Shown one piece after another: positions 1-64,000 of a stretch of 64,000 bases of DNA. A model generated the notes under the pieces. The model saw only the letters and a list, made by a program, of their open reading frames with translations. It was not told the origin of the DNA and made no database searches. The first letter of the stretch is position 1; every line of letters starts with the position of its first letter. Source of the DNA: Myxococcaceae bacterium. Lineage in GTDB: Bacteria; Myxococcota; Myxococcia; Myxococcales; Myxococcaceae. The translations under genes were made by a program, and so were the position numbers. Location of the stretch: positions 1 to 64,000 of the forward strand of contig JAEUJQ010000012.1 in assembly GCA_016793095.1 (NCBI GenBank), read 5' to 3'.

Positions 1-1
1 C

Positions 2-87
2 TCTGCGTCAGAGCAGGAGGACGCTCGGCGGAGTCGGACGCGCCTCTGCGTCAGAGCAGGATGACGCTCGGCGGAGTCGGACGCGCC
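2..87. repeat. 43-bp tandem duplication at the 3' end of the CBS gene
   Basis: Positions 2-44 and 45-87 are the same 43-bp unit with one difference (G at 18, T at 61). The second copy holds the last codons and stop of the leftward CBS-protein gene; the first copy lies just beyond the stop. This is seen directly. It looks like a recent tandem duplication, and more copies could lie left of the window. Confidence 0.9.
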
Positions 88-599
88 ATCGCGCTCGACG
101 TCGCAGCCACGGCCGCCAGGCGCTCCGTGCGCGCGTCGAGCAGCGGCTTCCAGTCGGTGAGGTTGAGCATCTCATCGCGCAGCATCGCGCGCGGATCGGC
201 GCCGTTTCCGGTGCGGCAGACGAGCGCGCCCACGCCCGCCTTCGACACCGCGAAGGCCGCCTCGTGGAGCATCGCGTCTGGCTCCAGCTCCACCACGCCC
301 AGCACCGGCAGCATGCCCACGCGCAGCTCGCCGACCCTGGCCACGTGCCGCTCGAGCGTCTCGCGCATCACCAGGCCGCGCGGCCGCCCGTCGGCGTCGA
401 GCACCAGCACTCCTCGACACGAGTCGGCCGAGAAGGCCGCGACGACGTGCCGCAGGGGCGTCGTCTCGAGGGCCAGCACCACGTCGAACAGCGGCAGATC
501 GCGTACCTGGAACTGGTCGAGCATTTCTTGCGGCAGAGCAAGGCTGATGCCGAGGCGCGGTACACGAGGGATCCCGAGCGGTTCCACCCTGAGCGCCAT
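51..599 (-). CDS. CBS-domain pair protein
   Basis: This 182-residue protein has two consecutive CBS-like units. The first, at about residues 42-90, contains RGVLVLDADGRPRGLV. The second, at about 100-150, contains GVGALVCRTGNG. CBS pairs (Bateman modules) bind adenine nucleotides or related ligands and usually sense energy state; no catalytic or transport domain is attached here. The first unit is the better match and the second is weak. The start is the ATG at 599. The stop lies inside the second copy of a 43-bp tandem duplication. It lies 71 bp downstream of the AidB-like gene on the same strand and could be co-transcribed with it. The ligand is not predictable. Confidence 0.65.
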   Translation of the reverse strand: MALRVEPLGIPRVPRLGISLALPQEMLDQFQVRDLPLFDVVLALETTPLRHVVAAFSADSCRGVLVLDADGRPRGLVMRETLERHVARVGELRVGMLPVLGVVELEPDAMLHEAAFAVSKAGVGALVCRTGNGADPRAMLRDEMLNLTDWKPLLDARTERLAAVAATSSAMARPTPPSVILL

Positions 600-670
600 T
601 TCACGACTGCAGCTGCAATTTCACCGATGCAATGCGCGCCGCCGGTCGCCACGCACCCATCCCGGGTGGG

Positions 671-2326
671 TCAGCGGAAGGCGACCAGTCGAAGGTCCTC
701 GAGCGAGGCCCGATCGCTGCGGAGGAGGCCCGACGGCGCCTGCCTGGCCAGCACCCGGCGGGCGGCGCGCAGATCGCCCTCGGTGCCGTGGCCGAGGGAC
801 TTCGCACAGGCGGTCGTGGCCATCCACAACAGGGCAGCGCGATCGGTCCAGTCGCGGAAGGCGTGTTCGGCCTTCGGGTCCTGGCTGAGCTCGACGAGCG
901 CCTGCTTCACCTCGTCGAGCAGTGCGCCCACCCGCGCCTGAACGTCGGCGGGCGCCTCGGCGGCGAAGCGCTCGACCTCGGCGAAGAGCACTTCATGGCC
1001 GCCCTCCTTCCGCAGCGCGCGGAAGGCGTCGAGCACGAGGATGTTGGTGGTGCCTTCCCAGATCGGCAGGACCTGCGCGTCACGGAGCACGCGCGCCATC
1101 GGCCAGTCTTCGATGTAGCCGTTGCCCGCGAGCACCTCGACGCCCTCGCTCGCGACGCGGACCGCGGCCTTGCCCAGCACGTACTTGAGCAGCGGCGTCA
1201 GCATTCGCAGCGTGCGGCGCTCGACCTCGCTGGCCTGGCCGAGGTCGCTCTTGTCCATCAACTGCACGCCGCGGAACGCCCACAGGAGCGCGAGCCGTTG
1301 TTCGCTCGCCATGTCGAGCAGCACCTCGGTCAGGAGCGGGTGCTCGATCACCTTCTTCCCGAAGGCGACGCGCTGCTCGGCCCACTCCAACGCCTCGAGC
1401 ACCGAGCGCCGCATCACGCCGACCGAGGCGACCGCGTTGTAGAGGCGCGAGAGGTTCAGCATCTCGGTCATCTGGTGGAAACCCTGCCCCGGCCCGCCCA
1501 GGAGGAACGCCTCGGCGCCGGCGAGCGTCACCTCACCGGTCGGGAAGCTGCGCTCGCCGAGCTTGTCCTTGATGCGATCGATGCGGAAGGCGTTGCGCTT
1601 GCCGTTCTCGAGCGTGCGCGGCAGCACGTAGAGCCCCAGCCCCCGTGTGCCCGGCCCCGCGCCCTCGGGCCTCGCGAGGATCATGATCACGTCGGCGTCG
1701 ACGTTCGAGCAGAACCACTTGTCGCCCCACAACGTCACCCGCTCGCCGGGCACTCCTTTGCCGCCCTTCGCCACGGTCGACACCTGGCCCACGTCGCTCC
1801 CGCCGGCCTTCTCGGTGAGGAACATGGCGCCCGTGTAGAGCGTGGAGAGCTCGGTCGACGCGAGGCGGGGCACGAAGCGCTCCTGAAGCTCCTTCGTGCC
1901 GTGGCGCACCAGCAGCCGCGCGGCGCCGTCGGTCATGCAGATGGGACAGAAGAGCCCGGCTTCGGCCTGCGAGAAGAGGTAGCCGAGCCCGAACGTGAGC
2001 GCCTTGCCTGCCTGCCCGCGCTCGGCCGCCAGCGCCGGGTTGTAGGTGGCCGCGACGATGCCGCCGCCATAGCCGAGCTGCTGCAGCGAGCGATAGCTCG
2101 GGTGGTAGTCGACCTCGTCGATGCGCTCGCCGGTGCGATCGTGAGTGACGAGGCGCGGGCCGTTGTGATCGGCCTCGTGCGCCCACCGTGAGCCTTCGTT
2201 CGCGGCCACCTCGCCCATGCGCTCGAGCCGCGCCTTCGCCTTCTCGAAGCTCGGGCCCAGCTGCGCTGCGAGCACGCGCTTGAGCGCTGCCTCTCCCTCG
2301 AACCAGCTCTGCTTCCGCGTCGTCAT
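671..2326 (-). CDS. AidB-like acyl-CoA dehydrogenase family protein
   Basis: This 551-residue flavoprotein has the length and order of the AidB branch of acyl-CoA dehydrogenases. The family signature LTEKAGGSDVG lies at about residues 177-187, and PIWEGTTNILVLD, with the position of the conserved glutamate, at about 417-430. E. coli AidB (541 residues) binds FAD and DNA and is induced by alkylation damage, but its substrate is unsettled. Other members of this group are ordinary acyl-CoA dehydrogenases, so a DNA-protection role is only a possibility. The ATG at 2326 overlaps the stop of the upstream lipoprotein gene by 4 bp (ATGA), so the two are probably translationally coupled. Confidence 0.85.
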   Translation of the reverse strand: MTTRKQSWFEGEAALKRVLAAQLGPSFEKAKARLERMGEVAANEGSRWAHEADHNGPRLVTHDRTGERIDEVDYHPSYRSLQQLGYGGGIVAATYNPALAAERGQAGKALTFGLGYLFSQAEAGLFCPICMTDGAARLLVRHGTKELQERFVPRLASTELSTLYTGAMFLTEKAGGSDVGQVSTVAKGGKGVPGERVTLWGDKWFCSNVDADVIMILARPEGAGPGTRGLGLYVLPRTLENGKRNAFRIDRIKDKLGERSFPTGEVTLAGAEAFLLGGPGQGFHQMTEMLNLSRLYNAVASVGVMRRSVLEALEWAEQRVAFGKKVIEHPLLTEVLLDMASEQRLALLWAFRGVQLMDKSDLGQASEVERRTLRMLTPLLKYVLGKAAVRVASEGVEVLAGNGYIEDWPMARVLRDAQVLPIWEGTTNILVLDAFRALRKEGGHEVLFAEVERFAAEAPADVQARVGALLDEVKQALVELSQDPKAEHAFRDWTDRAALLWMATTACAKSLGHGTEGDLRAARRVLARQAPSGLLRSDRASLEDLRLVAFR

Positions 2327-2880
2327 CGTCGTTCTCCTCTCCCATCCAACAGCGAGTCCCAGGTCGCGGTGAGCTCGGCTTCACGGGCCAGCACCAGCGA
2401 CACAGCCTCTTCCCCGAACCTCGCGCGCTCTGCGTCGAGGGACGCGGTCTGCGCCGCCCGGGTGCGCACGTCGCCGAAGGCCTGCTCGACCTTCTGCCGC
2501 TGCTCGGGCTTGAGCGAGAGCGTGACGCGCTCGAACTCGCGCACCGCCTCGGCGCCGGTGAGGCGGCTGATGGTGCGCTGGGCGACGACGGCGGCGATGA
2601 GCGTCTCGAGCTGGTCGAGGTCGCCCTCGGTGAGTCCGAGGCCGCGCCGGATCTCGCGCTCCGCCTTCGCCTTCGCCCTCGCGTCGAGCGCTCCGCCATC
2701 TGGCGCCGCGAGCGCTCCGAGCGCCTTGTGGTAGGCGAGCCACGCGTCGAGCCGGGCAGCCGTCACCCCACCCCCGTCGGCCGCCACCTGCCCCACGACC
2801 ACAGGCGCTGACGAGGACGTGGGCGCGCGCTCGGGGCAGCCGAGCAGGGCAGCGGTGGAGAGCACGAGGAGCCGTGACAT
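2323..2880 (-). CDS. Predicted lipoprotein, function unknown
   Basis: The start chosen at 2880 gives MSRLLVLSTAALLGC, a short signal peptide ending in a lipobox with Cys15. A longer frame starting at 2913 would bury this signal. The mature part is about 170 residues, rich in Ala, Arg and Glu and probably alpha-helical (several stretches such as AKAKAEREIRRGLG), without a family I recognise. It is the first gene of a two-gene unit with the AidB-like gene, overlapping it by 4 bp. It would be anchored to the inner or outer membrane. It diverges from the SixA-like gene across about 130 bp, which should hold both promoters. Confidence 0.7.
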   Translation of the reverse strand: MSRLLVLSTAALLGCPERAPTSSSAPVVVGQVAADGGGVTAARLDAWLAYHKALGALAAPDGGALDARAKAKAEREIRRGLGLTEGDLDQLETLIAAVVAQRTISRLTGAEAVREFERVTLSLKPEQRQKVEQAFGDVRTRAAQTASLDAERARFGEEAVSLVLAREAELTATWDSLLDGRGERR

Positions 2881-3008
2881 CGGCGGCACCATACCGTCGC
2901 CTCCTGGCGCCACTCTGTCTCCAGAAAGAGACGACGCGGTGGGCCGTTCAGCAGGAGCGAAGGGCTTTGACCCGGGTGGACGCAGTGGCCTATTCCTCGA
3001 ACACCCTG

Positions 3009-3512
3009 ATGCGAGTCTTCCTGGTCAGACACGGCGACGCCGACGCGGACATTCCCGATGGGCTCGACGACGAAGCCCGCGCGCTGACGGCGAAGGCGCG
3101 CGTGGGGCTGCCGGGGCACTTCGACGCGCTGCGAGCCCTCGTGGGCACACCGGATGTCATGGTCATGAGCCCGCTGGTGCGCGCCGTGCAGACTGCGACG
3201 CTGCTGGCGCAGGTGGTGGGCTACGAAGGGCCGATGCGGCCGACGCGCCTGTTGTTCCCTGACGGGCCGGTCGGTGCGCTCGAGAAGCTGCTGGGCGAGC
3301 ACGAGGGCAAGTCGGTGGTGCTGGTCGGCCACCAGCCTTCGATGGGCGCAGCCGCGGCCCACTTCCTCGGCATGTCGTCCTTCCCCAGGCCCGTCACGCC
3401 AGGCACGGTCATCGGCATCGAGCGCCCTGACGCAGGGGGCTCGGGCAGCCTCTTCCTCTACGCCGCGCCCGGCCAGCCGATCGTTCAGGCCCTCGAGCGC
3501 GACCTGCCCTGA
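3009..3512 (+). CDS. sixA: SixA-type phosphohistidine phosphatase
   Basis: A 167-residue histidine-phosphatase-superfamily protein. It begins MRVFLVRHGDAD, with the catalytic RHG at residues 7-9, and has SPLVRAVQTA (second conserved Arg) at about 57-66 and GHQPSM (second catalytic His) at about 108-113. The short length without insertions fits SixA, which removes phosphate from histidine phosphocarrier or phosphorelay domains. SixA-like proteins of other specificity exist, so the substrate is inferred. The start is the ATG directly before RVFLVRHG; the longer upstream frame is not conserved-looking. The cyaY-like gene follows 12 bp downstream, suggesting one transcript. Confidence 0.85.
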   Translation: MRVFLVRHGDADADIPDGLDDEARALTAKARVGLPGHFDALRALVGTPDVMVMSPLVRAVQTATLLAQVVGYEGPMRPTRLLFPDGPVGALEKLLGEHEGKSVVLVGHQPSMGAAAAHFLGMSSFPRPVTPGTVIGIERPDAGGSGSLFLYAAPGQPIVQALERDLP

Positions 3513-3524
3513 GGCCTGCTGCTC

Positions 3525-3851
3525 ATGATGGACGAAGCGCTCTACGCCTCGGCAGTCGGTCAGCTCTTCAAGAAGCTGGTGAAGGCCGTGGACGCGGCCG
3601 ATCCCGACGTCGTCGAGTGCGACGCCACCGGCGACATGGTCACCATCACCGCGGCCAGGAGCGGCGAGAAGGTGGTGGTGAACACCCAGCGGGCGGTGCG
3701 GCAGATCTGGGTGGCCGGCAAAGGCGTCGGCGTGCACTTCTCGTTGGGGGCGGACGGTCGGTGGCTCGATGACAAGCAGAAGGGCCTCGAGCTGCTCCAG
3801 TGGATCGCCGAGTGCGTCGAGGCCGCGACAGGACACCGGCTGGCGTATTGA
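3525..3851 (+). CDS. cyaY: Frataxin-like iron-binding protein CyaY
   Basis: This 108-residue protein matches the whole length of bacterial frataxin. It has an acidic N-terminal helix (ADPDVVECDATGDMVTIT), then KVVVNTQRAVRQIWVAGK corresponding to the conserved sheet (E. coli: INRQEPLHQVWLA), then VHFSLGADGRW. CyaY binds iron through the acidic ridge and modulates iron-sulfur cluster assembly by the IscS desulfurase. No isc genes are nearby. It follows sixA by 12 bp. The assignment is by motif pattern only, but the pattern is distinctive. Confidence 0.85.
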   Translation: MMDEALYASAVGQLFKKLVKAVDAADPDVVECDATGDMVTITAARSGEKVVVNTQRAVRQIWVAGKGVGVHFSLGADGRWLDDKQKGLELLQWIAECVEAATGHRLAY

Positions 3852-3893
3852 ATACCTGCAGGCCCGGCTCGTCGGGCCCGAGCGGAGTCGCAC

Positions 3894-4664
3894 ATGACAC
3901 TCTCTCTCCTCGTCCTCTCGGTGCTGGCGCAGGCGAAGCACGAGTGCATCACGGTCAAGCACTCGCAGCGCGTGTGCGGCTACCACTGCCTCGTCGGAGC
4001 GGATCACCTCGGCCGCTGCGCCCAGACGCCTGCCGGGGTGTGCATCGACAACGCGGGCTCCATCGTCTGCTTCGATCCACCGCTCTGGCTCGCGACCGCG
4101 TGGGGAGGTCCCCCGCCAGCGCCGAAGTGCCTCGCCGATGGCGCGGCCGCGTGCGGGTACAACTGCGTCAGCCGCATGGGCCGCGTGGCCTGCTCTCAGA
4201 CCCCCATGGGCGTGTGCCGACCGCGCGCCGACAACACCATCGTCTGCGCTGACCCGCCTCCCGAGGTGTACGGCGTGTTTGGTGACAAGACCCCCCGCAT
4301 GGAGTGCCTCGACCTGCTGGAGCAGACGGTGTGCGGGTACCACTGTGTCGAGCAGGGCGGGGGGATCGCGTGCAACAGCACGCCGTTCGGGGTCTGCGAC
4401 AGACGCGAGACCACGCCGGCCTGCTTCGATCCCGACAAGTTCGTCATCTGCGCGGGGGGCAGCAGCACCCCGAAGCCCACCTGCGTGCACCACGCAGGGC
4501 GCGTGGTCTGCGGCTACAAGTGCGCTGTCTTCGGCAGCACCGCCGCGTGCGCGAAGACGCCGGGCGGCTCTTGCGACACCGAGGGCAGCCAGGGGCCGGT
4601 CTGCTTCGATCCACCCGTGCGGGGCGGCAACCCGAAGTGCCTCAAGGTGATCGGCTCGGAGTGA
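3894..4664 (+). CDS. Secreted Cys-rich protein with four CGYxC repeats
   Basis: A 256-residue protein with a short hydrophobic N-terminus (MTLSLLVLSVLAQA) that looks like a cleaved signal peptide. The rest consists of four repeats of about 60 residues. Each has the pattern CGY-[HNK]-C, then about 8-10 residues, C, then TP-x-G-x-C, then C-x-DP. The even number of cysteines per unit suggests disulfide-bonded extracytoplasmic modules. I do not recognise a named family and assign no function. It follows cyaY by about 40 bp but differs strongly in composition, so it may be transcribed separately. It is convergent with the next leftward gene. Confidence 0.75.
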   Translation: MTLSLLVLSVLAQAKHECITVKHSQRVCGYHCLVGADHLGRCAQTPAGVCIDNAGSIVCFDPPLWLATAWGGPPPAPKCLADGAAACGYNCVSRMGRVACSQTPMGVCRPRADNTIVCADPPPEVYGVFGDKTPRMECLDLLEQTVCGYHCVEQGGGIACNSTPFGVCDRRETTPACFDPDKFVICAGGSSTPKPTCVHHAGRVVCGYKCAVFGSTAACAKTPGGSCDTEGSQGPVCFDPPVRGGNPKCLKVIGSE

Positions 4665-4683
4665 CGCGCCGGCGCGACCGCTC

Positions 4684-5664
4684 TCAGCCCATCGAGATCC
4701 GGCTCTTCTTCGGCTTCGCGCTCTCTGGCACCTCGGGCGCGTCGACGCGGTTCCCGCCGGCGCCCTGCGCGCGCTTGAGCGCCTGAGAGGCCTCGCGCAC
4801 GAGCGCCCCGAAGCTCACCCCGGCCTTCGGGTCGATGCCGGGATCGAAGCTGGCGAGGCCCACCGATGCGGTGCCCTTCTCGAACGAGGGGATGGCGGAG
4901 AGCTTCTTCACCACCCGCTCGGCCACGACGACGGCGCCGGGCCGTGGCGTGTGTGGCAGGAACACGAGGTACTTGTCGTCGGCGAACGGCATGGCCACGT
5001 CGATGTCCCGAATGAGCTCGCTGATCGCCGTCATCACCTCGCCGCGAATGGCCGCGCGCTGGAACTCGGGGCTGGACTGTTTCGTCAGGTGCTCGTCGAG
5101 CTTGTCGAGGCTCACCAGCAGCAGGGCCACCGGGTAGGCGTAGCGCTTCGAGCGCTTCACCTCGAGCAGCATGTACTTCTTGAAGAACGACTCGTCGGCG
5201 GTGTTGACGCCCGGCCCCCGCGGCTTCGGAGCGGGAGACGGCGGGGGCTGGCTCCGCGCCTTCTCGACCTCGGCCACCAGGTCGATGATGCGCAGGCGCA
5301 GCTCCCGCAGCTTGAGCACCGCGCGGACGGCGTTCAGGACGGCGTGCTTCTTGAGGGGCCCGTTGAGGAAGCAGTCGGCGTTGACGGCGGTGGCGCGGTC
5401 GAAGGACTTGTCCTCGTCGGGTGGGTACAGCAGCACGAGGCACAGGTCGGGCACGAGCTTGCGCAGCTGTACCGCCAGGACCTCACCATCGAAGGTGCCC
5501 GAGACCGACGCGATGACGACGTCGGGCGGCTTCGCGCGCACGAGCTGAACCGCCTCGTCGAGGAAGTGCACGGCCTGCACCTCGGCCCTGCCATCGAGGA
5601 ACTTCCTGATGGCGTTGCAGATGGGCGCCGAGGGCTCGGCGACGAGGACGCGCGGTTGGGCCAC
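4684..5664 (-). CDS. Response-regulator-like protein with degenerate GGDEF-like domain
   Basis: This 326-residue protein begins with a CheY-like fold (RVLVAEPSAPICNAI at 5-19, PDVVIASVSG at about 48-57). The usual phospho-acceptor Asp is not clear. After a Pro-rich linker at about 140-155 comes a C-terminal domain laid out like a GGDEF domain (KRSKRYAYPVALLLVSLD, then DVAMPFADDKYLVFLP, then SVGLASFDPG). The GGDEF signature itself is replaced by FADDKY, so diguanylate cyclase activity is unlikely. It may be a signalling scaffold or dead c-di-GMP sensor. The frr gene ends only 11 bp upstream on the same strand, so this gene may be the tail of the frr transcript. The domain homology is inferred from layout. 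Confidence 0.65.
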   Translation of the reverse strand: MAQPRVLVAEPSAPICNAIRKFLDGRAEVQAVHFLDEAVQLVRAKPPDVVIASVSGTFDGEVLAVQLRKLVPDLCLVLLYPPDEDKSFDRATAVNADCFLNGPLKKHAVLNAVRAVLKLRELRLRIIDLVAEVEKARSQPPPSPAPKPRGPGVNTADESFFKKYMLLEVKRSKRYAYPVALLLVSLDKLDEHLTKQSSPEFQRAAIRGEVMTAISELIRDIDVAMPFADDKYLVFLPHTPRPGAVVVAERVVKKLSAIPSFEKGTASVGLASFDPGIDPKAGVSFGALVREASQALKRAQGAGGNRVDAPEVPESAKPKKSRISMG

Positions 5665-5675
5665 AGCGCGGGTGC

Positions 5676-6239
5676 TCAGACCTCGAGCACTTCCTTCTCC
5701 TTCTTCGCGACCACGTCGTCGATCTGCGCGATGCCAGCGTCGGTCTCTTTCTGCACCTTCTCCTGCGCGCGCTTGTTGTCGTCCTCGGTGATCTTCTTGT
5801 CCTTGAGCAGGGTCTTGAGCTTCTCGTTGGCGTCACGGCGCTCGTTGCGCACGGCCACCTTGTGCTCCTCGCCCTTCGCCTTGACGTCCTTGGCGATCTC
5901 CTTGCGGCGCTGCTCGGTCAGCGGCGGGATCGGCAGGCGAATGATCTCGCCGTCGTTCTGCGGCGTGAGCCCCAGGTTCGCCTCGTAGATCGCCTTCTCG
6001 AGGTCCTTCAGGATCGACTTGTCCCACGGCTTCACCGTGATGAGGCGGGCCTCGGGCACGGCGATGGCGGCGCACTGGGCGACCGGCGTCGGCGTGCCGT
6101 AGAAGTTCACCCGCACGGGGTCGAGCATCGCGGCGTTCGCGCGGCCGGTGCGGATCTTCGTCATGTGCCCCTTGAGCGCGTCGATGGTCTTCTTGATCGC
6201 GTCCGAGAGGCCCTTCACCACGTCATCATGCGCAGCCAT
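5676..6239 (-). CDS. frr: Ribosome recycling factor
   Basis: A 187-residue protein of standard RRF length. It contains KIRTGRANAAMLDPVRVNFYG at about 28-48 and PLTEQRRKEIAKDVK at about 107-121, both hallmarks of the three-helix-bundle domain and hinge. Together with EF-G it splits post-termination ribosomes. The ATG at 6239 is preceded by AAGGAGC, a good ribosome binding site. It follows pyrH by 33 bp in the usual pyrH-frr order of the translation cluster. Confidence 0.97.
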   Translation of the reverse strand: MAAHDDVVKGLSDAIKKTIDALKGHMTKIRTGRANAAMLDPVRVNFYGTPTPVAQCAAIAVPEARLITVKPWDKSILKDLEKAIYEANLGLTPQNDGEIIRLPIPPLTEQRRKEIAKDVKAKGEEHKVAVRNERRDANEKLKTLLKDKKITEDDNKRAQEKVQKETDAGIAQIDDVVAKKEKEVLEV

Positions 6240-6272
6240 GTATCGCTCCTTGTGAAGCGGGAAAGAGGTCGT

Positions 6273-7025
6273 TCAGGCGAGGGCGGTCTCGGCGTGCCCG
6301 ACGATGGTGCCGATCTCGCCGGGCTTGAGCACGGCGCGCTCGATGTTGCCCGCGGCGGTCATGTCGAACACGACGATGGGCAGCTTGTTGTCCATGCACA
6401 GCGAGATGGCGGTCGAGTCCATGACGTTGAGGTTCTTCTGCAGCACGTCCATGTACGTCAGCGTGCGGTAGCGGCGCGCGCCGTTCACCTTGCGCGGATC
6501 GGCGTCGTACACGCCGTCCACCTTGGTGGCCTTCAAGATGACGTCGGCGTTGATCTCCATCGCGCGCAGCGAGGCCGCGGTGTCGGTGGTGAAGTACGGG
6601 TTCCCGGTGCCGGCGGCGAAGATGACGACGCGCTCCTTCTCGAGGTGGCGCACGGCGCGGCGACGGATGTAGGGCTCGGCGATCTGCTCCATCTTGATGG
6701 CCGACAGCACGCGCGTCTGGCCGCCGAGCTGCTCGATGGCGTCCTGCATGGCGAGGCTGTTGATGCAGGTGGCGAGCATGCCCATGTAGTCGGCGCTCGC
6801 GCGGTCCATACCGCGGGTCGCGCCCTGCACGCCCCGGAAGATGTTGCCGCCGCCGATGACGAGGGCGACCTGCACGCCGGCCTTCTGCAGGTTGAGCACC
6901 TGTTGGGCGATTCCGGTGAGCACGCCGGGGTTGATGCCGTACTTGTCATCGCCCATCAGCGCCTCGCCGGACAGCTTCAGCAAGATGCGCTTGTACCCGC
7001 CGCTGCTGCTCCTCGAGGCGCTCAT
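6273..7025 (-). CDS. pyrH: UMP kinase
   Basis: This 250-residue amino-acid-kinase-fold protein has [15 protein letters not shown] at about 11-25, [10 protein letters not shown] at about 56-65, and [20 protein letters not shown] at about 163-182, all typical of bacterial PyrH. It phosphorylates UMP to UDP with ATP and is usually regulated by GTP and UTP. About 10 Ser-rich residues precede the domain. It lies between a VTT-family gene and frr. The 236-bp gap upstream may hold its own promoter; I see no other gene in that gap. Confidence 0.96.
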
Positions 7026-7261
7026 GGCGGAGACGGGCTTGTAGCCTTGCGGCGGGCCGATGGGGAGTCAGAAACGCCGCCCCACCGGCCAACGTCGTCG
7101 AGCCCCTCGAGCACGGCGGCGACGCGGGGCACCCGGCGCAGGGCCTGGTGGGTGACGACGGAGAGGGGCGTCGGGGGGCACCGAGGGCAATGGCGCGTCG
7201 ACGCGCACGAGGCCGGGCCGGCCGGGCGCTCGCCGCGGAGTGACGCCCGAGGCGCGGGCGG

Positions 7262-7936
7262 TCACGCTTTCGGCGGAGCGGTTCGGCGGCGCCGCCACCA
7301 GGTGAGCGCGGCGATGGCGAGGGAGACGGCGGCGAGGCCGGCGAGGGCGGGCCAGCCGGTGGTCTGCACCCGGCCCGAGGCGTCGAACAGCTCGCCGCCG
7401 AGGTAGCTCACGAGCAGCAGCGGCGGCACGTAGCCAAGGACCGAGCCCCAGAAGTGCGTCCAGAAGCGCACCTTCGACAGGCCGAAGAACCAGTGCAGCA
7501 CCTGCGGCATCCACAAGACGAGCCGCAGCAGCACGACGGTGGTGAAGGCGTCACGCTCGAGGGCCTCGTCGTACCGGCGCAGCCTCGCGGGGATGCGGGC
7601 CGACACCCAGTCCCTCGCGAGGAAGCGGGCGAACGAGAAGCCGATGACGCTGGCGGCCATCGTGCCCGTCATCGACAGCCCGAAGGCGATGGGCCAGGGC
7701 CAGATGAGCGGAGCCGCCACGATGAAGATGGTGCCGGGCACGCCGAACGGCTGCAGCACCGCGTACGCGACGATGAACGCGAGGTAGCCCCAGACGCCCA
7801 GCTCGACGAGCGCGCGCGCCAGCGTCTTCGGCTCGGCCACCTGCTCGAAGGCCCCGAGACGCCAGGCCGCGGCGAGCGTGACGCCGACCACCAGCAGCAG
7901 GCCCAGCTTCGCCCACCGGCGCGCCGTGGCCGTCAC
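7262..7936 (-). CDS. TVP38/TMEM64 (VTT/DedA-like) membrane protein
   Basis: A 224-residue integral membrane protein with about five hydrophobic segments. The middle part, FGVPGTIFIVAAPLIWPWPIAFGLSMTG (about 65-92) and ASVIGFSFARFLARDW (about 95-110), carries the VTT-domain pattern of re-entrant loops with conserved Pro and Gly followed by an Arg. Family members are implicated in lipid scrambling or transport; no substrate can be given here. It is inserted between tsf and pyrH, which are adjacent in many bacteria. The C-terminus ends in a basic tail (WWRRRRTAPPKA). Confidence 0.85.
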   Translation of the reverse strand: MTATARRWAKLGLLLVVGVTLAAAWRLGAFEQVAEPKTLARALVELGVWGYLAFIVAYAVLQPFGVPGTIFIVAAPLIWPWPIAFGLSMTGTMAASVIGFSFARFLARDWVSARIPARLRRYDEALERDAFTTVVLLRLVLWMPQVLHWFFGLSKVRFWTHFWGSVLGYVPPLLLVSYLGGELFDASGRVQTTGWPALAGLAAVSLAIAALTWWRRRRTAPPKA

Positions 7937-8062
7937 GGGGCTGCTCGGCTGACGTGGACGAGGACCTTCACGAGGGGCTCCAGGGTGACGTTCGAGCGCT
8001 GGAACGACTCGGGGCCCCGCAGTCGCCCGCGGAGCCCCGTGCCTCAGCCTCGGCTCACCGGC

Positions 8063-8983
8063 TCACGCCTGGCCGAGCGTCTTGGCGACCTCGGCGGCGA
8101 GATCGTCCTTCTTCTTCTCGATGCCCTCGCCGACCTCGAAGCGCACGGCCTTCGCGATCTTCAGCTCGGCGCCGGCCGCCTTGCTGGCCGCGGCGATGAC
8201 GTCCTTGATCTTCTTCTTGTCGTCCTTGATCCACACCTGGTCGACGAGGCAGACGCCCTCGTAGAACTTCTCGAGCTTGCCGGTGAGGATCTTGTCCCAG
8301 ATGGCCTCGGGCTTCTTCGCGTTGCGAAGCTCCTCGCGGTAGATCTCCTTCTCCTTCTCGAGGACGTCAGCGGGCACCTGGTCTCGGGTGACGAACTTCG
8401 GGTTCACCGCGGCCACCTGCATGGCGAGCTCCTTCGCGAGCGTGGCGGCCTCGGCGTGATCCGAGCCGGACACGTGCACGAGCGAGGCGATGCGGCTGTT
8501 GGCGTGCAGGTACGAGCCGAGCGCGCCGGCGCCATCGACCTGAACGCGCTCGAAGCGCCGCGGGGTGATGTTCTCGCCGATGGTGGCGACCTTCTCGGTG
8601 ATGGCGTCCTTCACTTTCTTGCCGTCCGTCCACGCCTGCTCGAGCAGGTTGTCCATCGACGTGGGGGCGTGACGGGCGACGTGCGAGACGAGGCCGGCGA
8701 GCAGCTTCACGAACTCGTCGTTGCGCGCGACGAAGTCGGTCTCGCTGTTGAGCTCGACGACGACGCCCAGCTTGCCGCTGTTCGAGACCTCGATGCCCAC
8801 CAGGCCCTCGGCGGCCACGCGGGCGCCCTTGCTGGCGGCCTTCGAGATGCCCTTCTTGCGGAGCCACTCCTCGGCCTTGGTGAAGTCGCCCCCGGACTCC
8901 GAGAGCGCCTTCTTGCAGTCCATCATGCCCGCGCCGGTCTTCTCGCGGAGCTCCCTCACCATCTGTGCGCTGATCTCAGCCAT
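8063..8983 (-). CDS. tsf: Translation elongation factor Ts
   Basis: A 306-residue EF-Ts. The N-terminal UBA-like part reads MAEISAQMVRELREKTGAG, with MDCKKALSE after it, and the core has ELNSETDFVARNDEFV at about 75-90, the family signature. It exchanges GDP on EF-Tu. The start is the ATG at 8983, just before AEISAQ; the 11 codons upstream in frame are not conserved-looking. It follows rpsB by 29 bp in the universal rpsB-tsf order. The C-terminal part is of full length, including a second dimerisation-type subdomain. Confidence 0.97.
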   Translation of the reverse strand: MAEISAQMVRELREKTGAGMMDCKKALSESGGDFTKAEEWLRKKGISKAASKGARVAAEGLVGIEVSNSGKLGVVVELNSETDFVARNDEFVKLLAGLVSHVARHAPTSMDNLLEQAWTDGKKVKDAITEKVATIGENITPRRFERVQVDGAGALGSYLHANSRIASLVHVSGSDHAEAATLAKELAMQVAAVNPKFVTRDQVPADVLEKEKEIYREELRNAKKPEAIWDKILTGKLEKFYEGVCLVDQVWIKDDKKKIKDVIAAASKAAGAELKIAKAVRFEVGEGIEKKKDDLAAEVAKTLGQA

Positions 8984-9012
8984 GGTCGTTGGTCTCGTGG
9001 GTGGAGTGGTGA

Positions 9013-9963
9013 TCACTCGGCGGCAGCAGGCGCAGCGGCCTCGGTCGCCTCGGGAGCGGCCTCACCCTCTGCAGCAGCAGGGCCACCCTTCATCTCGACG
9101 ACGGGACCACGACCCTCACGGCGCGGGGCGCGGCGGCGCTCGCCCCCACGATCGTCGTCACGGCCACGGCCCTCGGAGCGGCGGCGGCTCTCCTCGGCGT
9201 CACGCTCGGCGGCGCCGGAGGCACGGTAGCGGGCGCCACCCTCGACGCAGGCGTCGGCGATCTTGCCGGTGAAGAGCTTGATGGAGCGGATCGCGTCGTC
9301 GTTGCCGGGGATGACGTAGTCGATGCCCTCGGGATCGCAGTTGGTGTCGACGAGGCCGATGACGGGAATGCCGAGGCGGTTGGCCTCGTGCACGGCGATG
9401 GCTTCCTTCTTCGGGTCGATGACGAAGACGGCGCCGGGCAGGCGGGCGAGCTGCTTCACGCCGCCGAGGTTCTTCTCGAGCTTCTCGCGCTCGCGCTCGA
9501 GGCCCGCCACTTCCTTCTTCGGGAGCCGATCGAAGGTGCCGTCCTCCTTCATCGTCTCGAGCGACTTGAGGCGGTCGATGCCCTGCTTGATGGTCTTGAA
9601 GTTGGTGAGCGTGCCGCCCAGCCAGCGGTTGGTGACGAAGTACTGGCCGGCGCGGCTGGCCTCCTCACGCACGACGTCCTGGGCCTGCTTCTTGGTGCCG
9701 ACGAAGAGCACGGCGCCGCCACGGGCGGTGACGTCGGAGACGAAGCGCAGCGCCGCGCGGGCGAGGCCGACCGTCTTCTGCAGGTCGATGATGTAGATGC
9801 CGTTCCGGGCCCCGAAGATGTACGGCTTCATCTTGGGGTTCCAGCGCTTGGTCTGGTGCCCGAAGTGAACGCCGGCCTCGAGCATCTGGCGCATCGTGAT
9901 GCCGGTCGCCCCGGGCATTCCCTGGGTCTCGGCGGAGGGCTGCTGCGTCGTCTCTGCGGTCAT
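9013..9963 (-). CDS. rpsB: 30S ribosomal protein S2
   Basis: A 316-residue S2 with the family signature [20 protein letters not shown] at about 24-43 and [16 protein letters not shown] after it. The start at 9963 is chosen because MTAETTQQ directly precedes the conserved region and GAGAAG-like bases lie upstream; the frame is open a further 34 codons without conserved sequence. About 55 residues at the C-terminus form an extra tail, first Arg- and Asp-rich ([18 protein letters not shown]), then Ala- and Glu-rich. Such tails are common in S2 of high-GC deltaproteobacteria. Head of the rpsB-tsf-pyrH-frr cluster. The 218 bp to the next gene (9964-10181) hold its promoter/leader; I see no gene there. 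Confidence 0.96.
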
Positions 9964-10181
9964 CGGTTCTTCTCGTCTTTCGTAGGCGGTGGTGCCGCCC
10001 GGTTGGGTTGTGTCCGCCACGTCCGCTCGAGAAAGCTCGACGTCTTCTCCGGCCTCCCGGAGCACCCACGTCGACTGCGGGCGTGTGAGTATTGGGCTTC
10101 TTCCCCGCCCTGACAGCAGCGGAGGCCCGTGGCCCTAGCACCGGGGTTTCCCGTGGGCAAGCAGGTGGAGCGGCCCTGGGA

Positions 10182-11093
10182 TCAGCGCTCGAACACGAGA
10201 GGAAGCGTCACCCGTGAGGGCTGCTGCTTCGCGGGAAAACGGAGCTGCCCCGCGGACCGCTGGATCAGCCGGATCAGGGCCTTGCGCGCGGGCTCGTCGG
10301 GAGCCGGCACGCGGGTGGTGTCGGACAGCAGACGGACCCTTCGCACTGTGCCCGAGGCCGTCACCGCGAATCCCACGCTCACGAGCCCCGCGATCGGCAG
10401 GCCGGCTGCGAGCGTCGGCGCCAGCGCGCGGGACAGTGTGTCGATGCCCTCGGCGAGGTGGGCGGTGGACAGCGGGCCTTCGACGAACGGGCGCGGCTGC
10501 ACGAACCAGCCGTGGATCACGAGGCGCCCTTCACGCGGGTCCATGGAGCCGTCGACACGACGCACGGCGTGGGGCAGGCGCGGGTCGAAGACGGTGAGCC
10601 GGTTGAAGCGGGGCTCGATGACGTCCACGAGCTCGGGCTCCTCCTGGGCGCGAACGGAGGAGAAGGTGCTCCAGAAGTCGAGCACGTCGTCGCGCAGGAG
10701 CAGCGTCTCACCGCCGCGGAAGGTGCGCCGCGCCCAGTCGGTGAGCGAGAAGACGAAGGCCCACTGGCCGTGCGGCAGATCGCCGTGCAGGCGCTGCTCG
10801 CAGCCGTTGACGTAGCAGCTCATCCACGGAGGAGAGACGTCATGACAGCCCAGCACGCGGCGGCCCCACCACACGAGGCGCTGGTGGAAGGCGTCGTAGA
10901 GCCTCTTCGGGAAGTACAGGTACGCAGGCGTGCGCAGCGCGGTGTACTGGCCGGGCACGTGCCACAGATCCCAGACGAAGCGATCGTCGCGGGCCTCGCG
11001 CGGATCGTCGAAGCGGTGATCGAAGTGCGCGCGGAGGGGCTTCGCCTCGGGGGCAAACCGATCGACGACGAGCGCGCGGCGAACCGGGGCCAC
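10182..11093 (-). CDS. 2OG-Fe(II) oxygenase-like protein fused to a TonB/AgmX-like C-terminal domain
   Basis: The first 200 of 303 residues resemble a 2-oxoglutarate/Fe(II) oxygenase. LHGDLPHGQWAFVFSLT at about 102-118 supplies an HxD, PRLPHAVRRV at about 168-177 a distal His, and GRLVIHGWF at about 189-197 a basic residue for 2-oxoglutarate. Residues from about 225 have the TonB C-terminal pattern (SVGFAVTASGTVRRVRLLSD, then LRFPAKQQPSRVTLPLVF), also seen in myxobacterial AgmX-type proteins. There is no signal peptide or membrane segment, so a cytoplasmic protein with a TonB-like module is implied, which is odd. It starts 2 bp after the GT2 gene stops, so both are probably one operon acting on a glycan, lipid or peptide. 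Confidence 0.6.
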   Translation of the reverse strand: MAPVRRALVVDRFAPEAKPLRAHFDHRFDDPREARDDRFVWDLWHVPGQYTALRTPAYLYFPKRLYDAFHQRLVWWGRRVLGCHDVSPPWMSCYVNGCEQRLHGDLPHGQWAFVFSLTDWARRTFRGGETLLLRDDVLDFWSTFSSVRAQEEPELVDVIEPRFNRLTVFDPRLPHAVRRVDGSMDPREGRLVIHGWFVQPRPFVEGPLSTAHLAEGIDTLSRALAPTLAAGLPIAGLVSVGFAVTASGTVRRVRLLSDTTRVPAPDEPARKALIRLIQRSAGQLRFPAKQQPSRVTLPLVFER

Positions 11094-11094
11094 G

Positions 11095-11814
11095 CTACTC
11101 GCCGCGCACGCGGATGACGTAGACGAGCCGCGCCACCTGCTTGAGCACGTTCGGCACGCGCTTGAAGAGGTGAATCGACGGCTGGCGCTTCTCCATCAAC
11201 TGGATGGGGATCTCGCGCACCTCGAGGCCCTCGCGCCACGCGCGCACCACGAACTCCGAGGCGAACACGTCCATGTCCACCACGCACCTGGCGATGACGG
11301 GCAAGAGCTTCTCGCGGCGAAACGCCTTGAGCCCGTGCGTGTCGGTGCCCTTGAACCCCAGCGCCAGCCGCAAGAGCCCGTTGTGCGCCCGCGTCGCCAC
11401 CCGCCGAACCATGGGCCGGCGATCGCTCGCGCCCTTCGCCGCCTTCGAACCGACGATCAGATCGGCCTCGCGCCGCTCGAGCCGGGGCACCGCCTGGTCG
11501 TAGAAGACCAGGTCGCAGAGATCGATCTCGTCGCAGATGACGATGTTGCCCTTCGCCTTGAGGATGCCGGCCTTGAGCGCCGAGCCGTAGTTGGGCGTCT
11601 CGCTGTGGAACCACTTGAGCCGCGGGTGTTCCTTCGTCAGCCGCTCCAGGATCTCGGGCGTGCGATCGCGCGAGCCGTTCTCGGCGAAGATGATCTCGTA
11701 GTCCCAGCCGCGCTCGTCGAGGCCCTTCGCCAGCTCGAGGCCCGCCATCTCGACGATGGCCTCCTCGTTGTAGACAGGGATGACGATGGACAGGTGCGGA
11801 TCAGCGGCTGACAT
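11095..11814 (-). CDS. Family 2 glycosyltransferase, dolichol-phosphate-mannose-synthase type
   Basis: This 239-residue GT-A fold enzyme has LSIVIPVYNEEAIVE at 8-22, IFAENGSRDRT at about 41-51 and ICDEIDLCD at about 92-100 in place of the usual DxD. There are no membrane segments. The family transfers a sugar from a nucleotide donor to a polyprenyl phosphate or similar acceptor. The acidic motif is changed from DADL to DEID, which may alter donor preference. It is followed immediately by the oxygenase gene and diverges from the TPR-protein gene across about 170 bp. Confidence 0.85.
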   Translation of the reverse strand: MSAADPHLSIVIPVYNEEAIVEMAGLELAKGLDERGWDYEIIFAENGSRDRTPEILERLTKEHPRLKWFHSETPNYGSALKAGILKAKGNIVICDEIDLCDLVFYDQAVPRLERREADLIVGSKAAKGASDRRPMVRRVATRAHNGLLRLALGFKGTDTHGLKAFRREKLLPVIARCVVDMDVFASEFVVRAWREGLEVREIPIQLMEKRQPSIHLFKRVPNVLKQVARLVYVIRVRGE

Positions 11815-11985
11815 TTGGTCGGCGGCGCGCTTAGCACGCTCAGGCCCGGCTTCCAGCGTCTCGACGCCGCCCGTTGGCGTGCAGTTCGACTGGACGGGTC
11901 ACACCAACACTGCAAGTTCCGCCGACGCCTGACGCGGGGTAACCTCGCGCGACTTCGTTTCAGGCGAAAAGCGCCAGGGAGCACC

Positions 11986-14900
11986 ATGAAGGTCTCGTGT
12001 CCGTCGTGCCAGTCGAGCCTCACGATCGACGACAAGAAGATTCCGGCAGGGGGCGCCCGCATCAAATGCCCCACCTGCCAGAACATCTTCCCGGTGAAGC
12101 CCGGCGCGGCGCCTGCTCCAGCGTCTGGCGCGTCGGTCCCTCTGCCGGGTGGTGCCGCTCCCGCTGCGGCCTCGGTTCCGCTTCCTGGCGGCGCTCGAGC
12201 TCCTTCGTCCTCGCCGAGCGGCGCGGTGCCCCTGCCCGGCATCTCGGCGGCCCCCGCGGCCGCGACGGGGTGGGACGAAGAGAAGACGCGGGTCGCTCCG
12301 AGCGGTCCCCTCCCATCGGGCGCAGTGCCGCTGCCTGGCGGCGCCGACGCCCCGACGATCCCGGGAGCCACCCGCACCGCGCCGCCCCCGTCCAACGTGC
12401 CCGCCCGCCCTCCGACGAAGCCTGGCATCGCCGCGGTGCCGCTCCCGGGCATCAGCGCCGCGAAGCCCTCGCCCACGGCGTGGGACGACAACGAGGCCAC
12501 TCGCGTCGGTGAGGGCGGGCCGGGCCCGGCCGCCGTCGACATGGACTTCTCGGCCGCGCCCACTGGCGCCGTGCCGGCCGTCGGCTTCTCGCCGACCGGG
12601 CCGACCCAGTCGATTCCCCTGCCAGGCTCCTCACCCTCTGGCGTGCGCGCTGGCGGCGCGTCGGTTCCCTTGCCGGGCTCCTCGCCCTCCGGCCTGCGCG
12701 CTGGCGGCGCGTCGGTTCCCTTGCCGGGCTCCTCGCCCTCCGGCCTGCGCGCTGGCGGCGCGTCCGTTTCCTTGCCGGGCTCCTCACCCTCTGGCCAGCG
12801 CGCTGGGGCCGGCTCGTCCGCATCAGGCCTCGGCTCGGTTCCGCTGCCGGGGTCGGCCTCTCCTTCGGGGGTCCGGGCGCCTGGCGCCGTGCCCCTCCCC
12901 GGCTCGTCGCCCTCGGGCCTCCGAAGTGCGCCGACCGCGGCGGTTCCCCTCCCGGGGAGCGGCGGCTTCGATGGAGCAGACGCGTTCGAGGAGGACTTCT
13001 CCGAGGTTCCGCCAACCGGGGCGGTGCCGCTGCCGGGCGCCGGCGGGTTCGATGGAGGCGGTGACTCCCTCGAGGCTGACTTCGGGCACGTCCCGCTGCC
13101 TGGCAACGCGCCCACCCAGGCCGTGCCCGCCTACCAGCCGGCGGCAGCCGCGAGCGCTGCCGCGAACTTCGACTTCCCGGACCTCCCGGGTGACGTCGGC
13201 GGTGAAGCCGACCTGCCGCAGTCGGCTCCAGGCGGCTTCGACTTCGGCCCCGCGCCCGCTGCGGCACCTGTCTCGGGCGGCTTCGACTTCGACGCACCGC
13301 CCGCGCCCGCGCCCGTCCCGGCGGCAGGCAGCTTCGACTTCGGCGCACCCGCGCCCGCGCCGGCCCACTCCCCGGCGGGAGGCGGCTTCGACTTTGGCGC
13401 TCCCGCCCCGGCCCCCGCGTCCGCGGGAGGGGGCTTCGACTTTGGCGCTCCCGCCCCGGCCCCCGTGTCCGCGGGAGGGGGCTTCGACTTCGGCGCTCCG
13501 CCCGCGCCGGGCCCCGGTTCCTCAGGAGGTGGCTTCGACTTCGGGGGCCCGCCTGCGCCCGCGCCCGCGTCGGGCGGCTTCGACTTCGGAGCGCCCGCCC
13601 AGGCCACCCCCGCGCCGCACGCTGCTGACGATCTCGCCTTCGACTTCAACGCCCCACCACCAGCGAGCGGCGCCTCGACCAGAGCCTCGCCCTCGTTCGG
13701 AGAGGTCGATCTGGGAGGGCCGGCGGCCGGCGGCCCCGCCGATCTCGAGTTCGACCCCACCGCCGCGCCGAAGAAGGGCGGCGACGATCTCGAGGCCGAT
13801 CTCTCGGCCGCGCTCCCCCCTCAGTCGAGCAGGCCCTCAGGCCCCACTGACGGCCTCGAGATGCTGTCCTTCATCGACGACACGGCGAAGGACGCGGGAG
13901 CCCAGGCCGGCGGCGCGCCGGTGCGTCGCTTCCACATCAAGCGCCGCAGCGGGAAGGTCTTCGGCCCGTTCGAAGAGCCGGTGATCGTCAAGATGCTCGA
14001 AGAGGCGCAGCTGCTCGGGAACGAGGAGGTCTCGCTCGACGCCGAGAGCTGGCAGCCGATCGGCAGCGAGCCCTCGTTCCAGGCCGTCATCGCGAAGTTG
14101 ATGGAGGCCCCCGGGCGCAGCAGCACCCAGCTGGGCCTGCCGCAGGTCGAGGACAAGCCGAAGGGCCCCTCGATGGAGAAGCTGAAGCAGCTCTACGAGG
14201 GCCGCATGGCAGCGGTCGCCGTCGTCGAGAGCAAGGCGCCCGTCCCGTTCATCAAGCGCGTGCCCTGGATCATCGCGGGCGTGGTGGTGGCGGGCATCGT
14301 CGGCAGCGGCGTCTTCGCCGGCGTCGCGACGCCCTACGGCTGGTTCTTCCTCAAGAAGATCTTCCCCGCCAGGGTGAAGCCTGACACGCGCGAGTTCGGC
14401 TACCTGGCGCAGGCGCGGTCCGGGCTGCTGAAAGACACCTTCAAGTCGTACAAGGCTGCCCGCGATCTCGCCAACCAGGCGCTCGACGTGAAGGAGTACC
14501 CCGAGGCGCGCGCGGTGTGGAACCAGAGCGTCTATGCGCTGCGCCGCCGCTACCAGGCAGACGCCCCGGGCGAAGTCGCGCAGGCCGACGGCGAGCTCGG
14601 CAACATCGAGCTGCTGGGTGACAAGCACGTCGAGGTGCTCAAGGCGAAGGCCGCCAGCGCGCTGGTCCAACGGGACGCCGATGGCGCCCTGGCGCTCGTG
14701 AGCGAGGCGTTGGCGCGCGAGGAGAACCAGGACGAGCTCGAGCTCTTCTTCCTGCGCGCCGAGGCCTACCTGCAGAAGAAGAACATCGGCCAGGCCGCGG
14801 GCGAGTATCAGGCGATCCTGACCAGGAACCCGAAGAGCGCGCGCGCGCTGCACATGCAGGCGACGCTCGAGCGCCAGAAGAACGAGGTCGACAAGGCCAT

Positions 14901-16671
14901 CGAGAAGTTCGAAGCAGCGGCGGCCGCGGACCCTGATCACGTCTCCTCGTCCATCGAGCTGGCCGAGCTGCTGCTCACCAGCAAGCGCGACAAGAAGAAG
15001 GGTGAGGAGGTGCTGAGCGCCGTCATGATCGACGAGCGCAAGGCCGAGATGGCGCCGTCGGAGCTCGGCAAGGCGCTCGCGCTGCAGGCCGAGGTGCTGG
15101 TGCTGGAGCAGAAGCTGCCCGAGGCGCTCGAGGTGTTCGCCGCGGCGCTCAAAGCCGACCCGAAGAACGCCTTCGCGCAGGGGCGCATGGCGCGCGTGCT
15201 GACGGTGCTGAACCAGTTCGAGAAGGCGCTGCCCCTCTTCAAGGACGCGTCCGCCGCCGCGCCCGACAACATCGAGTACACCGAGGGGTACCTCTCGACG
15301 CTCATCATCCTCGGGAAGATGGACGAGGCCACGAAGGTGATGAACTCGGCGAACGCGCGTTTCCCCGGCAACGCCATGCTGTCGTACCTGTCGGGGCGGG
15401 TGTCCGACGCGCTCGACGACTCCAAAGCGGCCGAGGACGGCTACAAGCGCGCCATCGCGGCTGACGCGACCATCACCGACGCCTACCTCTACCTCTCGCG
15501 CCTGTACGTGCGCTTCCGCCGCTTCAACGACGCGCTGCCGATCCTCGAGCAGGGCCTCGCGAACGATCCGAAGAAGGCCGAGCTGCACGTCGGCATGGGC
15601 GAGCTCGCCTACCACGAGCGCAACCTCGACCGCGCCGACACCGAGTTCAAGGAGGCCGCCGAGCTCAACTCGCACTCCTCCGAGGCCTTCCGCGGGCTGT
15701 CACGGGTGGCCCTCGAGAAGGGAAAGTACGAGCTCGCGCTCACCCACATCGAGAAGGCGCTCGAGATCAACTCCCGCCTCCAGGGCGGCCGCCTGCAGAA
15801 GGGCATGGCGCTCTGGCGCCTGCAGCGGCTCGACGAGGCCGTGAAGGAGCTCGAGCACGCGCGGGAAGAGGAGCCCCGGAACACCCAGGTCATCGTGACG
15901 CTGGGCGCGGTCGAGTTCGAGCAGGGACAGCTGTCGAACGCGCTCAACCACCTCGCGAGCGCGCTGCAGGCCGAGCCCGGCCACGCCGACGGCAACTTCT
16001 ACATGGCGCGCGTGAAGAACTCGTCGCGCGACCACAGCCAGGCCATCGACGCCATCAAGCGGGCCCTCGAGAGCGATCCGAAGAACCCGCTCTACAAGTA
16101 CTGGTACGGGCGCATTCTGGCCGACGCCAAGAAGAGCGAAGAGGCCATCGTCGAGTTCAAGGCCGCCATCGAACTCAACCCGAAGTACACCGACGCCCTC
16201 GAGACGCTCGGCCGCATCTACGTGGAGCGTGGCCAGCTCAAGGAAGCCATCGAGTCCTTCGGCAAGGCCCTCGCGATCGACCCCGGCCGGAACACCGCGC
16301 GCGCGGCTACCGGCGACGCCTACATGAAGCTCGACGACTGGGACGGCGCGATCAAGGCCTACACCGCGGCCATCGAAGCGGATCCCGACAACCCTGGCCT
16401 GGTCTACGCCTACTCGCGCCTCGCCGACGCCTACCGCGAGAAGGGCCCGAAGCAGTTCAAGAAGGCCGTCGAGTGGTACCAGAAGGCGACGAAGATCGAC
16501 CCGCAGAACGCCGAGGCGTACAAGAGCCTCGGCTACCTCCTGAAAGACCTCAAGCAGCCGAAGGAGGCGATCGCCGCGTGGAGCCGCTACCTCGAGATCT
16601 CCACCGACGACGAGAAGGCGAAGAAGGTCGTGCAGGACGACCTCGACGATCTCAAGAGCGAAGGGAAGTGA
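11986..16671 (+). CDS. Giant MJ0042 zinc-ribbon / Pro-rich / GYF-like / transmembrane / TPR protein
   Basis: A 1561-residue protein in ordered parts. Residues 1-40 are an MJ0042 zinc ribbon (Cys5, Cys8, Cys28, Cys31). Residues about 45-640 are low-complexity Pro/Ala/Gly/Ser with many VPLPG and FDFGAPAPAP units. Residues about 645-705 form a GYF_2-like domain (RSGKVFGPFEEPVIVKMLEE, then SWQPIG). One membrane segment (WIIAGVVVAGIVGSGVFAGV) is at about 760-780. The rest to about 1545 is a long TPR array. This places the ribbon, repeats and GYF domain in the cytoplasm and the TPRs in the periplasm. The architecture recalls the myxobacterial gliding proteins GltJ/AgmX (ribbon, GYF) and GltI/AgmK (TPRs), but I do not claim orthology. 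The start is the ATG directly before KVSCPSC. serS starts 2 bp after its stop. Confidence 0.85.
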   Translation: MKVSCPSCQSSLTIDDKKIPAGGARIKCPTCQNIFPVKPGAAPAPASGASVPLPGGAAPAAASVPLPGGARAPSSSPSGAVPLPGISAAPAAATGWDEEKTRVAPSGPLPSGAVPLPGGADAPTIPGATRTAPPPSNVPARPPTKPGIAAVPLPGISAAKPSPTAWDDNEATRVGEGGPGPAAVDMDFSAAPTGAVPAVGFSPTGPTQSIPLPGSSPSGVRAGGASVPLPGSSPSGLRAGGASVPLPGSSPSGLRAGGASVSLPGSSPSGQRAGAGSSASGLGSVPLPGSASPSGVRAPGAVPLPGSSPSGLRSAPTAAVPLPGSGGFDGADAFEEDFSEVPPTGAVPLPGAGGFDGGGDSLEADFGHVPLPGNAPTQAVPAYQPAAAASAAANFDFPDLPGDVGGEADLPQSAPGGFDFGPAPAAAPVSGGFDFDAPPAPAPVPAAGSFDFGAPAPAPAHSPAGGGFDFGAPAPAPASAGGGFDFGAPAPAPVSAGGGFDFGAPPAPGPGSSGGGFDFGGPPAPAPASGGFDFGAPAQATPAPHAADDLAFDFNAPPPASGASTRASPSFGEVDLGGPAAGGPADLEFDPTAAPKKGGDDLEADLSAALPPQSSRPSGPTDGLEMLSFIDDTAKDAGAQAGGAPVRRFHIKRRSGKVFGPFEEPVIVKMLEEAQLLGNEEVSLDAESWQPIGSEPSFQAVIAKLMEAPGRSSTQLGLPQVEDKPKGPSMEKLKQLYEGRMAAVAVVESKAPVPFIKRVPWIIAGVVVAGIVGSGVFAGVATPYGWFFLKKIFPARVKPDTREFGYLAQARSGLLKDTFKSYKAARDLANQALDVKEYPEARAVWNQSVYALRRRYQADAPGEVAQADGELGNIELLGDKHVEVLKAKAASALVQRDADGALALVSEALAREENQDELELFFLRAEAYLQKKNIGQAAGEYQAILTRNPKSARALHMQATLERQKNEVDKAIEKFEAAAAADPDHVSSSIELAELLLTSKRDKKKGEEVLSAVMIDERKAEMAPSELGKALALQAEVLVLEQKLPEALEVFAAALKADPKNAFAQGRMARVLTVLNQFEKALPLFKDASAAAPDNIEYTEGYLSTLIILGKMDEATKVMNSANARFPGNAMLSYLSGRVSDALDDSKAAEDGYKRAIAADATITDAYLYLSRLYVRFRRFNDALPILEQGLANDPKKAELHVGMGELAYHERNLDRADTEFKEAAELNSHSSEAFRGLSRVALEKGKYELALTHIEKALEINSRLQGGRLQKGMALWRLQRLDEAVKELEHAREEEPRNTQVIVTLGAVEFEQGQLSNALNHLASALQAEPGHADGNFYMARVKNSSRDHSQAIDAIKRALESDPKNPLYKYWYGRILADAKKSEEAIVEFKAAIELNPKYTDALETLGRIYVERGQLKEAIESFGKALAIDPGRNTARAATGDAYMKLDDWDGAIKAYTAAIEADPDNPGLVYAYSRLADAYREKGPKQFKKAVEWYQKATKIDPQNAEAYKSLGYLLKDLKQPKEAIAAWSRYLEISTDDEKAKKVVQDDLDDLKSEGK
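12616..12810 (+). repeat. 51-bp in-frame tandem repeats
   Basis: About four units of 51 bp, each encoding 17 residues of the type VPLPGSSPSGLRAGGAS, lie within the Pro-rich part of the TPR protein. Neighbouring copies are nearly identical at the DNA level, so copy number probably varies between strains. More diverged VPLPG units continue on both sides. Confidence 0.9.
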
Positions 16672-16672
16672 C

Positions 16673-17974
16673 GTGCTGGACCTGAATTTCGTGGCGAAGA
16701 ACTTCGACTCCGTCGTCGCGCGGCTCTCGGCCCGCGGCGGCACCCTCGACCTCTCGCGCTTCAAGGAGCTGTTCGCCGAGCGCAAGAAGCTGAACGTCGA
16801 GCTCGAGTCGAACCAGGCGAAGAAGAACAAGGCCCAGGAGCTGATGAAGACCGACGCCTCGAAGCGCGCCGAGCTCGGGCCCGAGATGAAGGCGCTCGGC
16901 GTGGTGATCAAGGACACCGAGGCGAAGCTCAAGGTGATCGAGGACGAGCTCGGTGAGCTGATGATGAACACCCCCAACGTGCCGCACGAGACGGTGCCGC
17001 CGGGCGCGAGCGAGCACGACAACCAGGTCGTGCGCACCTGGGGCGACAAGCCGACGTTCACCTTCCAGCCGAAGCAGCACTTCGAGCTGGGCGAGAAGCT
17101 GGGGCTGCTCGACTTCGAGCGGGCGGCGAAGGTCTCGGGCAGCCGGTTCGCGTTCTCGAAGGGCGCCCTGGCGCGGCTCGAGCGGGCGCTCACCGCGTTC
17201 ATGATCGACGAGCACTCGAAGAAGGGCTACCTCGAGATCCTCCCTCCCTATCTCGTCAACCGGCAGTCGATGACCGGCACCGGGCAGCTGCCGAAGTTCG
17301 AGGCCGACGCCTTCAAGACGGTCGGCTGGGGCGACACCGACGAGGAGCGCCGCCGCAGCGAGTACTTCCTCATCCCGACCGCCGAGGTGCCGGTCACCAA
17401 CTACCACGCCGACGAGATCCTCGAGGGGCCCCTGCCCCTCAAGTACTGCGCGTTCTCACCCTGCTTCCGCGCCGAGGCGGGCTCTGCCGGCAAGGACACG
17501 CGCGGCCTCATCCGCATGCACCAGTTCCACAAGGTCGAGCTGGTGATGTTCGAGAAGCCCGACCGCTCGATGGACGCGCTCGAGCAGCTCACGAAGGACG
17601 CGGCGTCGATCCTCGAGAAGCTCGGCCTGCATCACCGCGTGGTGCTGCTCTGCACCGGCGACATGGGCTTCGCCTCGACGAAGACCTACGACCTCGAGGT
17701 GTGGCTGCCCGGCCAGGGCGCCTTCCGCGAGATCTCGAGCTGCTCGTGCTTCTCGGACTTCCAGGCGCGCCGCGCGAAGATCCGCTTCCGGCCCGCGCCC
17801 GGTGAGAAGCCGCAGGTGGTGCACACCCTCAACGGCTCGGGGCTCGCCGTGGGCCGCACCGTGGTCGCCCTCCTCGAGAACTACCAGCGCGAAGACGGCA
17901 CCGTGAAGGTGCCCGACGTGCTCGTCCCGTACATGGGCGGGCTCACCGAGCTGAAGCCGCTCGGCTCCGCCTGA
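16673..17974 (+). CDS. serS: Seryl-tRNA synthetase
   Basis: A 433-residue class II synthetase. The N-terminal coiled-coil arm spans about 10-110 (SRFKELFAERKKLNVELESN). Motif 2 is at about 260-275 (FSPCFRAEAGSAGKDTRG) and motif 3 near the end (NGSGLAVGRTVVALLENYQ). It charges all tRNA-Ser isoacceptors. The start is GTG at 16673, 2 bp after the previous stop, giving MLDLNFVAKNFD, the usual SerRS start. In the ancestral chromosome it was followed by the tRNA-Ser gene now split by the island, and by three more serine tRNA genes now at 52-53 kb. Confidence 0.97.
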   Translation: MLDLNFVAKNFDSVVARLSARGGTLDLSRFKELFAERKKLNVELESNQAKKNKAQELMKTDASKRAELGPEMKALGVVIKDTEAKLKVIEDELGELMMNTPNVPHETVPPGASEHDNQVVRTWGDKPTFTFQPKQHFELGEKLGLLDFERAAKVSGSRFAFSKGALARLERALTAFMIDEHSKKGYLEILPPYLVNRQSMTGTGQLPKFEADAFKTVGWGDTDEERRRSEYFLIPTAEVPVTNYHADEILEGPLPLKYCAFSPCFRAEAGSAGKDTRGLIRMHQFHKVELVMFEKPDRSMDALEQLTKDAASILEKLGLHHRVVLLCTGDMGFASTKTYDLEVWLPGQGAFREISSCSCFSDFQARRAKIRFRPAPGEKPQVVHTLNGSGLAVGRTVVALLENYQREDGTVKVPDVLVPYMGGLTELKPLGSA

Positions 17975-18019
17975 TCCGAAATCGCCGTTGCGTCGCCGGA
18001 CTCCTTGCGGTAGCAGGGG

Positions 18020-18047
18020 CGCCCCTCGACGAGTCTCGTCAGGGGCG
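18020..18047 (+). terminator. Strong hairpin after serS
   Basis: CGCCCCT (18020-18026) and AGGGGCG (18041-18047) pair, and GACGAG with CTCGTC between them extends the stem to about 13 bp around a tiny loop. No U-tract follows, so it could be a weak terminator or a processing signal between serS and the tRNA remnant. Confidence 0.5.
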
Positions 18048-18112
18048 AAGGGCTGTCGGAGTCACACCAGGAGCATCGGCGTGACGGTCGTACCGGCGGG
18101 GCGTTCGGTCAG

Positions 18113-18151
18113 GGAGCAGTGGCCGAGTGGCTGAAGGCAGCGGTCTTGAAA
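18113..18151 (+). other. tRNA-Ser 5' remnant / left attachment site (attL)
   Basis: These 39 nt match positions 1-39 of the intact tRNA-Ser(UGA) at 51931 with one difference (T at 18128, C in the intact gene). Identity stops in the anticodon loop after TCTTGAAA. The last 23 nt (18129-18151) are identical and probably contain the crossover. The sequence then changes to island DNA and no 3' half follows, so this is not a functional tRNA. It marks where the island entered the chromosomal gene. Confidence 0.92.
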
Positions 18152-18266
18152 TTCAACCGGCCGACCAGCCGAGCTTTCCGTAGGTGAGCGCAGCGAGAGA
18201 TTCCCTGCGGTTCGTCGCGTGACGGTTGACCGACTCGCCTGCGTTCGCCGCTGTTCGCTGCTTCCG

Positions 18267-18284
18267 AGTTACACCTGAGTTACA
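18267..18284. promoter_or_regulatory. Putative integrase arm sites, left end
   Basis: Two copies of AGTTACA start 11 bp apart (18267 and 18278), about 115 bp inside the attL core. The same AGTTAC pair with the same 11-bp spacing occurs at the right end of the island. Paired, phased short repeats near both ends fit arm-type sites for the tyrosine integrase. The rest of 18152-18314 shows no gene. Confidence 0.55.
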
Positions 18285-18314
18285 CGGCGGCGTGCGTCCC
18301 CCGTGCGCCATCAG

Positions 18315-19091
18315 CTACTCGTCCTCGCGCTCGACGCCACCCGAGAACGGGCCCTGTCGAAGCGAAACCTGCAAACCGCTCTTCCACTCCATGCCGGTCA
18401 ACATTCCGTGCCGAATCGCCCATCTCGCGTGTGGTTCGTCGGCGGCAGCCACGTTCAGGCCGTTTCCGGGGCCCGCGCGAAGGGAGGCGATCGCGGCGGT
18501 AGCCCACGCCTGATGGTCCACCTCCTCTCGACGGAGTCGCTCCGCCTCCGAAGCGCCGTCTGAGGTTCGGGGCCCAAGTGCGAGTACCGACCTGATCGCC
18601 TCGTCCAGTTTCTTGGCCAGCGCCGCACGAACGTCGGAAGGCTTCGACTGCCTTACGGAGTAGGTGATGATTCGCTTCTGTCTGATGTCGAACGGGAGGT
18701 CCTCAGGCCCTCCGGTGTCGAGATTCAAGACCGTGAGCACACGCTCATCACCCATGCTCTTCAAGGCGTACCCGAGTTCGACGAGCACATTGGGGTTTGG
18801 GTGGGCGCGCCGCCTTCCCAAGAGAATCTTGAGCAACGAGTCGCGCCGGACGATGGAGACGTCAAAGACCGCGCACTGTGCGGCGTCGATCTTGGCGAAG
18901 ATCGCAGAGTGGATCTCGGGGGAGCCGGCGATGCCCTGCGTGTCACTGTCGATGCGCGCGTCGACACTCAGCGACCCGTCTTGCCTGACCTTCCTCGCCG
19001 CCGCCTCCAGCGCATCCCTGATGAACCCCCTGTTCGTTCGATTGGGGAGGTCGCTCTGCCACGAGTAGAAGATCGTAATCGCGTCGGCCAT
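18315..19091 (-). CDS. TIR-like/nucleotide-binding-fold defence-type protein
   Basis: A 258-residue protein starting MADAITIFYSWQSDLPNRTN, an N-terminal pattern (FYSWQSD) common in short Rossmann-like proteins of defence islands. Further motifs are CAVFDVSIV at about 73-81 and NPNVLVELGYALKSMGDERV at about 98-117. The NxxVxxELGxA block is typical of TIR-like or nucleotide-binding effector domains, some of which cleave NAD+. I cannot identify the catalytic residues with certainty. The last 80 residues look like a separate small domain. The gene lies 91 bp downstream of the coiled-coil/zinc-ribbon gene on the same strand, so the two may form a sensor-effector pair. It is the first gene at the left end of the island. 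Confidence 0.6.
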   Translation of the reverse strand: MADAITIFYSWQSDLPNRTNRGFIRDALEAAARKVRQDGSLSVDARIDSDTQGIAGSPEIHSAIFAKIDAAQCAVFDVSIVRRDSLLKILLGRRRAHPNPNVLVELGYALKSMGDERVLTVLNLDTGGPEDLPFDIRQKRIITYSVRQSKPSDVRAALAKKLDEAIRSVLALGPRTSDGASEAERLRREEVDHQAWATAAIASLRAGPGNGLNVAAADEPHARWAIRHGMLTGMEWKSGLQVSLRQGPFSGGVEREDE

Positions 19092-19182
19092 CGCGCCCTC
19101 AGCCTACGACCACCACCGATGAAGATCCTCGGCCCCGAGAGGCGGACTGTCCGGCTCGACGAGAACGAAGGGGATCGCGTGG

Positions 19183-20436
19183 TCAGAGTGCGACCTGACA
19201 GTGTTCGCAGTACTTCTTCCACTTCGGGTACTGCCGCGCACAGCGGGGGCATGCGGTCGGCTCGAACACAGCCGCGACCCGTCGAATGCCGGTCGGTTCA
19301 GGTGGAGGCTCCTTCTTCGATTCGCGCTTCGGTGCCGGCACCGTGGCTGCCAGCAGCGGCGGCTCGGACCACCCGAACTCGGTCGAGATGGCGGCGGCGA
19401 GACTCGTGCGGAAGGTTGGCAAGGCAATTTGCTTCAAGTGAACGACGGCCGACTCAGCGACCTTGAGCCCGACGGGCGCGCCGACGACGTCGAACAACTC
19501 CTTGATGGTGACGGCGTCCTTTGAGTGAACGTTGAACTCGGACGTCTTCGGCTCCCCGATGAGGTCCAAGAACCACTCGTAGTCGCGGATGGTCTTGAGG
19601 GGGAAATCGTCCCTCGAAGAGAGTGCCTTCTCCTTTTCTTGGCTCGCCGGGCTCGCAGCGAGGACCGTGCCGACGTGTTCGAGGTAGTCCGACCACGGAA
19701 GGGGCCGGCTCTCACCCTCCAGCGTGTCGGTCTTCAGGTCACCAGCCACTCGAAGCCCGCGCCGAAGGTAGGCGTACTGCGCCAAGATCTCGGGAACCTC
19801 GAACGCGAGGTGGTAGGTGGTCTGTCCGGAGCACAACGCTCTGGCTTCAGCCGCCACCTCGGGAACGAAGTCGTGGAGTCGCGCCTCGGCGACCCGACCG
19901 AGCTTCTCGCTTTGCAGCAGCTTCGCGTCTGCGACGGCGCGCAGCGACAGCGCGCGCGCAATCAAGAAGGGCTGGCGGGCGGGATGCCCTGCCTGAATCT
20001 TCGCAGCCGAGACCCGAGCCCAAGAGTCCAGCTTGTCGGCCGCCGCCACCAACCGCGAGAGTTCGTCAGGAGCGATGGTTTCAACAATCATCTCCTCGCC
20101 CACGCGCCGCCAAACGGTCAGCAACTCCAGCGTGAGGCGATGAAACGAGTCGGCCTCCTGCTGGTCGAACCGAGCATTGACGTTCGTGAAGCCCTCGTGA
20201 ATCTCCGCGCGGAGAAGCCGAAGAGCATCGGCAATCTCACGATTCGCCTTGAGCAGGATTTCAAGGGTCCGAGCCTGCTGTCCGAGCATCGTCTCGACGG
20301 TGCCCAGACCGAAGGCCAGTTCTTGCCTCAGTTCGTTCACATCGCGGTTCACGCGCTTGAGTTGCACGGCGTTGTAGATGCCGACACCCAAGTTGAGCAC
20401 TCCCACCACAAGATTCCCCAACCCGACCGGGTCCAT
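19183..20436 (-). CDS. Coiled-coil protein with hydrophobic N-terminus and C-terminal zinc ribbon
   Basis: I do not recognise a family for this 417-residue protein. The start at 20436 is chosen because GGAGGA lies at 20443-20448 with good spacing. Residues about 4-25 (VGLGNLVVGVLNLGVGIYNAV) are Gly-rich and hydrophobic and could enter the membrane. Residues about 28-100 are strongly helical and coiled-coil-like (VNRDVNELRQELAFGLGTV). The last 25 residues carry two CxxC pairs (CPRC, CEHC), a probable zinc ribbon. It is followed by the TIR-like gene on the same strand. The 300 bp upstream (20437-20736) show no clear gene; the frame is open but lacks a credible start. Confidence 0.6.
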   Translation of the reverse strand: MDPVGLGNLVVGVLNLGVGIYNAVQLKRVNRDVNELRQELAFGLGTVETMLGQQARTLEILLKANREIADALRLLRAEIHEGFTNVNARFDQQEADSFHRLTLELLTVWRRVGEEMIVETIAPDELSRLVAAADKLDSWARVSAAKIQAGHPARQPFLIARALSLRAVADAKLLQSEKLGRVAEARLHDFVPEVAAEARALCSGQTTYHLAFEVPEILAQYAYLRRGLRVAGDLKTDTLEGESRPLPWSDYLEHVGTVLAASPASQEKEKALSSRDDFPLKTIRDYEWFLDLIGEPKTSEFNVHSKDAVTIKELFDVVGAPVGLKVAESAVVHLKQIALPTFRTSLAAAISTEFGWSEPPLLAATVPAPKRESKKEPPPEPTGIRRVAAVFEPTACPRCARQYPKWKKYCEHCQVAL

Positions 20437-20736
20437 CGGTGCTCCTCCGGGCATCACGCTCTGCACGGCCTTGTTGGTCGGCAGGTGCTTGGTGAAGTAC
20501 GAGCCCGCGTCGCCGACGCCGGTGACGTAGTCGCTGCGGGGACCGCCCAAGAACGTGTAGGGAGAGACTTGGGATCGGAATATCAAGCTCGGCCTCGTTC
20601 GTGGGTCACTTCGACTGCTGCGCGGCTCTGCACTCCCCGCGCGGGTCAGTCTTGATCGCGTGGTTGGACACCGCAACGGTGCGTTCATTGGCGTCGACCG
20701 CCGAGCGCGATACGCCCCGCCTTCGGCAGGGCGAAC

Positions 20737-21024
20737 CTACGACTGACTTCGCGCGGTCGGAGCCTTCCGGGGCCGCCCGCGCTTCTTCTGATGCACCTTC
20801 ACCTTCCGAAGTAGGGCACCGGGAGCCACGTCGAGCTGGCTGGCGAGTCGGATGAAGGAGTGGAACCGCAGGTTCACCGAGCCCGACTCGATCTTCTGGA
20901 GGTAGCGCAGGTCCATCTCCAGCGCCTCCGCCAGTTCCGACTGCGTGAGGCCACGGCGCAGACGTTCGCGCCGAACGTTGGCACCGAGGAAGGCGAGGTA
21001 CTGGTCGGTCAGGCCCGAGCCCAT
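20737..21024 (-). CDS. XRE-family HTH regulator with basic tail
   Basis: A 95-residue protein with a Cro/CI-type helix-turn-helix at about 15-70 (RRERLRRGLTQSELAEALEM, then LRYLQKIESG). The C-terminal tail KKRGRPRKAP resembles an AT-hook. It probably represses neighbouring promoters. It is divergent from the zinc-ribbon membrane protein gene at 21141, and an inverted repeat lies between them. It lies about 300 bp upstream of the coiled-coil/TIR-like pair, on the same strand, and may control it. Confidence 0.8.
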   Translation of the reverse strand: MGSGLTDQYLAFLGANVRRERLRRGLTQSELAEALEMDLRYLQKIESGSVNLRFHSFIRLASQLDVAPGALLRKVKVHQKKRGRPRKAPTARSQS

Positions 21025-21047
21025 CCGACGGTGTTTGCCGGTTGTGT

Positions 21048-21066
21048 CGCCCTAGATAATCGGGCG
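21048..21066. promoter_or_regulatory. Inverted repeat between divergent genes, possible operator
   Basis: CGCCC (21048-21052) and GGGCG (21062-21066) flank the AT-rich TAGATAATC. It sits 24 bp upstream of the HTH gene start and 75 bp upstream of the divergent gene. Position and symmetry suggest an operator for the XRE protein; no binding data are implied. Confidence 0.3.
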
Positions 21067-21140
21067 CATCGCCCTCATTTCCATTGACCGGCGCGCGTGC
21101 CTCTCGCAACTTCCCGGTGTCAACGACAGGGAGGAACCAA

Positions 21141-21779
21141 ATGGGGCTCATGAAGTGCAAGTCGTGCGGCAACGAGGTCGCTACTGACGCGGTGACGTGT
21201 CCGAAGTGCGGGAGCCCGGTGAAGAAGAAGATGGGCATCGTGAAGCTCTTCTTTGTCGTGCTCGGCGGACTGTTCCTCCTCTGCTTCCTCGGCAGCATCG
21301 TCGGCGGCAAGAGCAAGGGCGGCGGCTCTTCGGCTGCATCGAGCGACGCCCCCGCCGCACCCGCGCCAGAAGTGGCGCAGCAGCTCCCGTGGATCGCCAC
21401 CGTCAACGACAACTGCGCCAAGTACAAGGCGGCGCCGAACGAGATCAAGAAGAGCGCCATCTACAACGAGAACGAGGCCCTCATTGCGAAGACGAAGGTC
21501 ACGAACATCTCCGGCAAGCTGGTCGCGCTCAGGACCGACCAAGGCGGCGATGAGCTGTCTCTGAAGATCAAAGTCGGCGACGTCGACTTCCACACCGAGA
21601 GCCTCTTCGGCGCCATCAAGAAGGGCTCTGCCGTCTACAACGCGGCGGCCGAGATGACGGTCGGACAGTGCGTGGTCTTCTCGGCGTCGAGCCTAAAGGC
21701 GTCATCGATGGTGGAGCGCTCGAAGGTTTGCGACACGGAGTACTTCGCCGTCTTCACCAGCATCGCGCCCTGCAAGTAG
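21141..21779 (+). CDS. Zinc-ribbon, single-pass membrane protein
   Basis: A 212-residue protein. Residues 4-24 are a double CxxC zinc ribbon (CKSCG, CPKCG). A membrane segment follows at about 34-52 (IVKLFFVVLGGLFLLCFLGS), then a Gly/Ser/Ala linker and a probably extracytoplasmic domain of about 130 residues with four further cysteines. The start at 21141 has GGGAGG upstream. No function is known to me. It heads a three-gene run with the secreted protein and the PH-domain protein, all on the same strand with short gaps, suggesting envelope-located cargo. Confidence 0.7.
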   Translation: MGLMKCKSCGNEVATDAVTCPKCGSPVKKKMGIVKLFFVVLGGLFLLCFLGSIVGGKSKGGGSSAASSDAPAAPAPEVAQQLPWIATVNDNCAKYKAAPNEIKKSAIYNENEALIAKTKVTNISGKLVALRTDQGGDELSLKIKVGDVDFHTESLFGAIKKGSAVYNAAAEMTVGQCVVFSASSLKASSMVERSKVCDTEYFAVFTSIAPCK

Positions 21780-21814
21780 CCGCTGAAGCCCAACCGTTTC
21801 CCGTGGAGGACGAC

Positions 21815-22282
21815 ATGTCGATGAACCGAAGAGTGGGACCAGTGGTGATCGCGGTGCTTGCAATCTGCGCGACCGCGCGCGCGGCAGACAAGGGACCCGT
21901 CTCGTTGAGCAACGCGCAGGTGGAGTTCCGTGACGGGTTCCGCAGCGACGGCAAGCAGTACCCGCGCATGTCGGTGGACGTGCTCGTGAACAAGAAGCCC
22001 GGCAAGGGCATGGGGCTGTCGTGCAAGGCGACCTGTCAGGTCGGAGACAAGAAGATGTCCGACAAGGCGATTGCGATGGCGAAGTGGGATGAGTTGGATG
22101 AGGGCGAGACGAAGCGCGTGGACATGGCGCCCTTCGTCGGGCAGCCCCTCGACGCCCAACCGTCCAACTGCGAGTTCTCCGTTCGGTGGGGGAAGCTGTT
22201 CGGCGGCGACCCAAAGGAGGTCGCCAAGTTCTGCTGGACGCCTGAAGGAGTGAAGGACGGCGCCTGCCCGAAGGCGAAGTAG
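21815..22282 (+). CDS. Small secreted protein of unknown function
   Basis: A 155-residue protein with a clear signal peptide (RRVGPVVIAVLAICATARAA, cleavage expected after about residue 24). The mature part has four Cys residues and a motif RMSVDVLVNKKPGKG suggestive of a beta-rich periplasmic domain. ATG at 21815 or 21821; GTGGAGG lies upstream. It follows the zinc-ribbon membrane protein by 35 bp and precedes the PH-domain gene by 13 bp. No family recognised. Confidence 0.65.
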   Translation: MSMNRRVGPVVIAVLAICATARAADKGPVSLSNAQVEFRDGFRSDGKQYPRMSVDVLVNKKPGKGMGLSCKATCQVGDKKMSDKAIAMAKWDELDEGETKRVDMAPFVGQPLDAQPSNCEFSVRWGKLFGGDPKEVAKFCWTPEGVKDGACPKAK

Positions 22283-22295
22283 CGGGGAGAGCGCG

Positions 22296-22715
22296 ATGGG
22301 CTACGTCGAATCGAACCTGATGAAGGACGAGCAGGTCGTCTACCGCGCGAAGCTCCACTGGGTCATCTTCATTTCCGTTCGCTCGTTCCTGACCCTCTTC
22401 GTTCTCCCCCTCATCGACGGCTGGACCTCGGAGTTCGCGGTCACCGACCGCAGGGTCATCATCAAGGTCGGGCTCATCGCCCGCCGAACGGTCGAGTTGA
22501 ACCTCGCCAAGGTCGAGTCAGTCATCGTGGACCAAGGCGTCATCGGCCGCATCCTCGGGTACGGCACCATCTTCGTCGTCGGCACCGGCGGCACGAGGGA
22601 GCGGTTCGAGGCCATCGCTGACCCACTGGGGTTCCGGCAGGCGGTCACCACCGCGACCGAAGCGCTTCAGGCCGGCGGCAGCATCTCACAGGGGGCGGCG
22701 ACCGCCCACCGGTGA
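22296..22715 (+). CDS. Bacterial PH-domain membrane-associated protein
   Basis: This 139-residue protein has the bPH_2 (YdbT-like) layout. A hydrophobic stretch spans about 23-45 (WVIFISVRSFLTLFVLPLI). It is followed by TSEFAVTDRRVIIKVGLIARRTVELNLAKVESV, where the TDRRV and ARRT...LNLAKVESV pattern is typical, and GRILGYGTIFVVGTGG. Such domains sit at the membrane surface. The usual pair of membrane helices seems reduced to one. Last of the three-gene run beginning at 21141. Confidence 0.75.
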   Translation: MGYVESNLMKDEQVVYRAKLHWVIFISVRSFLTLFVLPLIDGWTSEFAVTDRRVIIKVGLIARRTVELNLAKVESVIVDQGVIGRILGYGTIFVVGTGGTRERFEAIADPLGFRQAVTTATEALQAGGSISQGAATAHR

Positions 22716-22808
22716 CCTACGAGAAGGCCGCCAGAACCCCGCCAGAAGTCGGATCGGCTGCGTGTTCGGCACAGGCCAAGGGTCGCCCTTCCGAACTCCT
22801 CGGAACGT

Positions 22809-23195
22809 TCAGGAGCGCGGTCGCGCCAACACGAGCACCGTCCCGCTCGGGTCGGCGAAGTACGCGGCCTCGTCGCCCCATTGGCGAAGCGCGAGCGGGC
22901 TCAACGCGCGCGCGCCCGCCACCACCATGCGCGTGACCGCCGCTTCGAGGTCGTCGGAGTAGAGGTACAGCTCCATCGGGGCCAGTTCCCCGGCGGGGAC
23001 CTTCGCCGGGACCTGTCCAGTGTTCCTTCCGAAGCCCTCGCGCTCATAGATGCCCAACCGCTGGCCGCCGGGGAGAGCGAACTCGACGTAGACCGGCGTC
23101 TCGACCGTCACCGCCCAGTCGAACGCCGCCTTGTAGAAGACGACGCTCTTGTCGAAGTGCTCCACCGCGATGATGGTGAGGACGTGCCGGGCCAT
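22809..23195 (-). CDS. VOC (glyoxalase/bleomycin-resistance fold) protein
   Basis: A 128-residue single vicinal-oxygen-chelate fold: HVLTIIAVEHFDKSVVFYKAAFDWAV at 4-29 and GDEAAYFADPSGTVLVLARP near the end, with the usual beta-alpha-beta-beta-beta repeats. Members are metal enzymes or drug-binding proteins; the substrate cannot be deduced. It is monocistronic, convergent with the PH-domain gene. The 206 bp upstream (23196-23401) show no gene. Confidence 0.8.
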   Translation of the reverse strand: MARHVLTIIAVEHFDKSVVFYKAAFDWAVTVETPVYVEFALPGGQRLGIYEREGFGRNTGQVPAKVPAGELAPMELYLYSDDLEAAVTRMVVAGARALSPLALRQWGDEAAYFADPSGTVLVLARPRS

Positions 23196-23401
23196 TCCTC
23201 ACTGTCTCGCTGCGCCTGCGATGGGCGCAAGCTCTTCGCGGAACGAACCCACCCCTCCCCCACCTCAGCGAGAGAGGAAAGCTGCCGGTGGGCATCTGGG
23301 AGCGCGGCTGGAGCAGTCTCGCCGCAACCTCGCGTTCCTTCAGCCCCCAAGCGGTCCCCGGCACCAATGACGTTGGGACCATGTGGTCCTTTCCTCTTGG
23401 C

Positions 23402-23926
23402 CTATTCGATGCGCTCGGGGGCGCCGGTCACGTTCACCTCGACGACCGCCGGTGGGGCGACCGCCGCCCCCCGACGGATGGCCTGCCTCCGCTCCAATTC
23501 GTGGAGAGCCGACAAGCGGCTGCGCTCGGCCGCCGCCCCGTAGCGCGCCACCACCTGAAGGACGTTGCCCTTGCCCTGCTGGGAGTCTCTCCAGACCGCC
23601 ATGCCCACGCCGTTCTCGTCAGCGCCTTCAGCGACCAAGACACTCGCTTCGTACTCGGCGGCGCGCCGCACGCGCCACGATGCCTCGGCAACTTGGCGGC
23701 AGAGCAACTCCTCCACGACTCCAACAGGCTGGATGTCGCCGTGAAGGTCGGCGAGCAGGGCGTCGAACTCTTCGGAACTCTCGTGCGGCAGGACAGCGTG
23801 GAGTTCGGAAGCGAGGCCGTGCTGGGTCGCATTGCGCGAGGAAGCGACTCGGCCTTCGGAAGTTCTGGGGCCGGTGCTCCGAAGGGCGTTCTCGCGGTTG
23901 GCGTTCAGTCTGGCGGCGGTCGTCAT
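23402..23926 (-). CDS. Conserved protein with STGPRT motif, function unknown
   Basis: A 174-residue protein starting MTTAARLNANRENALRSTGP. The N-terminal pattern (NANRENA-x-x-STGPRT-x-EG, then RNATQHGL) marks a widespread uncharacterised family, often multi-copy in soil bacteria. The remainder is helical and charged. The start at 23926 is the ATG directly before TTAARL. It is an island gene without obvious partner; I see no gene in the 182 bp upstream. Confidence 0.65.
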   Translation of the reverse strand: MTTAARLNANRENALRSTGPRTSEGRVASSRNATQHGLASELHAVLPHESSEEFDALLADLHGDIQPVGVVEELLCRQVAEASWRVRRAAEYEASVLVAEGADENGVGMAVWRDSQQGKGNVLQVVARYGAAAERSRLSALHELERRQAIRRGAAVAPPAVVEVNVTGAPERIE

Positions 23927-24108
23927 GCCGACATGATCGCCGAGCTGCACCTTCGACGCGACCGCGCTCGCGGCGCCATACCTCAGACGCGAGGTACACC
24001 GTGGTCCCGCCCGACGACCCCGGCCCTCTGACCTCCGGCGAGAAGCGCATCACCGGGGAGGTGGTGTCCTCGAAGGGGGGGCCATCGAAGCGGAGAGGTT
24101 CGGGGGGG

Positions 24109-24981
24109 CTACGGCCCCTGCGGCGGTGCGGGCGCGGCCGGCACGGTGAAGATCTCTGCCAGCGCGTTGGGTTCACCGGAATCAACCGCGAGCGCCAGCG
24201 CATGACCGACCCACGACGCTCGCGCCGCTGCGACCACGTTGTGCTTCTCGCTCCAGCTCCCCTGCACTGCGACCAAGTAGTACGCAAACTGCCCGTCCGG
24301 GCGCTGGTGGAAGCCGAAGATCGGTCCGCCGCTCATTCCATCGAGGTCCGAAAGAACGGTCCCGTCCTTGAACTCCATAGGCCCGGCAACTTTCGCGTAG
24401 AAGCGTGGAACGGGCTTCACCATCGACTCGGGCGGCGGGCACTCCTCGACCGCGAGCATTGCTGGCCCGAGCCGGCAGTCGGCGAGTCGGGGCCCTTCAT
24501 GGACCCGTCGAATCAGCTCGCTCGGCTGACCGACCATGAAGTGCCGAAGGAACGTCTCGGGCGGATTCAACCACGTCGTCGGCGTGAGGGGCTCGATTCC
24601 GCCCGCAGCGAGTGTCCGTTGGAGAAGGGGGTCCACCTCGATGACGCCGACATCGAGCCCGAGTTCATCGTCGTCGACGAAGTACCGGCGAGCATCGGCG
24701 AAGTTGAAAGGGACAAGGCTGTGTCGGCTCCAACTCGCCCACCCGTCGTACAGGCCCCACTCCAGCACCTCGTAGTTGGTCGCGGTGAGGATGCTCTCCA
24801 TCCGCCGAACGCAGTGACCGGCGCTCACAAGGAACCAGCGGCCGAGCACCTCCATCACGAAACAGGTCCAGACCTCTGTCTGCTCCTTGCGCTCTCCGCC
24901 TGTCTCACGGACCAAGACCGATAGCCCAACGAGGTGCCTGCACAGGAACTCGACGAACGACCTCTTCTCGGCTGGCTTCAT
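24109..24981 (-). CDS. Trypsin-like serine protease
   Basis: This 290-residue protein shows the three chymotrypsin-fold catalytic blocks. His is in VSAGHC at about 52-57, Asp in ELGLDVGVIEVDP at about 105-117, and Ser in LDGMSGGPIFGF at about 213-224. There is no signal peptide, so it acts in the cytoplasm, as do trypsin-like peptidases of defence systems. It is unusual in lacking the classical GDSGGP (here GMSGGP, as in several bacterial and viral cysteine/serine relatives). It diverges from the two-gene PLD unit across about 156 bp and may belong to the same system. Confidence 0.75.
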   Translation of the reverse strand: MKPAEKRSFVEFLCRHLVGLSVLVRETGGERKEQTEVWTCFVMEVLGRWFLVSAGHCVRRMESILTATNYEVLEWGLYDGWASWSRHSLVPFNFADARRYFVDDDELGLDVGVIEVDPLLQRTLAAGGIEPLTPTTWLNPPETFLRHFMVGQPSELIRRVHEGPRLADCRLGPAMLAVEECPPPESMVKPVPRFYAKVAGPMEFKDGTVLSDLDGMSGGPIFGFHQRPDGQFAYYLVAVQGSWSEKHNVVAAARASWVGHALALAVDSGEPNALAEIFTVPAAPAPPQGP

Positions 24982-25137
24982 GCTCGCCTGTCTAGCAGCC
25001 CGGACTGATAACCGGCCCTTCCACTAGACGCTGATCAGCCTTGATCGTTCAGGAAAGGTCTGGATGATCGTCTACGAGGGGACGGTGGCGCTGCGCTCGA
25101 TGGCACTTCGCTCACCTTCAGCCAAGGCGAACCGATA

Positions 25138-26901
25138 ATGCCTCCTGAGATCGCCGCGACTCTGCCGACAGCTACTCCGACAGACGAGGCGTTCACCGCG
25201 CAGTGCGACGCGGACTACGTCTCGGCCGAGATCACGGCAATCGCCCACCTTGGCTCGGAGGCCGGCACCCTCACACACCTGCTCGCGGTCGTGGAGTTGC
25301 TCCACGGCGAGCTTGAGGCCAACCCGCTCATCGGCCTTGGGCCGAAGGCTGGCGGCTATCCCCGCAGCGTGGATCTCGGCAAGCGCGGAGGGAGAATTCT
25401 CCTTCAGAAGTGGACGAGCCCCGTGCGTGCAGCCTTGGACTGGTATCGCGGGTGCGCGGGCGGCGAGATGCTCGTTCCGGGGCCTCGCGCGCCGACACGT
25501 GTTCAGCTCGGGCAGCTCGGAAGCGACCCGCCGTGGCCGCACCTTGTCGTGGAGGTTGAAGACTTCTGGGAGCACTCGCAGTTCTGGGGCGACCGCCCCG
25601 GTGGCTCTCGCTGGCACCGATTGCTGCCATTGGTGCCGGTCGAGATCACCACCGGGTGGGAGGTTTCCGACTACGAGAAGGCGCGCGAATTCCTGATGGC
25701 CGAGGCCCACATCGACCTGCTGTCGCGCTCGACCCTCCTCGGCTCCTGCCACCTTCGTCTTCCGAATCCCGTCTACCGTCGTCTGCACCAGCACGTCGGC
25801 GACGACTGGAAGAGCATCACGTTCGAGGTCGTTCCGTTTCCGAACCGAGCCAACGAACCGCTGGAGCTGACGTTCTGGAACCGCCGCGCGTGGGGCGCCA
25901 CGGAGGTTCGCAGACTCCCGCTCCACGCCGGGCCGAACGTGTTGAACATCCCGGAAGGGGTCGAGCAGGTCGCCCATGCCGTTGTTTCACCGACGCGTGG
26001 GCTGCTGGAGCAGTCCGAAGTGGCTGGCTTCATCGCTTCGATGCGAGTCGAGATGAACTTGGTCACGGAGCAACGACGCATTCAGGGGCCGCCACGAACA
26101 GATGGAGGCGCTTCGAGAGGCCAAACGGTCGGCGTTGTCGGGCACAGCTCCGTCATGGAGATTGGAGACGCGCGACCCGTCGAGGCCCTTTCGCGGCTGG
26201 CGACCGACGAAGACCAGCAGAACGTGAAGAAGGCGTGGTCTCGACTCTCGGTTCAGTGGTTCGACAGGGACAAGACGGCCGGAACACAAGCCGTCAGGGA
26301 CATCATTGGAACCGCGAGCAAGCGGCTCCACCTTCTTGACCCCTACTTCGGTGCGAGTGACATCGCCTACGCGCTGGGCACCACTCGTCACGGGCTGCCA
26401 ATTCGCATTCTCACGTCTCACGACTTCTGCACGACGAGAAACGAGGACCTTGGCGTCGAGAACGGCGAGGTGCTCCTGCGGACGCTCGACACCGTGCTGG
26501 CGCAGGACTCTCGGTTCAAGATCGAGATCAAGGTCATGGCGGGCGGGAAGTCGCCGGTTCACGACCGATTCCTCATCGTTGATGACGCCGTCTGGTTGCT
26601 CGGGGCCTCGCTCAACGAATTCGGTAGCCGAGGGACGTTGCTGCTGCGACTGCCCGCGTCGCCGAAGGACCGAGAGGGCAGCGCACCCTCGTTCTCCGTG
26701 TCCAGAGACGTCTTCGACGAGCACTGGAGTCGGCCTCCGGGACAAAGCACTCCTCTTCGCGACTGGGTGAAGCAGCGCGCAGCCGACCGAACCGGGGCGC
26801 AGGTGCCACCGGCTCCGAAGTCGATCACCGACCGCGTCAACAAGACCAAGACCCTACTGGCCGAAGCGTTGCGGCGGATTCGAGAGGTGTGGCGTGCGTG
26901 A
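25138..26901 (+). CDS. PLD-like nuclease-type protein, possibly VPA1262 family
   Basis: A 587-residue protein with a large N-terminal domain (PLIGLGPKAGGYPRSVDLGK at about 61-80) and a C-terminal phospholipase-D-like domain at about 385-545. The latter has LHLLDPYFG and VHDRFLIVDDAVWLLGASLN, in which HDR replaces the classical HxK but the following D is kept. One PLD motif implies dimerisation. The N-terminal layout reminds me of proteins labelled VPA1262 in defence islands; this is from memory and tentative. The next gene overlaps by 8 bp, so the products are probably made together. Likely a nucleic-acid-targeting effector. Confidence 0.55.
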   Translation: MPPEIAATLPTATPTDEAFTAQCDADYVSAEITAIAHLGSEAGTLTHLLAVVELLHGELEANPLIGLGPKAGGYPRSVDLGKRGGRILLQKWTSPVRAALDWYRGCAGGEMLVPGPRAPTRVQLGQLGSDPPWPHLVVEVEDFWEHSQFWGDRPGGSRWHRLLPLVPVEITTGWEVSDYEKAREFLMAEAHIDLLSRSTLLGSCHLRLPNPVYRRLHQHVGDDWKSITFEVVPFPNRANEPLELTFWNRRAWGATEVRRLPLHAGPNVLNIPEGVEQVAHAVVSPTRGLLEQSEVAGFIASMRVEMNLVTEQRRIQGPPRTDGGASRGQTVGVVGHSSVMEIGDARPVEALSRLATDEDQQNVKKAWSRLSVQWFDRDKTAGTQAVRDIIGTASKRLHLLDPYFGASDIAYALGTTRHGLPIRILTSHDFCTTRNEDLGVENGEVLLRTLDTVLAQDSRFKIEIKVMAGGKSPVHDRFLIVDDAVWLLGASLNEFGSRGTLLLRLPASPKDREGSAPSFSVSRDVFDEHWSRPPGQSTPLRDWVKQRAADRTGAQVPPAPKSITDRVNKTKTLLAEALRRIREVWRA

Positions 26902-28855
26902 CGCACGCTTCGCGCAACCGGGAGCCGACACGCGTGCGGCGGCCTCGAAAGCGGCGGTTGAGCGCGTTCTGGAGGCCGCCATTGACCATGGCGATCTCGA
27001 CGCCCTGCTTCGGGAGTGGTGGGTAGAGGTACTCGCTCGGGACTCCGAAGGGGAAGCAGCCGACACCGAGAAGGTCGAACGCTTGCGGCAAAAATGCGCC
27101 ACGCTCTCGGGCGGTCAGGGAACGCTCGCGACGCACGCCAGCGGCGTGCTCCTGCGAGACGTAAGCGGGGCCGAGTACGGCGCCGGTGCGTACCTTCTGG
27201 GAGAGTCAGCGGCTGCCGCACTTCGGACGGGCGCGGACGGCGTCGTGGGCCTCGACCGGGCCGTTCAGTTCCTCTCCGAATGCTGGGAGGCAGTCGAAGT
27301 CCTGATCGAAGCGTTGGACCGCGAACCCCGCTGGCCCGCCAACCCCGATCTGCTGTCGTCGCTCCCGGCGACGATTGACAAGCTGGTGAGCGTTCGGTGG
27401 GGCCGCAGAATGCCGAGTGAGATTCTGCTGGAGGAAGAGGCAAAGGCGCGCGCGCGCGGCCTGATGGCCTATCTCTGGGAACGACACCACGAGCACGTCG
27501 ATCTGGTCCTGAGCGCGTGGGTCCGAGTCGCGTTGCTCGCACGACGCGACTGGGGCCCTGTCACAGAGGTTGCGGAACGCCTCCCCCTCCGAGAGCTACG
27601 AGAAGATCTCTGGCGACACCTCCATCTGCATGAAGACCGCGAGGCGATCCTCGCGCTCATTCGCGCAGCGCCGCCCGTCTTCCAAGGCGGCGGATGGACC
27701 GGGCGCACCGTTGGTCTTGCGGCTCTGGAGAAGGCGGTCACCCACGCCGACCAGTTGCAATGGAAGCTGGCTCAGCAAGGGTGGGCTTCCGAAGCCGCGA
27801 AGAACGCTGCCGCTGCCCAACTCGTCGCACTCGTTGATCATGAGCTTCCCGAGTGGTTCCGTCAGGTCGTGGAGGCCGCGCATTCGCGGCCCGACGGTCG
27901 GGCGCTGCTGCTGTTCTTCGGTGCCTCAATTGTGAGGGAGGCGCTCCGACCACGGATGAGCCATCGGCAGTGGTCGTCGGCGGACCTCGCCATCGCCGCG
28001 ATTCAGAAGGTCATTGTCCCGGCCCCAACGACCGAGGAGATGATGAGCGTGGCGCGTCTCGGCGTGCCGATAGGCTCGACCAAGGTCGACCGCGTCGTGT
28101 ACGTCGTCTCGGCCGCCGTCTTCGGTTGCGAGGCGCGATCCCTCTGGGCTTGGTATCGAACTCTCTTGACCGCGAGCGACGAGGATCTCTGCTGGCAAGC
28201 GAGAACGTGGCGGCGGTCGGCGTGCTACGACGCCATCGCTCACAGGCTCGGCGAACTACCAAAGCCCTTCGAGGAGTGGAGGGCCGCTTGGAGAAGCCTG
28301 TTCGTCACCGACCGCGAGCGCGCCCGGTTTGACAGCACAAGCCAGAGCGCGCTCCTTCCGAGCGCCCACCTGATTCGAGTTGGGATGGCGTTGCTTCGGC
28401 TCGCCCCCGCTCGTGAGGCTGCCCGTGAGTTCTACGGCGAGCTTCGCGCGAAGGTCCGGGGGCTCGTGAAGAACGACCTCCGTCTTGGGAGCCCTCTCCC
28501 GCGCGAGTTCCCGACTGAAGGCCTCGATCTCGCGCCGACCCTGCTGGGCGAGGGGTGGCCCAGCGCCTTTGGCGTCGAACGGTCGGCCCTCGCTTCCGCC
28601 GAAGTCAGGGTCTATGCGGCCAGCGCACTACTGGATGGTGGCGCACAGGTAGCCGCGATTGAAGCTGCTCTTGAAACGGCGCCCCACCGACTCGCCGACA
28701 CCGTCCACGCGGTCAAGGCGGAGCGCGACCGTGACGACAACCTCCGTCGGCATTGCGACAAGGTCTCGACCGCTCTGCACGAGCACGGAGGCGGAACAGC
28801 CGCCGACGGGTCGGGGGCACCGCCACCGCTAGCGACGGCTCTCCCCCCTGCGTGA
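26894..28855 (+). CDS. Large helical partner protein, function unknown
   Basis: A 653-residue protein, almost entirely predicted helical and rich in Ala, Arg, Glu and Trp, with no motif I recognise. The GTG start at 26894 overlaps the end of the PLD-like gene by 8 bp, strong evidence for coupled translation and a shared complex. A tail of about 35 residues at the C-terminus is Gly/Pro/Ala-rich. In context it is the likely sensor or adaptor of a two-gene defence unit, but that is inference from position only. It converges with the DUF2130-like gene across 48 bp. Confidence 0.55.
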   Translation: MRDARFAQPGADTRAAASKAAVERVLEAAIDHGDLDALLREWWVEVLARDSEGEAADTEKVERLRQKCATLSGGQGTLATHASGVLLRDVSGAEYGAGAYLLGESAAAALRTGADGVVGLDRAVQFLSECWEAVEVLIEALDREPRWPANPDLLSSLPATIDKLVSVRWGRRMPSEILLEEEAKARARGLMAYLWERHHEHVDLVLSAWVRVALLARRDWGPVTEVAERLPLRELREDLWRHLHLHEDREAILALIRAAPPVFQGGGWTGRTVGLAALEKAVTHADQLQWKLAQQGWASEAAKNAAAAQLVALVDHELPEWFRQVVEAAHSRPDGRALLLFFGASIVREALRPRMSHRQWSSADLAIAAIQKVIVPAPTTEEMMSVARLGVPIGSTKVDRVVYVVSAAVFGCEARSLWAWYRTLLTASDEDLCWQARTWRRSACYDAIAHRLGELPKPFEEWRAAWRSLFVTDRERARFDSTSQSALLPSAHLIRVGMALLRLAPAREAAREFYGELRAKVRGLVKNDLRLGSPLPREFPTEGLDLAPTLLGEGWPSAFGVERSALASAEVRVYAASALLDGGAQVAAIEAALETAPHRLADTVHAVKAERDRDDNLRRHCDKVSTALHEHGGGTAADGSGAPPPLATALPPA

Positions 28856-28903
28856 CCGGCCCCGCTCGTCGAAGGGCAGGTTGGGCACACCGTCCACCAC
28901 GCC

Positions 28904-30187
28904 TCAGGCTTGAAGCCTGCGAAGCGTGGCCGGCGCCACCTTGGGCGTCGAAGCGAGGATGTCTCTGACGCGACCGTCGATACCGGTGACCTCGCGCAGG
29001 ACGGTGGCGTAGTGCTGCTCGCGCGTGTTCCACCACGTCTCGTGGTGTGACCTCTCCTTTGCCAAGGAGTCCCGCAGCTCCTGCACCTTGTCGGTGACGC
29101 GCCGGATGGCGTTCCCGAAGTCGTTGCTGCGCAGGTACTCGTACAGCTCTGCGGTCTTCGCGGCCTTGCCGTCCTCCGACAGCCGCGCCTGCGCCAGCTC
29201 CACGATGGCCTTGCGCTGGATGCCCGCCAGCGACGCGGCGAGGTGCGGCTCGACCGCGAGCACGCCGTTGGTCACCACGAAGCCGGTGGAGCGCAGCGGC
29301 AGGGCGCGAGACACCAAGAGCCCGTGCCGGGTCTCGTGCAGGGCCATTGCGTCCTTGAGCTGCCGAGTGAACGCCTTCTGCCACGTCGCGGTGCGCTTGC
29401 ACTCGTAGATGATCTTCCCGACGGGCTTGCCGCCGCTGACAACGGTGTGAACGACATCACCTCCCTTGCCCCGATGCTCAATGAGGTCGGCTGGGAACTC
29501 GGCCTTGAGCGCGGCGACGAGCTGCTCCTCGCCCTCGGGCCCGAAGTGCGCGCGGTCCCGGCCGTCGGCCTTCAGCTTCAGCGCCTCGATGGTGCGCTTC
29601 CACTCCGCCTCTTCCCGTTTCCGCCTTTCGTCCATCACCTTCAGCTCGTTCTTGAGACCGTCGATCTGGCGCCGCGCGCGCTCCTTCTCCAGCCGCTGGG
29701 CTGCGCGCTCCCGCTGTTCGACGGTCTTCTCTGCCTCACGGCGCTGCGCGTCGAGCTGCCTCGTGAGATGCTCGATGCTCCTGTCGGCCTTGGTGATTGC
29801 CGTGCGGTACTCGGAGTCTCTCTTCTTCAGATCGGCGGCAGCCCCCTTTCGCGCTTCCCCCTGAGCCCGTCGCACCTCCGTCGCCAACTCCCGCTGGAAT
29901 CGCTGCCGGTCGGCCGTGGCCTCCGCCTGAAGGCGCTGAAGCTGCTTCTGCAAAGCCGCCATTGCTTTGGTGGCGGTGGCCTCCGCCTCCTTCCGCGCCG
30001 CATCGGCTGCGCGACGAACGCGGGAGGCGCTCCCTTCCTCGGCGGCCTTCATCCGAGCAACAAGCTCGTCGCGCTCCTTGTTGAACACCTTGTCGCGCGC
30101 CTCGCGGATGCGGAGCACGCGCTCGTACACCTCGCGCGTGAGCTGCGAGTCGCACAGCGGGCACCGGTTGTCAGACTGGGCAGCCAT
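28904..30187 (-). CDS. DUF2130-like coiled-coil protein with nuclease-like domain
   Basis: A 427-residue protein. An N-terminal CPLC...-type pair is followed by about 180 residues of charged coiled coil (about 30-210). From about 215 comes a compact domain with FGPEGEEQLVAALK, then GDVVH and IIYECKRT, a D-x(n)-ExK spacing typical of PD-(D/E)XK nucleases. This architecture matches DUF2130-type proteins. The start at 30187 is chosen for GGAGG seven bases upstream. It follows the small zinc-ribbon gene by 2 bp, and that pair is divergent from the PLD-helicase gene. Likely a DNA-acting component of the same defence locus. Confidence 0.65.
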   Translation of the reverse strand: MAAQSDNRCPLCDSQLTREVYERVLRIREARDKVFNKERDELVARMKAAEEGSASRVRRAADAARKEAEATATKAMAALQKQLQRLQAEATADRQRFQRELATEVRRAQGEARKGAAADLKKRDSEYRTAITKADRSIEHLTRQLDAQRREAEKTVEQRERAAQRLEKERARRQIDGLKNELKVMDERRKREEAEWKRTIEALKLKADGRDRAHFGPEGEEQLVAALKAEFPADLIEHRGKGGDVVHTVVSGGKPVGKIIYECKRTATWQKAFTRQLKDAMALHETRHGLLVSRALPLRSTGFVVTNGVLAVEPHLAASLAGIQRKAIVELAQARLSEDGKAAKTAELYEYLRSNDFGNAIRRVTDKVQELRDSLAKERSHHETWWNTREQHYATVLREVTGIDGRVRDILASTPKVAPATLRRLQA

Positions 30188-30189
30188 CG

Positions 30190-30558
30190 TCACTCCTCCC
30201 TCTTGCTGGGACGCTGGCGAGCGCGTAGCAGCAGCGCCTCAAGCTGGGCGGCACCGCGCTCCTCGCACCGGGGGCAGAACTTCTCCACGACCTCCTCGGC
30301 CCATTCGCCCCAATCACGCGGGTCGTTGCTTTCGAGAGCGGAGAAGTAGTCGGCGGCCTGCCCATCGGTCAGATCATCCACACCGTCTTCGCCGATGTCG
30401 GGCATCTGCAAGACCGTCCGCTCCACGAGTGCCCCGCTGCACGCTGGGCACAACTTCCCGCTCGCGTTCAAGACGTGGCGACGGGCCACGGTGTACGGCT
30501 CACCGGTCTTCGCCATCCGTTGCCGGATGAGCTGCTTCAGGTCTCTGTTGATCGTCAT
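30190..30558 (-). CDS. Small zinc-ribbon protein with TGEPYTVARRHVL motif
   Basis: A 122-residue protein starting MTINRDLKQLIRQRMAKTGE. The block RMAKTGEPYTVARRH is a short helical motif found in many small actinobacterial and myxobacterial proteins. CPAC and CPRC pairs at about 45 and 98 suggest zinc binding. The start at 30558 gives this conserved N-terminus; the longer open frame upstream is not protein-like. It ends 2 bp before the DUF2130-like gene, so both are co-transcribed, away from the helicase gene. Confidence 0.65.
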   Translation of the reverse strand: MTINRDLKQLIRQRMAKTGEPYTVARRHVLNASGKLCPACSGALVERTVLQMPDIGEDGVDDLTDGQAADYFSALESNDPRDWGEWAEEVVEKFCPRCEERGAAQLEALLLRARQRPSKREE

Positions 30559-30862
30559 GTTCGTCCTCGGTCCAAGCGAAGACACAGGCCCCATCCGCCT
30601 CGTGCCGTCGCCGGGCTGCGAGGTTGAACATCGACTACCAGCCCGAGGAGAGGACTCCCCTTTGCCGCCGGAGGTTGGCCGAGGATGGGTCGGCCGACGA
30701 CGGTCTCGCGCAGGCGGCGCGAACGGCACAATCTGGACGCAAGATGACGATGGAGTCAATGGGCACGCTCTGCCGCGCTGCCGGGTCCATTTCCATCGTG
30801 CTGCCTCGGATCGCCTCGGCGCTGGTCGCGGCAGCAGTGGTCATGCATGTTCCTCACCGGAG
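30559..30862. promoter_or_regulatory. 304-bp divergent intergenic region
   Basis: This gap separates the leftward zinc-ribbon/DUF2130 pair from the rightward PLD-helicase. It should contain both promoters. The helicase frame is open through it but has no acceptable start before 30863. I see no RNA gene. Confidence 0.5.
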
Positions 30863-33800
30863 ATGCTCGACTCCGACCAAGTGCCGCAAGCAGACGTTCC
30901 ACAGCGCGTGCTCGACCTCGTTCTCGGTCTTGCGCGCGGTGAACGACCTCAATGGGACCCTCGTGACGTCGCGTACTACCGCCAAGCCGCGCGCATTCTT
31001 GCGCTCCTCGACGCGGAGAACTCGCCGACGGCTGCCGGTCGCGCACTGGCGACGCTCTCGCCGAACGCGCAGCTCGCGCGGTTCGCGGTAGCGTTCGAGC
31101 TGAGCCCATGCGGGAAGGAGTGGATCGAATTCAGCAAAGCTCGAACCCTCCTTGAGGTGCAGGCAGCCACCGCCGGGGAGTTCCTGCGCGCGCGCGCACG
31201 AACCCTCCCGGAGACGATGGTGCGGCGCCGGCAGTCCTCCCTGCGGAAGTGGCTCGCTGCCGCTCAACAGCACCATCCACTCCGCCGCGCGGCGCTCGAC
31301 GAGACCGAGAAGCCCGAGCCTCTCGACCTCGAATCCGTCCCGGTACTGGCGAACTCGGAATCGGGAGCGGTGATTCAGCGCCTCTGCACGGGGACCCGGC
31401 ATCTCCGAGTCGCGACGGCCTACCTCACCATTCAAGGGTACGACGCCGTCTCCCGCAGGCTCAGCGAGTCGGAACTCCGACTGCTCATCGGGTCGGAGGA
31501 CGCGGTTCGCTCCATCCCGGACGTTCTTGAGTATCTGCTCGGAAGCATCAACCGTGGCGCACCGACCGATGAGAAGCAGCGGGGGATTCGCGGCCTCCGG
31601 GAAGAGCTGCTCGCCGGCACCGCGCGGGTACGCCTCTTCGACGTGCGCTACCACAAGCGCCTGCACGCAAAGGTCTACATCTTCGACCGCCGCGCCGCCT
31701 ACGTCACCTCGGCCAACCTCACCGGCGGTGGCCTTCGGGGCAACATCGAGGGTGGCTACCTCGTCGTCGTGCCCGCTCACATCGAGCATTACCGAACGGA
31801 GTTCGACGCCCTATTCGCCGACGGTATCGACCTCCTCGCGCCGCTCTTGAGCACACTTGAATCGACGTGGGCATTCCATCCTCCGGTCGAGCCATACCTC
31901 TTCTACCTGCGCGTGCTCATCGAGCTGTTCGGCGAGGTGCCCGAGCTGCCCGACGTGAACATCAAGCTCGCCGACTACCAGCGGATGGTCGTCGGCTCGG
32001 TCTTGCAGGTGCTTCGTGACGAAGGGAGCGGACTGCTCATCTCTCCGACCGGCACCGGCAAGACCATCATGGCGACGTACACGGCCGCCGCGTTGTTCCC
32101 CGGCACCGTGCGACGAATCTTCGTCCTGTGTCCGAACGAGTCCCTCGCCGCGCGATGGGAGTCGGAGTTCCGGAACTTCGGCGTGTCCTGCAAGGCCATC
32201 ACGCACGGTCTCCTCCAAGGCAAGGGCAAGCTGACGGGCTCGGGCGGCAGAGCCGAGTTCCTGCGCGAGCTGGCCGGCTCCACGCGCGCGACTGACCTGT
32301 TCATCGTCGATGAGTGCCATGCCTTCAGGAACCCGAAGAGCAAGGGGGCGCAGAAGCTAAGGGAGCTGCTCGCCGGGTCACCTGAACGCGGGAAGCCCAA
32401 GTGCCTGTTCCTCACCGCAACGCCGATGAGCGCGGGTCTCCACGACCTCAACAACCTCCTTTCGCTTCTCGGCCCCGAGGTTCTCGGTTCCCTCGCCGAC
32501 ATCGCTCGCAGTCGAAGAACGGTGAACGTCACACGTCCCTTCATCGAGGACTACTTCGGTGTCCAGCGAGAGAAGAGCCGCCCGCCGATGCTGGCGTTCG
32601 GATCCGAGGAGCGGAGCTTCCCAAGAATCCGTTCTCGAAAGGCCGTGTACCCATTTCGCATCTCCGCGCTCGTGGAGGCCATCAACCGCGTTCCCTACGT
32701 CGTCGAACGCAGCGCGCCTCCTCCCGCCGCCAGCAACCAGATCCTCTTGCCCGGCGTGCCGGCCGCCCCAGAGCGCGGCAAAGAGACCGCTGATCTCGGC
32801 CCGCTGATTCGACTGCTGCTCCTGCGCGCAGCCGAAAGCAGCCCTGATGCCCTCTCTCGGATGGTGGACCGGCTCACCGAGACTGCGAAGAACGCTGGCC
32901 TGCTGTCGCACGACGACTTCGCGCGCGCCATCGCCGCCGTGCGCGCGTTGGTGCCGGCGCCGACCAGAGACGCCAAGCTCGGATTCCTCGAACGCCAACT
33001 CCGCGACCGCGCGCCGGGCACCAAGGTACTCGTGTTCACCAACTTCATCGCGACGGTGGAGTACTTGCGAAAGCACCTCGGAGAGCGCCTCCCCGGCGAG
33101 CGCATCGACGTTGTGACCGGACAGGCTCGCGGGAAGGAGAAGAAGGTCATTCTGGAGCGCTTCGCGCCGAAGGCACAGGGGCGCAAAGGCCGTCCGAGGA
33201 AGACGGACATCGACGTGCTCATCGCCACCGACGCCATCGCCGAAGGTGAGAACCTTCAGGATGCCGCCGTGCTCATCAACTACGACCTGCATTGGACCCC
33301 GCTGCGACTTATCCAGCGGGTCGGCCGTCTCGACCGCCCCACCAAAGAGTACCGAGAGGTCTCGGTCCAGAACTTCCTTCCGGAAGGCACGTTCTTCGAG
33401 GACCTGCTCAACCTCTGGGGTCGCTTGAAGGACCGCTCGGCCCTCTACGATCAGCTCGCCAAGACTCAGGTGCTGGAGGAATCGGAGGCTGCTCCCGTAG
33501 ACGTGAATGAGCGCGACCACGGGCTGGTGCGGGGCATCTACGAAGAAGAGGACTACGAGAAGCTCCTCCGCGACTACCTTCCAACATCGAGCCACCTCGT
33601 TCACTTCGCGAAGGCGCGACCGGAGGAGATGAGCGCGGCGAGAAACCTGCCCACCGGGTTCCGGTCGGCCAAGGCGGCGGCGCAGCGAAACACCTTCGTT
33701 CTGCTGCGACACGAAGGCCAGTTCCACTGCGTCACGGAGAAGAACGGCGGCACACCCGCCTTCGAGTCATCGCCGGAGCACGCCTCTCATGAGGCTCTAC

Positions 33801-33970
33801 TGCCGATGATCGCGGCCGAAAACGGGGAGGCCGCTCCGCCAGAGCCGCTTGAGGCTGTGACGTGTCTTGGCGCCCTCGTGCGCGCGTGGGCTCACGAGAA
33901 GAAAGTGGACGCCGAAGACGTAGAGGTCGTGTGTTCGGAGGCGCTGGTGCCCGCGCCCACCGCTCTCTGA
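30863..33970 (+). CDS. PLD-domain SF2 helicase
   Basis: A 1035-residue protein. A phospholipase-D-like domain lies at about 175-340, with YHKRLHAKVYIFDRRAAYVTS giving a full HxKx4D motif at about 262-272. An SF2 helicase core follows: Walker A SPTGTGKT at about 394, DECH at 483, TATP at 519, and IATDAIAEGENLQ plus QRVGRLDR at about 795-825. The C-terminal 200 residues are unassigned. Such proteins are typical of phage-defence loci, where an ATP-driven translocase feeds a nuclease. The helicase order (PLD first, DECH type) differs from the COG1112-PLD fusion of Mokosh type II. The start has only a poor ribosome binding site. It converges with the WYL regulator gene. Confidence 0.85.
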   Translation: MLDSDQVPQADVPQRVLDLVLGLARGERPQWDPRDVAYYRQAARILALLDAENSPTAAGRALATLSPNAQLARFAVAFELSPCGKEWIEFSKARTLLEVQAATAGEFLRARARTLPETMVRRRQSSLRKWLAAAQQHHPLRRAALDETEKPEPLDLESVPVLANSESGAVIQRLCTGTRHLRVATAYLTIQGYDAVSRRLSESELRLLIGSEDAVRSIPDVLEYLLGSINRGAPTDEKQRGIRGLREELLAGTARVRLFDVRYHKRLHAKVYIFDRRAAYVTSANLTGGGLRGNIEGGYLVVVPAHIEHYRTEFDALFADGIDLLAPLLSTLESTWAFHPPVEPYLFYLRVLIELFGEVPELPDVNIKLADYQRMVVGSVLQVLRDEGSGLLISPTGTGKTIMATYTAAALFPGTVRRIFVLCPNESLAARWESEFRNFGVSCKAITHGLLQGKGKLTGSGGRAEFLRELAGSTRATDLFIVDECHAFRNPKSKGAQKLRELLAGSPERGKPKCLFLTATPMSAGLHDLNNLLSLLGPEVLGSLADIARSRRTVNVTRPFIEDYFGVQREKSRPPMLAFGSEERSFPRIRSRKAVYPFRISALVEAINRVPYVVERSAPPPAASNQILLPGVPAAPERGKETADLGPLIRLLLLRAAESSPDALSRMVDRLTETAKNAGLLSHDDFARAIAAVRALVPAPTRDAKLGFLERQLRDRAPGTKVLVFTNFIATVEYLRKHLGERLPGERIDVVTGQARGKEKKVILERFAPKAQGRKGRPRKTDIDVLIATDAIAEGENLQDAAVLINYDLHWTPLRLIQRVGRLDRPTKEYREVSVQNFLPEGTFFEDLLNLWGRLKDRSALYDQLAKTQVLEESEAAPVDVNERDHGLVRGIYEEEDYEKLLRDYLPTSSHLVHFAKARPEEMSAARNLPTGFRSAKAAAQRNTFVLLRHEGQFHCVTEKNGGTPAFESSPEHASHEALLPMIAAENGEAAPPEPLEAVTCLGALVRAWAHEKKVDAEDVEVVCSEALVPAPTAL

Positions 33971-33986
33971 CTGCTGCCGATCCCGC

Positions 33987-34910
33987 TCAGACGCGCGAAG
34001 TCGAGCGGCGCCTGTGGCGACCCGTAAGTGCCTTCGCCCGCCGAGCCACCTCCGCCCGCCACGCAGCAGGGCTTCGCAGCTCTGCATGTGCGCCCCACGA
34101 CATCACCCAGCCAACGAACTCGTGCATGCCGCTCAAGTGTGCCGTGAAGACGACCGCGCCGTCGTCTCTCCGGCGAAGCCTCTGTGTCGGGTGCCACTGG
34201 CGCTCCGCGATGTACGGGGCGATGACCGCGTCGAACAGCACCTCGACCCGCTCGGGCTTCCCGTCGACCACGCCGAAGCCAGTGCGCCGGACATTCTTGG
34301 GCCGGTTGAAGCTCTCGCCAAGGACCACGGCCTGCTTGATGAGGTGCGCCGCAAAGGTCGCCGGCCGCCGCTGCGGTGGGACACGCGCTTCGAGATACAG
34401 GAGGCCATCGAACAGCCGGAACCAGTACGGCTCGACCGTGTACTCGTGGTCCTCGTTGGCCGACCGGGAGCGGTAGCGGACCTTGCTGCGCCTCGATTCG
34501 AGAATGCCCTCCAGTAGGGCGTTCAGCACCGCCTCGCTCGGCGCGCGGAGAGCGCGAACGCCACGGTCCTTGAACACGGGACCGCGCCCCGCCTCGACCA
34601 CCAGCGACTCGAAGTCGGAGCGGAGACCAACCAGTCCCATCGGCGCCAGCGCGGCTCGCGCCGCGTCGAGCGCGACCGCTCCGCGCAAGCTCCTGCTTGG
34701 CTCGGGCGGAGCGCCGCGAACGAGGAAGAGGTTCGCGTTGCCGGCCCGTATCTCTTCCACCGGCACCCCCGCCCGCGAGAGGTCGTCGATGTCGCGCTGG
34801 GCGGTGAGCTTGCTCACCCCGAGGCGCTCGGCGACCTCCTTCAGGCGCAGGCCGTCACGCTGGGCCGCCAGCACTCGCCAGAGCGTGAGCTTCCGCCCGA
34901 ACTGAGACAT
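33987..34910 (-). CDS. WYL-domain transcriptional regulator
   Basis: A 307-residue protein with an N-terminal winged helix (LRLKEVAERLGVSKLTAQRDIDDL at about 22-45) and a WYL domain at about 145-245 (EYTVEPYWFRLFDGLLYLEA), plus a C-terminal WCX-like part. WYL regulators sense nucleic acid or nucleotide ligands and frequently control defence operons (BrxR and CapW are studied examples). It is divergent from the nine-gene run starting at 35007 across 96 bp, where an inverted repeat lies, so control of that run is likely. Sequence is full-length with no defects. Confidence 0.88.
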   Translation of the reverse strand: MSQFGRKLTLWRVLAAQRDGLRLKEVAERLGVSKLTAQRDIDDLSRAGVPVEEIRAGNANLFLVRGAPPEPSRSLRGAVALDAARAALAPMGLVGLRSDFESLVVEAGRGPVFKDRGVRALRAPSEAVLNALLEGILESRRSKVRYRSRSANEDHEYTVEPYWFRLFDGLLYLEARVPPQRRPATFAAHLIKQAVVLGESFNRPKNVRRTGFGVVDGKPERVEVLFDAVIAPYIAERQWHPTQRLRRRDDGAVVFTAHLSGMHEFVGWVMSWGAHAELRSPAAWRAEVARRAKALTGRHRRRSTSRV

Positions 34911-34937
34911 GACTACCTCGACCTTCCGACTGAGCGT

Positions 34938-34958
34938 CTACATCTTGGCCGTTTGTAG
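34938..34958. promoter_or_regulatory. Inverted repeat in WYL/DnaE-like intergenic region
   Basis: CTACA (34938-34942) and TGTAG (34954-34958) flank 11 bp, midway in the 96-bp divergent region. WYL regulators often bind such dyads next to their own gene. The arms are short, so chance occurrence is possible. Confidence 0.3.
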
Positions 34959-35006
34959 CCGAAGACCGCATCGGAATCTGAAGCGGTTGTCGCCTACGAC
35001 GGTCAC

Positions 35007-36223
35007 ATGATCACCGACGACAACGCCGTTCCGCTGAGCCGCCGGAGCCTGCTTGTCGGCGGCGGCGTCCTCCTCGGCGCGCTTTCCGGTCGGCCCGCCT
35101 CCGCGCGCAGCGGGGGAGACCACCCGCTCGCCCGACATGCTCGGCAGGAACTCCGGCGGCGCTCCTTGGGCTCACCTCCGCCGCAGTATCTCTACCGGCT
35201 CGAACGTGAACTCGCCACGCTCCAGCGCAACAGATGCTGGCCCGTCTGGCAGGCGGCGTTCAACACGGCCGCCGAGGCGGGGCGCGACCGAGTCGTCATC
35301 GTCGCAGACGAAGCCGCGATGCTGAGCAGCCTCGTCGCGCACCTGCTCGGCATCACGACCGTGGACCCGGTGCAGTGGCGGGTGCCGACCGACTACTTCG
35401 TCCACCAGCCCTGCTCCGACTTCGCGGATCTGGCCGTGAGCGAGTCGGCCCGACTGGACTTCATCGGGAGACTCAGGCCGACGCGAGTCGAGGTCCGAGC
35501 GGCACGGGGGGACACACCCGAGCGCCTCTACCTTCACTTCGGGCGAGGCGCCGACGGTCCCGTCGTCCTTCGCCTCTTCCGCGACCATCGACTCAACACG
35601 CTTCAGACCGCAATCAGCGCAGGGTTCAACCGGAGCGCGGTCGACCTCGCCGCCGTCAGCGAGTTGGTGAAGCGGTCGCGCGCGTTCGCGCCGCCGTTCG
35701 ACCGGGAGGACGCTGCGTGGGTGGCGAGGGGTTTCGCCGACTTCGAGGAGGTGGCAGCAGCGCTGGCGTTGATGCGCGTCGAGGACAACGGGTGGGAGGC
35801 CCAGCCGGTGCTCGACGACCTGTGGCGCGTGTTCTTCGCGCGCGGCAACGATGTGCCCGACGCCTGCGCGCCGTTCGTCGAGGCGACGGGTGAACTCCTC
35901 CTCTACAACGAGCAGATTGGGCGCATCACCAAGTCGCTCGCGGGCTTCTCCTTCGAGGAGGCACAGCGGTTTCGGTGGGCGGCGAGCAGTCAGCGGCGTG
36001 ACCGGATGCCGGAGTGGCGGGAGCGGTTCCTCCAGCGCGCGCGGTCCACCTATGGGCTCGCCCCGACGAGGCCAACAAGGTCTGCGACTTCCTGTGGCGC
36101 CATCCACTCCTGCACCGTGGCCGTGGGCTCGCTGTCGCCGAGACGGCGGAGTGGATCTGGACCACCCACGCGCTCAGGTGGCTCGACGCCAATGGCGGTG
36201 GCCGAACTGGAGCGCTCGGATGA
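35007..36223 (+). pseudogene. Degenerate DNA polymerase III alpha-like protein, one probable frameshift
   Basis: About 405 residues if one base is restored in the C4 run at 36061-36064; as read, the frame shifts after residue 351. The protein follows the DnaE palm/fingers region without a PHP domain. YRLERELATLQ at about 61-71 precedes SSLVAHLLGITTVDP at about 105-119, which parallels GSLVAYALKITDLDP of E. coli DnaE. GELLLYNEQIGRITKSLAGF at about 293-312 parallels GIILYQEQVMQIAQVLSGY. The catalytic PDxDxD is replaced by CSDFADL, so polymerase activity is unlikely. The N-terminus carries a Tat-like RRSLLVGGG stretch, probably coincidental. Its stop overlaps the next gene (ATGA at 36220). Whether it is a live, divergent gene with an assembly error or a decaying one is open. 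Confidence 0.6.
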
Positions 36224-37089
36224 CGTTCACCGTTCTCACCGCCGGGCCGCGCTCCGCGCGGGCAGCTCGGGTCGTTCACGGGTGGCACAGTCTCGAATCT
36301 CAGGTCGTCGCGGCGCCGCTGGCCGCGTCGGTGAATCTCCAGACGAGTGCGGCCGTGCTGGTGCTCGCAGACAACGAGGCGAGCGCGCTGAAGTGGGCGA
36401 CCACCGCGACGGCCGCGCTCACGTCGCGTGGCCTCTGCGTCTTCGTCGGCGCTCTTCACATACAGCCTCGGGTCGATGGCCGGCTCTGGGACACTGCCAT
36501 CGAGTTCAACCGCGCGACCGGAGCCCCTGTCATTCTGCCCGTGGACGGGGCGGACGACACCCAGACGGCCCTGCTGCGCTCCTACGCCAGCGCCCTCACC
36601 GGCTGGGGCGCCTACACCGGCTTCGATGTCGCTGACCTCGTGGCGATCTCGCGCTCACCGTGCATCGGCGTCTTCGGGAAGTGGAGACCCTCATCGGATG
36701 CCGGCGCATTCGCCGAGACCTTTAGGCTCCACGGCAGGCCACCCGTGCGTGGTGCGTTTCTCACCGTAACCTTGAATGCGCACTCCACGCTTCAGGACAC
36801 CCACGAAGCCGTCGAGCATCTCGCCTCCCACCTCGCCGCCGACGCGGACCTTCTCTTCACGACCAACATGCAGGAGGAGCCGACGGCACCCTCGGAGGCG
36901 TTGCTCACGCTGTTCTGCGGACGACGACGAGGCGACCGCGCCGGGAGCCACGGCGACTCGGGCTCGGCAGGGTCCGAGGGCGTTGCTGATGGTCCCCATC
37001 AAGCAAGATCCGGCTCCGGCGTCGGCGGGGCGATCTATGCTTTTCGTTCACACTTGGTGGGGGAATCGTGGACATCGAGAACATTCTGA
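36220..37089 (+). CDS. FtsZ-like protein without GTPase signature, possible frameshift near 36917
   Basis: The 289-residue frame overlaps the previous gene by ATGA. Its order of elements parallels FtsZ: AAVLVLADNEASALKWATTA aligns with the strand and glycine loop (MVFIAAGMGGGTGTG), LTGWGAYTGFDVADLVAISR with the NVDFADVRTVM segment, and RGAFLTVTLNAHSTLQDTHE with the C-terminal sheet (RGVLVNITAGFDLRLDEFE). The GGGTGTG loop is absent, so GTP hydrolysis is unlikely. After TLLF-like sequence at about 232 the reading changes character; a neighbouring frame (CADDDEATAPG... to a stop at 37120) has better codon use, suggesting a one-base indel. I infer a catalytically dead tubulin/FtsZ homologue. Confidence 0.5.
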   Translation: MTFTVLTAGPRSARAARVVHGWHSLESQVVAAPLAASVNLQTSAAVLVLADNEASALKWATTATAALTSRGLCVFVGALHIQPRVDGRLWDTAIEFNRATGAPVILPVDGADDTQTALLRSYASALTGWGAYTGFDVADLVAISRSPCIGVFGKWRPSSDAGAFAETFRLHGRPPVRGAFLTVTLNAHSTLQDTHEAVEHLASHLAADADLLFTTNMQEEPTAPSEALLTLFCGRRRGDRAGSHGDSGSAGSEGVADGPHQARSGSGVGGAIYAFRSHLVGESWTSRTF

Positions 37090-37730
37090 AGGCGCTTGTG
37101 CCGAGCAGCAGCGAGTGTGAGGAGAAGGCGCGGCAGCTTCACGAGACCTACCCGAAGCTCCCGCCCGCCGAGCTGGCGAACAAGGCGGTAAAGCAGGCAA
37201 AGACGTTGCTGGCGGCGGCCGGCGCCGGTGCAGGCGTCGTGGGGAATCCTCTCGCGATGGTGCCGCTCGCCGCTGCCGAAATGACGCTGGTCCTCAGCCG
37301 GGAGGCGAAGCTCGCAGGCGTCGTGGCGGCGCTGCTGGACCCCGATGTGCTGAAGGACGAGGACGCCTTCGCCGCCGACGTTCTCGCCATCCTCTTCCCC
37401 GGCGCGGTCTCGCAGGCGCTGAGTCAGTTCACGGTTCGAGCGGGGCAGCAGACGACGAAGGTGCTCATCAGGAAGTACATCAGCAAGGATGTCCTCAAGC
37501 GCATCATCAAGTTCGCCGCGAAGTACCTCGGCCTGAAGCTCACCCAGAGGGCCATCATCACCAAGACCGTCCCGGTGGTGGGCGCGCTCATCGGTGCGAC
37601 GTGGAACTGGGTTGAAGTGCAGGCGCTCGGGAAGCGCGCCATCAACTACTACCTGAAGGGTGACGCGGGCGACCCGGAGGTCGTGACCGCAGAAGGAGGC
37701 ACCGATGGTGAAGCTGGAAACCAAGGGTGA
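37068..37730 (+). CDS. EcsC-like membrane-associated protein
   Basis: A 220-residue protein with a GTG start at 37068 preceded by GGTGGGGG. The Gly/Ala-rich hydrophobic part (AAAGAGAGVVGNPLAMVPLA at about 47-66, then a Leu/Val helix) and the end TKTVPVVGALIGATWNWVEV at about 167-186 follow the EcsC-family layout. EcsC-like domains are predicted to associate with membranes; function in conflict systems is not established. It overlaps the FtsZ-like gene by 22 bp and the next small gene by 26 bp, so it is part of the run. A membrane effector role is a guess from context. Confidence 0.6.
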   Translation: MDIENILKALVPSSSECEEKARQLHETYPKLPPAELANKAVKQAKTLLAAAGAGAGVVGNPLAMVPLAAAEMTLVLSREAKLAGVVAALLDPDVLKDEDAFAADVLAILFPGAVSQALSQFTVRAGQQTTKVLIRKYISKDVLKRIIKFAAKYLGLKLTQRAIITKTVPVVGALIGATWNWVEVQALGKRAINYYLKGDAGDPEVVTAEGGTDGEAGNQG

Positions 37731-37863
37731 TGTTCGGGTGATTCCCTGCCCCAAGTGCGGCAACCAGTTGAAGATTGCGAACGCCCCGCCATCGAACGCG
37801 GCGCATGTCTCGGTCACCTGCGCCAAGTGCCACACGGGTGTGGAAGTGACGCGGAAGCCGTAG
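37705..37863 (+). CDS. 52-residue zinc-ribbon protein
   Basis: A small protein starting at ATG 37705 with AAGGAGG upstream. It has CPKCG at 15-19 and CAKCH at 39-43 separated by about 20 residues, a minimal zinc ribbon. It overlaps the 3' end of the EcsC-like gene by 26 bp. No function known; ribbons of this size often act as subunits or adaptors. Confidence 0.65.
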   Translation: MVKLETKGDVRVIPCPKCGNQLKIANAPPSNAAHVSVTCAKCHTGVEVTRKP

Positions 37864-37881
37864 CCGCCATCTGAGGCCACG

Positions 37882-38691
37882 GTGATTTCGCTCGCACTGC
37901 GCGGGAAGCTCCCGGTGACCGAAGACCCGCTGACTGCGGCCTTCGCCGATCTCCTGCGCTACCAGTCCGATGCTGGCCTTCTGCGAGCGGTGCTCGGCAT
38001 TGCGCGGCCGAACGTTGCCGGCATGGCGCTCCCGGCAGACTTCGATGGTTTCGACGTCGAGTTGTGGCCGATCCTCGCTGGCCGCGAACCGGACGTGCGC
38101 CTCTGCCTCACGAGGGACAACGCGCCACTCGCGTGCGTCATCATCGAGGCCAAGCTCGGTGCGGAGAAGTCGGGCACAGGCGAAGTGAGCACGGAAGACC
38201 GCAGCGGTGACCAGCTCGCCTACTACCTCCTGCACGAGGCGGACCGGGCACCGCTTCGTCCGACCGCGCTCTTGTACCTCACCCATCACGGGGCGATGCC
38301 GTATGCCGCCCTCCGCGAGTCGGCGGAAGAGTTGATTCGTCAGGGTCGCGAGCATCTCGCGCAGCAGTTGTTCTGGGTCTCGTGGAAGGACGTTCACGAC
38401 GTTCTCTCGACGCGGGCGTCCCAGCGGGTCGTGTCGGATTTCATCGCGCTCCTGCGCAAGGTCAGCATGTACCGATTCAAGAGCTACACGGAGTCCGTGA
38501 AGCTCGGAAACCTCCTGCCCCCGACCTTCTATGCGGGGCAGCGGCGCGCGCGGAGCTACATCATGATCGGGTCGCTGCTGGGCAGCCTCTCGCGCTGGTC
38601 CTACGAGGCGCGGAAGTTGCGCCGTTCGTACCAGTGGCAGTCGCCTCCAGCCCCGCGCGGTGCCTCCAACTTCTACACGGAGCGTTCATGA
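37882..38691 (+). CDS. PD-(D/E)XK nuclease-like protein
   Basis: This 269-residue protein (GTG start) has an N-terminal helix with TEDPLTAAFADLLRY, then REPDVRLCLT and ACVIIEAKLGAEK at about 74-98, giving the PD-x(n)-ExK core, and DQLAYYLLHEA at about 110-120. This is the pattern of restriction-like nucleases that target DNA ends or modified DNA. The C-terminal 100 residues are basic and may bind DNA. It follows the small ribbon gene by 18 bp and overlaps the next gene by ATGA. Probably the nuclease of the run. Confidence 0.7.
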   Translation: MISLALRGKLPVTEDPLTAAFADLLRYQSDAGLLRAVLGIARPNVAGMALPADFDGFDVELWPILAGREPDVRLCLTRDNAPLACVIIEAKLGAEKSGTGEVSTEDRSGDQLAYYLLHEADRAPLRPTALLYLTHHGAMPYAALRESAEELIRQGREHLAQQLFWVSWKDVHDVLSTRASQRVVSDFIALLRKVSMYRFKSYTESVKLGNLLPPTFYAGQRRARSYIMIGSLLGSLSRWSYEARKLRRSYQWQSPPAPRGASNFYTERS

Positions 38692-39299
38692 ACGAGCAGC
38701 AGAAGCAGTGGCAGCAAGATGGCCGGCGGGCGTTCGACTGGATCGCCAGCGTCTACACGCAGACCTCGACAGCCCGAGCGGATGCGCGCGCGCTGTTTGA
38801 GGAGAATGAGTGGACAGTCCTCTACCGCAACATGTGGGGCGGCGACGCGACGACCACCATCTTGGACGAGTGGCCGTTCCTGTTCCTCACCGCGTTCTGC
38901 GCGCTCCCGCCGGGTTTGAAGCAGACCGCCGCCGAGGGCACGGCTGCTGTGATGGGCTTCTTCTTCTACGACTCGAAGCGCGAGGGGCCTCAGTGCTTCG
39001 CGGGAACCGTCCGCTGGAGCAACCCGGAGGCCGAACTCGACCACTGGATGCTCTACTACGCCCTTGGCGGCCCCGGCTCGCACGACAAGCAGTTCGAGCG
39101 GAGCGGTGATGGGATTCGCACGGCACGTCCGACCGAGGAGGGGCGGCGATGGAAGCCGGGGGTTGAGGAGGTGAAGTGGTTCGAGGTTCCACTCAGCACA
39201 ATCACCTCGGCGGAGCGCATCAACGACGTCGTCGCGGCGGCGCAGTCGATGGTTCGAGGCGATGAAGCCCCGGCCAAGAAGATCCTCGCATCACTCTGA
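38688..39299 (+). CDS. Conserved hypothetical protein
   Basis: A 203-residue acidic protein with no motif I recognise. It is rich in Trp and Phe (for example EENEWTVLYRNMWGGD at about 39-54 and GFFFYDSKREG at about 86-96) and may be a compact alpha/beta domain. It starts with ATGA overlapping the end of the nuclease gene, so it is translationally coupled and may be its partner or inhibitor. Inference from position only. Confidence 0.6.
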   Translation: MNEQQKQWQQDGRRAFDWIASVYTQTSTARADARALFEENEWTVLYRNMWGGDATTTILDEWPFLFLTAFCALPPGLKQTAAEGTAAVMGFFFYDSKREGPQCFAGTVRWSNPEAELDHWMLYYALGGPGSHDKQFERSGDGIRTARPTEEGRRWKPGVEEVKWFEVPLSTITSAERINDVVAAAQSMVRGDEAPAKKILASL

Positions 39300-39312
39300 A
39301 AGGGAGTGGGAC

Positions 39313-39510
39313 ATGGCTGACCAAGAACTGCGTGACAGAAGCGGGAAGCTGATCGGCAAGATCAAGACGACCAGCTCGGGGAAGCTCGAAGGGCGCGACG
39401 CCACCGGCAAGCTGAAAGGCTCCTACGACCCGAAGACCGACCAGACGCGGGACCACACCGGCCGTCTCATCGGGAAGGGCAACCTGCTCTCGACGCTCGT
39501 CGTTTCGTAG
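39313..39510 (+). CDS. 65-residue repetitive beta-type protein
   Basis: A small protein, MADQELRDRSGKLIGKI..., built of repeating D-x-x-G-[KR]-[LI]-x-G units about every 10-12 residues (four or five). The regular Asp-Gly turns suggest a small beta-propeller-like or flower-like fold, perhaps oligomeric. GGGAGT lies upstream of the ATG. No family assigned with confidence. Confidence 0.6.
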   Translation: MADQELRDRSGKLIGKIKTTSSGKLEGRDATGKLKGSYDPKTDQTRDHTGRLIGKGNLLSTLVVS

Positions 39511-39534
39511 GTCGACAGAACCAAGGAGCAGAGG

Positions 39535-40251
39535 ATGACGACGAAGATCGCCTGTATCCGCTGCCGCGTCGAAACGAACCACGACGTGGTTGAGTCACAC
39601 TCGAAGCGATACACGCAGGAGGCAGAACCCGAGATGGGGCCCGATTGGGCGGAAGGAGAATGGGAGATCCTCCGCTGCTGTGGGTGCGAGACCATCACGT
39701 TCCGCGAGACGTGGACGAACAGTGACGACATTGACCACGAGTCCGGCGAGCTAGAGAAACTCGTGAGCCTGTACCCGCCGCGAGGCCGCGATTCCCTGCC
39801 AGAGAAGCCGATGCCCAATCTCCCAATGCAACTTCGGCGCATCTACCGGGAGATCCTCAAGGCGTTCAACGACGACTCGAACCTGCTTTGCGGAGCAGGC
39901 GTCCGAATGCTGGTCGAGGCCACCTGCATTCACCTTCAGGTCACCGACGGTCTTGTTCCGCGAAAGGACGCGCACGGGAACCCGGTGAACGACGCCAACG
40001 GGAACCCACTTTCCGACCGCAAGAACAACCTCGAAGGGAAGATCTTCGGCCTCGCCCAAGCACACCACCTGACTGACCGGCACGCACAGGTCCTTCACGA
40101 GCATCGGTTCCTTGGGAACGACGCCGTTCATGACTTCCGAGCTGGGGACAGGGAGGCGCTGCGAGCCGCCATTGAGGTCCTAGAACACACGTTTGAGAAC
40201 CTCTTCGAGCTGGGCGCGCGGGAGAGAGCGATGCGTGGCAGAGGCGCGTGA
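39535..40251 (+). CDS. DUF4145-like protein with zinc-binding N-terminus
   Basis: A 238-residue protein. The N-terminus has CIRC and CCGC pairs (about 7-54), a likely zinc-binding module. Residues about 115-230 follow the DUF4145 pattern: LLCGAGVRMLVEATCIHL, then NLEGKIFGLAQ and HRFLGNDAVHDFRA. DUF4145 domains are common beside restriction and other nuclease genes and are thought to be accessory. GGAGCAGAGG is upstream. It lies between the small repetitive protein and the second nuclease-like gene. Confidence 0.7.
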   Translation: MTTKIACIRCRVETNHDVVESHSKRYTQEAEPEMGPDWAEGEWEILRCCGCETITFRETWTNSDDIDHESGELEKLVSLYPPRGRDSLPEKPMPNLPMQLRRIYREILKAFNDDSNLLCGAGVRMLVEATCIHLQVTDGLVPRKDAHGNPVNDANGNPLSDRKNNLEGKIFGLAQAHHLTDRHAQVLHEHRFLGNDAVHDFRAGDREALRAAIEVLEHTFENLFELGARERAMRGRGA

Positions 40252-40288
40252 GACAGCGAGTTCTTGGCCGAGGGGAGGCCACATCGTC

Positions 40289-40897
40289 ATGCTTGACTTG
40301 AAGTCCTTCGCCCGTGAGGTGGTCTCCGCGCTCGACGAGCATCTCAGCAAGCGAGGTGTCGTATCCCAGCTCGCGGCCGGGGCTGCGTTCGAGGCGTGGC
40401 TCGCATTCGAGGCGCGGCTGGTGATGGAGCATTCGAGGGCTCGGTTCGGACTTGACCGGCGGCGCGATGGCGCGGAATCACGACCGTGGCTTGTGAACGA
40501 ACGTCGAAAGGTGGACCTGTTCATCGGTGAGGACGATGGCTGCCTCATTCCCATCGAGTTCAAGCTGGTGTTCAACAACAAGAACTGGGCGACGCAGGTC
40601 GAAGGTATCGCGGCTGACCTGATGCCGGCGAAAGGCTCCAAGAAGGCGGGGCTCAAGCCGATGCTCGGGCGTGTCGCCATCGTGGGGCTCGTCGGGAAGA
40701 CCTACGGTGACAGCACCGGCTATCCCGGCATGCGGGCAGACCTCACGCGGTGGGAAGCCGAGGTCTGGGAGAAGCTCAGACGCGAAACGCGACGCAAGCG
40801 CCTGTACGCAGCCGTGGGCCATCGCCACCGGCTGAATCACGAGTGGCTGGAAGGCGCTCGTAGCTTCTTTCAGCTCCACGCCTTCACGCAGCCATGA
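40289..40897 (+). CDS. Second PD-(D/E)XK-like protein
   Basis: A 202-residue protein with RRKVDLFIGEDD and CLIPIEFKLVFN at about 71-93, again a D-x(n)-ExK spacing, followed by WATQVEGIAADLM. The N-terminal 60 residues are helical; the C-terminus is basic (RRETRRKRLYAAVGHRHR). GGGGAGG lies 11 bp before the ATG. Last gene of the nine-gene run. It may be a nuclease or a catalytically altered relative; the first acidic residue is not certain. Confidence 0.6.
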   Translation: MLDLKSFAREVVSALDEHLSKRGVVSQLAAGAAFEAWLAFEARLVMEHSRARFGLDRRRDGAESRPWLVNERRKVDLFIGEDDGCLIPIEFKLVFNNKNWATQVEGIAADLMPAKGSKKAGLKPMLGRVAIVGLVGKTYGDSTGYPGMRADLTRWEAEVWEKLRRETRRKRLYAAVGHRHRLNHEWLEGARSFFQLHAFTQP

Positions 40898-41001
40898 TCG
40901 AAGGCCCCGGACCTTGTCTCGCTCAACCACGGGCTCATGCCGGCGAAAGCCCCCCCTGCACGACCAAGCGAGCGCTTCCGCCGTCACGGTGGTAGCGGGA
41001 A

Positions 41002-41325
41002 CTACTCCAAGCCACGCAGGATGGACCAGACCTGCGTGAGCAGCGCGGCCCGTCGAGGGTCGCGCACATGCACGGCGCCCTTGTAGTTCCTGTAACGCAG
41101 ACCCTCGACGACAGCGCGTGCGAGCCCGGCAGCGAACTCCTCCTTCGAGACGTAGCTCCGGTACGGGTAGTCCGTTCCTCGGCCCGCGTGGATCCGCCCG
41201 AGGGTTGGCACGTACTGGCGGAGCGCGACAAGATCGCCCTTCACCCTCGCGCGCACCGCGACCCTTGAGGAGTCGTCAGCGCACTCGACGACACTGAAGA
41301 AGCCCTCGACCAGTGAGATCCACAC
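41002..41325 (-). CDS. Small conserved protein (WISLVEGFFSVVE type), function unknown
   Basis: A 107-residue protein whose blocks (MWISLVEGFFSVVECADDSS, then YPYRSYVSKEEFA and LRYRNYKGAV) recur in many uncharacterised actinobacterial and deltaproteobacterial proteins. It is probably a compact alpha/beta domain. No function known. It ends the leftward gene series of the right half of the island. Confidence 0.65.
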   Translation of the reverse strand: MWISLVEGFFSVVECADDSSRVAVRARVKGDLVALRQYVPTLGRIHAGRGTDYPYRSYVSKEEFAAGLARAVVEGLRYRNYKGAVHVRDPRRAALLTQVWSILRGLE

Positions 41326-41434
41326 GAGTCACCTCCTGCTTGAGAATCGACCGCCCGGCCCGCACAAAAGGACCCCCTTCTGGACCACAACGACGTCGAG
41401 CGAGCGGCGGGGTTTTGTTCCGCTCCCGGTTTTG

Positions 41435-42130
41435 TTACGCGCGCCCTTCCATCACCCGGCGGACGTGGCTGTGCGAGACCGTCAGTGCGCGCCGTCGGGC
41501 TGGATCGGCGACCTTGAACGCGCCGCGAGCGGTCGAAACGGCGTGGGCGATGCTCCGCCACCCCTCGCCGTCGGCGCGCATCGCGTTGACCAACTCGACC
41601 TCCGCCTTCGTCAGGGGCTTCGGCGGGCGGCCGACGCGCTTTCCGTCCTTCCTCGCCTTCGACATGCCGGACTTCACCTTCGAGGCATGGGTCTTCACCC
41701 ACTCGCGCCCGAGTAGCGCCCGCAGATTGTCTGCCATGTCCCCAGTGAGCGAGCCGTGCTCGTTCACTGTCTTGTCGGCGCGGAAGAGCTTCAGATTGAA
41801 CCGGCGCTCCAACTCGACCTCTGCCCAGCCGTCGATCTTTGAGCCCTGCCGACTGAACCTGTCGGTGCATTCGACCACGATGCCGACCGCTCTCTCGGCG
41901 ACCGCGCGCTTGCACGCCTCGATGAACTTCGGGCGCTCGAACGGGTTCAGCTTGGAGGCCGACGAGCCCTCGTCGATGACCGCATCGAGGAGAACGAGCC
42001 CCTCCCGGTGCGCCCAAGGTCCGATGACTTCGATCTGGCGCTCAGGGACCTGCCCCCGATCATCCGTCGAAGTGCGCAGGTACGGCACGACCGACGAGAC
42101 CTTCCTCGCGCTGTCTTTGTTGGTCTTCAT
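41435..42130 (-). CDS. Serine recombinase (resolvase/invertase family)
   Basis: A 231-residue small serine recombinase. YLRTSTDD at about 17-24 supplies the catalytic serine region, GSSASKLNPFERPKF a flexible segment, and IVVECTDRFSRQG the conserved DRFSR. The C-terminus has a helix-turn-helix (AEVELVNAMRADGEGWRSIA...). It can cut and rejoin DNA at a res/inv-type site. It is the last of five genes overlapping by ATGA. It may resolve dimers or invert a segment of the island, in addition to the tyrosine integrase. Confidence 0.8.
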   Translation of the reverse strand: MKTNKDSARKVSSVVPYLRTSTDDRGQVPERQIEVIGPWAHREGLVLLDAVIDEGSSASKLNPFERPKFIEACKRAVAERAVGIVVECTDRFSRQGSKIDGWAEVELERRFNLKLFRADKTVNEHGSLTGDMADNLRALLGREWVKTHASKVKSGMSKARKDGKRVGRPPKPLTKAEVELVNAMRADGEGWRSIAHAVSTARGAFKVADPARRRALTVSHSHVRRVMEGRA

Positions 42131-42486
42131 GACCGCCTCCGAGGCCGACCACGACGCGCCTCAAACCCGAGGCGTCGCTTCTCTTGCTCCCGCTCCTGCT
42201 GGATGCGGTTTCGATCCCACTCGGAGACGCAGAGCCCGGTCCTGTCGACGGGGGCGTTGTGCTCTGCGCAGATCATCAGCGGATTCATGCTGTCGTTCGC
42301 CACCCGCTCGCACAGCCGGAGCCGCTCGATGATGAGGCTCAACGCCGCCGAGATCCTGCTTGGGAGCGCCCGCTCGGTGACTTCATCGGGAGCATTGCCG
42401 TTGGCGAGTAGGTCAGAGAGCACGCGCACGCCCTCGGCCGTGCTGCGGACCTCCGCCAGCTCGAACCCAAGGTTCACCTTCTTCAT
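42127..42486 (-). CDS. Small protein of recombinase operon
   Basis: A 119-residue protein beginning MKKVNLGFELAEVRSTAEGV, mostly helical, with two Cys residues around 75-85 and a basic tail (EARRGRPRRRS). The start at 42486 has GAGGGG upstream; it overlaps both neighbours by ATGA. No family recognised. Confidence 0.6.
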   Translation of the reverse strand: MKKVNLGFELAEVRSTAEGVRVLSDLLANGNAPDEVTERALPSRISAALSLIIERLRLCERVANDSMNPLMICAEHNAPVDRTGLCVSEWDRNRIQQEREQEKRRLGFEARRGRPRRRS

Positions 42487-42965
42487 GAGCACCCCTCGTG
42501 CCGGTTGCGCAGATGCTCCTCGAAGACGCTGACGGCGATTTCCTCGTCGGCCGAGGGCACCGCGTCGGCAGCCGCCCAGACCACATCAACGGCGGCTGGT
42601 GCGCGCAGCCCCGTGCCGACCAGCACGGCAGCGGTCGCGACGAGTAGTGGGACGGGCTCGACCACGGCGAGCGTGACCTCCAGCCCCGCGCTCAGCCAGC
42701 CGACCGCCAACCGAACGTGGTGGGGGAGTTGCGCGACCAACTCAGGCTCGGTAGGGGCGACGAGCGCCATGTCGCCACGCCGTCCGAGCGCCTTCGTGAA
42801 AATGTAGTGGCAGATGGGGTCGTCGAACACCTCGTCGGCGTCCACGACAAGCATGAGGCGACGGTCACCGTCCTTGAAGCCGTCGAGGTCGACTTCTCCG
42901 AGCCGCCGGACGCCACGGGCACGAAGCCTGCCACCGAGCAGAGCAATGTCGCTGTGGTCACTCAA
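42483..42965 (-). CDS. Hypothetical protein, TTG start proposed
   Basis: The real frame probably begins at TTG 42965, overlapping the stop of the upstream gene (TTGA) with GAGGGG upstream, giving 160 residues. Frame upstream of this is antisense-like. Residues about 27-60 (DLDGFKDGDRRLMLVVDADE) and the Val/Ala-rich middle suggest an alpha/beta fold; the acidic end is AVSVFEEHLRNRHEG. No function recognised. Confidence 0.5.
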   Translation of the reverse strand: MSDHSDIALLGGRLRARGVRRLGEVDLDGFKDGDRRLMLVVDADEVFDDPICHYIFTKALGRRGDMALVAPTEPELVAQLPHHVRLAVGWLSAGLEVTLAVVEPVPLLVATAAVLVGTGLRAPAAVDVVWAAADAVPSADEEIAVSVFEEHLRNRHEGCS

Positions 42966-43240
42966 GCCTTCCCCTCTTTCTGGATGAGCACGGGCTTCCC
43001 CGGCTTCAACTCGGGGAGACGCCGGGAGAGGACCCGGCCGATCTGCTCCGCTACGACACCGGGCGGAGCACCGGACACGACCGCGATGTCCATGAGGCAG
43101 TCGGCCAACGCCCGCATCACCCGACACGCGGACGTGCCATCGCCCTCGCCGAGGTTCATCTTCGACAGGGCCTGCATGACTGCGACTCGGAGCGCAGCGT
43201 GGAGCGCCTTCCTGCTGGGACTGCTGGAGCTTCGACTCAA
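42962..43240 (-). CDS. Small helical protein of recombinase operon
   Basis: A 92-residue protein, MSRSSSSPSRKALHAALRVA..., predicted helical up to about residue 70, followed by RRLPELKPGKPVLIQKEG. Its start overlaps the degenerate recombinase gene by ATGA and its stop overlaps the TTG start of the next gene. No family recognised. Confidence 0.55.
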   Translation of the reverse strand: MSRSSSSPSRKALHAALRVAVMQALSKMNLGEGDGTSACRVMRALADCLMDIAVVSGAPPGVVAEQIGRVLSRRLPELKPGKPVLIQKEGKA

Positions 43241-43866
43241 TGGACACCTCCCTGTGGAATCCCCCGTGCTGCATCGGGCGCGACGCGCGCGCGGTAGGTC
43301 TTCACGAACCTCCGGAGCGTGGTCTCTCCCGCGCCGAGTTGGGCCGCAGCGGCGGCAATGCCCACGTCGGCCGCGAGGCGAAGCACCATCGCCGGGTCAC
43401 CGAACTCGCGCCGTGGCCGACCGAGCCTGCGACCGGCAGCGCGAGCCCGGCTGAGAGCCGCTTTCGTCTGCGCTCGACGGTGTTCGGCCCGCGTCTCCTC
43501 AAGCCACGCGGCGAGGCTCTGGAGCGTCGGTCCGAGGTCCGCGAGGAACGGCTCGGCGGCCGATACGACAACCGCCGTGGATCGAATCTCCGAGGCGGCA
43601 AGAAGAGCTGCGACTGGGTCCTTTGAGAGCGAGCGCAGACTGTCCGTCACTACGACGTGGGCATCTGACGGGAGGACCGCCCGAAGTTGCTCGACGAGCG
43701 TCCCCCGCCTCCTCGGTCGGAACGCGACCTCGCCCACGACAACGAGGCCGAGTCGCTCCGCGTGGAGCCTCATCCGAAGGCGCTGGCTCGCAAGCGGCGC
43801 ACCGCGCCCTACGAGAAGAAGGATCGCTCTTGGCTTCGTGGGTGAGAGCTGCGTCGGTGTGTCCAT
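43237..43866 (-). CDS. Degenerate serine-recombinase-like protein lacking the catalytic serine
   Basis: A 209-residue protein with the layout of a small serine recombinase. The start of the catalytic domain reads AILLLVGRGAPLASQRLRM, where an ordinary enzyme has YxRxS; VVVTDSLRSLSKDP stands for the DRLxR region; GRRLGRPRREF leads to a C-terminal helix-turn-helix (AAAAAQLGAGETTLRRFVK). With no Ser at the expected place it probably binds DNA without cleaving. It heads the five-gene ATGA-overlapping operon that ends with a normal recombinase. An inverted repeat overlaps its start codon, so autoregulation is plausible. Confidence 0.6.
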   Translation of the reverse strand: MDTPTQLSPTKPRAILLLVGRGAPLASQRLRMRLHAERLGLVVVGEVAFRPRRRGTLVEQLRAVLPSDAHVVVTDSLRSLSKDPVAALLAASEIRSTAVVVSAAEPFLADLGPTLQSLAAWLEETRAEHRRAQTKAALSRARAAGRRLGRPRREFGDPAMVLRLAADVGIAAAAAQLGAGETTLRRFVKTYRARVAPDAARGIPQGGVH

Positions 43867-43890
43867 GAATAAACGATATCATCTATGGAC
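43861..43890. promoter_or_regulatory. Inverted repeat at recombinase operon start
   Basis: GTCCAT (43861-43866) and ATGGAC (43885-43890) flank an AT-rich core containing GATATC. It overlaps the start codon of the degenerate recombinase gene and lies before the divergent gene at 43921. It may be the binding site of that protein. Confidence 0.35.
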
Positions 43891-43920
43891 GACACCCAAG
43901 GAGCGGGGTAGGCTTCAGGT

Positions 43921-44169
43921 GTGGGCAAAGCGAACCCGGTCGGCCGACCCCAGATGTTCACCACCGCCGACGCGAGATTTCTGCTTCGCCTTCCTGCCGG
44001 CGACTTCAGGAAGCTGCGCGCACTCGTGAGGAACGAGAATGACGAGATCGCCGCGAAGTGGAGGAAGGAGCGGGCGTCACGGAGGCCGCCGCCGAAAGTG
44101 TCCCTCAACACGCTCATTGGCCGCGCGGTCCGGAACTACCTCGACGGGCGCGCCGCCGGGGGTCGGTGA
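43921..44169 (+). CDS. Small basic DNA-binding-like protein
   Basis: An 82-residue protein with a GTG start. It is basic (RNENDEIAAKWRKERASRRP) and ends VSLNTLIGRAVRNYLDGRAA, reminiscent of a ribbon-helix-helix or Arc-like second helix. It is the only rightward gene in this part and is divergent from the recombinase operon. Regulatory role inferred. Confidence 0.55.
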   Translation: MGKANPVGRPQMFTTADARFLLRLPAGDFRKLRALVRNENDEIAAKWRKERASRRPPPKVSLNTLIGRAVRNYLDGRAAGGR

Positions 44170-44214
44170 AAGCTCAGCCGCCCTGACCACGGTGCCGCCG
44201 CGTCAGCCCAAGCG

Positions 44215-44829
44215 TCAGAAAGGCACTGCGTCGTCCACGCCTGCCCCGGCAACCCGCAGGTCGAGCGCCGCGCGGCGACGGAGTCTCACGGCTTCTGCGA
44301 GTCGCTCCGCGCGCCGTCTCGCTGCTTCTCGATAGCACCTCAGCAGGAGCGCGCGCTCGAACCCTTCGAGCCGTGCGCAGTCCTCGGGAGTCACGCGCCC
44401 TTCATCCTTGGGCCCCGCAACGGGAGCTGGGAGCACTACGCCGCGAGAAGCCGCGACGTGCATCGACTCTCGGCGCAGCTCGACGACGTGCTGGTGTAGG
44501 CGATCCATGTCGCTCATCGCGACCATCGCGTCGAGCTTCTCCACCTTCGCCTCCCGGAGCAGCTCGGCCTCGAACTGATGCCCAGCACGGGCGATGACCT
44601 CGGCGTCCTCGATGCACCAGAGGCAGACGAGCACCCGACGACCGTCGACTCGGCGGGGGAGCCGGCCGACGCCGTAGGGCGTACCGTGGAAAATGTCGTA
44701 CACCTCGACCGCCGAGCCGAAGCGAACGTGGATCTCCGCGTCGCAGCACGGGCACGCGGCGATGAAACCGTCGCTCGGGGCGACGTCTGGGCCAATTGCC
44801 GCCTTGTCTGTTGGCTCCCTTCTGAACAT
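44215..44829 (-). CDS. Zinc-binding hypothetical protein
   Basis: A 204-residue protein with CPCC at about 26-29 and CLWC at about 69-72, a split zinc-binding site, then long charged helices (RREAARRRAERLAEAVRLRRR near the end is very basic). Its start abuts the stop of the next upstream gene by one shared base. No family recognised; probably a regulator or accessory of the island replication module. Confidence 0.6.
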   Translation of the reverse strand: MFRREPTDKAAIGPDVAPSDGFIAACPCCDAEIHVRFGSAVEVYDIFHGTPYGVGRLPRRVDGRRVLVCLWCIEDAEVIARAGHQFEAELLREAKVEKLDAMVAMSDMDRLHQHVVELRRESMHVAASRGVVLPAPVAGPKDEGRVTPEDCARLEGFERALLLRCYREAARRRAERLAEAVRLRRRAALDLRVAGAGVDDAVPF

Positions 44830-45419
44830 CAGAACGAGTCGACGAACGGCCAGTCTTCGGGAACGGGGGGGCTGGTCAACTCGCCGTATTCGTCGGGATA
44901 CCGTACGAGCCGCCTGATGATGAGGTCGTAGGCGGCGAGAGTCCCGCTCGTGCTGTCCTTCGTGTCAGCCTCGGGTAGTCCAACCAACGGCTCGAACTTG
45001 AAGACGAGGCCGTCGAGGAGCCCTGCCCGGAATGGACTCCTCGCGCGAAGCACCTCGTCGGCCTCTCTCCGAACCGCCCTGAGGACCAGAGCAGCCTCCT
45101 TGGGCGTGCGGCTCTGGGCTCGTGACAGTTTCCGCGCCCAGTCGAGTACGGTGAGGTTGGCCGGACGCCCTTGCTGGGCGAGACGGCCGGCCACCGCCCC
45201 GCAGTCCATGCAGAACGGGACAGTGGTGCCCCTGCCGTTCTTCATGACCAGCGCCGTCCCCGGTGACGGCACCCAGACACACCCGCCGTAGTAGGGGTCG
45301 AAGTCGTACGGTGGCTGGGCGCCGGCCTCAATCAGGTAGACGAAGACCGAGCAGGCGCTGCAACGGACCATGAGCGACAGCGGGTGCTGGGGGGTGAACA
45401 GCGTAGAGGTGGTCGTCAT
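44829..45419 (-). CDS. Zinc-binding hypothetical protein
   Basis: A 196-residue protein starting MTTTSTLFTPQHPLSLMVRC, with CSAC at about 20-23 and CMDCG at about 70-74, plus helices. AAGGAG lies six bases before the ATG at 45419. Same strand and adjacent to another two-CxxC protein. No function recognised. Confidence 0.6.
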   Translation of the reverse strand: MTTTSTLFTPQHPLSLMVRCSACSVFVYLIEAGAQPPYDFDPYYGGCVWVPSPGTALVMKNGRGTTVPFCMDCGAVAGRLAQQGRPANLTVLDWARKLSRAQSRTPKEAALVLRAVRREADEVLRARSPFRAGLLDGLVFKFEPLVGLPEADTKDSTSGTLAAYDLIIRRLVRYPDEYGELTSPPVPEDWPFVDSF

Positions 45420-45449
45420 GTTCAACTCCTTGTGTTCCGGTGCGGGTAG

Positions 45450-45815
45450 TCACTGAGCGCCACGAAGGACCAGCGCGGCGCGGGCACGCTGAAGCAGCTC
45501 CTCTTCTCGTTTTCGCCTCTGGGCGAGGTCCTCGGGCGAGAGCCGGTGGAGGTCAGCCAACGCCGTCAGTTGGGCGGCCAGTTTCTCGACGAGAGCATCG
45601 TCCGCGACGTACCGGCGGATCTTCTCGGCCGAATTTTGGACGAACCCCCTAACGTCGGCTTCGGTCTCGAACGGGATTGCCCTTGGCGGCAGCGACACCC
45701 GCTTCCCGTTGACGACGAGCACGCCGCGAAGCCGGTCGTGGACCTCGGGGCGGCGACGGTTGGAGGAGGGACACTCGGTTCGCATCGGGTGACGGACCTC
45801 GACGCGGATCTTCAT
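45450..45815 (-). CDS. Small basic hypothetical protein
   Basis: A 121-residue, highly charged protein (RVEVRHPMRTECP near the start, AQRRKREEELLQRARAA near the end). GVLVVNGKRVSLPPRAIPFE resembles a short beta-hairpin. It overlaps the preceding small gene by ATGA. No family recognised. Confidence 0.5.
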   Translation of the reverse strand: MKIRVEVRHPMRTECPSSNRRRPEVHDRLRGVLVVNGKRVSLPPRAIPFETEADVRGFVQNSAEKIRRYVADDALVEKLAAQLTALADLHRLSPEDLAQRRKREEELLQRARAALVLRGAQ

Positions 45816-46033
45816 GGCCCACCTCCGTCGAGGACCACATGGGGTTGGTGCTCACTTGGTGCTGGGCCCGAGGTGTCGCGCACGAACAGAGCCGCTTGGA
45901 GGGGCGGTGGCGCGCTGACCAGCGTCGAAGCGGAGAACTGGGAGGGTCGGATGCCGCCCTGCAAGCCCCCGTGACAACTGGAGGAGGGTCGCATCGGGGC
46001 CGTTCCCACGGCTCTTCGTTGAACATTGCTCAT
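45812..46033 (-). CDS. Possible small protein after the primase gene
   Basis: A 73-residue frame starting at 46033, 8 bp after the primase stop and ending in an ATGA overlap with the next gene. Position favours a real gene, but the product is Ser/Pro/Gly-rich without a motif and the ribosome binding site is weak. Confidence 0.4.
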   Translation of the reverse strand: MSNVQRRAVGTAPMRPSSSCHGGLQGGIRPSQFSASTLVSAPPPLQAALFVRDTSGPAPSEHQPHVVLDGGGP

Positions 46034-46040
46034 GAGGTTC

Positions 46041-48281
46041 TCAGAAGGGTACGGACGACCCGCCCGCATCCGACCCATCCGCCCCGCCCTGATTCGACGG
46101 AGGTGACCAAGCATCACCGCGCGGCGGCCTGCGGAGCCGAACACCGACCCAGTACCGCTGGCCTCCGGTCTTCTTGGCGACGAACCCCTTCGCCGTGAGC
46201 TTCACCGCCAGCGCCTTGGCCGTGAGCGAGTCGTTGCCGGTGTCCTCGGCCCAGTTCGCGTAGGCAGTGTGCAGATCTCCTGCCTTCGTGCGGTGCGCGT
46301 CACCGACTTCGCAGACCGCGTCGATGAACTCGCCCATCACGTCCATCTCCGACCTGTAGTCGTCGGTGGCGGCAGTGACCTCGGGCGGGGCCTTGAGCCC
46401 GTCGTGCTGCCACATCAAGCAGCCCTCGACCGCCCACCGGAGAATCCCTGCCTGCTCCTCACGCAGCTTGAGCCCGAGGTCCTTGTCGCGCTCGGGTTCG
46501 GGAATGGTCACGGTGAAGGGCACGAGCTTCACCCTTCGCCAGATGCCGTGGTCCACACCGTTGATGTTCGGCTTGTGGTTCGCGGCCAAGATGATCTTGA
46601 AGGACGGAAGGAACTCGAAGAACTCCTTGAACAGGAAGCGGGCCGTCACCCTGTCGTCCCCTGTGAGCTGCTTGATGAGCGACTCGGAGAGCGTGCGGTT
46701 CTCCTCCGGCTCGACCGCCGAAACGAAGCGCGCCCCGACGAGCCGAGCGATGTCGTTCCTGATGGCCTCGGACTTCCGCTGGAGGAAGGTCGAGAAGTCG
46801 GTGGCCTGCGCGTAGTCGCCCATGAAGCCGCGCAGCGCCTCGATGAAGGTCGATTTCCCGTTCGCACCCGCTCCGTGGAAGATGAAGAACGCCTGCTCAC
46901 TGGTCGAGCCGGTGAGCGAGTAGCCGGAGACCCGCTGGAGGAAGTCGATCAGCGTCCCGTTGCCGCCCATGATTCGGTCGAGGAAGGCAAGCCACTTCGG
47001 ACACGGAGCCGTGTCCGAGTACTCGACGGGCGCGAGCTTCGTGATGAGGTTCGCCTTGTCGTGAGGCAAGAGCTTGCCGGTACGAAGATCGACTGTGCCG
47101 TTGAGCAGGTTGAGCAGCATCGGGCTGGCGTCGAGCGCGTCAGGCTGAACCGGAATGCCCGGCTGACTCTGCGCAAGCGAGACCATCGCCTTGAGCCGAG
47201 CTTCCTTCTCGCTGTTCAGCGCGAATCGGGCGAGCTTGTCCGCCCCGCGAGCGTCGGCCATCTCCCGGAGCTGGCGAACCATCTGCCCGGCGAGGGCGAG
47301 CACCTTCCCCTCGTCATCGAGCTGCCACCGCATCCCGTCCCACACCAGCCACTTCTTCGCCTTGACGTGGAAGCGGATGTTGCCCTTGGCGAACTCGATG
47401 AGCCGCTCCGCGTTGCCGAGGTCGGTGCGCGGAGCTGCCTCCATCATGGACGCGGGCGCGTACCGCGCGACAGACGCGGCAATCGAGTCCACCTCGACCT
47501 CGTCGAGGGGTGGCTCGCAACGGCTCTTGTTCTCCTCGCGCAGCGCCACGCGGATCGTGTCCTCGCTGGCGCCGCGCCTGCGCAGTGAACCACCGACAGA
47601 GACCAGCCAGTCGTGACGGCGACCGGGGTGGATCTTGCCGGAGGACGGACCGCCTGCTTTCCCTGTCGAGGCAGAGGAGGCCGCACGACCAGTTCCAGCC
47701 GCAGGCCCCGAGATGAAGTCGACCCACGCTTCGGGGAGGTCGACAAGCTTGTCGAGCCCGCCGACTTCCCACTTGTACTGACCTCCAGAGGCGTGACAAC
47801 TCGGCGGCGCGACGATGAGCCCGCCCTCCGCGCGCACGTCGATGCCGGGGGCGGCTCCGACCCTGCTGCGGAGCAGGCGCCCCTTCGGAGCCGAGAAGTA
47901 GATGTGGCGGCCCCCACTTCCGGTCCGGACCACAGCCGTCATGGCAAGCGCGCCCAAGGAGCCGATCAGATCCTCCAAGCTCTGGTCACCTCCGTGCGCC
48001 GGGTCGATGTCGATGACGACGATGCCAGCCTCGGTTCCGGTACGAAGGGCGACGTTGGGGAGCGGGAGATCCGCCCACCAAGCAGAGATCCGCTCCGGGT
48101 CAGTCGAGGCGTCCTTGTAGCCGTGCGCGGTTCGGGGGTGCTTGCCGGAATTGGGGCACTTCAGCCCGAGTGAGCACGAACAGCCGGCTCCATCGGGTGC
48201 GAACACCGGGAGCACCGGAACACCGCGCCCTGCGTAGGCCAATGCCGCAGCCTTGGTGTCGGACGAGTCGGGCGGAGTCAC
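46041..48281 (-). CDS. PrimPol / P4-type primase-helicase
   Basis: This 746-residue replication protein has a PrimPol domain at about 10-170 (VPVLPVFAPDG, VVIDIDPAHGGD and TGSGGRHIYFSAP), a primase C-terminal linker, and a D5/P4-type helicase domain with Walker A GAGANGKSTFIEAL at about 465-478 and SVEPEENRTLSE after it. It can make primers and unwind DNA to replicate the excised island. The GTG start at 48281 overlaps the stop of the XRE gene (GTGA), so expression follows that regulator. Full-length and intact. Confidence 0.9.
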   Translation of the reverse strand: MTPPDSSDTKAAALAYAGRGVPVLPVFAPDGAGCSCSLGLKCPNSGKHPRTAHGYKDASTDPERISAWWADLPLPNVALRTGTEAGIVVIDIDPAHGGDQSLEDLIGSLGALAMTAVVRTGSGGRHIYFSAPKGRLLRSRVGAAPGIDVRAEGGLIVAPPSCHASGGQYKWEVGGLDKLVDLPEAWVDFISGPAAGTGRAASSASTGKAGGPSSGKIHPGRRHDWLVSVGGSLRRRGASEDTIRVALREENKSRCEPPLDEVEVDSIAASVARYAPASMMEAAPRTDLGNAERLIEFAKGNIRFHVKAKKWLVWDGMRWQLDDEGKVLALAGQMVRQLREMADARGADKLARFALNSEKEARLKAMVSLAQSQPGIPVQPDALDASPMLLNLLNGTVDLRTGKLLPHDKANLITKLAPVEYSDTAPCPKWLAFLDRIMGGNGTLIDFLQRVSGYSLTGSTSEQAFFIFHGAGANGKSTFIEALRGFMGDYAQATDFSTFLQRKSEAIRNDIARLVGARFVSAVEPEENRTLSESLIKQLTGDDRVTARFLFKEFFEFLPSFKIILAANHKPNINGVDHGIWRRVKLVPFTVTIPEPERDKDLGLKLREEQAGILRWAVEGCLMWQHDGLKAPPEVTAATDDYRSEMDVMGEFIDAVCEVGDAHRTKAGDLHTAYANWAEDTGNDSLTAKALAVKLTAKGFVAKKTGGQRYWVGVRLRRPPRGDAWSPPSNQGGADGSDAGGSSVPF

Positions 48282-48481
48282 GCTGCGGCCCCTTCAAACA
48301 GGTCGGCCTCATCGACCCCGAGCACCTTCGCCAGCAGCGTCCTCTCTCCAACGGTCGGCTCGGCTCGGCCCTGAACTAGCCGAGACAGCCTCGTCTCGCT
48401 GATGCCGACCTCGCGCGCCACCTCGTACTGATGGCGCCCCAGCTTGAAGACCGCGTCCTTGAGCTTGCTGTTCCGATGCAT
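48278..48481 (-). CDS. XRE-family HTH regulator of the replication operon
   Basis: A 67-residue Cro/CI-type protein: KLGRHQYEVAREVGISETRL at about 12-31, then LSRLVQGRAEPTVGERTLLA. It directly precedes and overlaps the primase gene by 4 bp, as regulators do in satellites and integrative islands. GGAGGTAG forms the ribosome binding site and is part of an inverted repeat, suggesting autoregulation. Confidence 0.8.
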   Translation of the reverse strand: MHRNSKLKDAVFKLGRHQYEVAREVGISETRLSRLVQGRAEPTVGERTLLAKVLGVDEADLFEGAAA

Positions 48482-48483
48482 CG

Positions 48484-48533
48484 ACTACCTCCGCCAGTGG
48501 TTGCTGCTGGGAGGTAGTGGACAAGGCCATGCA
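48484..48533 (+). promoter_or_regulatory. Shared operator-like element, copy 1
   Basis: ACTACCTCC (48484-48492) and GGAGGTAGT (48510-48518) form a perfect 9-bp inverted repeat around AGTGGTTGCTG. The whole ~50-bp stretch up to GCCATGCA recurs in inverted orientation at 49785-49837. It sits directly before the XRE gene. Confidence 0.5.
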
Positions 48534-48541
48534 CGCCGCAG

Positions 48542-49801
48542 TTACTCGTCGGGCTCTGTCAGCAGCCCGGAGTCTGCGGCGAGCTTGATGAGGACGACCA
48601 CATCCTCGTCCGCGAGCCAGTACACGCCGTTGCTGTCGCGCGCCGAGTCGAGCACACCAGAGTCGGTCAGGGTCTCAACCCACGACGCCACCAACTCCGG
48701 CAACTGGTTCAAGTCCGCTGCGAGGTCAACGTGCGACCGCAAGCCCATCGTCGGCGCCGCGCTGGGTGCCTGAAGAACACCGAGCGTCTGCCCGTGCGCC
48801 TTGAGCGCCTCGACTTCGCCGTCGGTCAGCCGCGTGACCGTCATGCCCCGGCCTTGCTCGACGTGCGCCTCGATCTTTCGTTTCGAGCGCAGCGTCTTGA
48901 CCCACTTGGCGACGGTGTGCGGGCTCACGCCGAACTCCTTGGCGACCTGATTGACGCTCCTTCGACCATCGACGCGGTGCTCTCTGGCTCGCTCGCCTTC
49001 GAGGCGTCGTTGAGTGATCTGCGCATCGGAGAACTTGCCAGCATTCCCGAGGCCAGCACTCCTTCGCCAACGTTGCAGCGTCTTCGTTGAGACGAACCGC
49101 TCGTCCACTTGATTGAGGCTGCGGACTACGAGTCGCCGGAACGCCTTCCAGACGTACAGGCTCAGCCGCTCGACGCTCCCGGTCAGTTCGTAGCTGTAGA
49201 GGTCCGGCAGGGCACCAGCCTTCGCGTCTTCTCCGAATATCCGGTCGAGCACCTTGTCAGCGAGCTGGTGCTCAACGCCGCAGTACCGCGCAACAGGGTC
49301 GGCGATCTCCTTCACGCAGGCGCGCACGAACTCCTCGGCCTCGGCGTCATCGCGCGCCGCCTGAATGGAGGCGATGGCAAGCGCCTCTGTGAACAGCGCC
49401 TGCGCCTGAACCTGCCCAGTGGCCTCCTCCACCTCTCCGCGCTGCACGCGGTCGAAGAGCAGTCCCACCGCCCCTGCCGCACGCATGAACCAGTGGGCGG
49501 TCTCGGCTGCGCGAGGCGAGACACCCGATGGCATGAGCCCCTTTCGCACGTCGCCTTCCGCCCGCCGAAGGGAAGGCAGGTGTGCCGCCCCGCGAAGGAG
49601 CAGCGAGCGAGCCACCTCTGCTTGATGACGCTCCTCCTCGTTCTTGGGCTCGGCGACCAGCACTCGGGCGATTCCGCCAAGAACGGGTCCTACGAGTTCT
49701 CCCTGCGGCATTCGACTACCAAGTCGCGTGAGGCGCGCCCGCATCCACGCGAGGAACTCGTTGGCGTTCGGCCGCCGGGCTGGCTGCATGGCTCTGTCCA
49801 C
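48542..49801 (-). CDS. HTH-containing protein of the island control region
   Basis: A 419-residue protein (GTG at 49801, or 415 from the ATG at 49789). The first 250 residues are helical without a recognised family. A helix-turn-helix at about 288-312 (RSVNQVAKEFGVSPHTVAKW) indicates DNA binding. It is divergent from the small gene/xis/int unit and flanked on both sides by copies of the same operator-like element. Probably a regulator or replication-initiation protein; both are open. Confidence 0.6.
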   Translation of the reverse strand: MDRAMQPARRPNANEFLAWMRARLTRLGSRMPQGELVGPVLGGIARVLVAEPKNEEERHQAEVARSLLLRGAAHLPSLRRAEGDVRKGLMPSGVSPRAAETAHWFMRAAGAVGLLFDRVQRGEVEEATGQVQAQALFTEALAIASIQAARDDAEAEEFVRACVKEIADPVARYCGVEHQLADKVLDRIFGEDAKAGALPDLYSYELTGSVERLSLYVWKAFRRLVVRSLNQVDERFVSTKTLQRWRRSAGLGNAGKFSDAQITQRRLEGERAREHRVDGRRSVNQVAKEFGVSPHTVAKWVKTLRSKRKIEAHVEQGRGMTVTRLTDGEVEALKAHGQTLGVLQAPSAAPTMGLRSHVDLAADLNQLPELVASWVETLTDSGVLDSARDSNGVYWLADEDVVVLIKLAADSGLLTEPDE

Positions 49802-49837
49802 TACCTCCCCGTGAACGGGCCAGCAACCACTGGAGGT
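49785..49837 (-). promoter_or_regulatory. Shared operator-like element, copy 2
   Basis: An inverted copy of the element at 48484-48533, sharing GGAGGTAGTGGACA, GCCATGCA and AGTGGTTGCTG blocks. It lies in the divergent region between the HTH gene and the xis/int unit, so one regulator could control replication and integration genes together. Confidence 0.5.
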
Positions 49838-49860
49838 TGCAGCCAGAAGAGGAGGACGCG

Positions 49861-50202
49861 GTGACGAGAACCAGCTTGAAGAAGGGGGCCCGGAACAAGG
49901 CCAAGGGCTCGGGCGGGCGCGCCTTCGTCGCGATGGTCCCGGTCTACTGGACCGTCGAAGACGAGGTGTTCCTGAAGGGCTTCGCTGTGCGCGCGCTCTC
50001 TCGCTGGGCCGCCTACGACAAGGCCAAGGAGATCCTTGAGTCCACGGCGTGGTGGGACTTGCTCTGCATCGACCCCACCGACGGGGACGAGCGCCAAGAG
50101 TACGTCATCGGAGAGCCGTGGGTGGAGCGAGCGGGCGACCTCACGGGCCTGTCGTTCCTCGACGACGTGCCGACCCACCAGTCGCAGGTCACGTCGCGGT
50201 GA
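49861..50202 (+). CDS. Small protein upstream of excisionase
   Basis: A 113-residue protein from GTG 49861, with GGAGG five bases before it. The N-terminus is basic (RTSLKKGARNKAKGSGGR); the rest is acidic and Trp-rich (VYWTVEDEVFLKGFAVRA). It overlaps the xis-like gene by GTGA. No family recognised; its place suggests a role in integration or its control. Confidence 0.6.
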   Translation: MTRTSLKKGARNKAKGSGGRAFVAMVPVYWTVEDEVFLKGFAVRALSRWAAYDKAKEILESTAWWDLLCIDPTDGDERQEYVIGEPWVERAGDLTGLSFLDDVPTHQSQVTSR

Positions 50203-50642
50203 GCGAGAACGGCCAGCAGCCGGGGAGACTCCCCGTGGAAGAAGCGACCACCAGCATCGACCGCGTGCTGCGGCAGCTCGTGCGGGAGGAGCTGGTGCAG
50301 GTCGTGCGCGCCGAGCTTCCGGCTCTCCTGCGGGCCTCGGAGACCACCGCGAGGAGCGACCTGCTCTCCGTTGATGAAGCTGCCCAGCGACTCGGCGTCT
50401 CGCCGCACACCGTCTACAAGCGGGCGAACAGCGGGAAGCTGGCCTCCGTGAAAGATGGCGGGCGCCTGCTCTTCCGCCCGGAGGATCTCGACGCCCACGT
50501 CGCGTCCTGCCGCAGGTCAGCGAAGCCGGCGGTCACCCCCGAGATCGTCGCGGCCATCGCGGTTCACGCGCAGCAGCCGAAGAAGCACAAGAAGCCGACC
50601 TCGCGGTCCGACGAGCCCGAGGACGTCACCCCCACGAAGTAG
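50199..50642 (+). CDS. Excisionase-like HTH protein
   Basis: A 147-residue protein with a MerR/Xis-type winged helix at about 58-107: LLSVDEAAQRLGVSPHTVYK, then RANSGKLASVKDGGRLLF and RPEDLDAHV. This is the pattern of excisionase-family domains that bend att DNA and direct the integrase. A helical N-terminus may oligomerise; the C-terminus is Lys/Pro-rich. It is 20 bp upstream of the integrase gene. Confidence 0.8.
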   Translation: MSENGQQPGRLPVEEATTSIDRVLRQLVREELVQVVRAELPALLRASETTARSDLLSVDEAAQRLGVSPHTVYKRANSGKLASVKDGGRLLFRPEDLDAHVASCRRSAKPAVTPEIVAAIAVHAQQPKKHKKPTSRSDEPEDVTPTK

Positions 50643-50662
50643 AAAGAGAACAGGAGAACACG

Positions 50663-51850
50663 ATGGGCCACATCTACAACCGAGGTACGAGGTCGAAGCC
50701 GAACTGGTGGATCAAGTGGACGGCGCCGGACGGCACGCCCTCGTACAGGGGCATTGGTAACGACCGCCAGCTCGCCGACAAGGTGCTCAAGAAGATCGAG
50801 GCCGACATCGTCGCGGGTCGCTTCAACCTCCCCCGCGCCCCCGGCGAGTTCCCCTTGTTCAAGGAGCAGTCGGCGACGTGGCTCAAGACCCGGTCGGCGA
50901 AGAACAAGGACGGCCAGCCTGCCGTTCGGAGCTGGAAGGATGACCGCGCCCGCCTCAAGCACTACCTCGACCCGTTCCTTGGCGAGATGAGGCTGAACGA
51001 GATCCACAAGGCGGAGGTCCGCGCCTTCATCGAGTTCGTGCGCCCGAAGCTCGCCCCGCAGAGCATCCGCAACTGCCTCAACATCCTGAGCCGCCTCCTC
51101 AACGACTGGAACGAGGACAACGACGAGAAGGGCCTCGGCGTGGTGAACCCCGTCTCTCGCCTGAGCCGCGCCACCCGCAAGCGCATCGGTCCAAAGTGGG
51201 ACCCGAGGAAGACGCCCTTCCTGAAGACCAAGGCGGAGATCCGCGCCACGTACCTCGCGCTCCCGCAGATGAGCCGAACCGCGCCGTGGCGCGCGATGTA
51301 CGGCGTCGGCGTCTTCGCCGGCCCCCGCCCCGAGGAGATCCGCGCCCTCAAGTGGTCAGACTTCGACTTCAACACCCGTCTCCTCCACATCCAGCGAACG
51401 GTGGAAGGACCGCTCAAGGACGACGAGTCGCGGCATGTGGTGATGACCGACACGCTGGTGGAGGTGCTGACGGAGTGGCGGCGGGTGTCCCAGCCCGAGA
51501 GCGAGACGAGCTGGTGCTTCCCCTCGACCGGCCACCGGGGAACGTTCGTGAAGCCGCACAATATGGCCGCCGCGCTGAGGGAGGCCCTCAAAACCGTTGG
51601 CAAAGCGGAACTGACTTGGTATCAGGCGACGCGCCACACCTTCGGCAGTCACTGGGTGATGGACGGTGGCAGCTTGGAAAAGCTGAGGGTTGTCCTCGGC
51701 CATTCGACAACGGAAGTGACCCTCCGGTACGCGCATCTCGTGCCGGGGCAGTTCACGGAGGACGAGCGCCGACTGGTGACGGTCTCGCTCACCGAGGGCG
51801 AAGTGGTCGAGTTGGACAGGGCGAGGGCGAAGAAGAGGGCGGGTACGTAG
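50663..51850 (+). CDS. Tyrosine integrase
   Basis: A 395-residue phage-type integrase. The N-terminal part contains an arm-binding AP2-like region (MGHIYNRGTRSKPNWWIKW), then a SAM-like core-binding domain at about 65-160. The catalytic domain has Arg in GPRPEEIRALKW at about 219-230, the box QATRHTFGSHW at about 320-330 where Gln-x-x-Arg replaces the usual His-x-x-Arg, and LGHSTTEVTLRYAHL with the nucleophilic Tyr near 357. It reads toward the junction tRNA 80 bp downstream and is the obvious enzyme for island integration. Confidence 0.93.
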   Translation: MGHIYNRGTRSKPNWWIKWTAPDGTPSYRGIGNDRQLADKVLKKIEADIVAGRFNLPRAPGEFPLFKEQSATWLKTRSAKNKDGQPAVRSWKDDRARLKHYLDPFLGEMRLNEIHKAEVRAFIEFVRPKLAPQSIRNCLNILSRLLNDWNEDNDEKGLGVVNPVSRLSRATRKRIGPKWDPRKTPFLKTKAEIRATYLALPQMSRTAPWRAMYGVGVFAGPRPEEIRALKWSDFDFNTRLLHIQRTVEGPLKDDESRHVVMTDTLVEVLTEWRRVSQPESETSWCFPSTGHRGTFVKPHNMAAALREALKTVGKAELTWYQATRHTFGSHWVMDGGSLEKLRVVLGHSTTEVTLRYAHLVPGQFTEDERRLVTVSLTEGEVVELDRARAKKRAGT

Positions 51851-51866
51851 TTACGTTTCAGTTACA
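51849..51866. promoter_or_regulatory. Putative integrase arm sites, right end
   Basis: AGTTACG (51849) and AGTTACA (51860) start 11 bp apart, like the pair at the left end. Two copies of AGGTAGTTG (51878 and 51923) follow closer to the core. Together they look like arm sites between int and the attR core. Confidence 0.5.
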
Positions 51867-51930
51867 GCGGGTCGTTGAGGTAGTTGCAGGAGGCAGGTAA
51901 GTAGGCGAAAGCTCGGCCCGTAAGGTAGTT

Positions 51931-52017
51931 GGAGCAGTGGCCGAGCGGCTGAAGGCAGCGGTCTTGAAAACCGCAGAAGCTGAAAGGCTTCCGAAGGTTC
52001 GAATCCTTCCTGCTCCG
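51931..52017 (+). tRNA. tRNA-Ser(UGA), reconstituted at attR
   Basis: Acceptor GGAGCAG pairs with CTGCTCC (52010-52016), discriminator G at 52017. The anticodon arm GCGGT-CTTGAAA-ACCGC gives TGA; the long variable arm is typical for tRNA-Ser. CCA is not encoded. Its 5' half up to the anticodon loop comes from the island and its 3' half from the chromosome. Confidence 0.97.
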
Positions 52018-52053
52018 AGAGGTAGTGCGGTTCTTTGTCATCTTTTTCGTTGT

Positions 52054-52140
52054 GGGGAGATGGCCGAGAGGCTGTAGGCGCAGGTTTGCTAAACCTGTAT
52101 ACTCGCAAGGGTATCGAGGGTTCGAATCCCTCTCTCTCCG
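52054..52140 (+). tRNA. tRNA-Ser(GCU)
   Basis: Acceptor GGGGAGA pairs with TCTCTCC (one G-U). Anticodon arm CAGGT-TTGCTAA-ACCTG gives GCT. Long variable arm and GAGGG-TTCGAAT-CCCTC T arm are present; discriminator G. Confidence 0.97.
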
Positions 52141-52154
52141 CACCAGGTCGCAAA

Positions 52155-52228
52155 GCTCCCTTAGCTCAGCTGGATAGAGCGTTGGACTACGAATCCAAAG
52201 GCCGGAGGTTCGAATCCTCCAGGGAGCG
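52155..52228 (+). tRNA. tRNA-Arg(ACG)
   Basis: Acceptor GCTCCCT pairs with AGGGAGC, discriminator G at 52228. Anticodon arm TTGGA-CTACGAA-TCCAA gives ACG, the bacterial tRNA whose A34 is changed to inosine by TadA. The tadA gene starts 23 bp downstream. Confidence 0.97.
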
Positions 52229-52250
52229 CATCACCTTCTCAGGTGGCGTG

Positions 52251-52745
52251 ATGGAGCCCAGCCCGCAGGTCGATGAGCAGTTCATGCGGCAGGCGCTCGA
52301 GCTTGCGCGCGAGGCCGCCTCACTCGGTGAGGTGCCCGTGGGCGCGCTCGCGGTGAAGGACGGGCTGGTGGTCGGCACGGGCATGAACCGGCGCGAGATC
52401 GACCGCGATCCGTTCTCCCACGCCGAGCTGGTGGCGATGCGGCGGGCTGCGGAAGCCGTCGGAGCCTGGCGGCTGTCGGGCGTGACGGTGTACGTGACGC
52501 TCGAACCCTGCGCGATGTGCGCGGGCGCGATGGTGCAGGCGAGGGTCGATCGGCTCGTGTTTGGCGCGTCAGACCCGAAGGCGGGCGCCGTCGGCTCGCT
52601 GTACGACCTGGCCCGCGACAGCCGCCACAACCACCGCGTCGAGGTGACGAGTGGCGTCCTGGCAGACGAGTGTGGCACGGTCTTGAGGGACTTCTTCAAG
52701 GCGTTGCGGACGAAGAAGAACGAGACGGCAGAACGAGACAACTGA
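52251..52745 (+). CDS. tadA: tRNA-specific adenosine deaminase
   Basis: A 164-residue cytidine-deaminase-fold enzyme with HAE at residues 57-59 and PCAMC at 86-90, the zinc ligands and catalytic Glu. It converts A34 of tRNA-Arg(ACG) to inosine so that one tRNA reads CGU, CGC and CGA. The gene lies directly behind the tRNA-Arg(ACG) gene in the same orientation and before tRNA-Ser(CGA), so substrate and enzyme may be on one transcript. The start at 52251 follows GGTGGCG. Confidence 0.95.
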   Translation: MEPSPQVDEQFMRQALELAREAASLGEVPVGALAVKDGLVVGTGMNRREIDRDPFSHAELVAMRRAAEAVGAWRLSGVTVYVTLEPCAMCAGAMVQARVDRLVFGASDPKAGAVGSLYDLARDSRHNHRVEVTSGVLADECGTVLRDFFKALRTKKNETAERDN

Positions 52746-52756
52746 ATAGCAGTGCT

Positions 52757-52843
52757 GGAGAGCTGGCCGAGTGGTCGAAGGCACCTGACTCGAAATCAGG
52801 CATACCGGGAACGGTATCTAAGGTTCGAATCCTTAGCTCTCCG
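52757..52843 (+). tRNA. tRNA-Ser(CGA)
   Basis: Acceptor GGAGAGC pairs with GCTCTCC. Anticodon arm CCTGA-CTCGAAA-TCAGG gives CGA. Long variable arm present; discriminator G at 52843. Confidence 0.97.
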
Positions 52844-52872
52844 CTTCACTCCACCGGCGACTGATGTGCCCT

Positions 52873-52959
52873 GGAGAGGTGGCCGAGCGGTCGAAGGCGC
52901 ACGCCTGGAAAGCGTGTAAATCTGAAAGGGTTTCGTGGGTTCGAATCCCACCCTCTCCG
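52873..52959 (+). tRNA. tRNA-Ser(GGA)
   Basis: Acceptor GGAGAGG pairs with CCTCTCC. Anticodon arm CACGC-CTGGAAA-GCGTG gives GGA. Long variable arm present; discriminator G at 52959. Confidence 0.97.
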
Positions 52960-52987
52960 CTGATAGAGTCTTCGAGGTCGAACAACT

Positions 52988-53074
52988 TCTGGTCAGGGCA
53001 ACGCGGGGCCGTGAACCCCGCCAGGTCCGGAAGGAAGCAACGGTAGCGTTACTTCGCGTGTGTCCTGGCCGTCC
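52988..53074 (+). ncRNA. ffs: Signal recognition particle RNA (small bacterial 4.5S type)
   Basis: The Ffh-binding hairpin is clear: CCAGGTCCGGAAGGAAGCAA (53021-53040) with the conserved GGAA tetraloop region and AGCA internal loop. GGTCAGGGCA (52991-53000) pairs with TGTCCTGGCC (53061-53070) to close the hairpin. It lies 28 bp after tRNA-Ser(GGA) and just before a terminator. The exact ends are estimated. Confidence 0.92.
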
Positions 53075-53082
53075 TTTGAATG

Positions 53083-53120
53083 AGAGCCGCTCCCTTCACG
53101 GGGAGCGGCTCTTCGTCTTT
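53083..53120 (+). terminator. Rho-independent terminator after ffs
   Basis: AGAGCCGCTCCC (53083-53094) and GGGAGCGGCTCT (53101-53112) form a perfect 12-bp stem with a 6-nt loop, followed by TCGTCTTT. It ends the tRNA/ffs transcript and could also serve the convergent gene from 53132. Confidence 0.9.
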
Positions 53121-53131
53121 CCGCGAGCGGC

Positions 53132-54700
53132 TCAGCGCGAGGCGCGGGCGAAGTACCAGGCCTCGCCGTCCATCTCGACGAGCGAGAAGCCGGCGCCCTC
53201 GAAGAGCTGCTTCGCGTGCCCGTAGCGCTCCGGGTCCATGGGCCCCGCGAGGATGACGCGGTTGAGCATGGGGAGCTGCTGCGCGGCCTGAAAGCAGGGC
53301 TCCTCTGGGAAGTCGCAGGTGCACCACCAGCGAGACGCGGTCGCCGATGGATCCTGGTTGCGCATGAAGAGGTTGCTGCCGTTGGACCAGAAGGCGCCTC
53401 CTGAACCCCAGAGGCCCTCGTTCATCACCACCAGCCCGGTGCCTTCGCGGCTGGCGCGCGCGGTGAGGCGGAAGAGCTCAGGGCGTTCGGGCAGAAAGCC
53501 GGTGCGTGCCCACGCCGGAACCGCCCCCAGCGGCATCAGCGCCGGCACCGCGGGCAGCAGCGTCGCCACCACGACGACGACCACCAGGGCGCGGGCGCCG
53601 ACCGTCTTCATCCACGCGGCCGGAGCCGCCTCGAGCTTCCCGAACGCCGCCGCCGCGCACTGCGCCACGGCTGGTGCTCCCGCCACGCAGAGGAGCACGA
53701 GCATCGGGTAGAGGAACCGATCTTCCTTGTGCGGCGTGGCGCTCACCGACACGAGGTACACGAGCGAGGGAACGACGAAGAGCCAGACCCGCGCGCGGCT
53801 CCAGCGCCACAACACCACCCCCACGAGGCCCACCGGAGCCAGCAGCCGCGGCAGGTACGCGTGCCACGGGCTTGTGCCAAACGACGCTGACTTGCCCTTG
53901 ATGATGTTGAAGTCCAGGTACTCCTGGAACGAGTGCCACCAGCCACCCCAGCGCGCGTTCGGCAACGAGCCCCACGTCACCTTGTCCAGCACGCCCAGCC
54001 CGAGCGCGACGAGGACCCCGCCAGCGACGCAGGCGCCCAGGGCTCGCCACCGCCGCTGCACCGCGAGCACCACCAGCGCCGGTGCGATGAAGGCCGCCGA
54101 GCCGTAGCGCGTCACCTGCGCGAAGCCGAGCAGCACGCCGCCGAGCCCGGCGACCTTCCAGTCCCCGTCCGCCTCCTCCGCGTCGAGGCGCTCGAGGCCC
54201 CAGACGAGGAACGCGGCGCTGAACGACTCGCTCATCGCGCGGCAGGCGAAGAAGATGACGAGGGGGTTGAGCGCGACCAGCACCACGGCCCAGGGCGCGA
54301 AGGCGGTGCCGATGCGACGCGCGGCGAGGCGCCAGAGGGCCGCCAGCATCGCCACGTGCAGCGCGTACTGTGGCAGCGCCAGCACGAAGCGCCGGGCCTG
54401 CACGTCCTGGACGCCGAACACCTGGGCGAGCTGGAGCAGCCACGAGAACACGCCCGGCACGAACCAGTTGCGCAGCCCCACCTGCCACTCCCAGGCGAGC
54501 ACGCCGTACCCGAACGCGCGGTGCATCGCCGGGTCGAGCGACTGGAACACCTCGTCGGGGTGCAGCCGGCCCATGCGGAACACGGCCTCGAGCAGGGGCA
54601 CCGCGGCCAGCACCAGCAGCAGCCGCCAGGGCGGACGCAGACCCGCCTCCGGTGTCACCACCTCCACTGGCGCCGTGGCAGCCTGCCCCGCCTCGCTCAT
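53132..54700 (-). CDS. GT22-type mannosyltransferase-like membrane protein
   Basis: A 522-residue polytopic protein with about ten hydrophobic segments. After a first membrane helix (WRLLLVLAAVPLLEAVFRMG) comes RLHPDEVFQSLDPAMHRAFG, then GVLAWEWQVGLRNW: the HPDE...Q motif and downstream WEW block are the signature of GT22 (ALG9/PIG-B/SMP3-type) glycosyltransferases using polyprenyl-phosphate sugars. The start at 54700 gives MSEAGQAATAP; a longer open frame lacks protein character. C-terminal 130 residues are soluble. The acceptor glycan is unknown. Monocistronic and convergent with ffs. Confidence 0.8.
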   Translation of the reverse strand: MSEAGQAATAPVEVVTPEAGLRPPWRLLLVLAAVPLLEAVFRMGRLHPDEVFQSLDPAMHRAFGYGVLAWEWQVGLRNWFVPGVFSWLLQLAQVFGVQDVQARRFVLALPQYALHVAMLAALWRLAARRIGTAFAPWAVVLVALNPLVIFFACRAMSESFSAAFLVWGLERLDAEEADGDWKVAGLGGVLLGFAQVTRYGSAAFIAPALVVLAVQRRWRALGACVAGGVLVALGLGVLDKVTWGSLPNARWGGWWHSFQEYLDFNIIKGKSASFGTSPWHAYLPRLLAPVGLVGVVLWRWSRARVWLFVVPSLVYLVSVSATPHKEDRFLYPMLVLLCVAGAPAVAQCAAAAFGKLEAAPAAWMKTVGARALVVVVVVATLLPAVPALMPLGAVPAWARTGFLPERPELFRLTARASREGTGLVVMNEGLWGSGGAFWSNGSNLFMRNQDPSATASRWWCTCDFPEEPCFQAAQQLPMLNRVILAGPMDPERYGHAKQLFEGAGFSLVEMDGEAWYFARASR

Positions 54701-54973
54701 CGCGTGGCCGCATACCACCTCTCCTCCCTCGCACCTGAATTGATCGCTGCAGCGCGGCGCTCCGGTCGCAGGCCGTCGGCGTGGGAGGAGTGCGCTCCCG
54801 CGGTGCGGAGCCACCTGCGGTCGACCTGCGAGCCGTCGAACCGCCAGCGGCACGTGGCAATGGCGAGCCCACCTGCCCCGTAGGGCTGTCGGCGCCGATT
54901 GTCGCGCCACGAGGGGCGCGCTCACGGTACGGTGTCGCTCCGAGGCTCAAGGACGCCTGACGAGGACGCTGCG

Positions 54974-56992
54974 ATGACGCCGTGTCAGCACTGTGGAACG
55001 CCGCACCCTCCGGGCACGCCGAACTGTCCCCGAACGGGTGACCCGATGGCCCAGCCGGGGCCCATCGGCTCGCGGCTCGATCGCTACCAGGTCGAGGCGC
55101 TGCTCGGCGCCGGCGGCTTCGGAGCGGTCTACCGCGCCCGCCACGTGCACACCGACGCGCAGGTCGCCCTCAAGGTGCTCAAGCGCGCGCTGGGCGCCGA
55201 CCCGGGTATGGTGGAGCGTTTCCTCCGTGAGGCCCGCGCCGCCGCCGCCGTGGGCAGCGATCACATCGTGCGCGTGCTCGACGCCGGCCAGAGCCAGGAC
55301 GGCACGCCCTTCCTGGCGCTCGAGCTGCTCGAGGGTGTGGATCTGAAGGACCTCGCCGTGCGCGAGGCCCCGCTGCCGCCCATGCGCGTCGTGCTGCTGT
55401 GTCTCCAGGTGCTCGACGGGCTCGAGGCGGCGCACAAGAAGGGCATCGTCCACCGCGACATGAAGCCGGCGAACGCCTTCGTGGTGCGCAAGGTGGACGA
55501 GCGCGGCACCGACAAGGACTTCGTCAAGCTGCTCGACTTCGGCATCTCGAAGATGCACGGCGAGGCCGGCACCAGCGGCCTCACCATGACGGGCGTCGCC
55601 ATGGGCACGCCGTCGTACATGGCGCCCGAGCAGTTCTTCGACGCGCGCTCGGTGGACGCCCGCGCTGACGTCTATTCGGTGGCGGTGATGATGTACGAGC
55701 TGCTCTCGGGCCGGCTCCCGCTCGACGCCAACAGCTATGCCGAGCTGATCGTCAAGGTGCGCACCGAGTCGCCGCTGCCGCTCTCGCAGGTGGTGCCGTC
55801 GGTGCCCCAGTCCCTCGCCGACACGGTGATGGTGGGGCTGGCGAAGGAGAAGGAGCAACGCTGGCCCTCGGCGAGGGAGTTCGGCAACGCCCTTCGCGCG
55901 GCGATGGGGCTCCCGCTGCCCGGGAACACGCCCATCCCCCCGCGCGCGACCCTGGGGGCACACAAGGCTCCCGCCGGTCCTGCGCTCGACACGCCGTCGA
56001 TGATGATGGGCAAGACGGCCGCTCCCCAGCGCGCCACGCCGGCGCCGTCGTCGCCGCGACCGCCCACCAACCCGCCCGGGCAGCCGGCCCAGCAACCCGG
56101 GCTCCAGCCCCAGCAGCAGCTCACGCCGCCTGCGGCGAACCCGCAGCCCACGCCCGCCTCGGCGCAGGGCTGGGTGGTACCGGGGCCGCAGGGAAACGCG
56201 TGGTCGTCGCCACCCGGCGCGCAGACGCCAGCCCCGGCCCGGTCAGGCGCGCAGCAGCAGAACCCGTGGGGGCGGCCTGTGACCCAGAGCCCCCAGCCCA
56301 ACGCCGCTGCAGCACAAGGCCAGAGCCCGACGCCGGCGTGGCAGACGCCACAGGGCCAGATGACCCCGACGCCGGTCGCGCCGCCGGTTCAGCCGCCGAC
56401 GAAGAGCGGCGGTGCGATGAAGTGGGTCGCGATCATCGGGGGCAGCCTCGTCGGGCTGTGCTGCATGTGCCTCGGCCTCGGCGTCGCCTCGGACGAGTTC
56501 CAGAAGCAGTCGGTGGGTCAGGCCGATCCGGTCCGCTCCGACCTCCCGGCGGTCCCCGCAGTCCCCGACCTCCCGCCCCTGCCTGAGCCCCCGCCGCTCG
56601 ACAAGGTGGCCGCACCGAAGAAGAAGGAGCTCAAGAAGGGCGCCGACGGGCGCATCGACCGCGCGGACCTCGATCCAGAGGGCACCGACCTCTACGACTC
56701 GTTGAGCCTCAAGGATCGGGCCCGCGACGAGGTGGCCGAGGCGGTGCTCGAGGACATTCCCAGCGTCGAGGAGATCGCCGACCTCGCCGCGGCCAACGGC
56801 ATCGATCGCAACTCACCGAAGCTGAAGAAGGTGCTCGCGACCGCCGATCGGCTCCGTGAGATTCAGCGCGAGCGCCGGGGCGCACTCACGAAGGAGCAGA
56901 AGCGCGAGGTGCGCCGCCTCGCGAAGGACCTCGCGAAGGGCATGGGCGCACAAGACGTGGGGTTCGGCCCCGACGAGGGCGCGGCTCAGTAG
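54974..56992 (+). CDS. Serine/threonine protein kinase with N-terminal zinc motif
   Basis: A 672-residue kinase. MTPCQHCGTPHPPGTPNCPR forms a small zinc-binding head. The kinase domain spans about 37-310 with GAGGFGAVYRA, VALKVLK (Lys), HRDMKPAN at about 159-166, DFG at about 187-189 and APEQ. A Pro/Gln/Ala-rich linker spans about 320-480, one membrane segment (WVAIIGGSLVGLCCMCLGLG) about 482-501, and a charged helical domain faces the periplasm. Such PASTA-less receptor-like kinases are numerous in myxobacteria. Its stop overlaps the convergent carboxypeptidase gene by 7 bp. Confidence 0.93.
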   Translation: MTPCQHCGTPHPPGTPNCPRTGDPMAQPGPIGSRLDRYQVEALLGAGGFGAVYRARHVHTDAQVALKVLKRALGADPGMVERFLREARAAAAVGSDHIVRVLDAGQSQDGTPFLALELLEGVDLKDLAVREAPLPPMRVVLLCLQVLDGLEAAHKKGIVHRDMKPANAFVVRKVDERGTDKDFVKLLDFGISKMHGEAGTSGLTMTGVAMGTPSYMAPEQFFDARSVDARADVYSVAVMMYELLSGRLPLDANSYAELIVKVRTESPLPLSQVVPSVPQSLADTVMVGLAKEKEQRWPSAREFGNALRAAMGLPLPGNTPIPPRATLGAHKAPAGPALDTPSMMMGKTAAPQRATPAPSSPRPPTNPPGQPAQQPGLQPQQQLTPPAANPQPTPASAQGWVVPGPQGNAWSSPPGAQTPAPARSGAQQQNPWGRPVTQSPQPNAAAAQGQSPTPAWQTPQGQMTPTPVAPPVQPPTKSGGAMKWVAIIGGSLVGLCCMCLGLGVASDEFQKQSVGQADPVRSDLPAVPAVPDLPPLPEPPPLDKVAAPKKKELKKGADGRIDRADLDPEGTDLYDSLSLKDRARDEVAEAVLEDIPSVEEIADLAAANGIDRNSPKLKKVLATADRLREIQRERRGALTKEQKREVRRLAKDLAKGMGAQDVGFGPDEGAAQ

Positions 56993-58443
56993 CGCGCCTT
57001 CAGCGACTCGATGAAGTCGTCGTCGCGCAGGCCGTGACCGGTGACGGCGCGGACGAGGTCCTCGGCGTCCAGGCGCGCGCCCCGGCGATGGACGTTCTCG
57101 CGCAGCCAGTCGCGCAGGCCCAGCAGCTGGCCCCTCGAGAGCTCGGCCTCGAGCGACGGCAGCGCGCGGCGGGCGGCGGCGAACAGCGTGGCCCCGTAGA
57201 GGTTGCCGAGCGTGTACGTCGGGAAGTAGCCGAACTCGCCCCAGGCCCAGTGGATGTCCTGGAGCACGCCCTCGAGCGGGCTCGTCACCTCGAGGCCCAG
57301 CAGCGCCTTCGTCTTCTGGTTCCAGGCCGCCTCGACGTCGCGGACCTCCAGCGTGCCGCGCACCAACCCGAGCTCGAGCTCGTACCTGAGCGCGATGTGC
57401 AGGTTGTAGGTGACCTCGTCGGCCTCGACGCGCACGAAGCTGCGCTGCACGCGGTTGACCGACGCGAGGAAGTCGTCGAGCGAGACGTCGGCGAGCTGCG
57501 TCGGGAAGTGCGCCGCGAGCTTCGGGAAGAAGCACGTCCAGAACGGGCGCGAGCGGCCGACGAGGTTCTCCCACAGCCGCGACTGCGACTCGTGCAGTCC
57601 GAACGAAGGGGCCTGCGCCAGCGGCGTGCGGAAGTCGTCGGGCGAGAAGCCCTGCTCGTACAGCCCGTGGCCGCCTTCGTGGAGCGTGCCGAAGATGGCC
57701 GAGAAGGGCTGCTCCTCGAACAGCCGCGTGGTGAGGCGCACGTCGGTGGCGGCGAGCCCGTTCGAGAACGGGTGAATCGAGCGGTCCTGCCGGCCCGCCT
57801 CGAGGTCGAAGCCCATCGCGGGCAACAGCTCCATGGTGAAGGCCCACTGCGCGTCGACGGGGAAGCGCTTGCCAGCGAGCGCGTCGGGGCGGCGCGGCCT
57901 CGCTTCGATTCCGGCGATGAGGGGCTCGAGCTTCTGGGCGAGCGAGCGCAGCACCGGCGTCAGGCGCGCGACCCGCATGCCGGGCTCGTAGCCCTCGAGC
58001 AGCGCGTCGTACCGCTCCCCGTCGTGCCCGAGCGCATCGGCCTGCTCGCGCCGCAGCGCCACCAGCGCCTCGAGCTTCGGCTGGAACACTGAGAACGCGC
58101 GCTGCTCCCGCGCCTGCCGCCACGCACCGAGCGCGAGGGCCTGGCCCTCGGCGATGGCCTTCACCAGGCGCGAGGGCACCTTCACCGCGCGATCGCGCTC
58201 GCGCCTGAGCACCCTCAGCGTCGCGATCTCGTCGGGCGACGACGGCGCCTCGCGCTCCATCCACTCGCCGACGCGCGGGTCGGTGAGGCGCTCGTGGTAC
58301 AGCCCCTGGAGCGTGGACAGCTGGGCGGCGCGCGCCGCCTCGGCTTTGCGAGGCATGTACGTCTCTTGATCCCACGTCGCGAGGTTGAGCAGGCCCTGCA
58401 GGTCGCGCAGCTCGGCGAGCCGCGTCTTCAGCGCGTCGTTCAT
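56986..58443 (-). CDS. M32 family metallocarboxypeptidase
   Basis: This 485-residue enzyme has the length and blocks of Taq-type carboxypeptidases: LLNLATWDQETYMP at about 18-31, HEGGH within FGTLHEGGHGLYEQG at about 250-265 (zinc ligands and catalytic Glu), and ESQSRLWENLVGRSR at about 280-294. It removes C-terminal residues from peptides, broad specificity except Pro. Cytosolic. Monocistronic. Confidence 0.93.
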   Translation of the reverse strand: MNDALKTRLAELRDLQGLLNLATWDQETYMPRKAEAARAAQLSTLQGLYHERLTDPRVGEWMEREAPSSPDEIATLRVLRRERDRAVKVPSRLVKAIAEGQALALGAWRQAREQRAFSVFQPKLEALVALRREQADALGHDGERYDALLEGYEPGMRVARLTPVLRSLAQKLEPLIAGIEARPRRPDALAGKRFPVDAQWAFTMELLPAMGFDLEAGRQDRSIHPFSNGLAATDVRLTTRLFEEQPFSAIFGTLHEGGHGLYEQGFSPDDFRTPLAQAPSFGLHESQSRLWENLVGRSRPFWTCFFPKLAAHFPTQLADVSLDDFLASVNRVQRSFVRVEADEVTYNLHIALRYELELGLVRGTLEVRDVEAAWNQKTKALLGLEVTSPLEGVLQDIHWAWGEFGYFPTYTLGNLYGATLFAAARRALPSLEAELSRGQLLGLRDWLRENVHRRGARLDAEDLVRAVTGHGLRDDDFIESLKARY

Positions 58444-58461
58444 GGAGCGCGGCAGCGTACC

Positions 58462-58620
58462 TCACCGCCGCTGCAGCACGACCCGGCCGCGCGCCGTACC
58501 GCTCGCGAGGTGTTCGAGCGCCGGCCCCAGCTGGTCGAAGGGGAACGTCTTGTCCACCTGCACCGTGAGGCCGGCTGCCGCGACGGCCTCGAGCGAGAGC
58601 CCCGTCGACGCCGCCGCGCG
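58462..58620 (-). pseudogene. 3' fragment of a quinone oxidoreductase/MDR gene
   Basis: Read leftward the sequence encodes LEAVAAAGLTVQVDKTFPFD, then QLGPALEHLASGTARGRVVL and a stop at 58462-58464. This is the C-terminal end of zinc-type or quinone-oxidoreductase medium-chain dehydrogenases. Everything upstream of about 58620 is missing. Adjacent on the other side is a LysR gene fragment in the opposite direction. Confidence 0.75.
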
Positions 58621-58621
58621 C

Positions 58622-58910
58622 GCTCAGAAGCTGCCCCGCCGCGTGGGCCCCTTCCTGCCGCACTTCATGCTCGCGCCGCCGCTGCTCGCCCGCACGGACC
58701 TGCTGATGACGGTGCCCCGCGCGGTGCTCGCCGACGTGGCGCCCCGCTTTCGGCCTCGTCGCCCTGCCCTGCCCGGTGAAGCTCGCGCCCATCGAGCTCT
58801 CGCTGTTCTGGAGCGCCCAGCTCGATCGCGACCCCGCCCTCGCCTGGTTCAGGACCGAGGTACGGGCCGCCGCGGCAGCCGCCTTCGGCGCACCGGCCCC
58901 GACCTTGTGA
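58622..58910 (+). pseudogene. 3' fragment of a LysR-family regulator, frameshifted
   Basis: Rightward, the sequence encodes LPHFMLAPPLLARTDLLMTV and PRAVLADVAPRF, then, after a one-base shift at the TTT near 58749, GLVALPCPVKLAPIELSLFW and a stop at 58908-58910. This is the effector-binding C-terminus of a LysR regulator. The DNA-binding half is absent. It is the other half of the deletion scar. Confidence 0.75.
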
Positions 58911-58942
58911 CGCGCCGCCCGACGTGCTTTCTGCCCGCCGCC

Positions 58943-59533
58943 ATGGCGCACCAGCTCTTCACCTTCATGCTGCCGGAAGACGAGGACGCCTTCCTGCGGG
59001 TGCTCTCGCGCAACGTCTTCGAGGTGTACCCGCGCCGCGTGCCGCCCGACTGGCAGACCTTCCGGCTCACCGAGGGGTGCCGGGAGCAGCTGCCCGATCG
59101 CGAGCTCTACCTCGTGGCGTCCGACCTCGGGCCGGCGCAGGTCGACCCCATCAAGCGCGGCCCCGATAAGGGCTTCTGGCGCATCGACGAGATCCGCTCC
59201 CCGGTGCTCTTCTGGGAGCGCAGCGCCCGCAACGACGACGACGAGCTGCTCTCGGGCCAGCTCTGGGCCGAGCTCGACGTCACCGAGCAGACGGGCCGCA
59301 AGCAGGCCGCGCCCGCCGCCTTCCGCGCCCGCGTCATCGAGCTGATGAACTGGGTGACGAAGACCTTCCGCAAAGGCGACCCGAAGGGCTCGTGGATCGG
59401 CCCCGCCGCCGCGCGCGAGGTGAAGGAGGGCCGCCTCGCGCTGCGCGAAGACAACGAGCGCAACGGCCGCCTCGTCGTGCCCGCCGGCATGCCCCGCCCG
59501 AAGGACCCGACCGGTCGCAAGTTCCGCCGCTGA
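58943..59533 (+). CDS. Conserved hypothetical protein
   Basis: A 196-residue protein starting MAHQLFTFMLPEDEDAFLRV. It has mixed alpha/beta character, with LYLVASDLGPAQVDPIKRGP at about 55-74 and DPKGSWIGPAAAREVKEGRL at about 149-168. No family recognised. It is not disturbed by the pseudogenes upstream. The start is the ATG at 58943. Confidence 0.65.
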   Translation: MAHQLFTFMLPEDEDAFLRVLSRNVFEVYPRRVPPDWQTFRLTEGCREQLPDRELYLVASDLGPAQVDPIKRGPDKGFWRIDEIRSPVLFWERSARNDDDELLSGQLWAELDVTEQTGRKQAAPAAFRARVIELMNWVTKTFRKGDPKGSWIGPAAAREVKEGRLALREDNERNGRLVVPAGMPRPKDPTGRKFRR

Positions 59534-59601
59534 GGCTCACCAGCCGCTGGTTCGGCAATCACGGGAACGCCGGGCCGTCTGTCGGGGTTAGAGTCTCGAA
59601 C

Positions 59602-60537
59602 ATGTCCTGGCTCGATACCCTCGAAGACATCCGCAAGAAGGACTTCAGCAAGGTGCCCGAGGCGAAGCGCGACAAGGCGGCGCGCGACGTCGTCAACATG
59701 GCCAGCTACGGCTGCGCGGTGGTGGCCGTCTCGCCCATGCCGTTCTCCGACGCCGTGCTCAGCCTGCCGATGCAGACGGGCATGGTGATGACGATAGGCC
59801 ACATCTACGGGCGCAAGGTGACGCAGGCCGACGCGAAGTCCCTCATCGTCGAGCTCGGCACCGTCGCCGGCGCCGGCATGCTCGCACGCCAGGGCATCAA
59901 GGCGCTCCTGCCCGTCGTCGGCGCGCTGCTCACCGTGCCCGCCGCCTTCGCGATGAACTGGGCGATCGGCCGCGTCGCGATGGAGTACTTCAAGCACCCG
60001 GGCCTGCCGAAGGAGCAGCTGCGAAAGGTGTTCGAGACCGCGCGCGACGAGGGCTCGAAGCTGTTCTCGAAGGAGCGCTTCGAGGCGTTTCGGAAGGGCC
60101 GCAAGGCGCCCGCCTCCGACGAGGCCGACGGCGACGAGGGCGCCGCGCCAGAGAAGGCGCCGGTGAAGAAGACGGTGGGCAAGAAGAAGCCCGCGCCCGA
60201 GAAGAAGCTCACGAAGGTGGAACAGCTCATCACGCGCGACCTCGACCGGCGGCTCACCAGCCACCCCGAGGTGCGCAAGGCCGTCGCCGGCATCATCCAC
60301 CTCGACATCACGGGGAAGGACGGCGGGCAGTGGACGGCGGATTTGACGCGCTCGGAGGACTTCATCTCGGAGGGCCTGGAGGGTCAGCCGAAGCTCACCG
60401 TGCGCTGCTCCGGCGCTGACTTCGGCGCGCTCCTGAAGGGGCGAAAGGACGCGCAGACCGCCGTCCTCGCCGGTGAGCTCGAGCTGAAGCCGCTCGATCT
60501 CGACCTCGTCAACAAGCTCACGCCCCTGTTCTCCTGA
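59602..60537 (+). CDS. DUF697-like / SCP2 sterol-carrier fusion protein
   Basis: A 311-residue protein. Residues about 28-135 follow the DUF697/YcjF hydrophobic pattern (SYGCAVVAVSPMPFSDAVLS, then KALLPVVGALLTVPAAFAMN), membrane-associated and usually linked to GTPases. A Lys/Pro/Ala linker at about 165-210 leads to an SCP2-like lipid-binding domain at about 213-305 (GGQWTADLTRSEDFISEGLE, KLTVRCSGADFGALLKGRKD). SCP2 domains bind sterols or fatty acyl chains. The combination suggests lipid handling at the membrane. Fusion inferred from patterns. Confidence 0.7.
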   Translation: MSWLDTLEDIRKKDFSKVPEAKRDKAARDVVNMASYGCAVVAVSPMPFSDAVLSLPMQTGMVMTIGHIYGRKVTQADAKSLIVELGTVAGAGMLARQGIKALLPVVGALLTVPAAFAMNWAIGRVAMEYFKHPGLPKEQLRKVFETARDEGSKLFSKERFEAFRKGRKAPASDEADGDEGAAPEKAPVKKTVGKKKPAPEKKLTKVEQLITRDLDRRLTSHPEVRKAVAGIIHLDITGKDGGQWTADLTRSEDFISEGLEGQPKLTVRCSGADFGALLKGRKDAQTAVLAGELELKPLDLDLVNKLTPLFS

Positions 60538-60653
60538 CGCACCGGTTTCGTTGGCCAGGGGTGCCAGACGGGGGCGCCGCACAGATTGCGTGGCGCTCCT
60601 CCGGCTTCCGAGGGAGGCCGGTGGCGCAAAGGTTGCTCTCCCCCGCCTTCACC

Positions 60654-61106
60654 ATGGCCACGATCCTCGTGCAGGACTTCATGACGGCGTCGCCCCACAG
60701 CGTCGGCGTGACTGTCTCGTTGGCGGACGCCGCCAACATGATGAAGGCGTACAAGATCCGCCACCTGCCGGTGCTCGACGGCAACACCCTGGTGGGCATC
60801 GTGTCCGAGCGCGACATTCAGCTCGTCGAGTCGATGGCCGGGGTGAACGCCGAGGAGGTCCCCATCGAGGAGGCCATGTCGCAGGCGCCGTACACGGTAG
60901 CCGCGACGACGCCGCTCGAGGTCGCGGCTCGTCACATGGCGCAGCACAAGCTCGGCAGCGCGGTCGTCGTGGACGCGAACCAGAAGGTGGTGGGCGTGTT
61001 CACCGTCACCGACGGCATGCGGGCGCTGGCGGAGCTGCTGGGCAAGATGCCGGCGGACTTCGCGATGCCGCACCCGGAGAAGCCAGCCGCGAAGAAGGCC
61101 ACCTGA
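60654..61106 (+). CDS. CBS-domain pair protein
   Basis: A 150-residue stand-alone Bateman module: VQDFMTASPHSVGVTVSLAD and IRHLPVLDGNTLVGIVSERD for the first CBS, then EAMSQAPYTVAATTPLEVAA and GSAVVVDANQKVVGVFTVTD for the second. It senses adenine nucleotides or similar ligands and is unrelated in detail to the CBS protein at the left edge. The start ATG at 60654; the longer frame is not conserved-looking. Confidence 0.88.
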   Translation: MATILVQDFMTASPHSVGVTVSLADAANMMKAYKIRHLPVLDGNTLVGIVSERDIQLVESMAGVNAEEVPIEEAMSQAPYTVAATTPLEVAARHMAQHKLGSAVVVDANQKVVGVFTVTDGMRALAELLGKMPADFAMPHPEKPAAKKAT

Positions 61107-61134
61107 GCCATAGCCGACGCGTCGCGCCGACGTT

Positions 61135-62064
61135 ATGCAGGCGCGGCACATGAGCGTCCCCTTCGTCGATCAGCGTCCCTGGAGTGGCTTTGCGATCGTC
61201 TCCGCGGCCTACGTGACGGCCATCGTCGTCGCCGCGGCGGTGGTGCAGACGACCCCGCCCGACTGGCACCCGTTGCTCAAGGTGGGCCTCGCCGACCTCG
61301 CGGCGACGATCGTCGTCTTCGTCTTCTCGGTCGCGAACGACAACACCAGCGTCTACGACCCGTGCTGGTCGGTCGCGCCCGTCGTCATCGGCCTGTGGCT
61401 CGCGCTCGGGCCCGGCGGGGCGCGTGAGCTCGACCTGCGCCAGCTCGTGGTGCTCGGCCTCGTCAGCCTCTACGGCGTGCGCCTCACGTGGAACTGGGCG
61501 CGCGGGTGGACCGGCCTGCGCCATGAAGACTGGCGCTACGTCGACTTCCGCCAGAAGACCGGGAAGCTGTACTGGCTCACCAGCTTCTTCGGCCTGCACC
61601 TCTTCCCGACCGTGATGGTGTTCCTCGGGTGCTTGCCGCTCCACGCAGCGCTGGTGACGACGACCGGCTTCGGCGCGCTCGACGTCATCGCCGCGATCGT
61701 GACGCTGGGCGCGATCGCCATCGAGGCCCTCGCCGACGAGCAGCTGCGCGCCTTCCGCCGGAGCAAGCGCGCCGACGGCGACATCTGCGACGTGGGGCTG
61801 TGGAGCTGGTCGCGGCACCCGAACTACTTCGGCGAGATCTCGTTCTGGGTCGGCCTGTGGCTGTTCGGGCTCGCCGCGGGGGCCCCCCGGTGGGCCGCGA
61901 CCGGCTGGGTGGCGATGGTGGTGCTCTTCGTCGGCGCGAGCATTCCCATGGCCGAGAAGCGCAGCCTCGCGCGCCGACCACGCTACGCCGAGCACCAGCA
62001 GCGCGTGTCGATGCTGATCCCGTTGCCGCCAAAGAAGCTCGCGCCCGCGCAGCCCGCGCCCTGA
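61135..62064 (+). CDS. DUF1295 family (steroid 5-alpha-reductase-like) membrane protein
   Basis: A 309-residue polytopic protein. RLTWNWARGWTGLRHEDWRY at about 118-137 and LWSWSRHPNYFGEISFWVGL at about 222-241 are the DUF1295 blocks; the latter (SRHPNYFGE) is shared with isoprenylcysteine methyltransferases and steroid reductases and binds NADPH or SAM. Eight or so membrane helices. Starts at ATG 61135 or 61150. Substrate unknown. Confidence 0.85.
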   Translation: MQARHMSVPFVDQRPWSGFAIVSAAYVTAIVVAAAVVQTTPPDWHPLLKVGLADLAATIVVFVFSVANDNTSVYDPCWSVAPVVIGLWLALGPGGARELDLRQLVVLGLVSLYGVRLTWNWARGWTGLRHEDWRYVDFRQKTGKLYWLTSFFGLHLFPTVMVFLGCLPLHAALVTTTGFGALDVIAAIVTLGAIAIEALADEQLRAFRRSKRADGDICDVGLWSWSRHPNYFGEISFWVGLWLFGLAAGAPRWAATGWVAMVVLFVGASIPMAEKRSLARRPRYAEHQQRVSMLIPLPPKKLAPAQPAP

Positions 62065-62204
62065 TCGCCGCGGGTGCGCCCCCGCAGGGGCGGGCAGCGA
62101 CTTCGCCGCAGCACCCCGATGCACGCCGCGAGCGGCTCGAGCGTTGCGCCGGAGCGCTTCGACCTCTTCTGCGCCGCCGCGGACGGGCCGGGCGACCTCA
62201 CGCC

Positions 62205-62903
<699 letters not shown>

Positions 62904-62981
62904 CAGCGCCTCCGGCCACAGTGGTCACACCGGGGTCGCGGTCACGCCAGAGGCGAATGACGGAACAGGCTGTCCCGCGGG

Positions 62982-63407
62982 TCAGCGGCGACGCTTGCGG
63001 CGCTTCGCGGCGTCGAGGAACCCACCGCCGAAGGCCCAGGGCAGGAGCTCCCCGACCGTGGTGGAGAGCTCCTTCCCGTCGAGGGTCCTGGAGCGCACCT
63101 CGACCCCGGGGGCGGCGAACTCCGCGAGCACCTGCCGGCACATGCCGCACGGCGGGACCGGGCGGGAATGATCGACGACGATCGCCACCCGAACAGGCTT
63201 GAGGCCCTGGCGCACCATCGCGCCCACCGCGTTGCGCTCGGCACAGACCGTCAACCCATAGCTCGCGTTCTCGACGTTGCAGCCGCTGATGACGGAGCCG
63301 TCATCGCACTCGATCGCTGCGCCGACGAAGAAGCGTGAGTACGGCGCGTGCGCCCGCCGGCGTGCCTTCTCGGCCTCTCTCCACAGCTTCGCCCAGGTGC
63401 GCACCAT
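62982..63407 (-). CDS. cdd: Cytidine deaminase
   Basis: A 141-residue homotetrameric-type cytidine deaminase: PYSRFFVGAAI at about 22-32, CAERNA (Cys55, Glu57) and PCGMC (Cys87, Cys90) as zinc ligands and catalytic Glu, and NVENASYG for nucleoside binding. It turns cytidine into uridine in pyrimidine salvage. The start at 63407 is chosen at MVRTWAKLW; the longer frame is not protein-like. Basic C-terminus (RRKRRR). Confidence 0.93.
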   Translation of the reverse strand: MVRTWAKLWREAEKARRRAHAPYSRFFVGAAIECDDGSVISGCNVENASYGLTVCAERNAVGAMVRQGLKPVRVAIVVDHSRPVPPCGMCRQVLAEFAAPGVEVRSRTLDGKELSTTVGELLPWAFGGGFLDAAKRRKRRR

Positions 63408-63553
63408 CAGCCCTCGAGTGTCCCACACTGGCCGGGCCCGTCGCGTTTTCAGCCGTCCGTCACGACCTCGCAACACGGTGCACTGCGCCCTTCCACTGCC
63501 GATCGGCTGGTGTATGCGGCGGTCATTCACCCGCAGCTCCCCAGGGGGGACCC

Positions 63554-64000
63554 ATGCCGACCAGGAAGACCTCGACCCGCGCAACCACCAGGAAGCCAAC
63601 GCCCCGGAAGGCAGTGGCCGCGCCTGAGCCCATGGCCGCGCCCGAGCCGATGGCCGCTCCAGCCGCCGTCGAGCCGGCGAGCGTGAAGGCCGCTGTCCGC
63701 CCGACGAGGTCTGCGGAGCCCGGGCCCGAAAAGCCCGCGGCGCGCCCGATGAAGCAGGCGTCCTTGTCGATGCCGGACTCGTACTGCCTGCACCTCGGGC
63801 AGGGGTTCAGCCTGTTGACCCAGAAGCTGCCTGGCGGCGTCACCACTGCGGCGCGCGTGCCGGCCGGCGCGACGCTCGAGATCTCGTACTGGAAGGACGT
63901 CACCCCGCTGCCGACCCGCGTCACCATGCACGCGCGCCTCGACGGCGACGCCCTGCCCTCCCTCGTCGTCGCCGAGCGCGACGCGCAGGGCCGCCTGCTG
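63554..64000 (+). CDS. Hypothetical protein, cut by window end
   Basis: The frame from ATG 63554 (GGGGGG upstream) stays open to base 64000. The first 80 residues are low-complexity Lys/Pro/Ala (MAAPEPMAAPAAVEPAS). Then comes a more ordered part with YCLHLGQGFSLLTQ and EISYWKDVTPLPTRVTMHAR. No family recognised from the visible part. Confidence 0.6.
   Translation, partial: MPTRKTSTRATTRKPTPRKAVAAPEPMAAPEPMAAPAAVEPASVKAAVRPTRSAEPGPEKPAARPMKQASLSMPDSYCLHLGQGFSLLTQKLPGGVTTAARVPAGATLEISYWKDVTPLPTRVTMHARLDGDALPSLVVAERDAQGRLL

Follow-up and report, generated by a model that had tools for sequence, protein, structure and literature searches.

Repeated or complementary control sequences are known from several systems. 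The C4 RNA of P1 and P7 is a short, processed RNA of about 77 nt. Part of a mobile-element immunity system, it places its b′ loop on the ribosome-binding site (RBS) of its target, with a′ upstream (PMC5320573, PMC12197685). The satellite P4 has a CI RNA that works with seqA and seqC, complementary sequences repeated before the replication operon, and acts through premature transcription termination (PMC4825925). This immunity RNA is noncoding and pairs with sequences before and after it. In PLE, a phage satellite of Vibrio cholerae, IIR is a predicted noncoding transcript between inverted repeats, with antisense homology to leaders (PMC7567579). On the side of protein-DNA control, lambda DNA loops between OL and OR over 2.3 kb (PMC3708714), and the switch of plasmid pLS20 involves looping between homologous operators (PMC4207663).

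The locus analyzed here lies in a 64-kb window (the whole stretch of DNA under study) that contains an island spanning about 33.8 kb, with 39-bp direct repeats at its borders. The left att-like copy (18113–18151) matches the right copy (51931–51969, plus strand) at 38 of 39 positions, and the repeat corresponds to the greater part of a tRNA-Ser(TGA) gene's 5′ half. The tyrosine integrase gene of the island adjoins the 5′ end of this tRNA gene; islands mostly use the 3′ end. Two operons face outward from the control region. Leftward, on the minus strand, follow the genes for a 419-residue helix-turn-helix (HTH) protein (419; 48542–49801), a 67-residue XRE protein (HTH_3; 48278–48481) and a P4-family primase/helicase with Prim-Pol, PriCT_1 and D5_N domains (46041–48281). 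The primase matches TIGR01613 at 299.1 bits (cut-off 108.7), and its start overlaps the end of the XRE gene by 4 nt. Rightward, on the plus strand, the order is a 113-residue ORF (49861–50202), an excisionase-like HTH_17 protein (xis; 50199–50642, from a GTG start at 50199 that we chose) and the tyrosine integrase (int; 50663–51850).

Two elements in opposite orientation, A (48484–48533, plus strand) and B (49785–49837, minus strand), flank the 419 gene. The sequence-only reading had placed them at these coordinates and listed their shared blocks correctly, and it was also right about their setting: A lies directly before the XRE-primase operon, and B separates the 419 gene from the 113/xis/int operon. 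The gap that contains A, from the 419 gene to XRE, is 60 nt long (48482–48541). Block 1 (CCAGTGGTTGCTG; plus strand 48494–48506 in A, minus strand 49821–49833 in B) is identical at all 13 positions, and block 2 (GGGAGGTAGTGGACAnnGCCATGCA; plus strand 48509–48533 in A, minus strand 49785–49809 in B) at 23 of 25. The blocks of 13 and 25 bp are collinear, separated by 2 bp in A and by 11 bp in B. A gapped alignment of A and B has 43 paired columns, 39 of them identical (counted by hand), and a single 9-bp gap. Read from either outward operon, the two elements have the same orientation.

Of the 59 nt that separate the GTG start of 419 from the 113-residue gene, B takes up 36, and it covers the 419 Shine-Dalgarno sequence (SD) together with the possible GTG and ATG starts. 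The SD-like GGAGG of 419 (49801–49808, minus strand) stands 2 nt before the GTG at 49801 and 14 nt before the alternative ATG at 49789. In A, the XRE SD (GGAGGTAGT; 48484–48492, minus strand), whose GGAGG lies 6 nt before the ATG, is the left arm of a perfect 9-bp dyad, ACTACCTCC/GGAGGTAGT, with a 17-nt loop. The right arm (48510–48518, plus strand) reads ACUACCUCC in minus-strand RNA and can pair with the SD of XRE or with that of 419; 419 and XRE-primase have the same extended SD, GGAGGUAGUsGa. Whether the similarity was confined to ribosome-binding sites had been set beforehand as a test, and it was not: 34 of the 39 identical bases fall outside one GGAGG core, including the whole block upstream, so a common control element is a reasonable interpretation. 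A and B form a real, well-placed inverted pair, and we consider the pair probably regulatory.

The rarity of the pair depends on how it is scored. With a chained score that joins two inverted segments whose arms lie within 2 kb, A-B reaches 29 and is the best inverted pair of the window at that distance, the next distinct pair scoring 19. None of 300 simulated first-order Markov windows attained 29 (maximum 23), and 987,951 bases of other fetched DNA (G+C at least 55%, some loci overlapping) contained one pair above it, with arms about 50 nt apart. Under ordinary blastn gap costs, over all pairs of the window, A-B reached no more than 20 (E 0.013), a score similar to those of several inverted pairs unrelated to it, so that its significance comes from the closeness and collinearity of the segments and the allowed 9-bp gap and not from raw length. 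Searched against its own 8.8-Mb genome, A matched itself and B (E 4.9e-4), followed by 11 further places, all at E 0.94 or worse. A different inverted pair, 49247–49273 and 50762–50788 (27 nt, 89%, chained score 19), joins the 419 gene and the integrase gene, with both arms coding.

The sequence-only reading had proposed looking for the motif at the same places in related islands, and this gave it no support. Allowing relaxed matches, the exact two-block motif occurred in one of 195 phylum genomes, the genome of the window itself, and the block-2 motif had no exact match in IMG/VR. The sole relaxed-motif match in IMG/VR (L173), which falls within a glycine-rich gene on a contig rich in A+T, was taken as chance. 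We scanned 143 loci in all: 127 primase-ORF loci, comprising 4 longer regions, 43 from the genome collection and, out of 424 in IMG/VR, the best 80, and 16 that came from other searches; three places are counted twice among the 127, and many loci end at contig ends. No relative of 419 or of the 113-residue protein was present in any of the 127 related-primase loci (for IMG/VR, the best 80 of 424), and across the 143 such relatives appeared in two loci alone, L032 and L047, each a piece of the own genome. Weak relatives of XRE (E 6e-4 to 0.01) were present in five loci, in two of which (L054 and L082) they lie on the primase strand within 0.8 kb before the primase. In the stretch before the primase, single inverted pairs scored at most 17, compared with 19 for block 2 alone, across 119 of the 127 loci, the other eight yielding no result, as the scan omits any stretch that is shorter than 600 bases or has no such pair.

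Protein searches gave a similarly narrow distribution. Relatives of 419 were found in one of 144 genomes, its own, and in two of 195 phylum genomes, of which one was again its own and the other had a weak, HTH-only match (E 0.006); there were none in phage records, and none in IMG/VR or the genome collection, where the scans find close relatives only. Six plasmid records showed similarity to the HTH region of 419 at E 0.02–0.07, five of them annotated as IS630 transposase and one as hypothetical. For the 113-residue protein, the only one of 147 genomes with a match was its own, and IMG/VR yielded none. Since these searches gave no relative of the element or of the 113-residue gene, and for 419 nothing beyond weak HTH matches, no claim made here rests on conservation; all the evidence comes from one pair in one genome.

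We tentatively interpret A and B as a matched regulatory pair that acts chiefly at the RNA level. RNA pairing is narrowly favored, and an operator pair resembling OL and OR of lambda is almost as likely. On the minus-strand transcript path, which would run through both elements, B would lie at the translation start of the 419 mRNA and A in the XRE-primase leader directly downstream. As inverted copies, A and B give RNAs that are antisense to each other in two blocks, of which block 2 would pair over the 419 SD and starts and block 1 upstream of them, with the 9-nt spacer difference looped out. On its own, the A strand ACUACCUCC would pair with the XRE SD, GGAGGUAGU. Once paired with the 419 mRNA, within one long transcript or in trans, A would cover the 419 SD and leave the XRE SD freer, and we propose that 419 would consequently be turned down and XRE, with the overlapping primase, turned up. 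Transcription of both elements, pairing in the cell and this regulatory outcome are what we infer from the sequences, positions, complementarity and predicted energies, which are themselves observed.

Several features argue for RNA pairing. The 13 + 25 nt of complementarity fall on the SD and starts of 419 and beside the SD of XRE, and as RNA one of the two block-2 mismatches becomes a G-U wobble. The two 91-nt leaders have a predicted interaction of −34.8 kcal/mol, compared with a best value of −18.0 and a median of −6.0 for 289 random island pieces. Upon binding, the predicted unpaired probability of the 419 SD falls from 0.51 to 0.001, while that of the XRE SD rises from 0.009 to 0.395, and the minimum-energy fold of a 1406-nt minus-strand stretch pairs A with B. 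The unequal spacers between the blocks would suit RNA pairing more easily than a single rigid protein site. The sequence-only reading took the two elements for a common switch of replication and excision; a shared control element is a reasonable part of that proposal, and a protein operator that couples replication to excision a possible one. The differing dyad spacing described below, the absence of a compact dyad common to A and B, the 9-bp spacer difference and the match on the SD and starts of 419 suit RNA pairing at least as well.

Other results limit how far these predictions carry. Complementary RNA would come from any inverted repeat, so the predicted energies are no proof of function; A and B RNAs from the plus strand also pair (−87.4), which counts against the RNA interpretation. 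In a bare duplex score, A-B reaches −94.2, a small lead over the −85.3 of the best of 837 other minus-strand pieces. Even when the leader is free, the start codons of 419 are for the most part paired (unpaired probability 0.127 for GTG and 0.243 for ATG), and the value for the XRE ATG hardly shifts (0.404 to 0.447). Compared with shuffled sequences, the hairpin of the XRE SD is modest (z −2.44 for 57 nt and −0.46 for 91 nt), and perfect 9-bp dyads with loops of 3–30 nt, such as the one in A, are common, with 12 in the window. Block 1 can be part of the 419 mRNA only if transcription begins at or above 49833, either within the 28 bp that directly precede the 113-residue gene or within that gene. 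Among Rfam matches at E up to 1 in 45000–52200, none overlaps A or B, and only tRNAs attain the gathering score. The predictions show that an RNA mechanism is possible, not that it operates, and are in large part a consequence of the repeat itself.

Of the described RNA systems, C4 of P1 and P7 resembles the locus in its design, since A is likewise antisense in two blocks, one on the RBS of the target and one upstream. It differs in that the region of A and B has no match to C4 in the Rfam search (45000–52200, E up to 1), and in that about 1.25 kb, with a gene in between, separates the partners here. The likeness to P4 lies in repeated complementary sequences before a replication operon and, at this locus, in a primase of the P4 family, whose control through A and B would follow from the proposed pairing. 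P4 immunity acts through termination, whereas here the SD would be involved, a gene for an HTH protein lies between the copies and an XRE gene stands ahead of the primase. PLE IIR, from a phage satellite, shares inverted repeats and antisense homology to leaders, but it is predicted as a noncoding transcript between its repeats, where the present locus has a 1.26-kb gene. If RNA pairing is correct, RNA immunity of the C4 and CI type would gain a new arrangement, in which one pair switches two regulators of a single transcript.

The pairing might also take a reciprocal form, which we regard as unlikely, in which a single anti-SD strand in the intergenic region would select either the SD of 419, located some 1.25 kb upstream of A on the same strand, or that of XRE-primase, which follows A. 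Transcription past A would then shut the first gene of the transcript and open the second, building in a delay from repressor-like to replication functions. Titles and the beginnings of abstracts contained nothing like such a toggle, which does not prove its absence from print.

The alternative at the DNA level is that A and B are operators to which the 419 protein, or XRE, binds as a repressor, a reading we consider almost as likely as RNA pairing. Repression at A would shut XRE-primase, repression at B would shut 113/xis/int, and 419 would control itself at B. A DNA loop of about 1.3 kb is possibly involved, in a plan like that of lambda OL and OR around cI. The layout agrees with this: a regulator gene lies between two homologous elements, the replication and excision operons face outward on both sides, and each element has the same orientation relative to its outward operon. 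Looping between homologous operators is itself known, from lambda (PMC3708714) and plasmid pLS20 (PMC4207663). If A and B are an operator pair, the island would have a switch of the lambda type, built on an unfamiliar HTH regulator, that ties its replication to its excision.

The symmetry of the elements speaks partly for and partly against operators. Lambda immunity uses dyad-symmetric operators and a CI repressor with a C-terminal peptidase/dimerization domain. The sequence-only reading had pointed out ACCTCC/GGAGGT dyads, and such widely spaced arms are present in both elements; their spacing differs, however, being 17 nt in A and 23 nt in B (a 6-bp dyad), and at the nine half-site and spacer settings tried, evaluated against 542 island windows, A and B share no compact dyad, unlike the operators of lambda. 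B by itself has a compact imperfect dyad (8+2, 7 of 8 pairs), which counts in favor of an operator there and is matched or beaten by 24 of the 542 island windows. It also carries two dyads absent from A, GCAACC/GGTTGC (6 bp, 6 apart) and CTGGCTGCA/TGCAGCCAG (9 bp, 49 apart). Operators would be expected to show less identity than the 36 of 38 block bases that agree here, and a scan of 48200–50300 for sigma-70-type promoters, the only type it covered, found none.

The 419 protein has an HTH at residues 281–305, which counts for operators; its HTH_23 score is 24.8 bits, just above the cut-off of 24.6. A weak match (E 0.79) and a poor structure model hint at a second winged-HTH-like unit near residues 351–407. 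Several HTH units in one protein could allow it to bind a site without symmetry, so operators lacking a common dyad are conceivable. The single-sequence model has a mean pLDDT of 48, and a fold search with it returned no match at E 0.001 or better. Unlike lambda CI, 419 has no match to a CI-type peptidase domain, none of the 20 families listed at E up to 0.1 being a peptidase, and XRE has only 67 residues.

A serious null is that A is a passive inverted duplication, recent or inert, in which a fold-back or template-switch event copied the 5′ end of 419 behind its own stop codon without any function; on balance we think this unlikely. A does repeat the SD, the GTG and the first codons of 419 (VDRAM/VDKAM), in a frame that stops after 23 codons, and the flanks of A and B diverge abruptly. 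The pair was met in this genome alone (own genome and 195 phylum genomes searched), and one 9-bp gap with four mismatches would fit modest drift of one copy. Against a functionless copy stands the position of the elements in a control region that is packed except for two non-coding gaps: A falls inside one of these, B within the other and along its edge.

It is very doubtful that the repeats bound an invertible segment, in which a recombinase would flip the 419 gene from the XRE-primase transcript to the xis/int transcript. Inverted repeats do stand on both sides of one whole gene, and the island encodes a serine recombinase (41435–42130; Resolvase, E 3.6e-12) with a weak C-terminal resemblance to DNA invertases (E 0.004) and with YLRTS and DRFSR stretches that look catalytic. 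The repeats lack a crossover dyad for a serine or tyrosine recombinase, however, with 227 to 539 of the 542 island windows equaling A/B at settings 12+2, 12+1, 11+7 and 11+8, and the assembly has one orientation only. Least probable of all, and largely refuted, is an insertion-sequence-like unit with A and B as terminal inverted repeats of the 419 ORF: its length of about 1.35 kb, an ORF that starts inside one repeat and weak HTH-only matches to IS630 and other transposases, all within residues 240–334, are outweighed by the lack of a match to a catalytic transposase domain in Pfam, NCBIfam and PHROGs, by its single copy in the own genome and by the lack of a target-site duplication visible by eye.

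Elsewhere in the island, a second, weaker resolvase-like ORF lies at 43237–43866. The 100-base step 43801–43900, at the start of this ORF, has 46% A+T, the highest of any such step in 43–52 kb, and is possibly a promoter or an origin. Outside the island, the window holds imperfect direct repeats of about 73% identity at 13230–13618.
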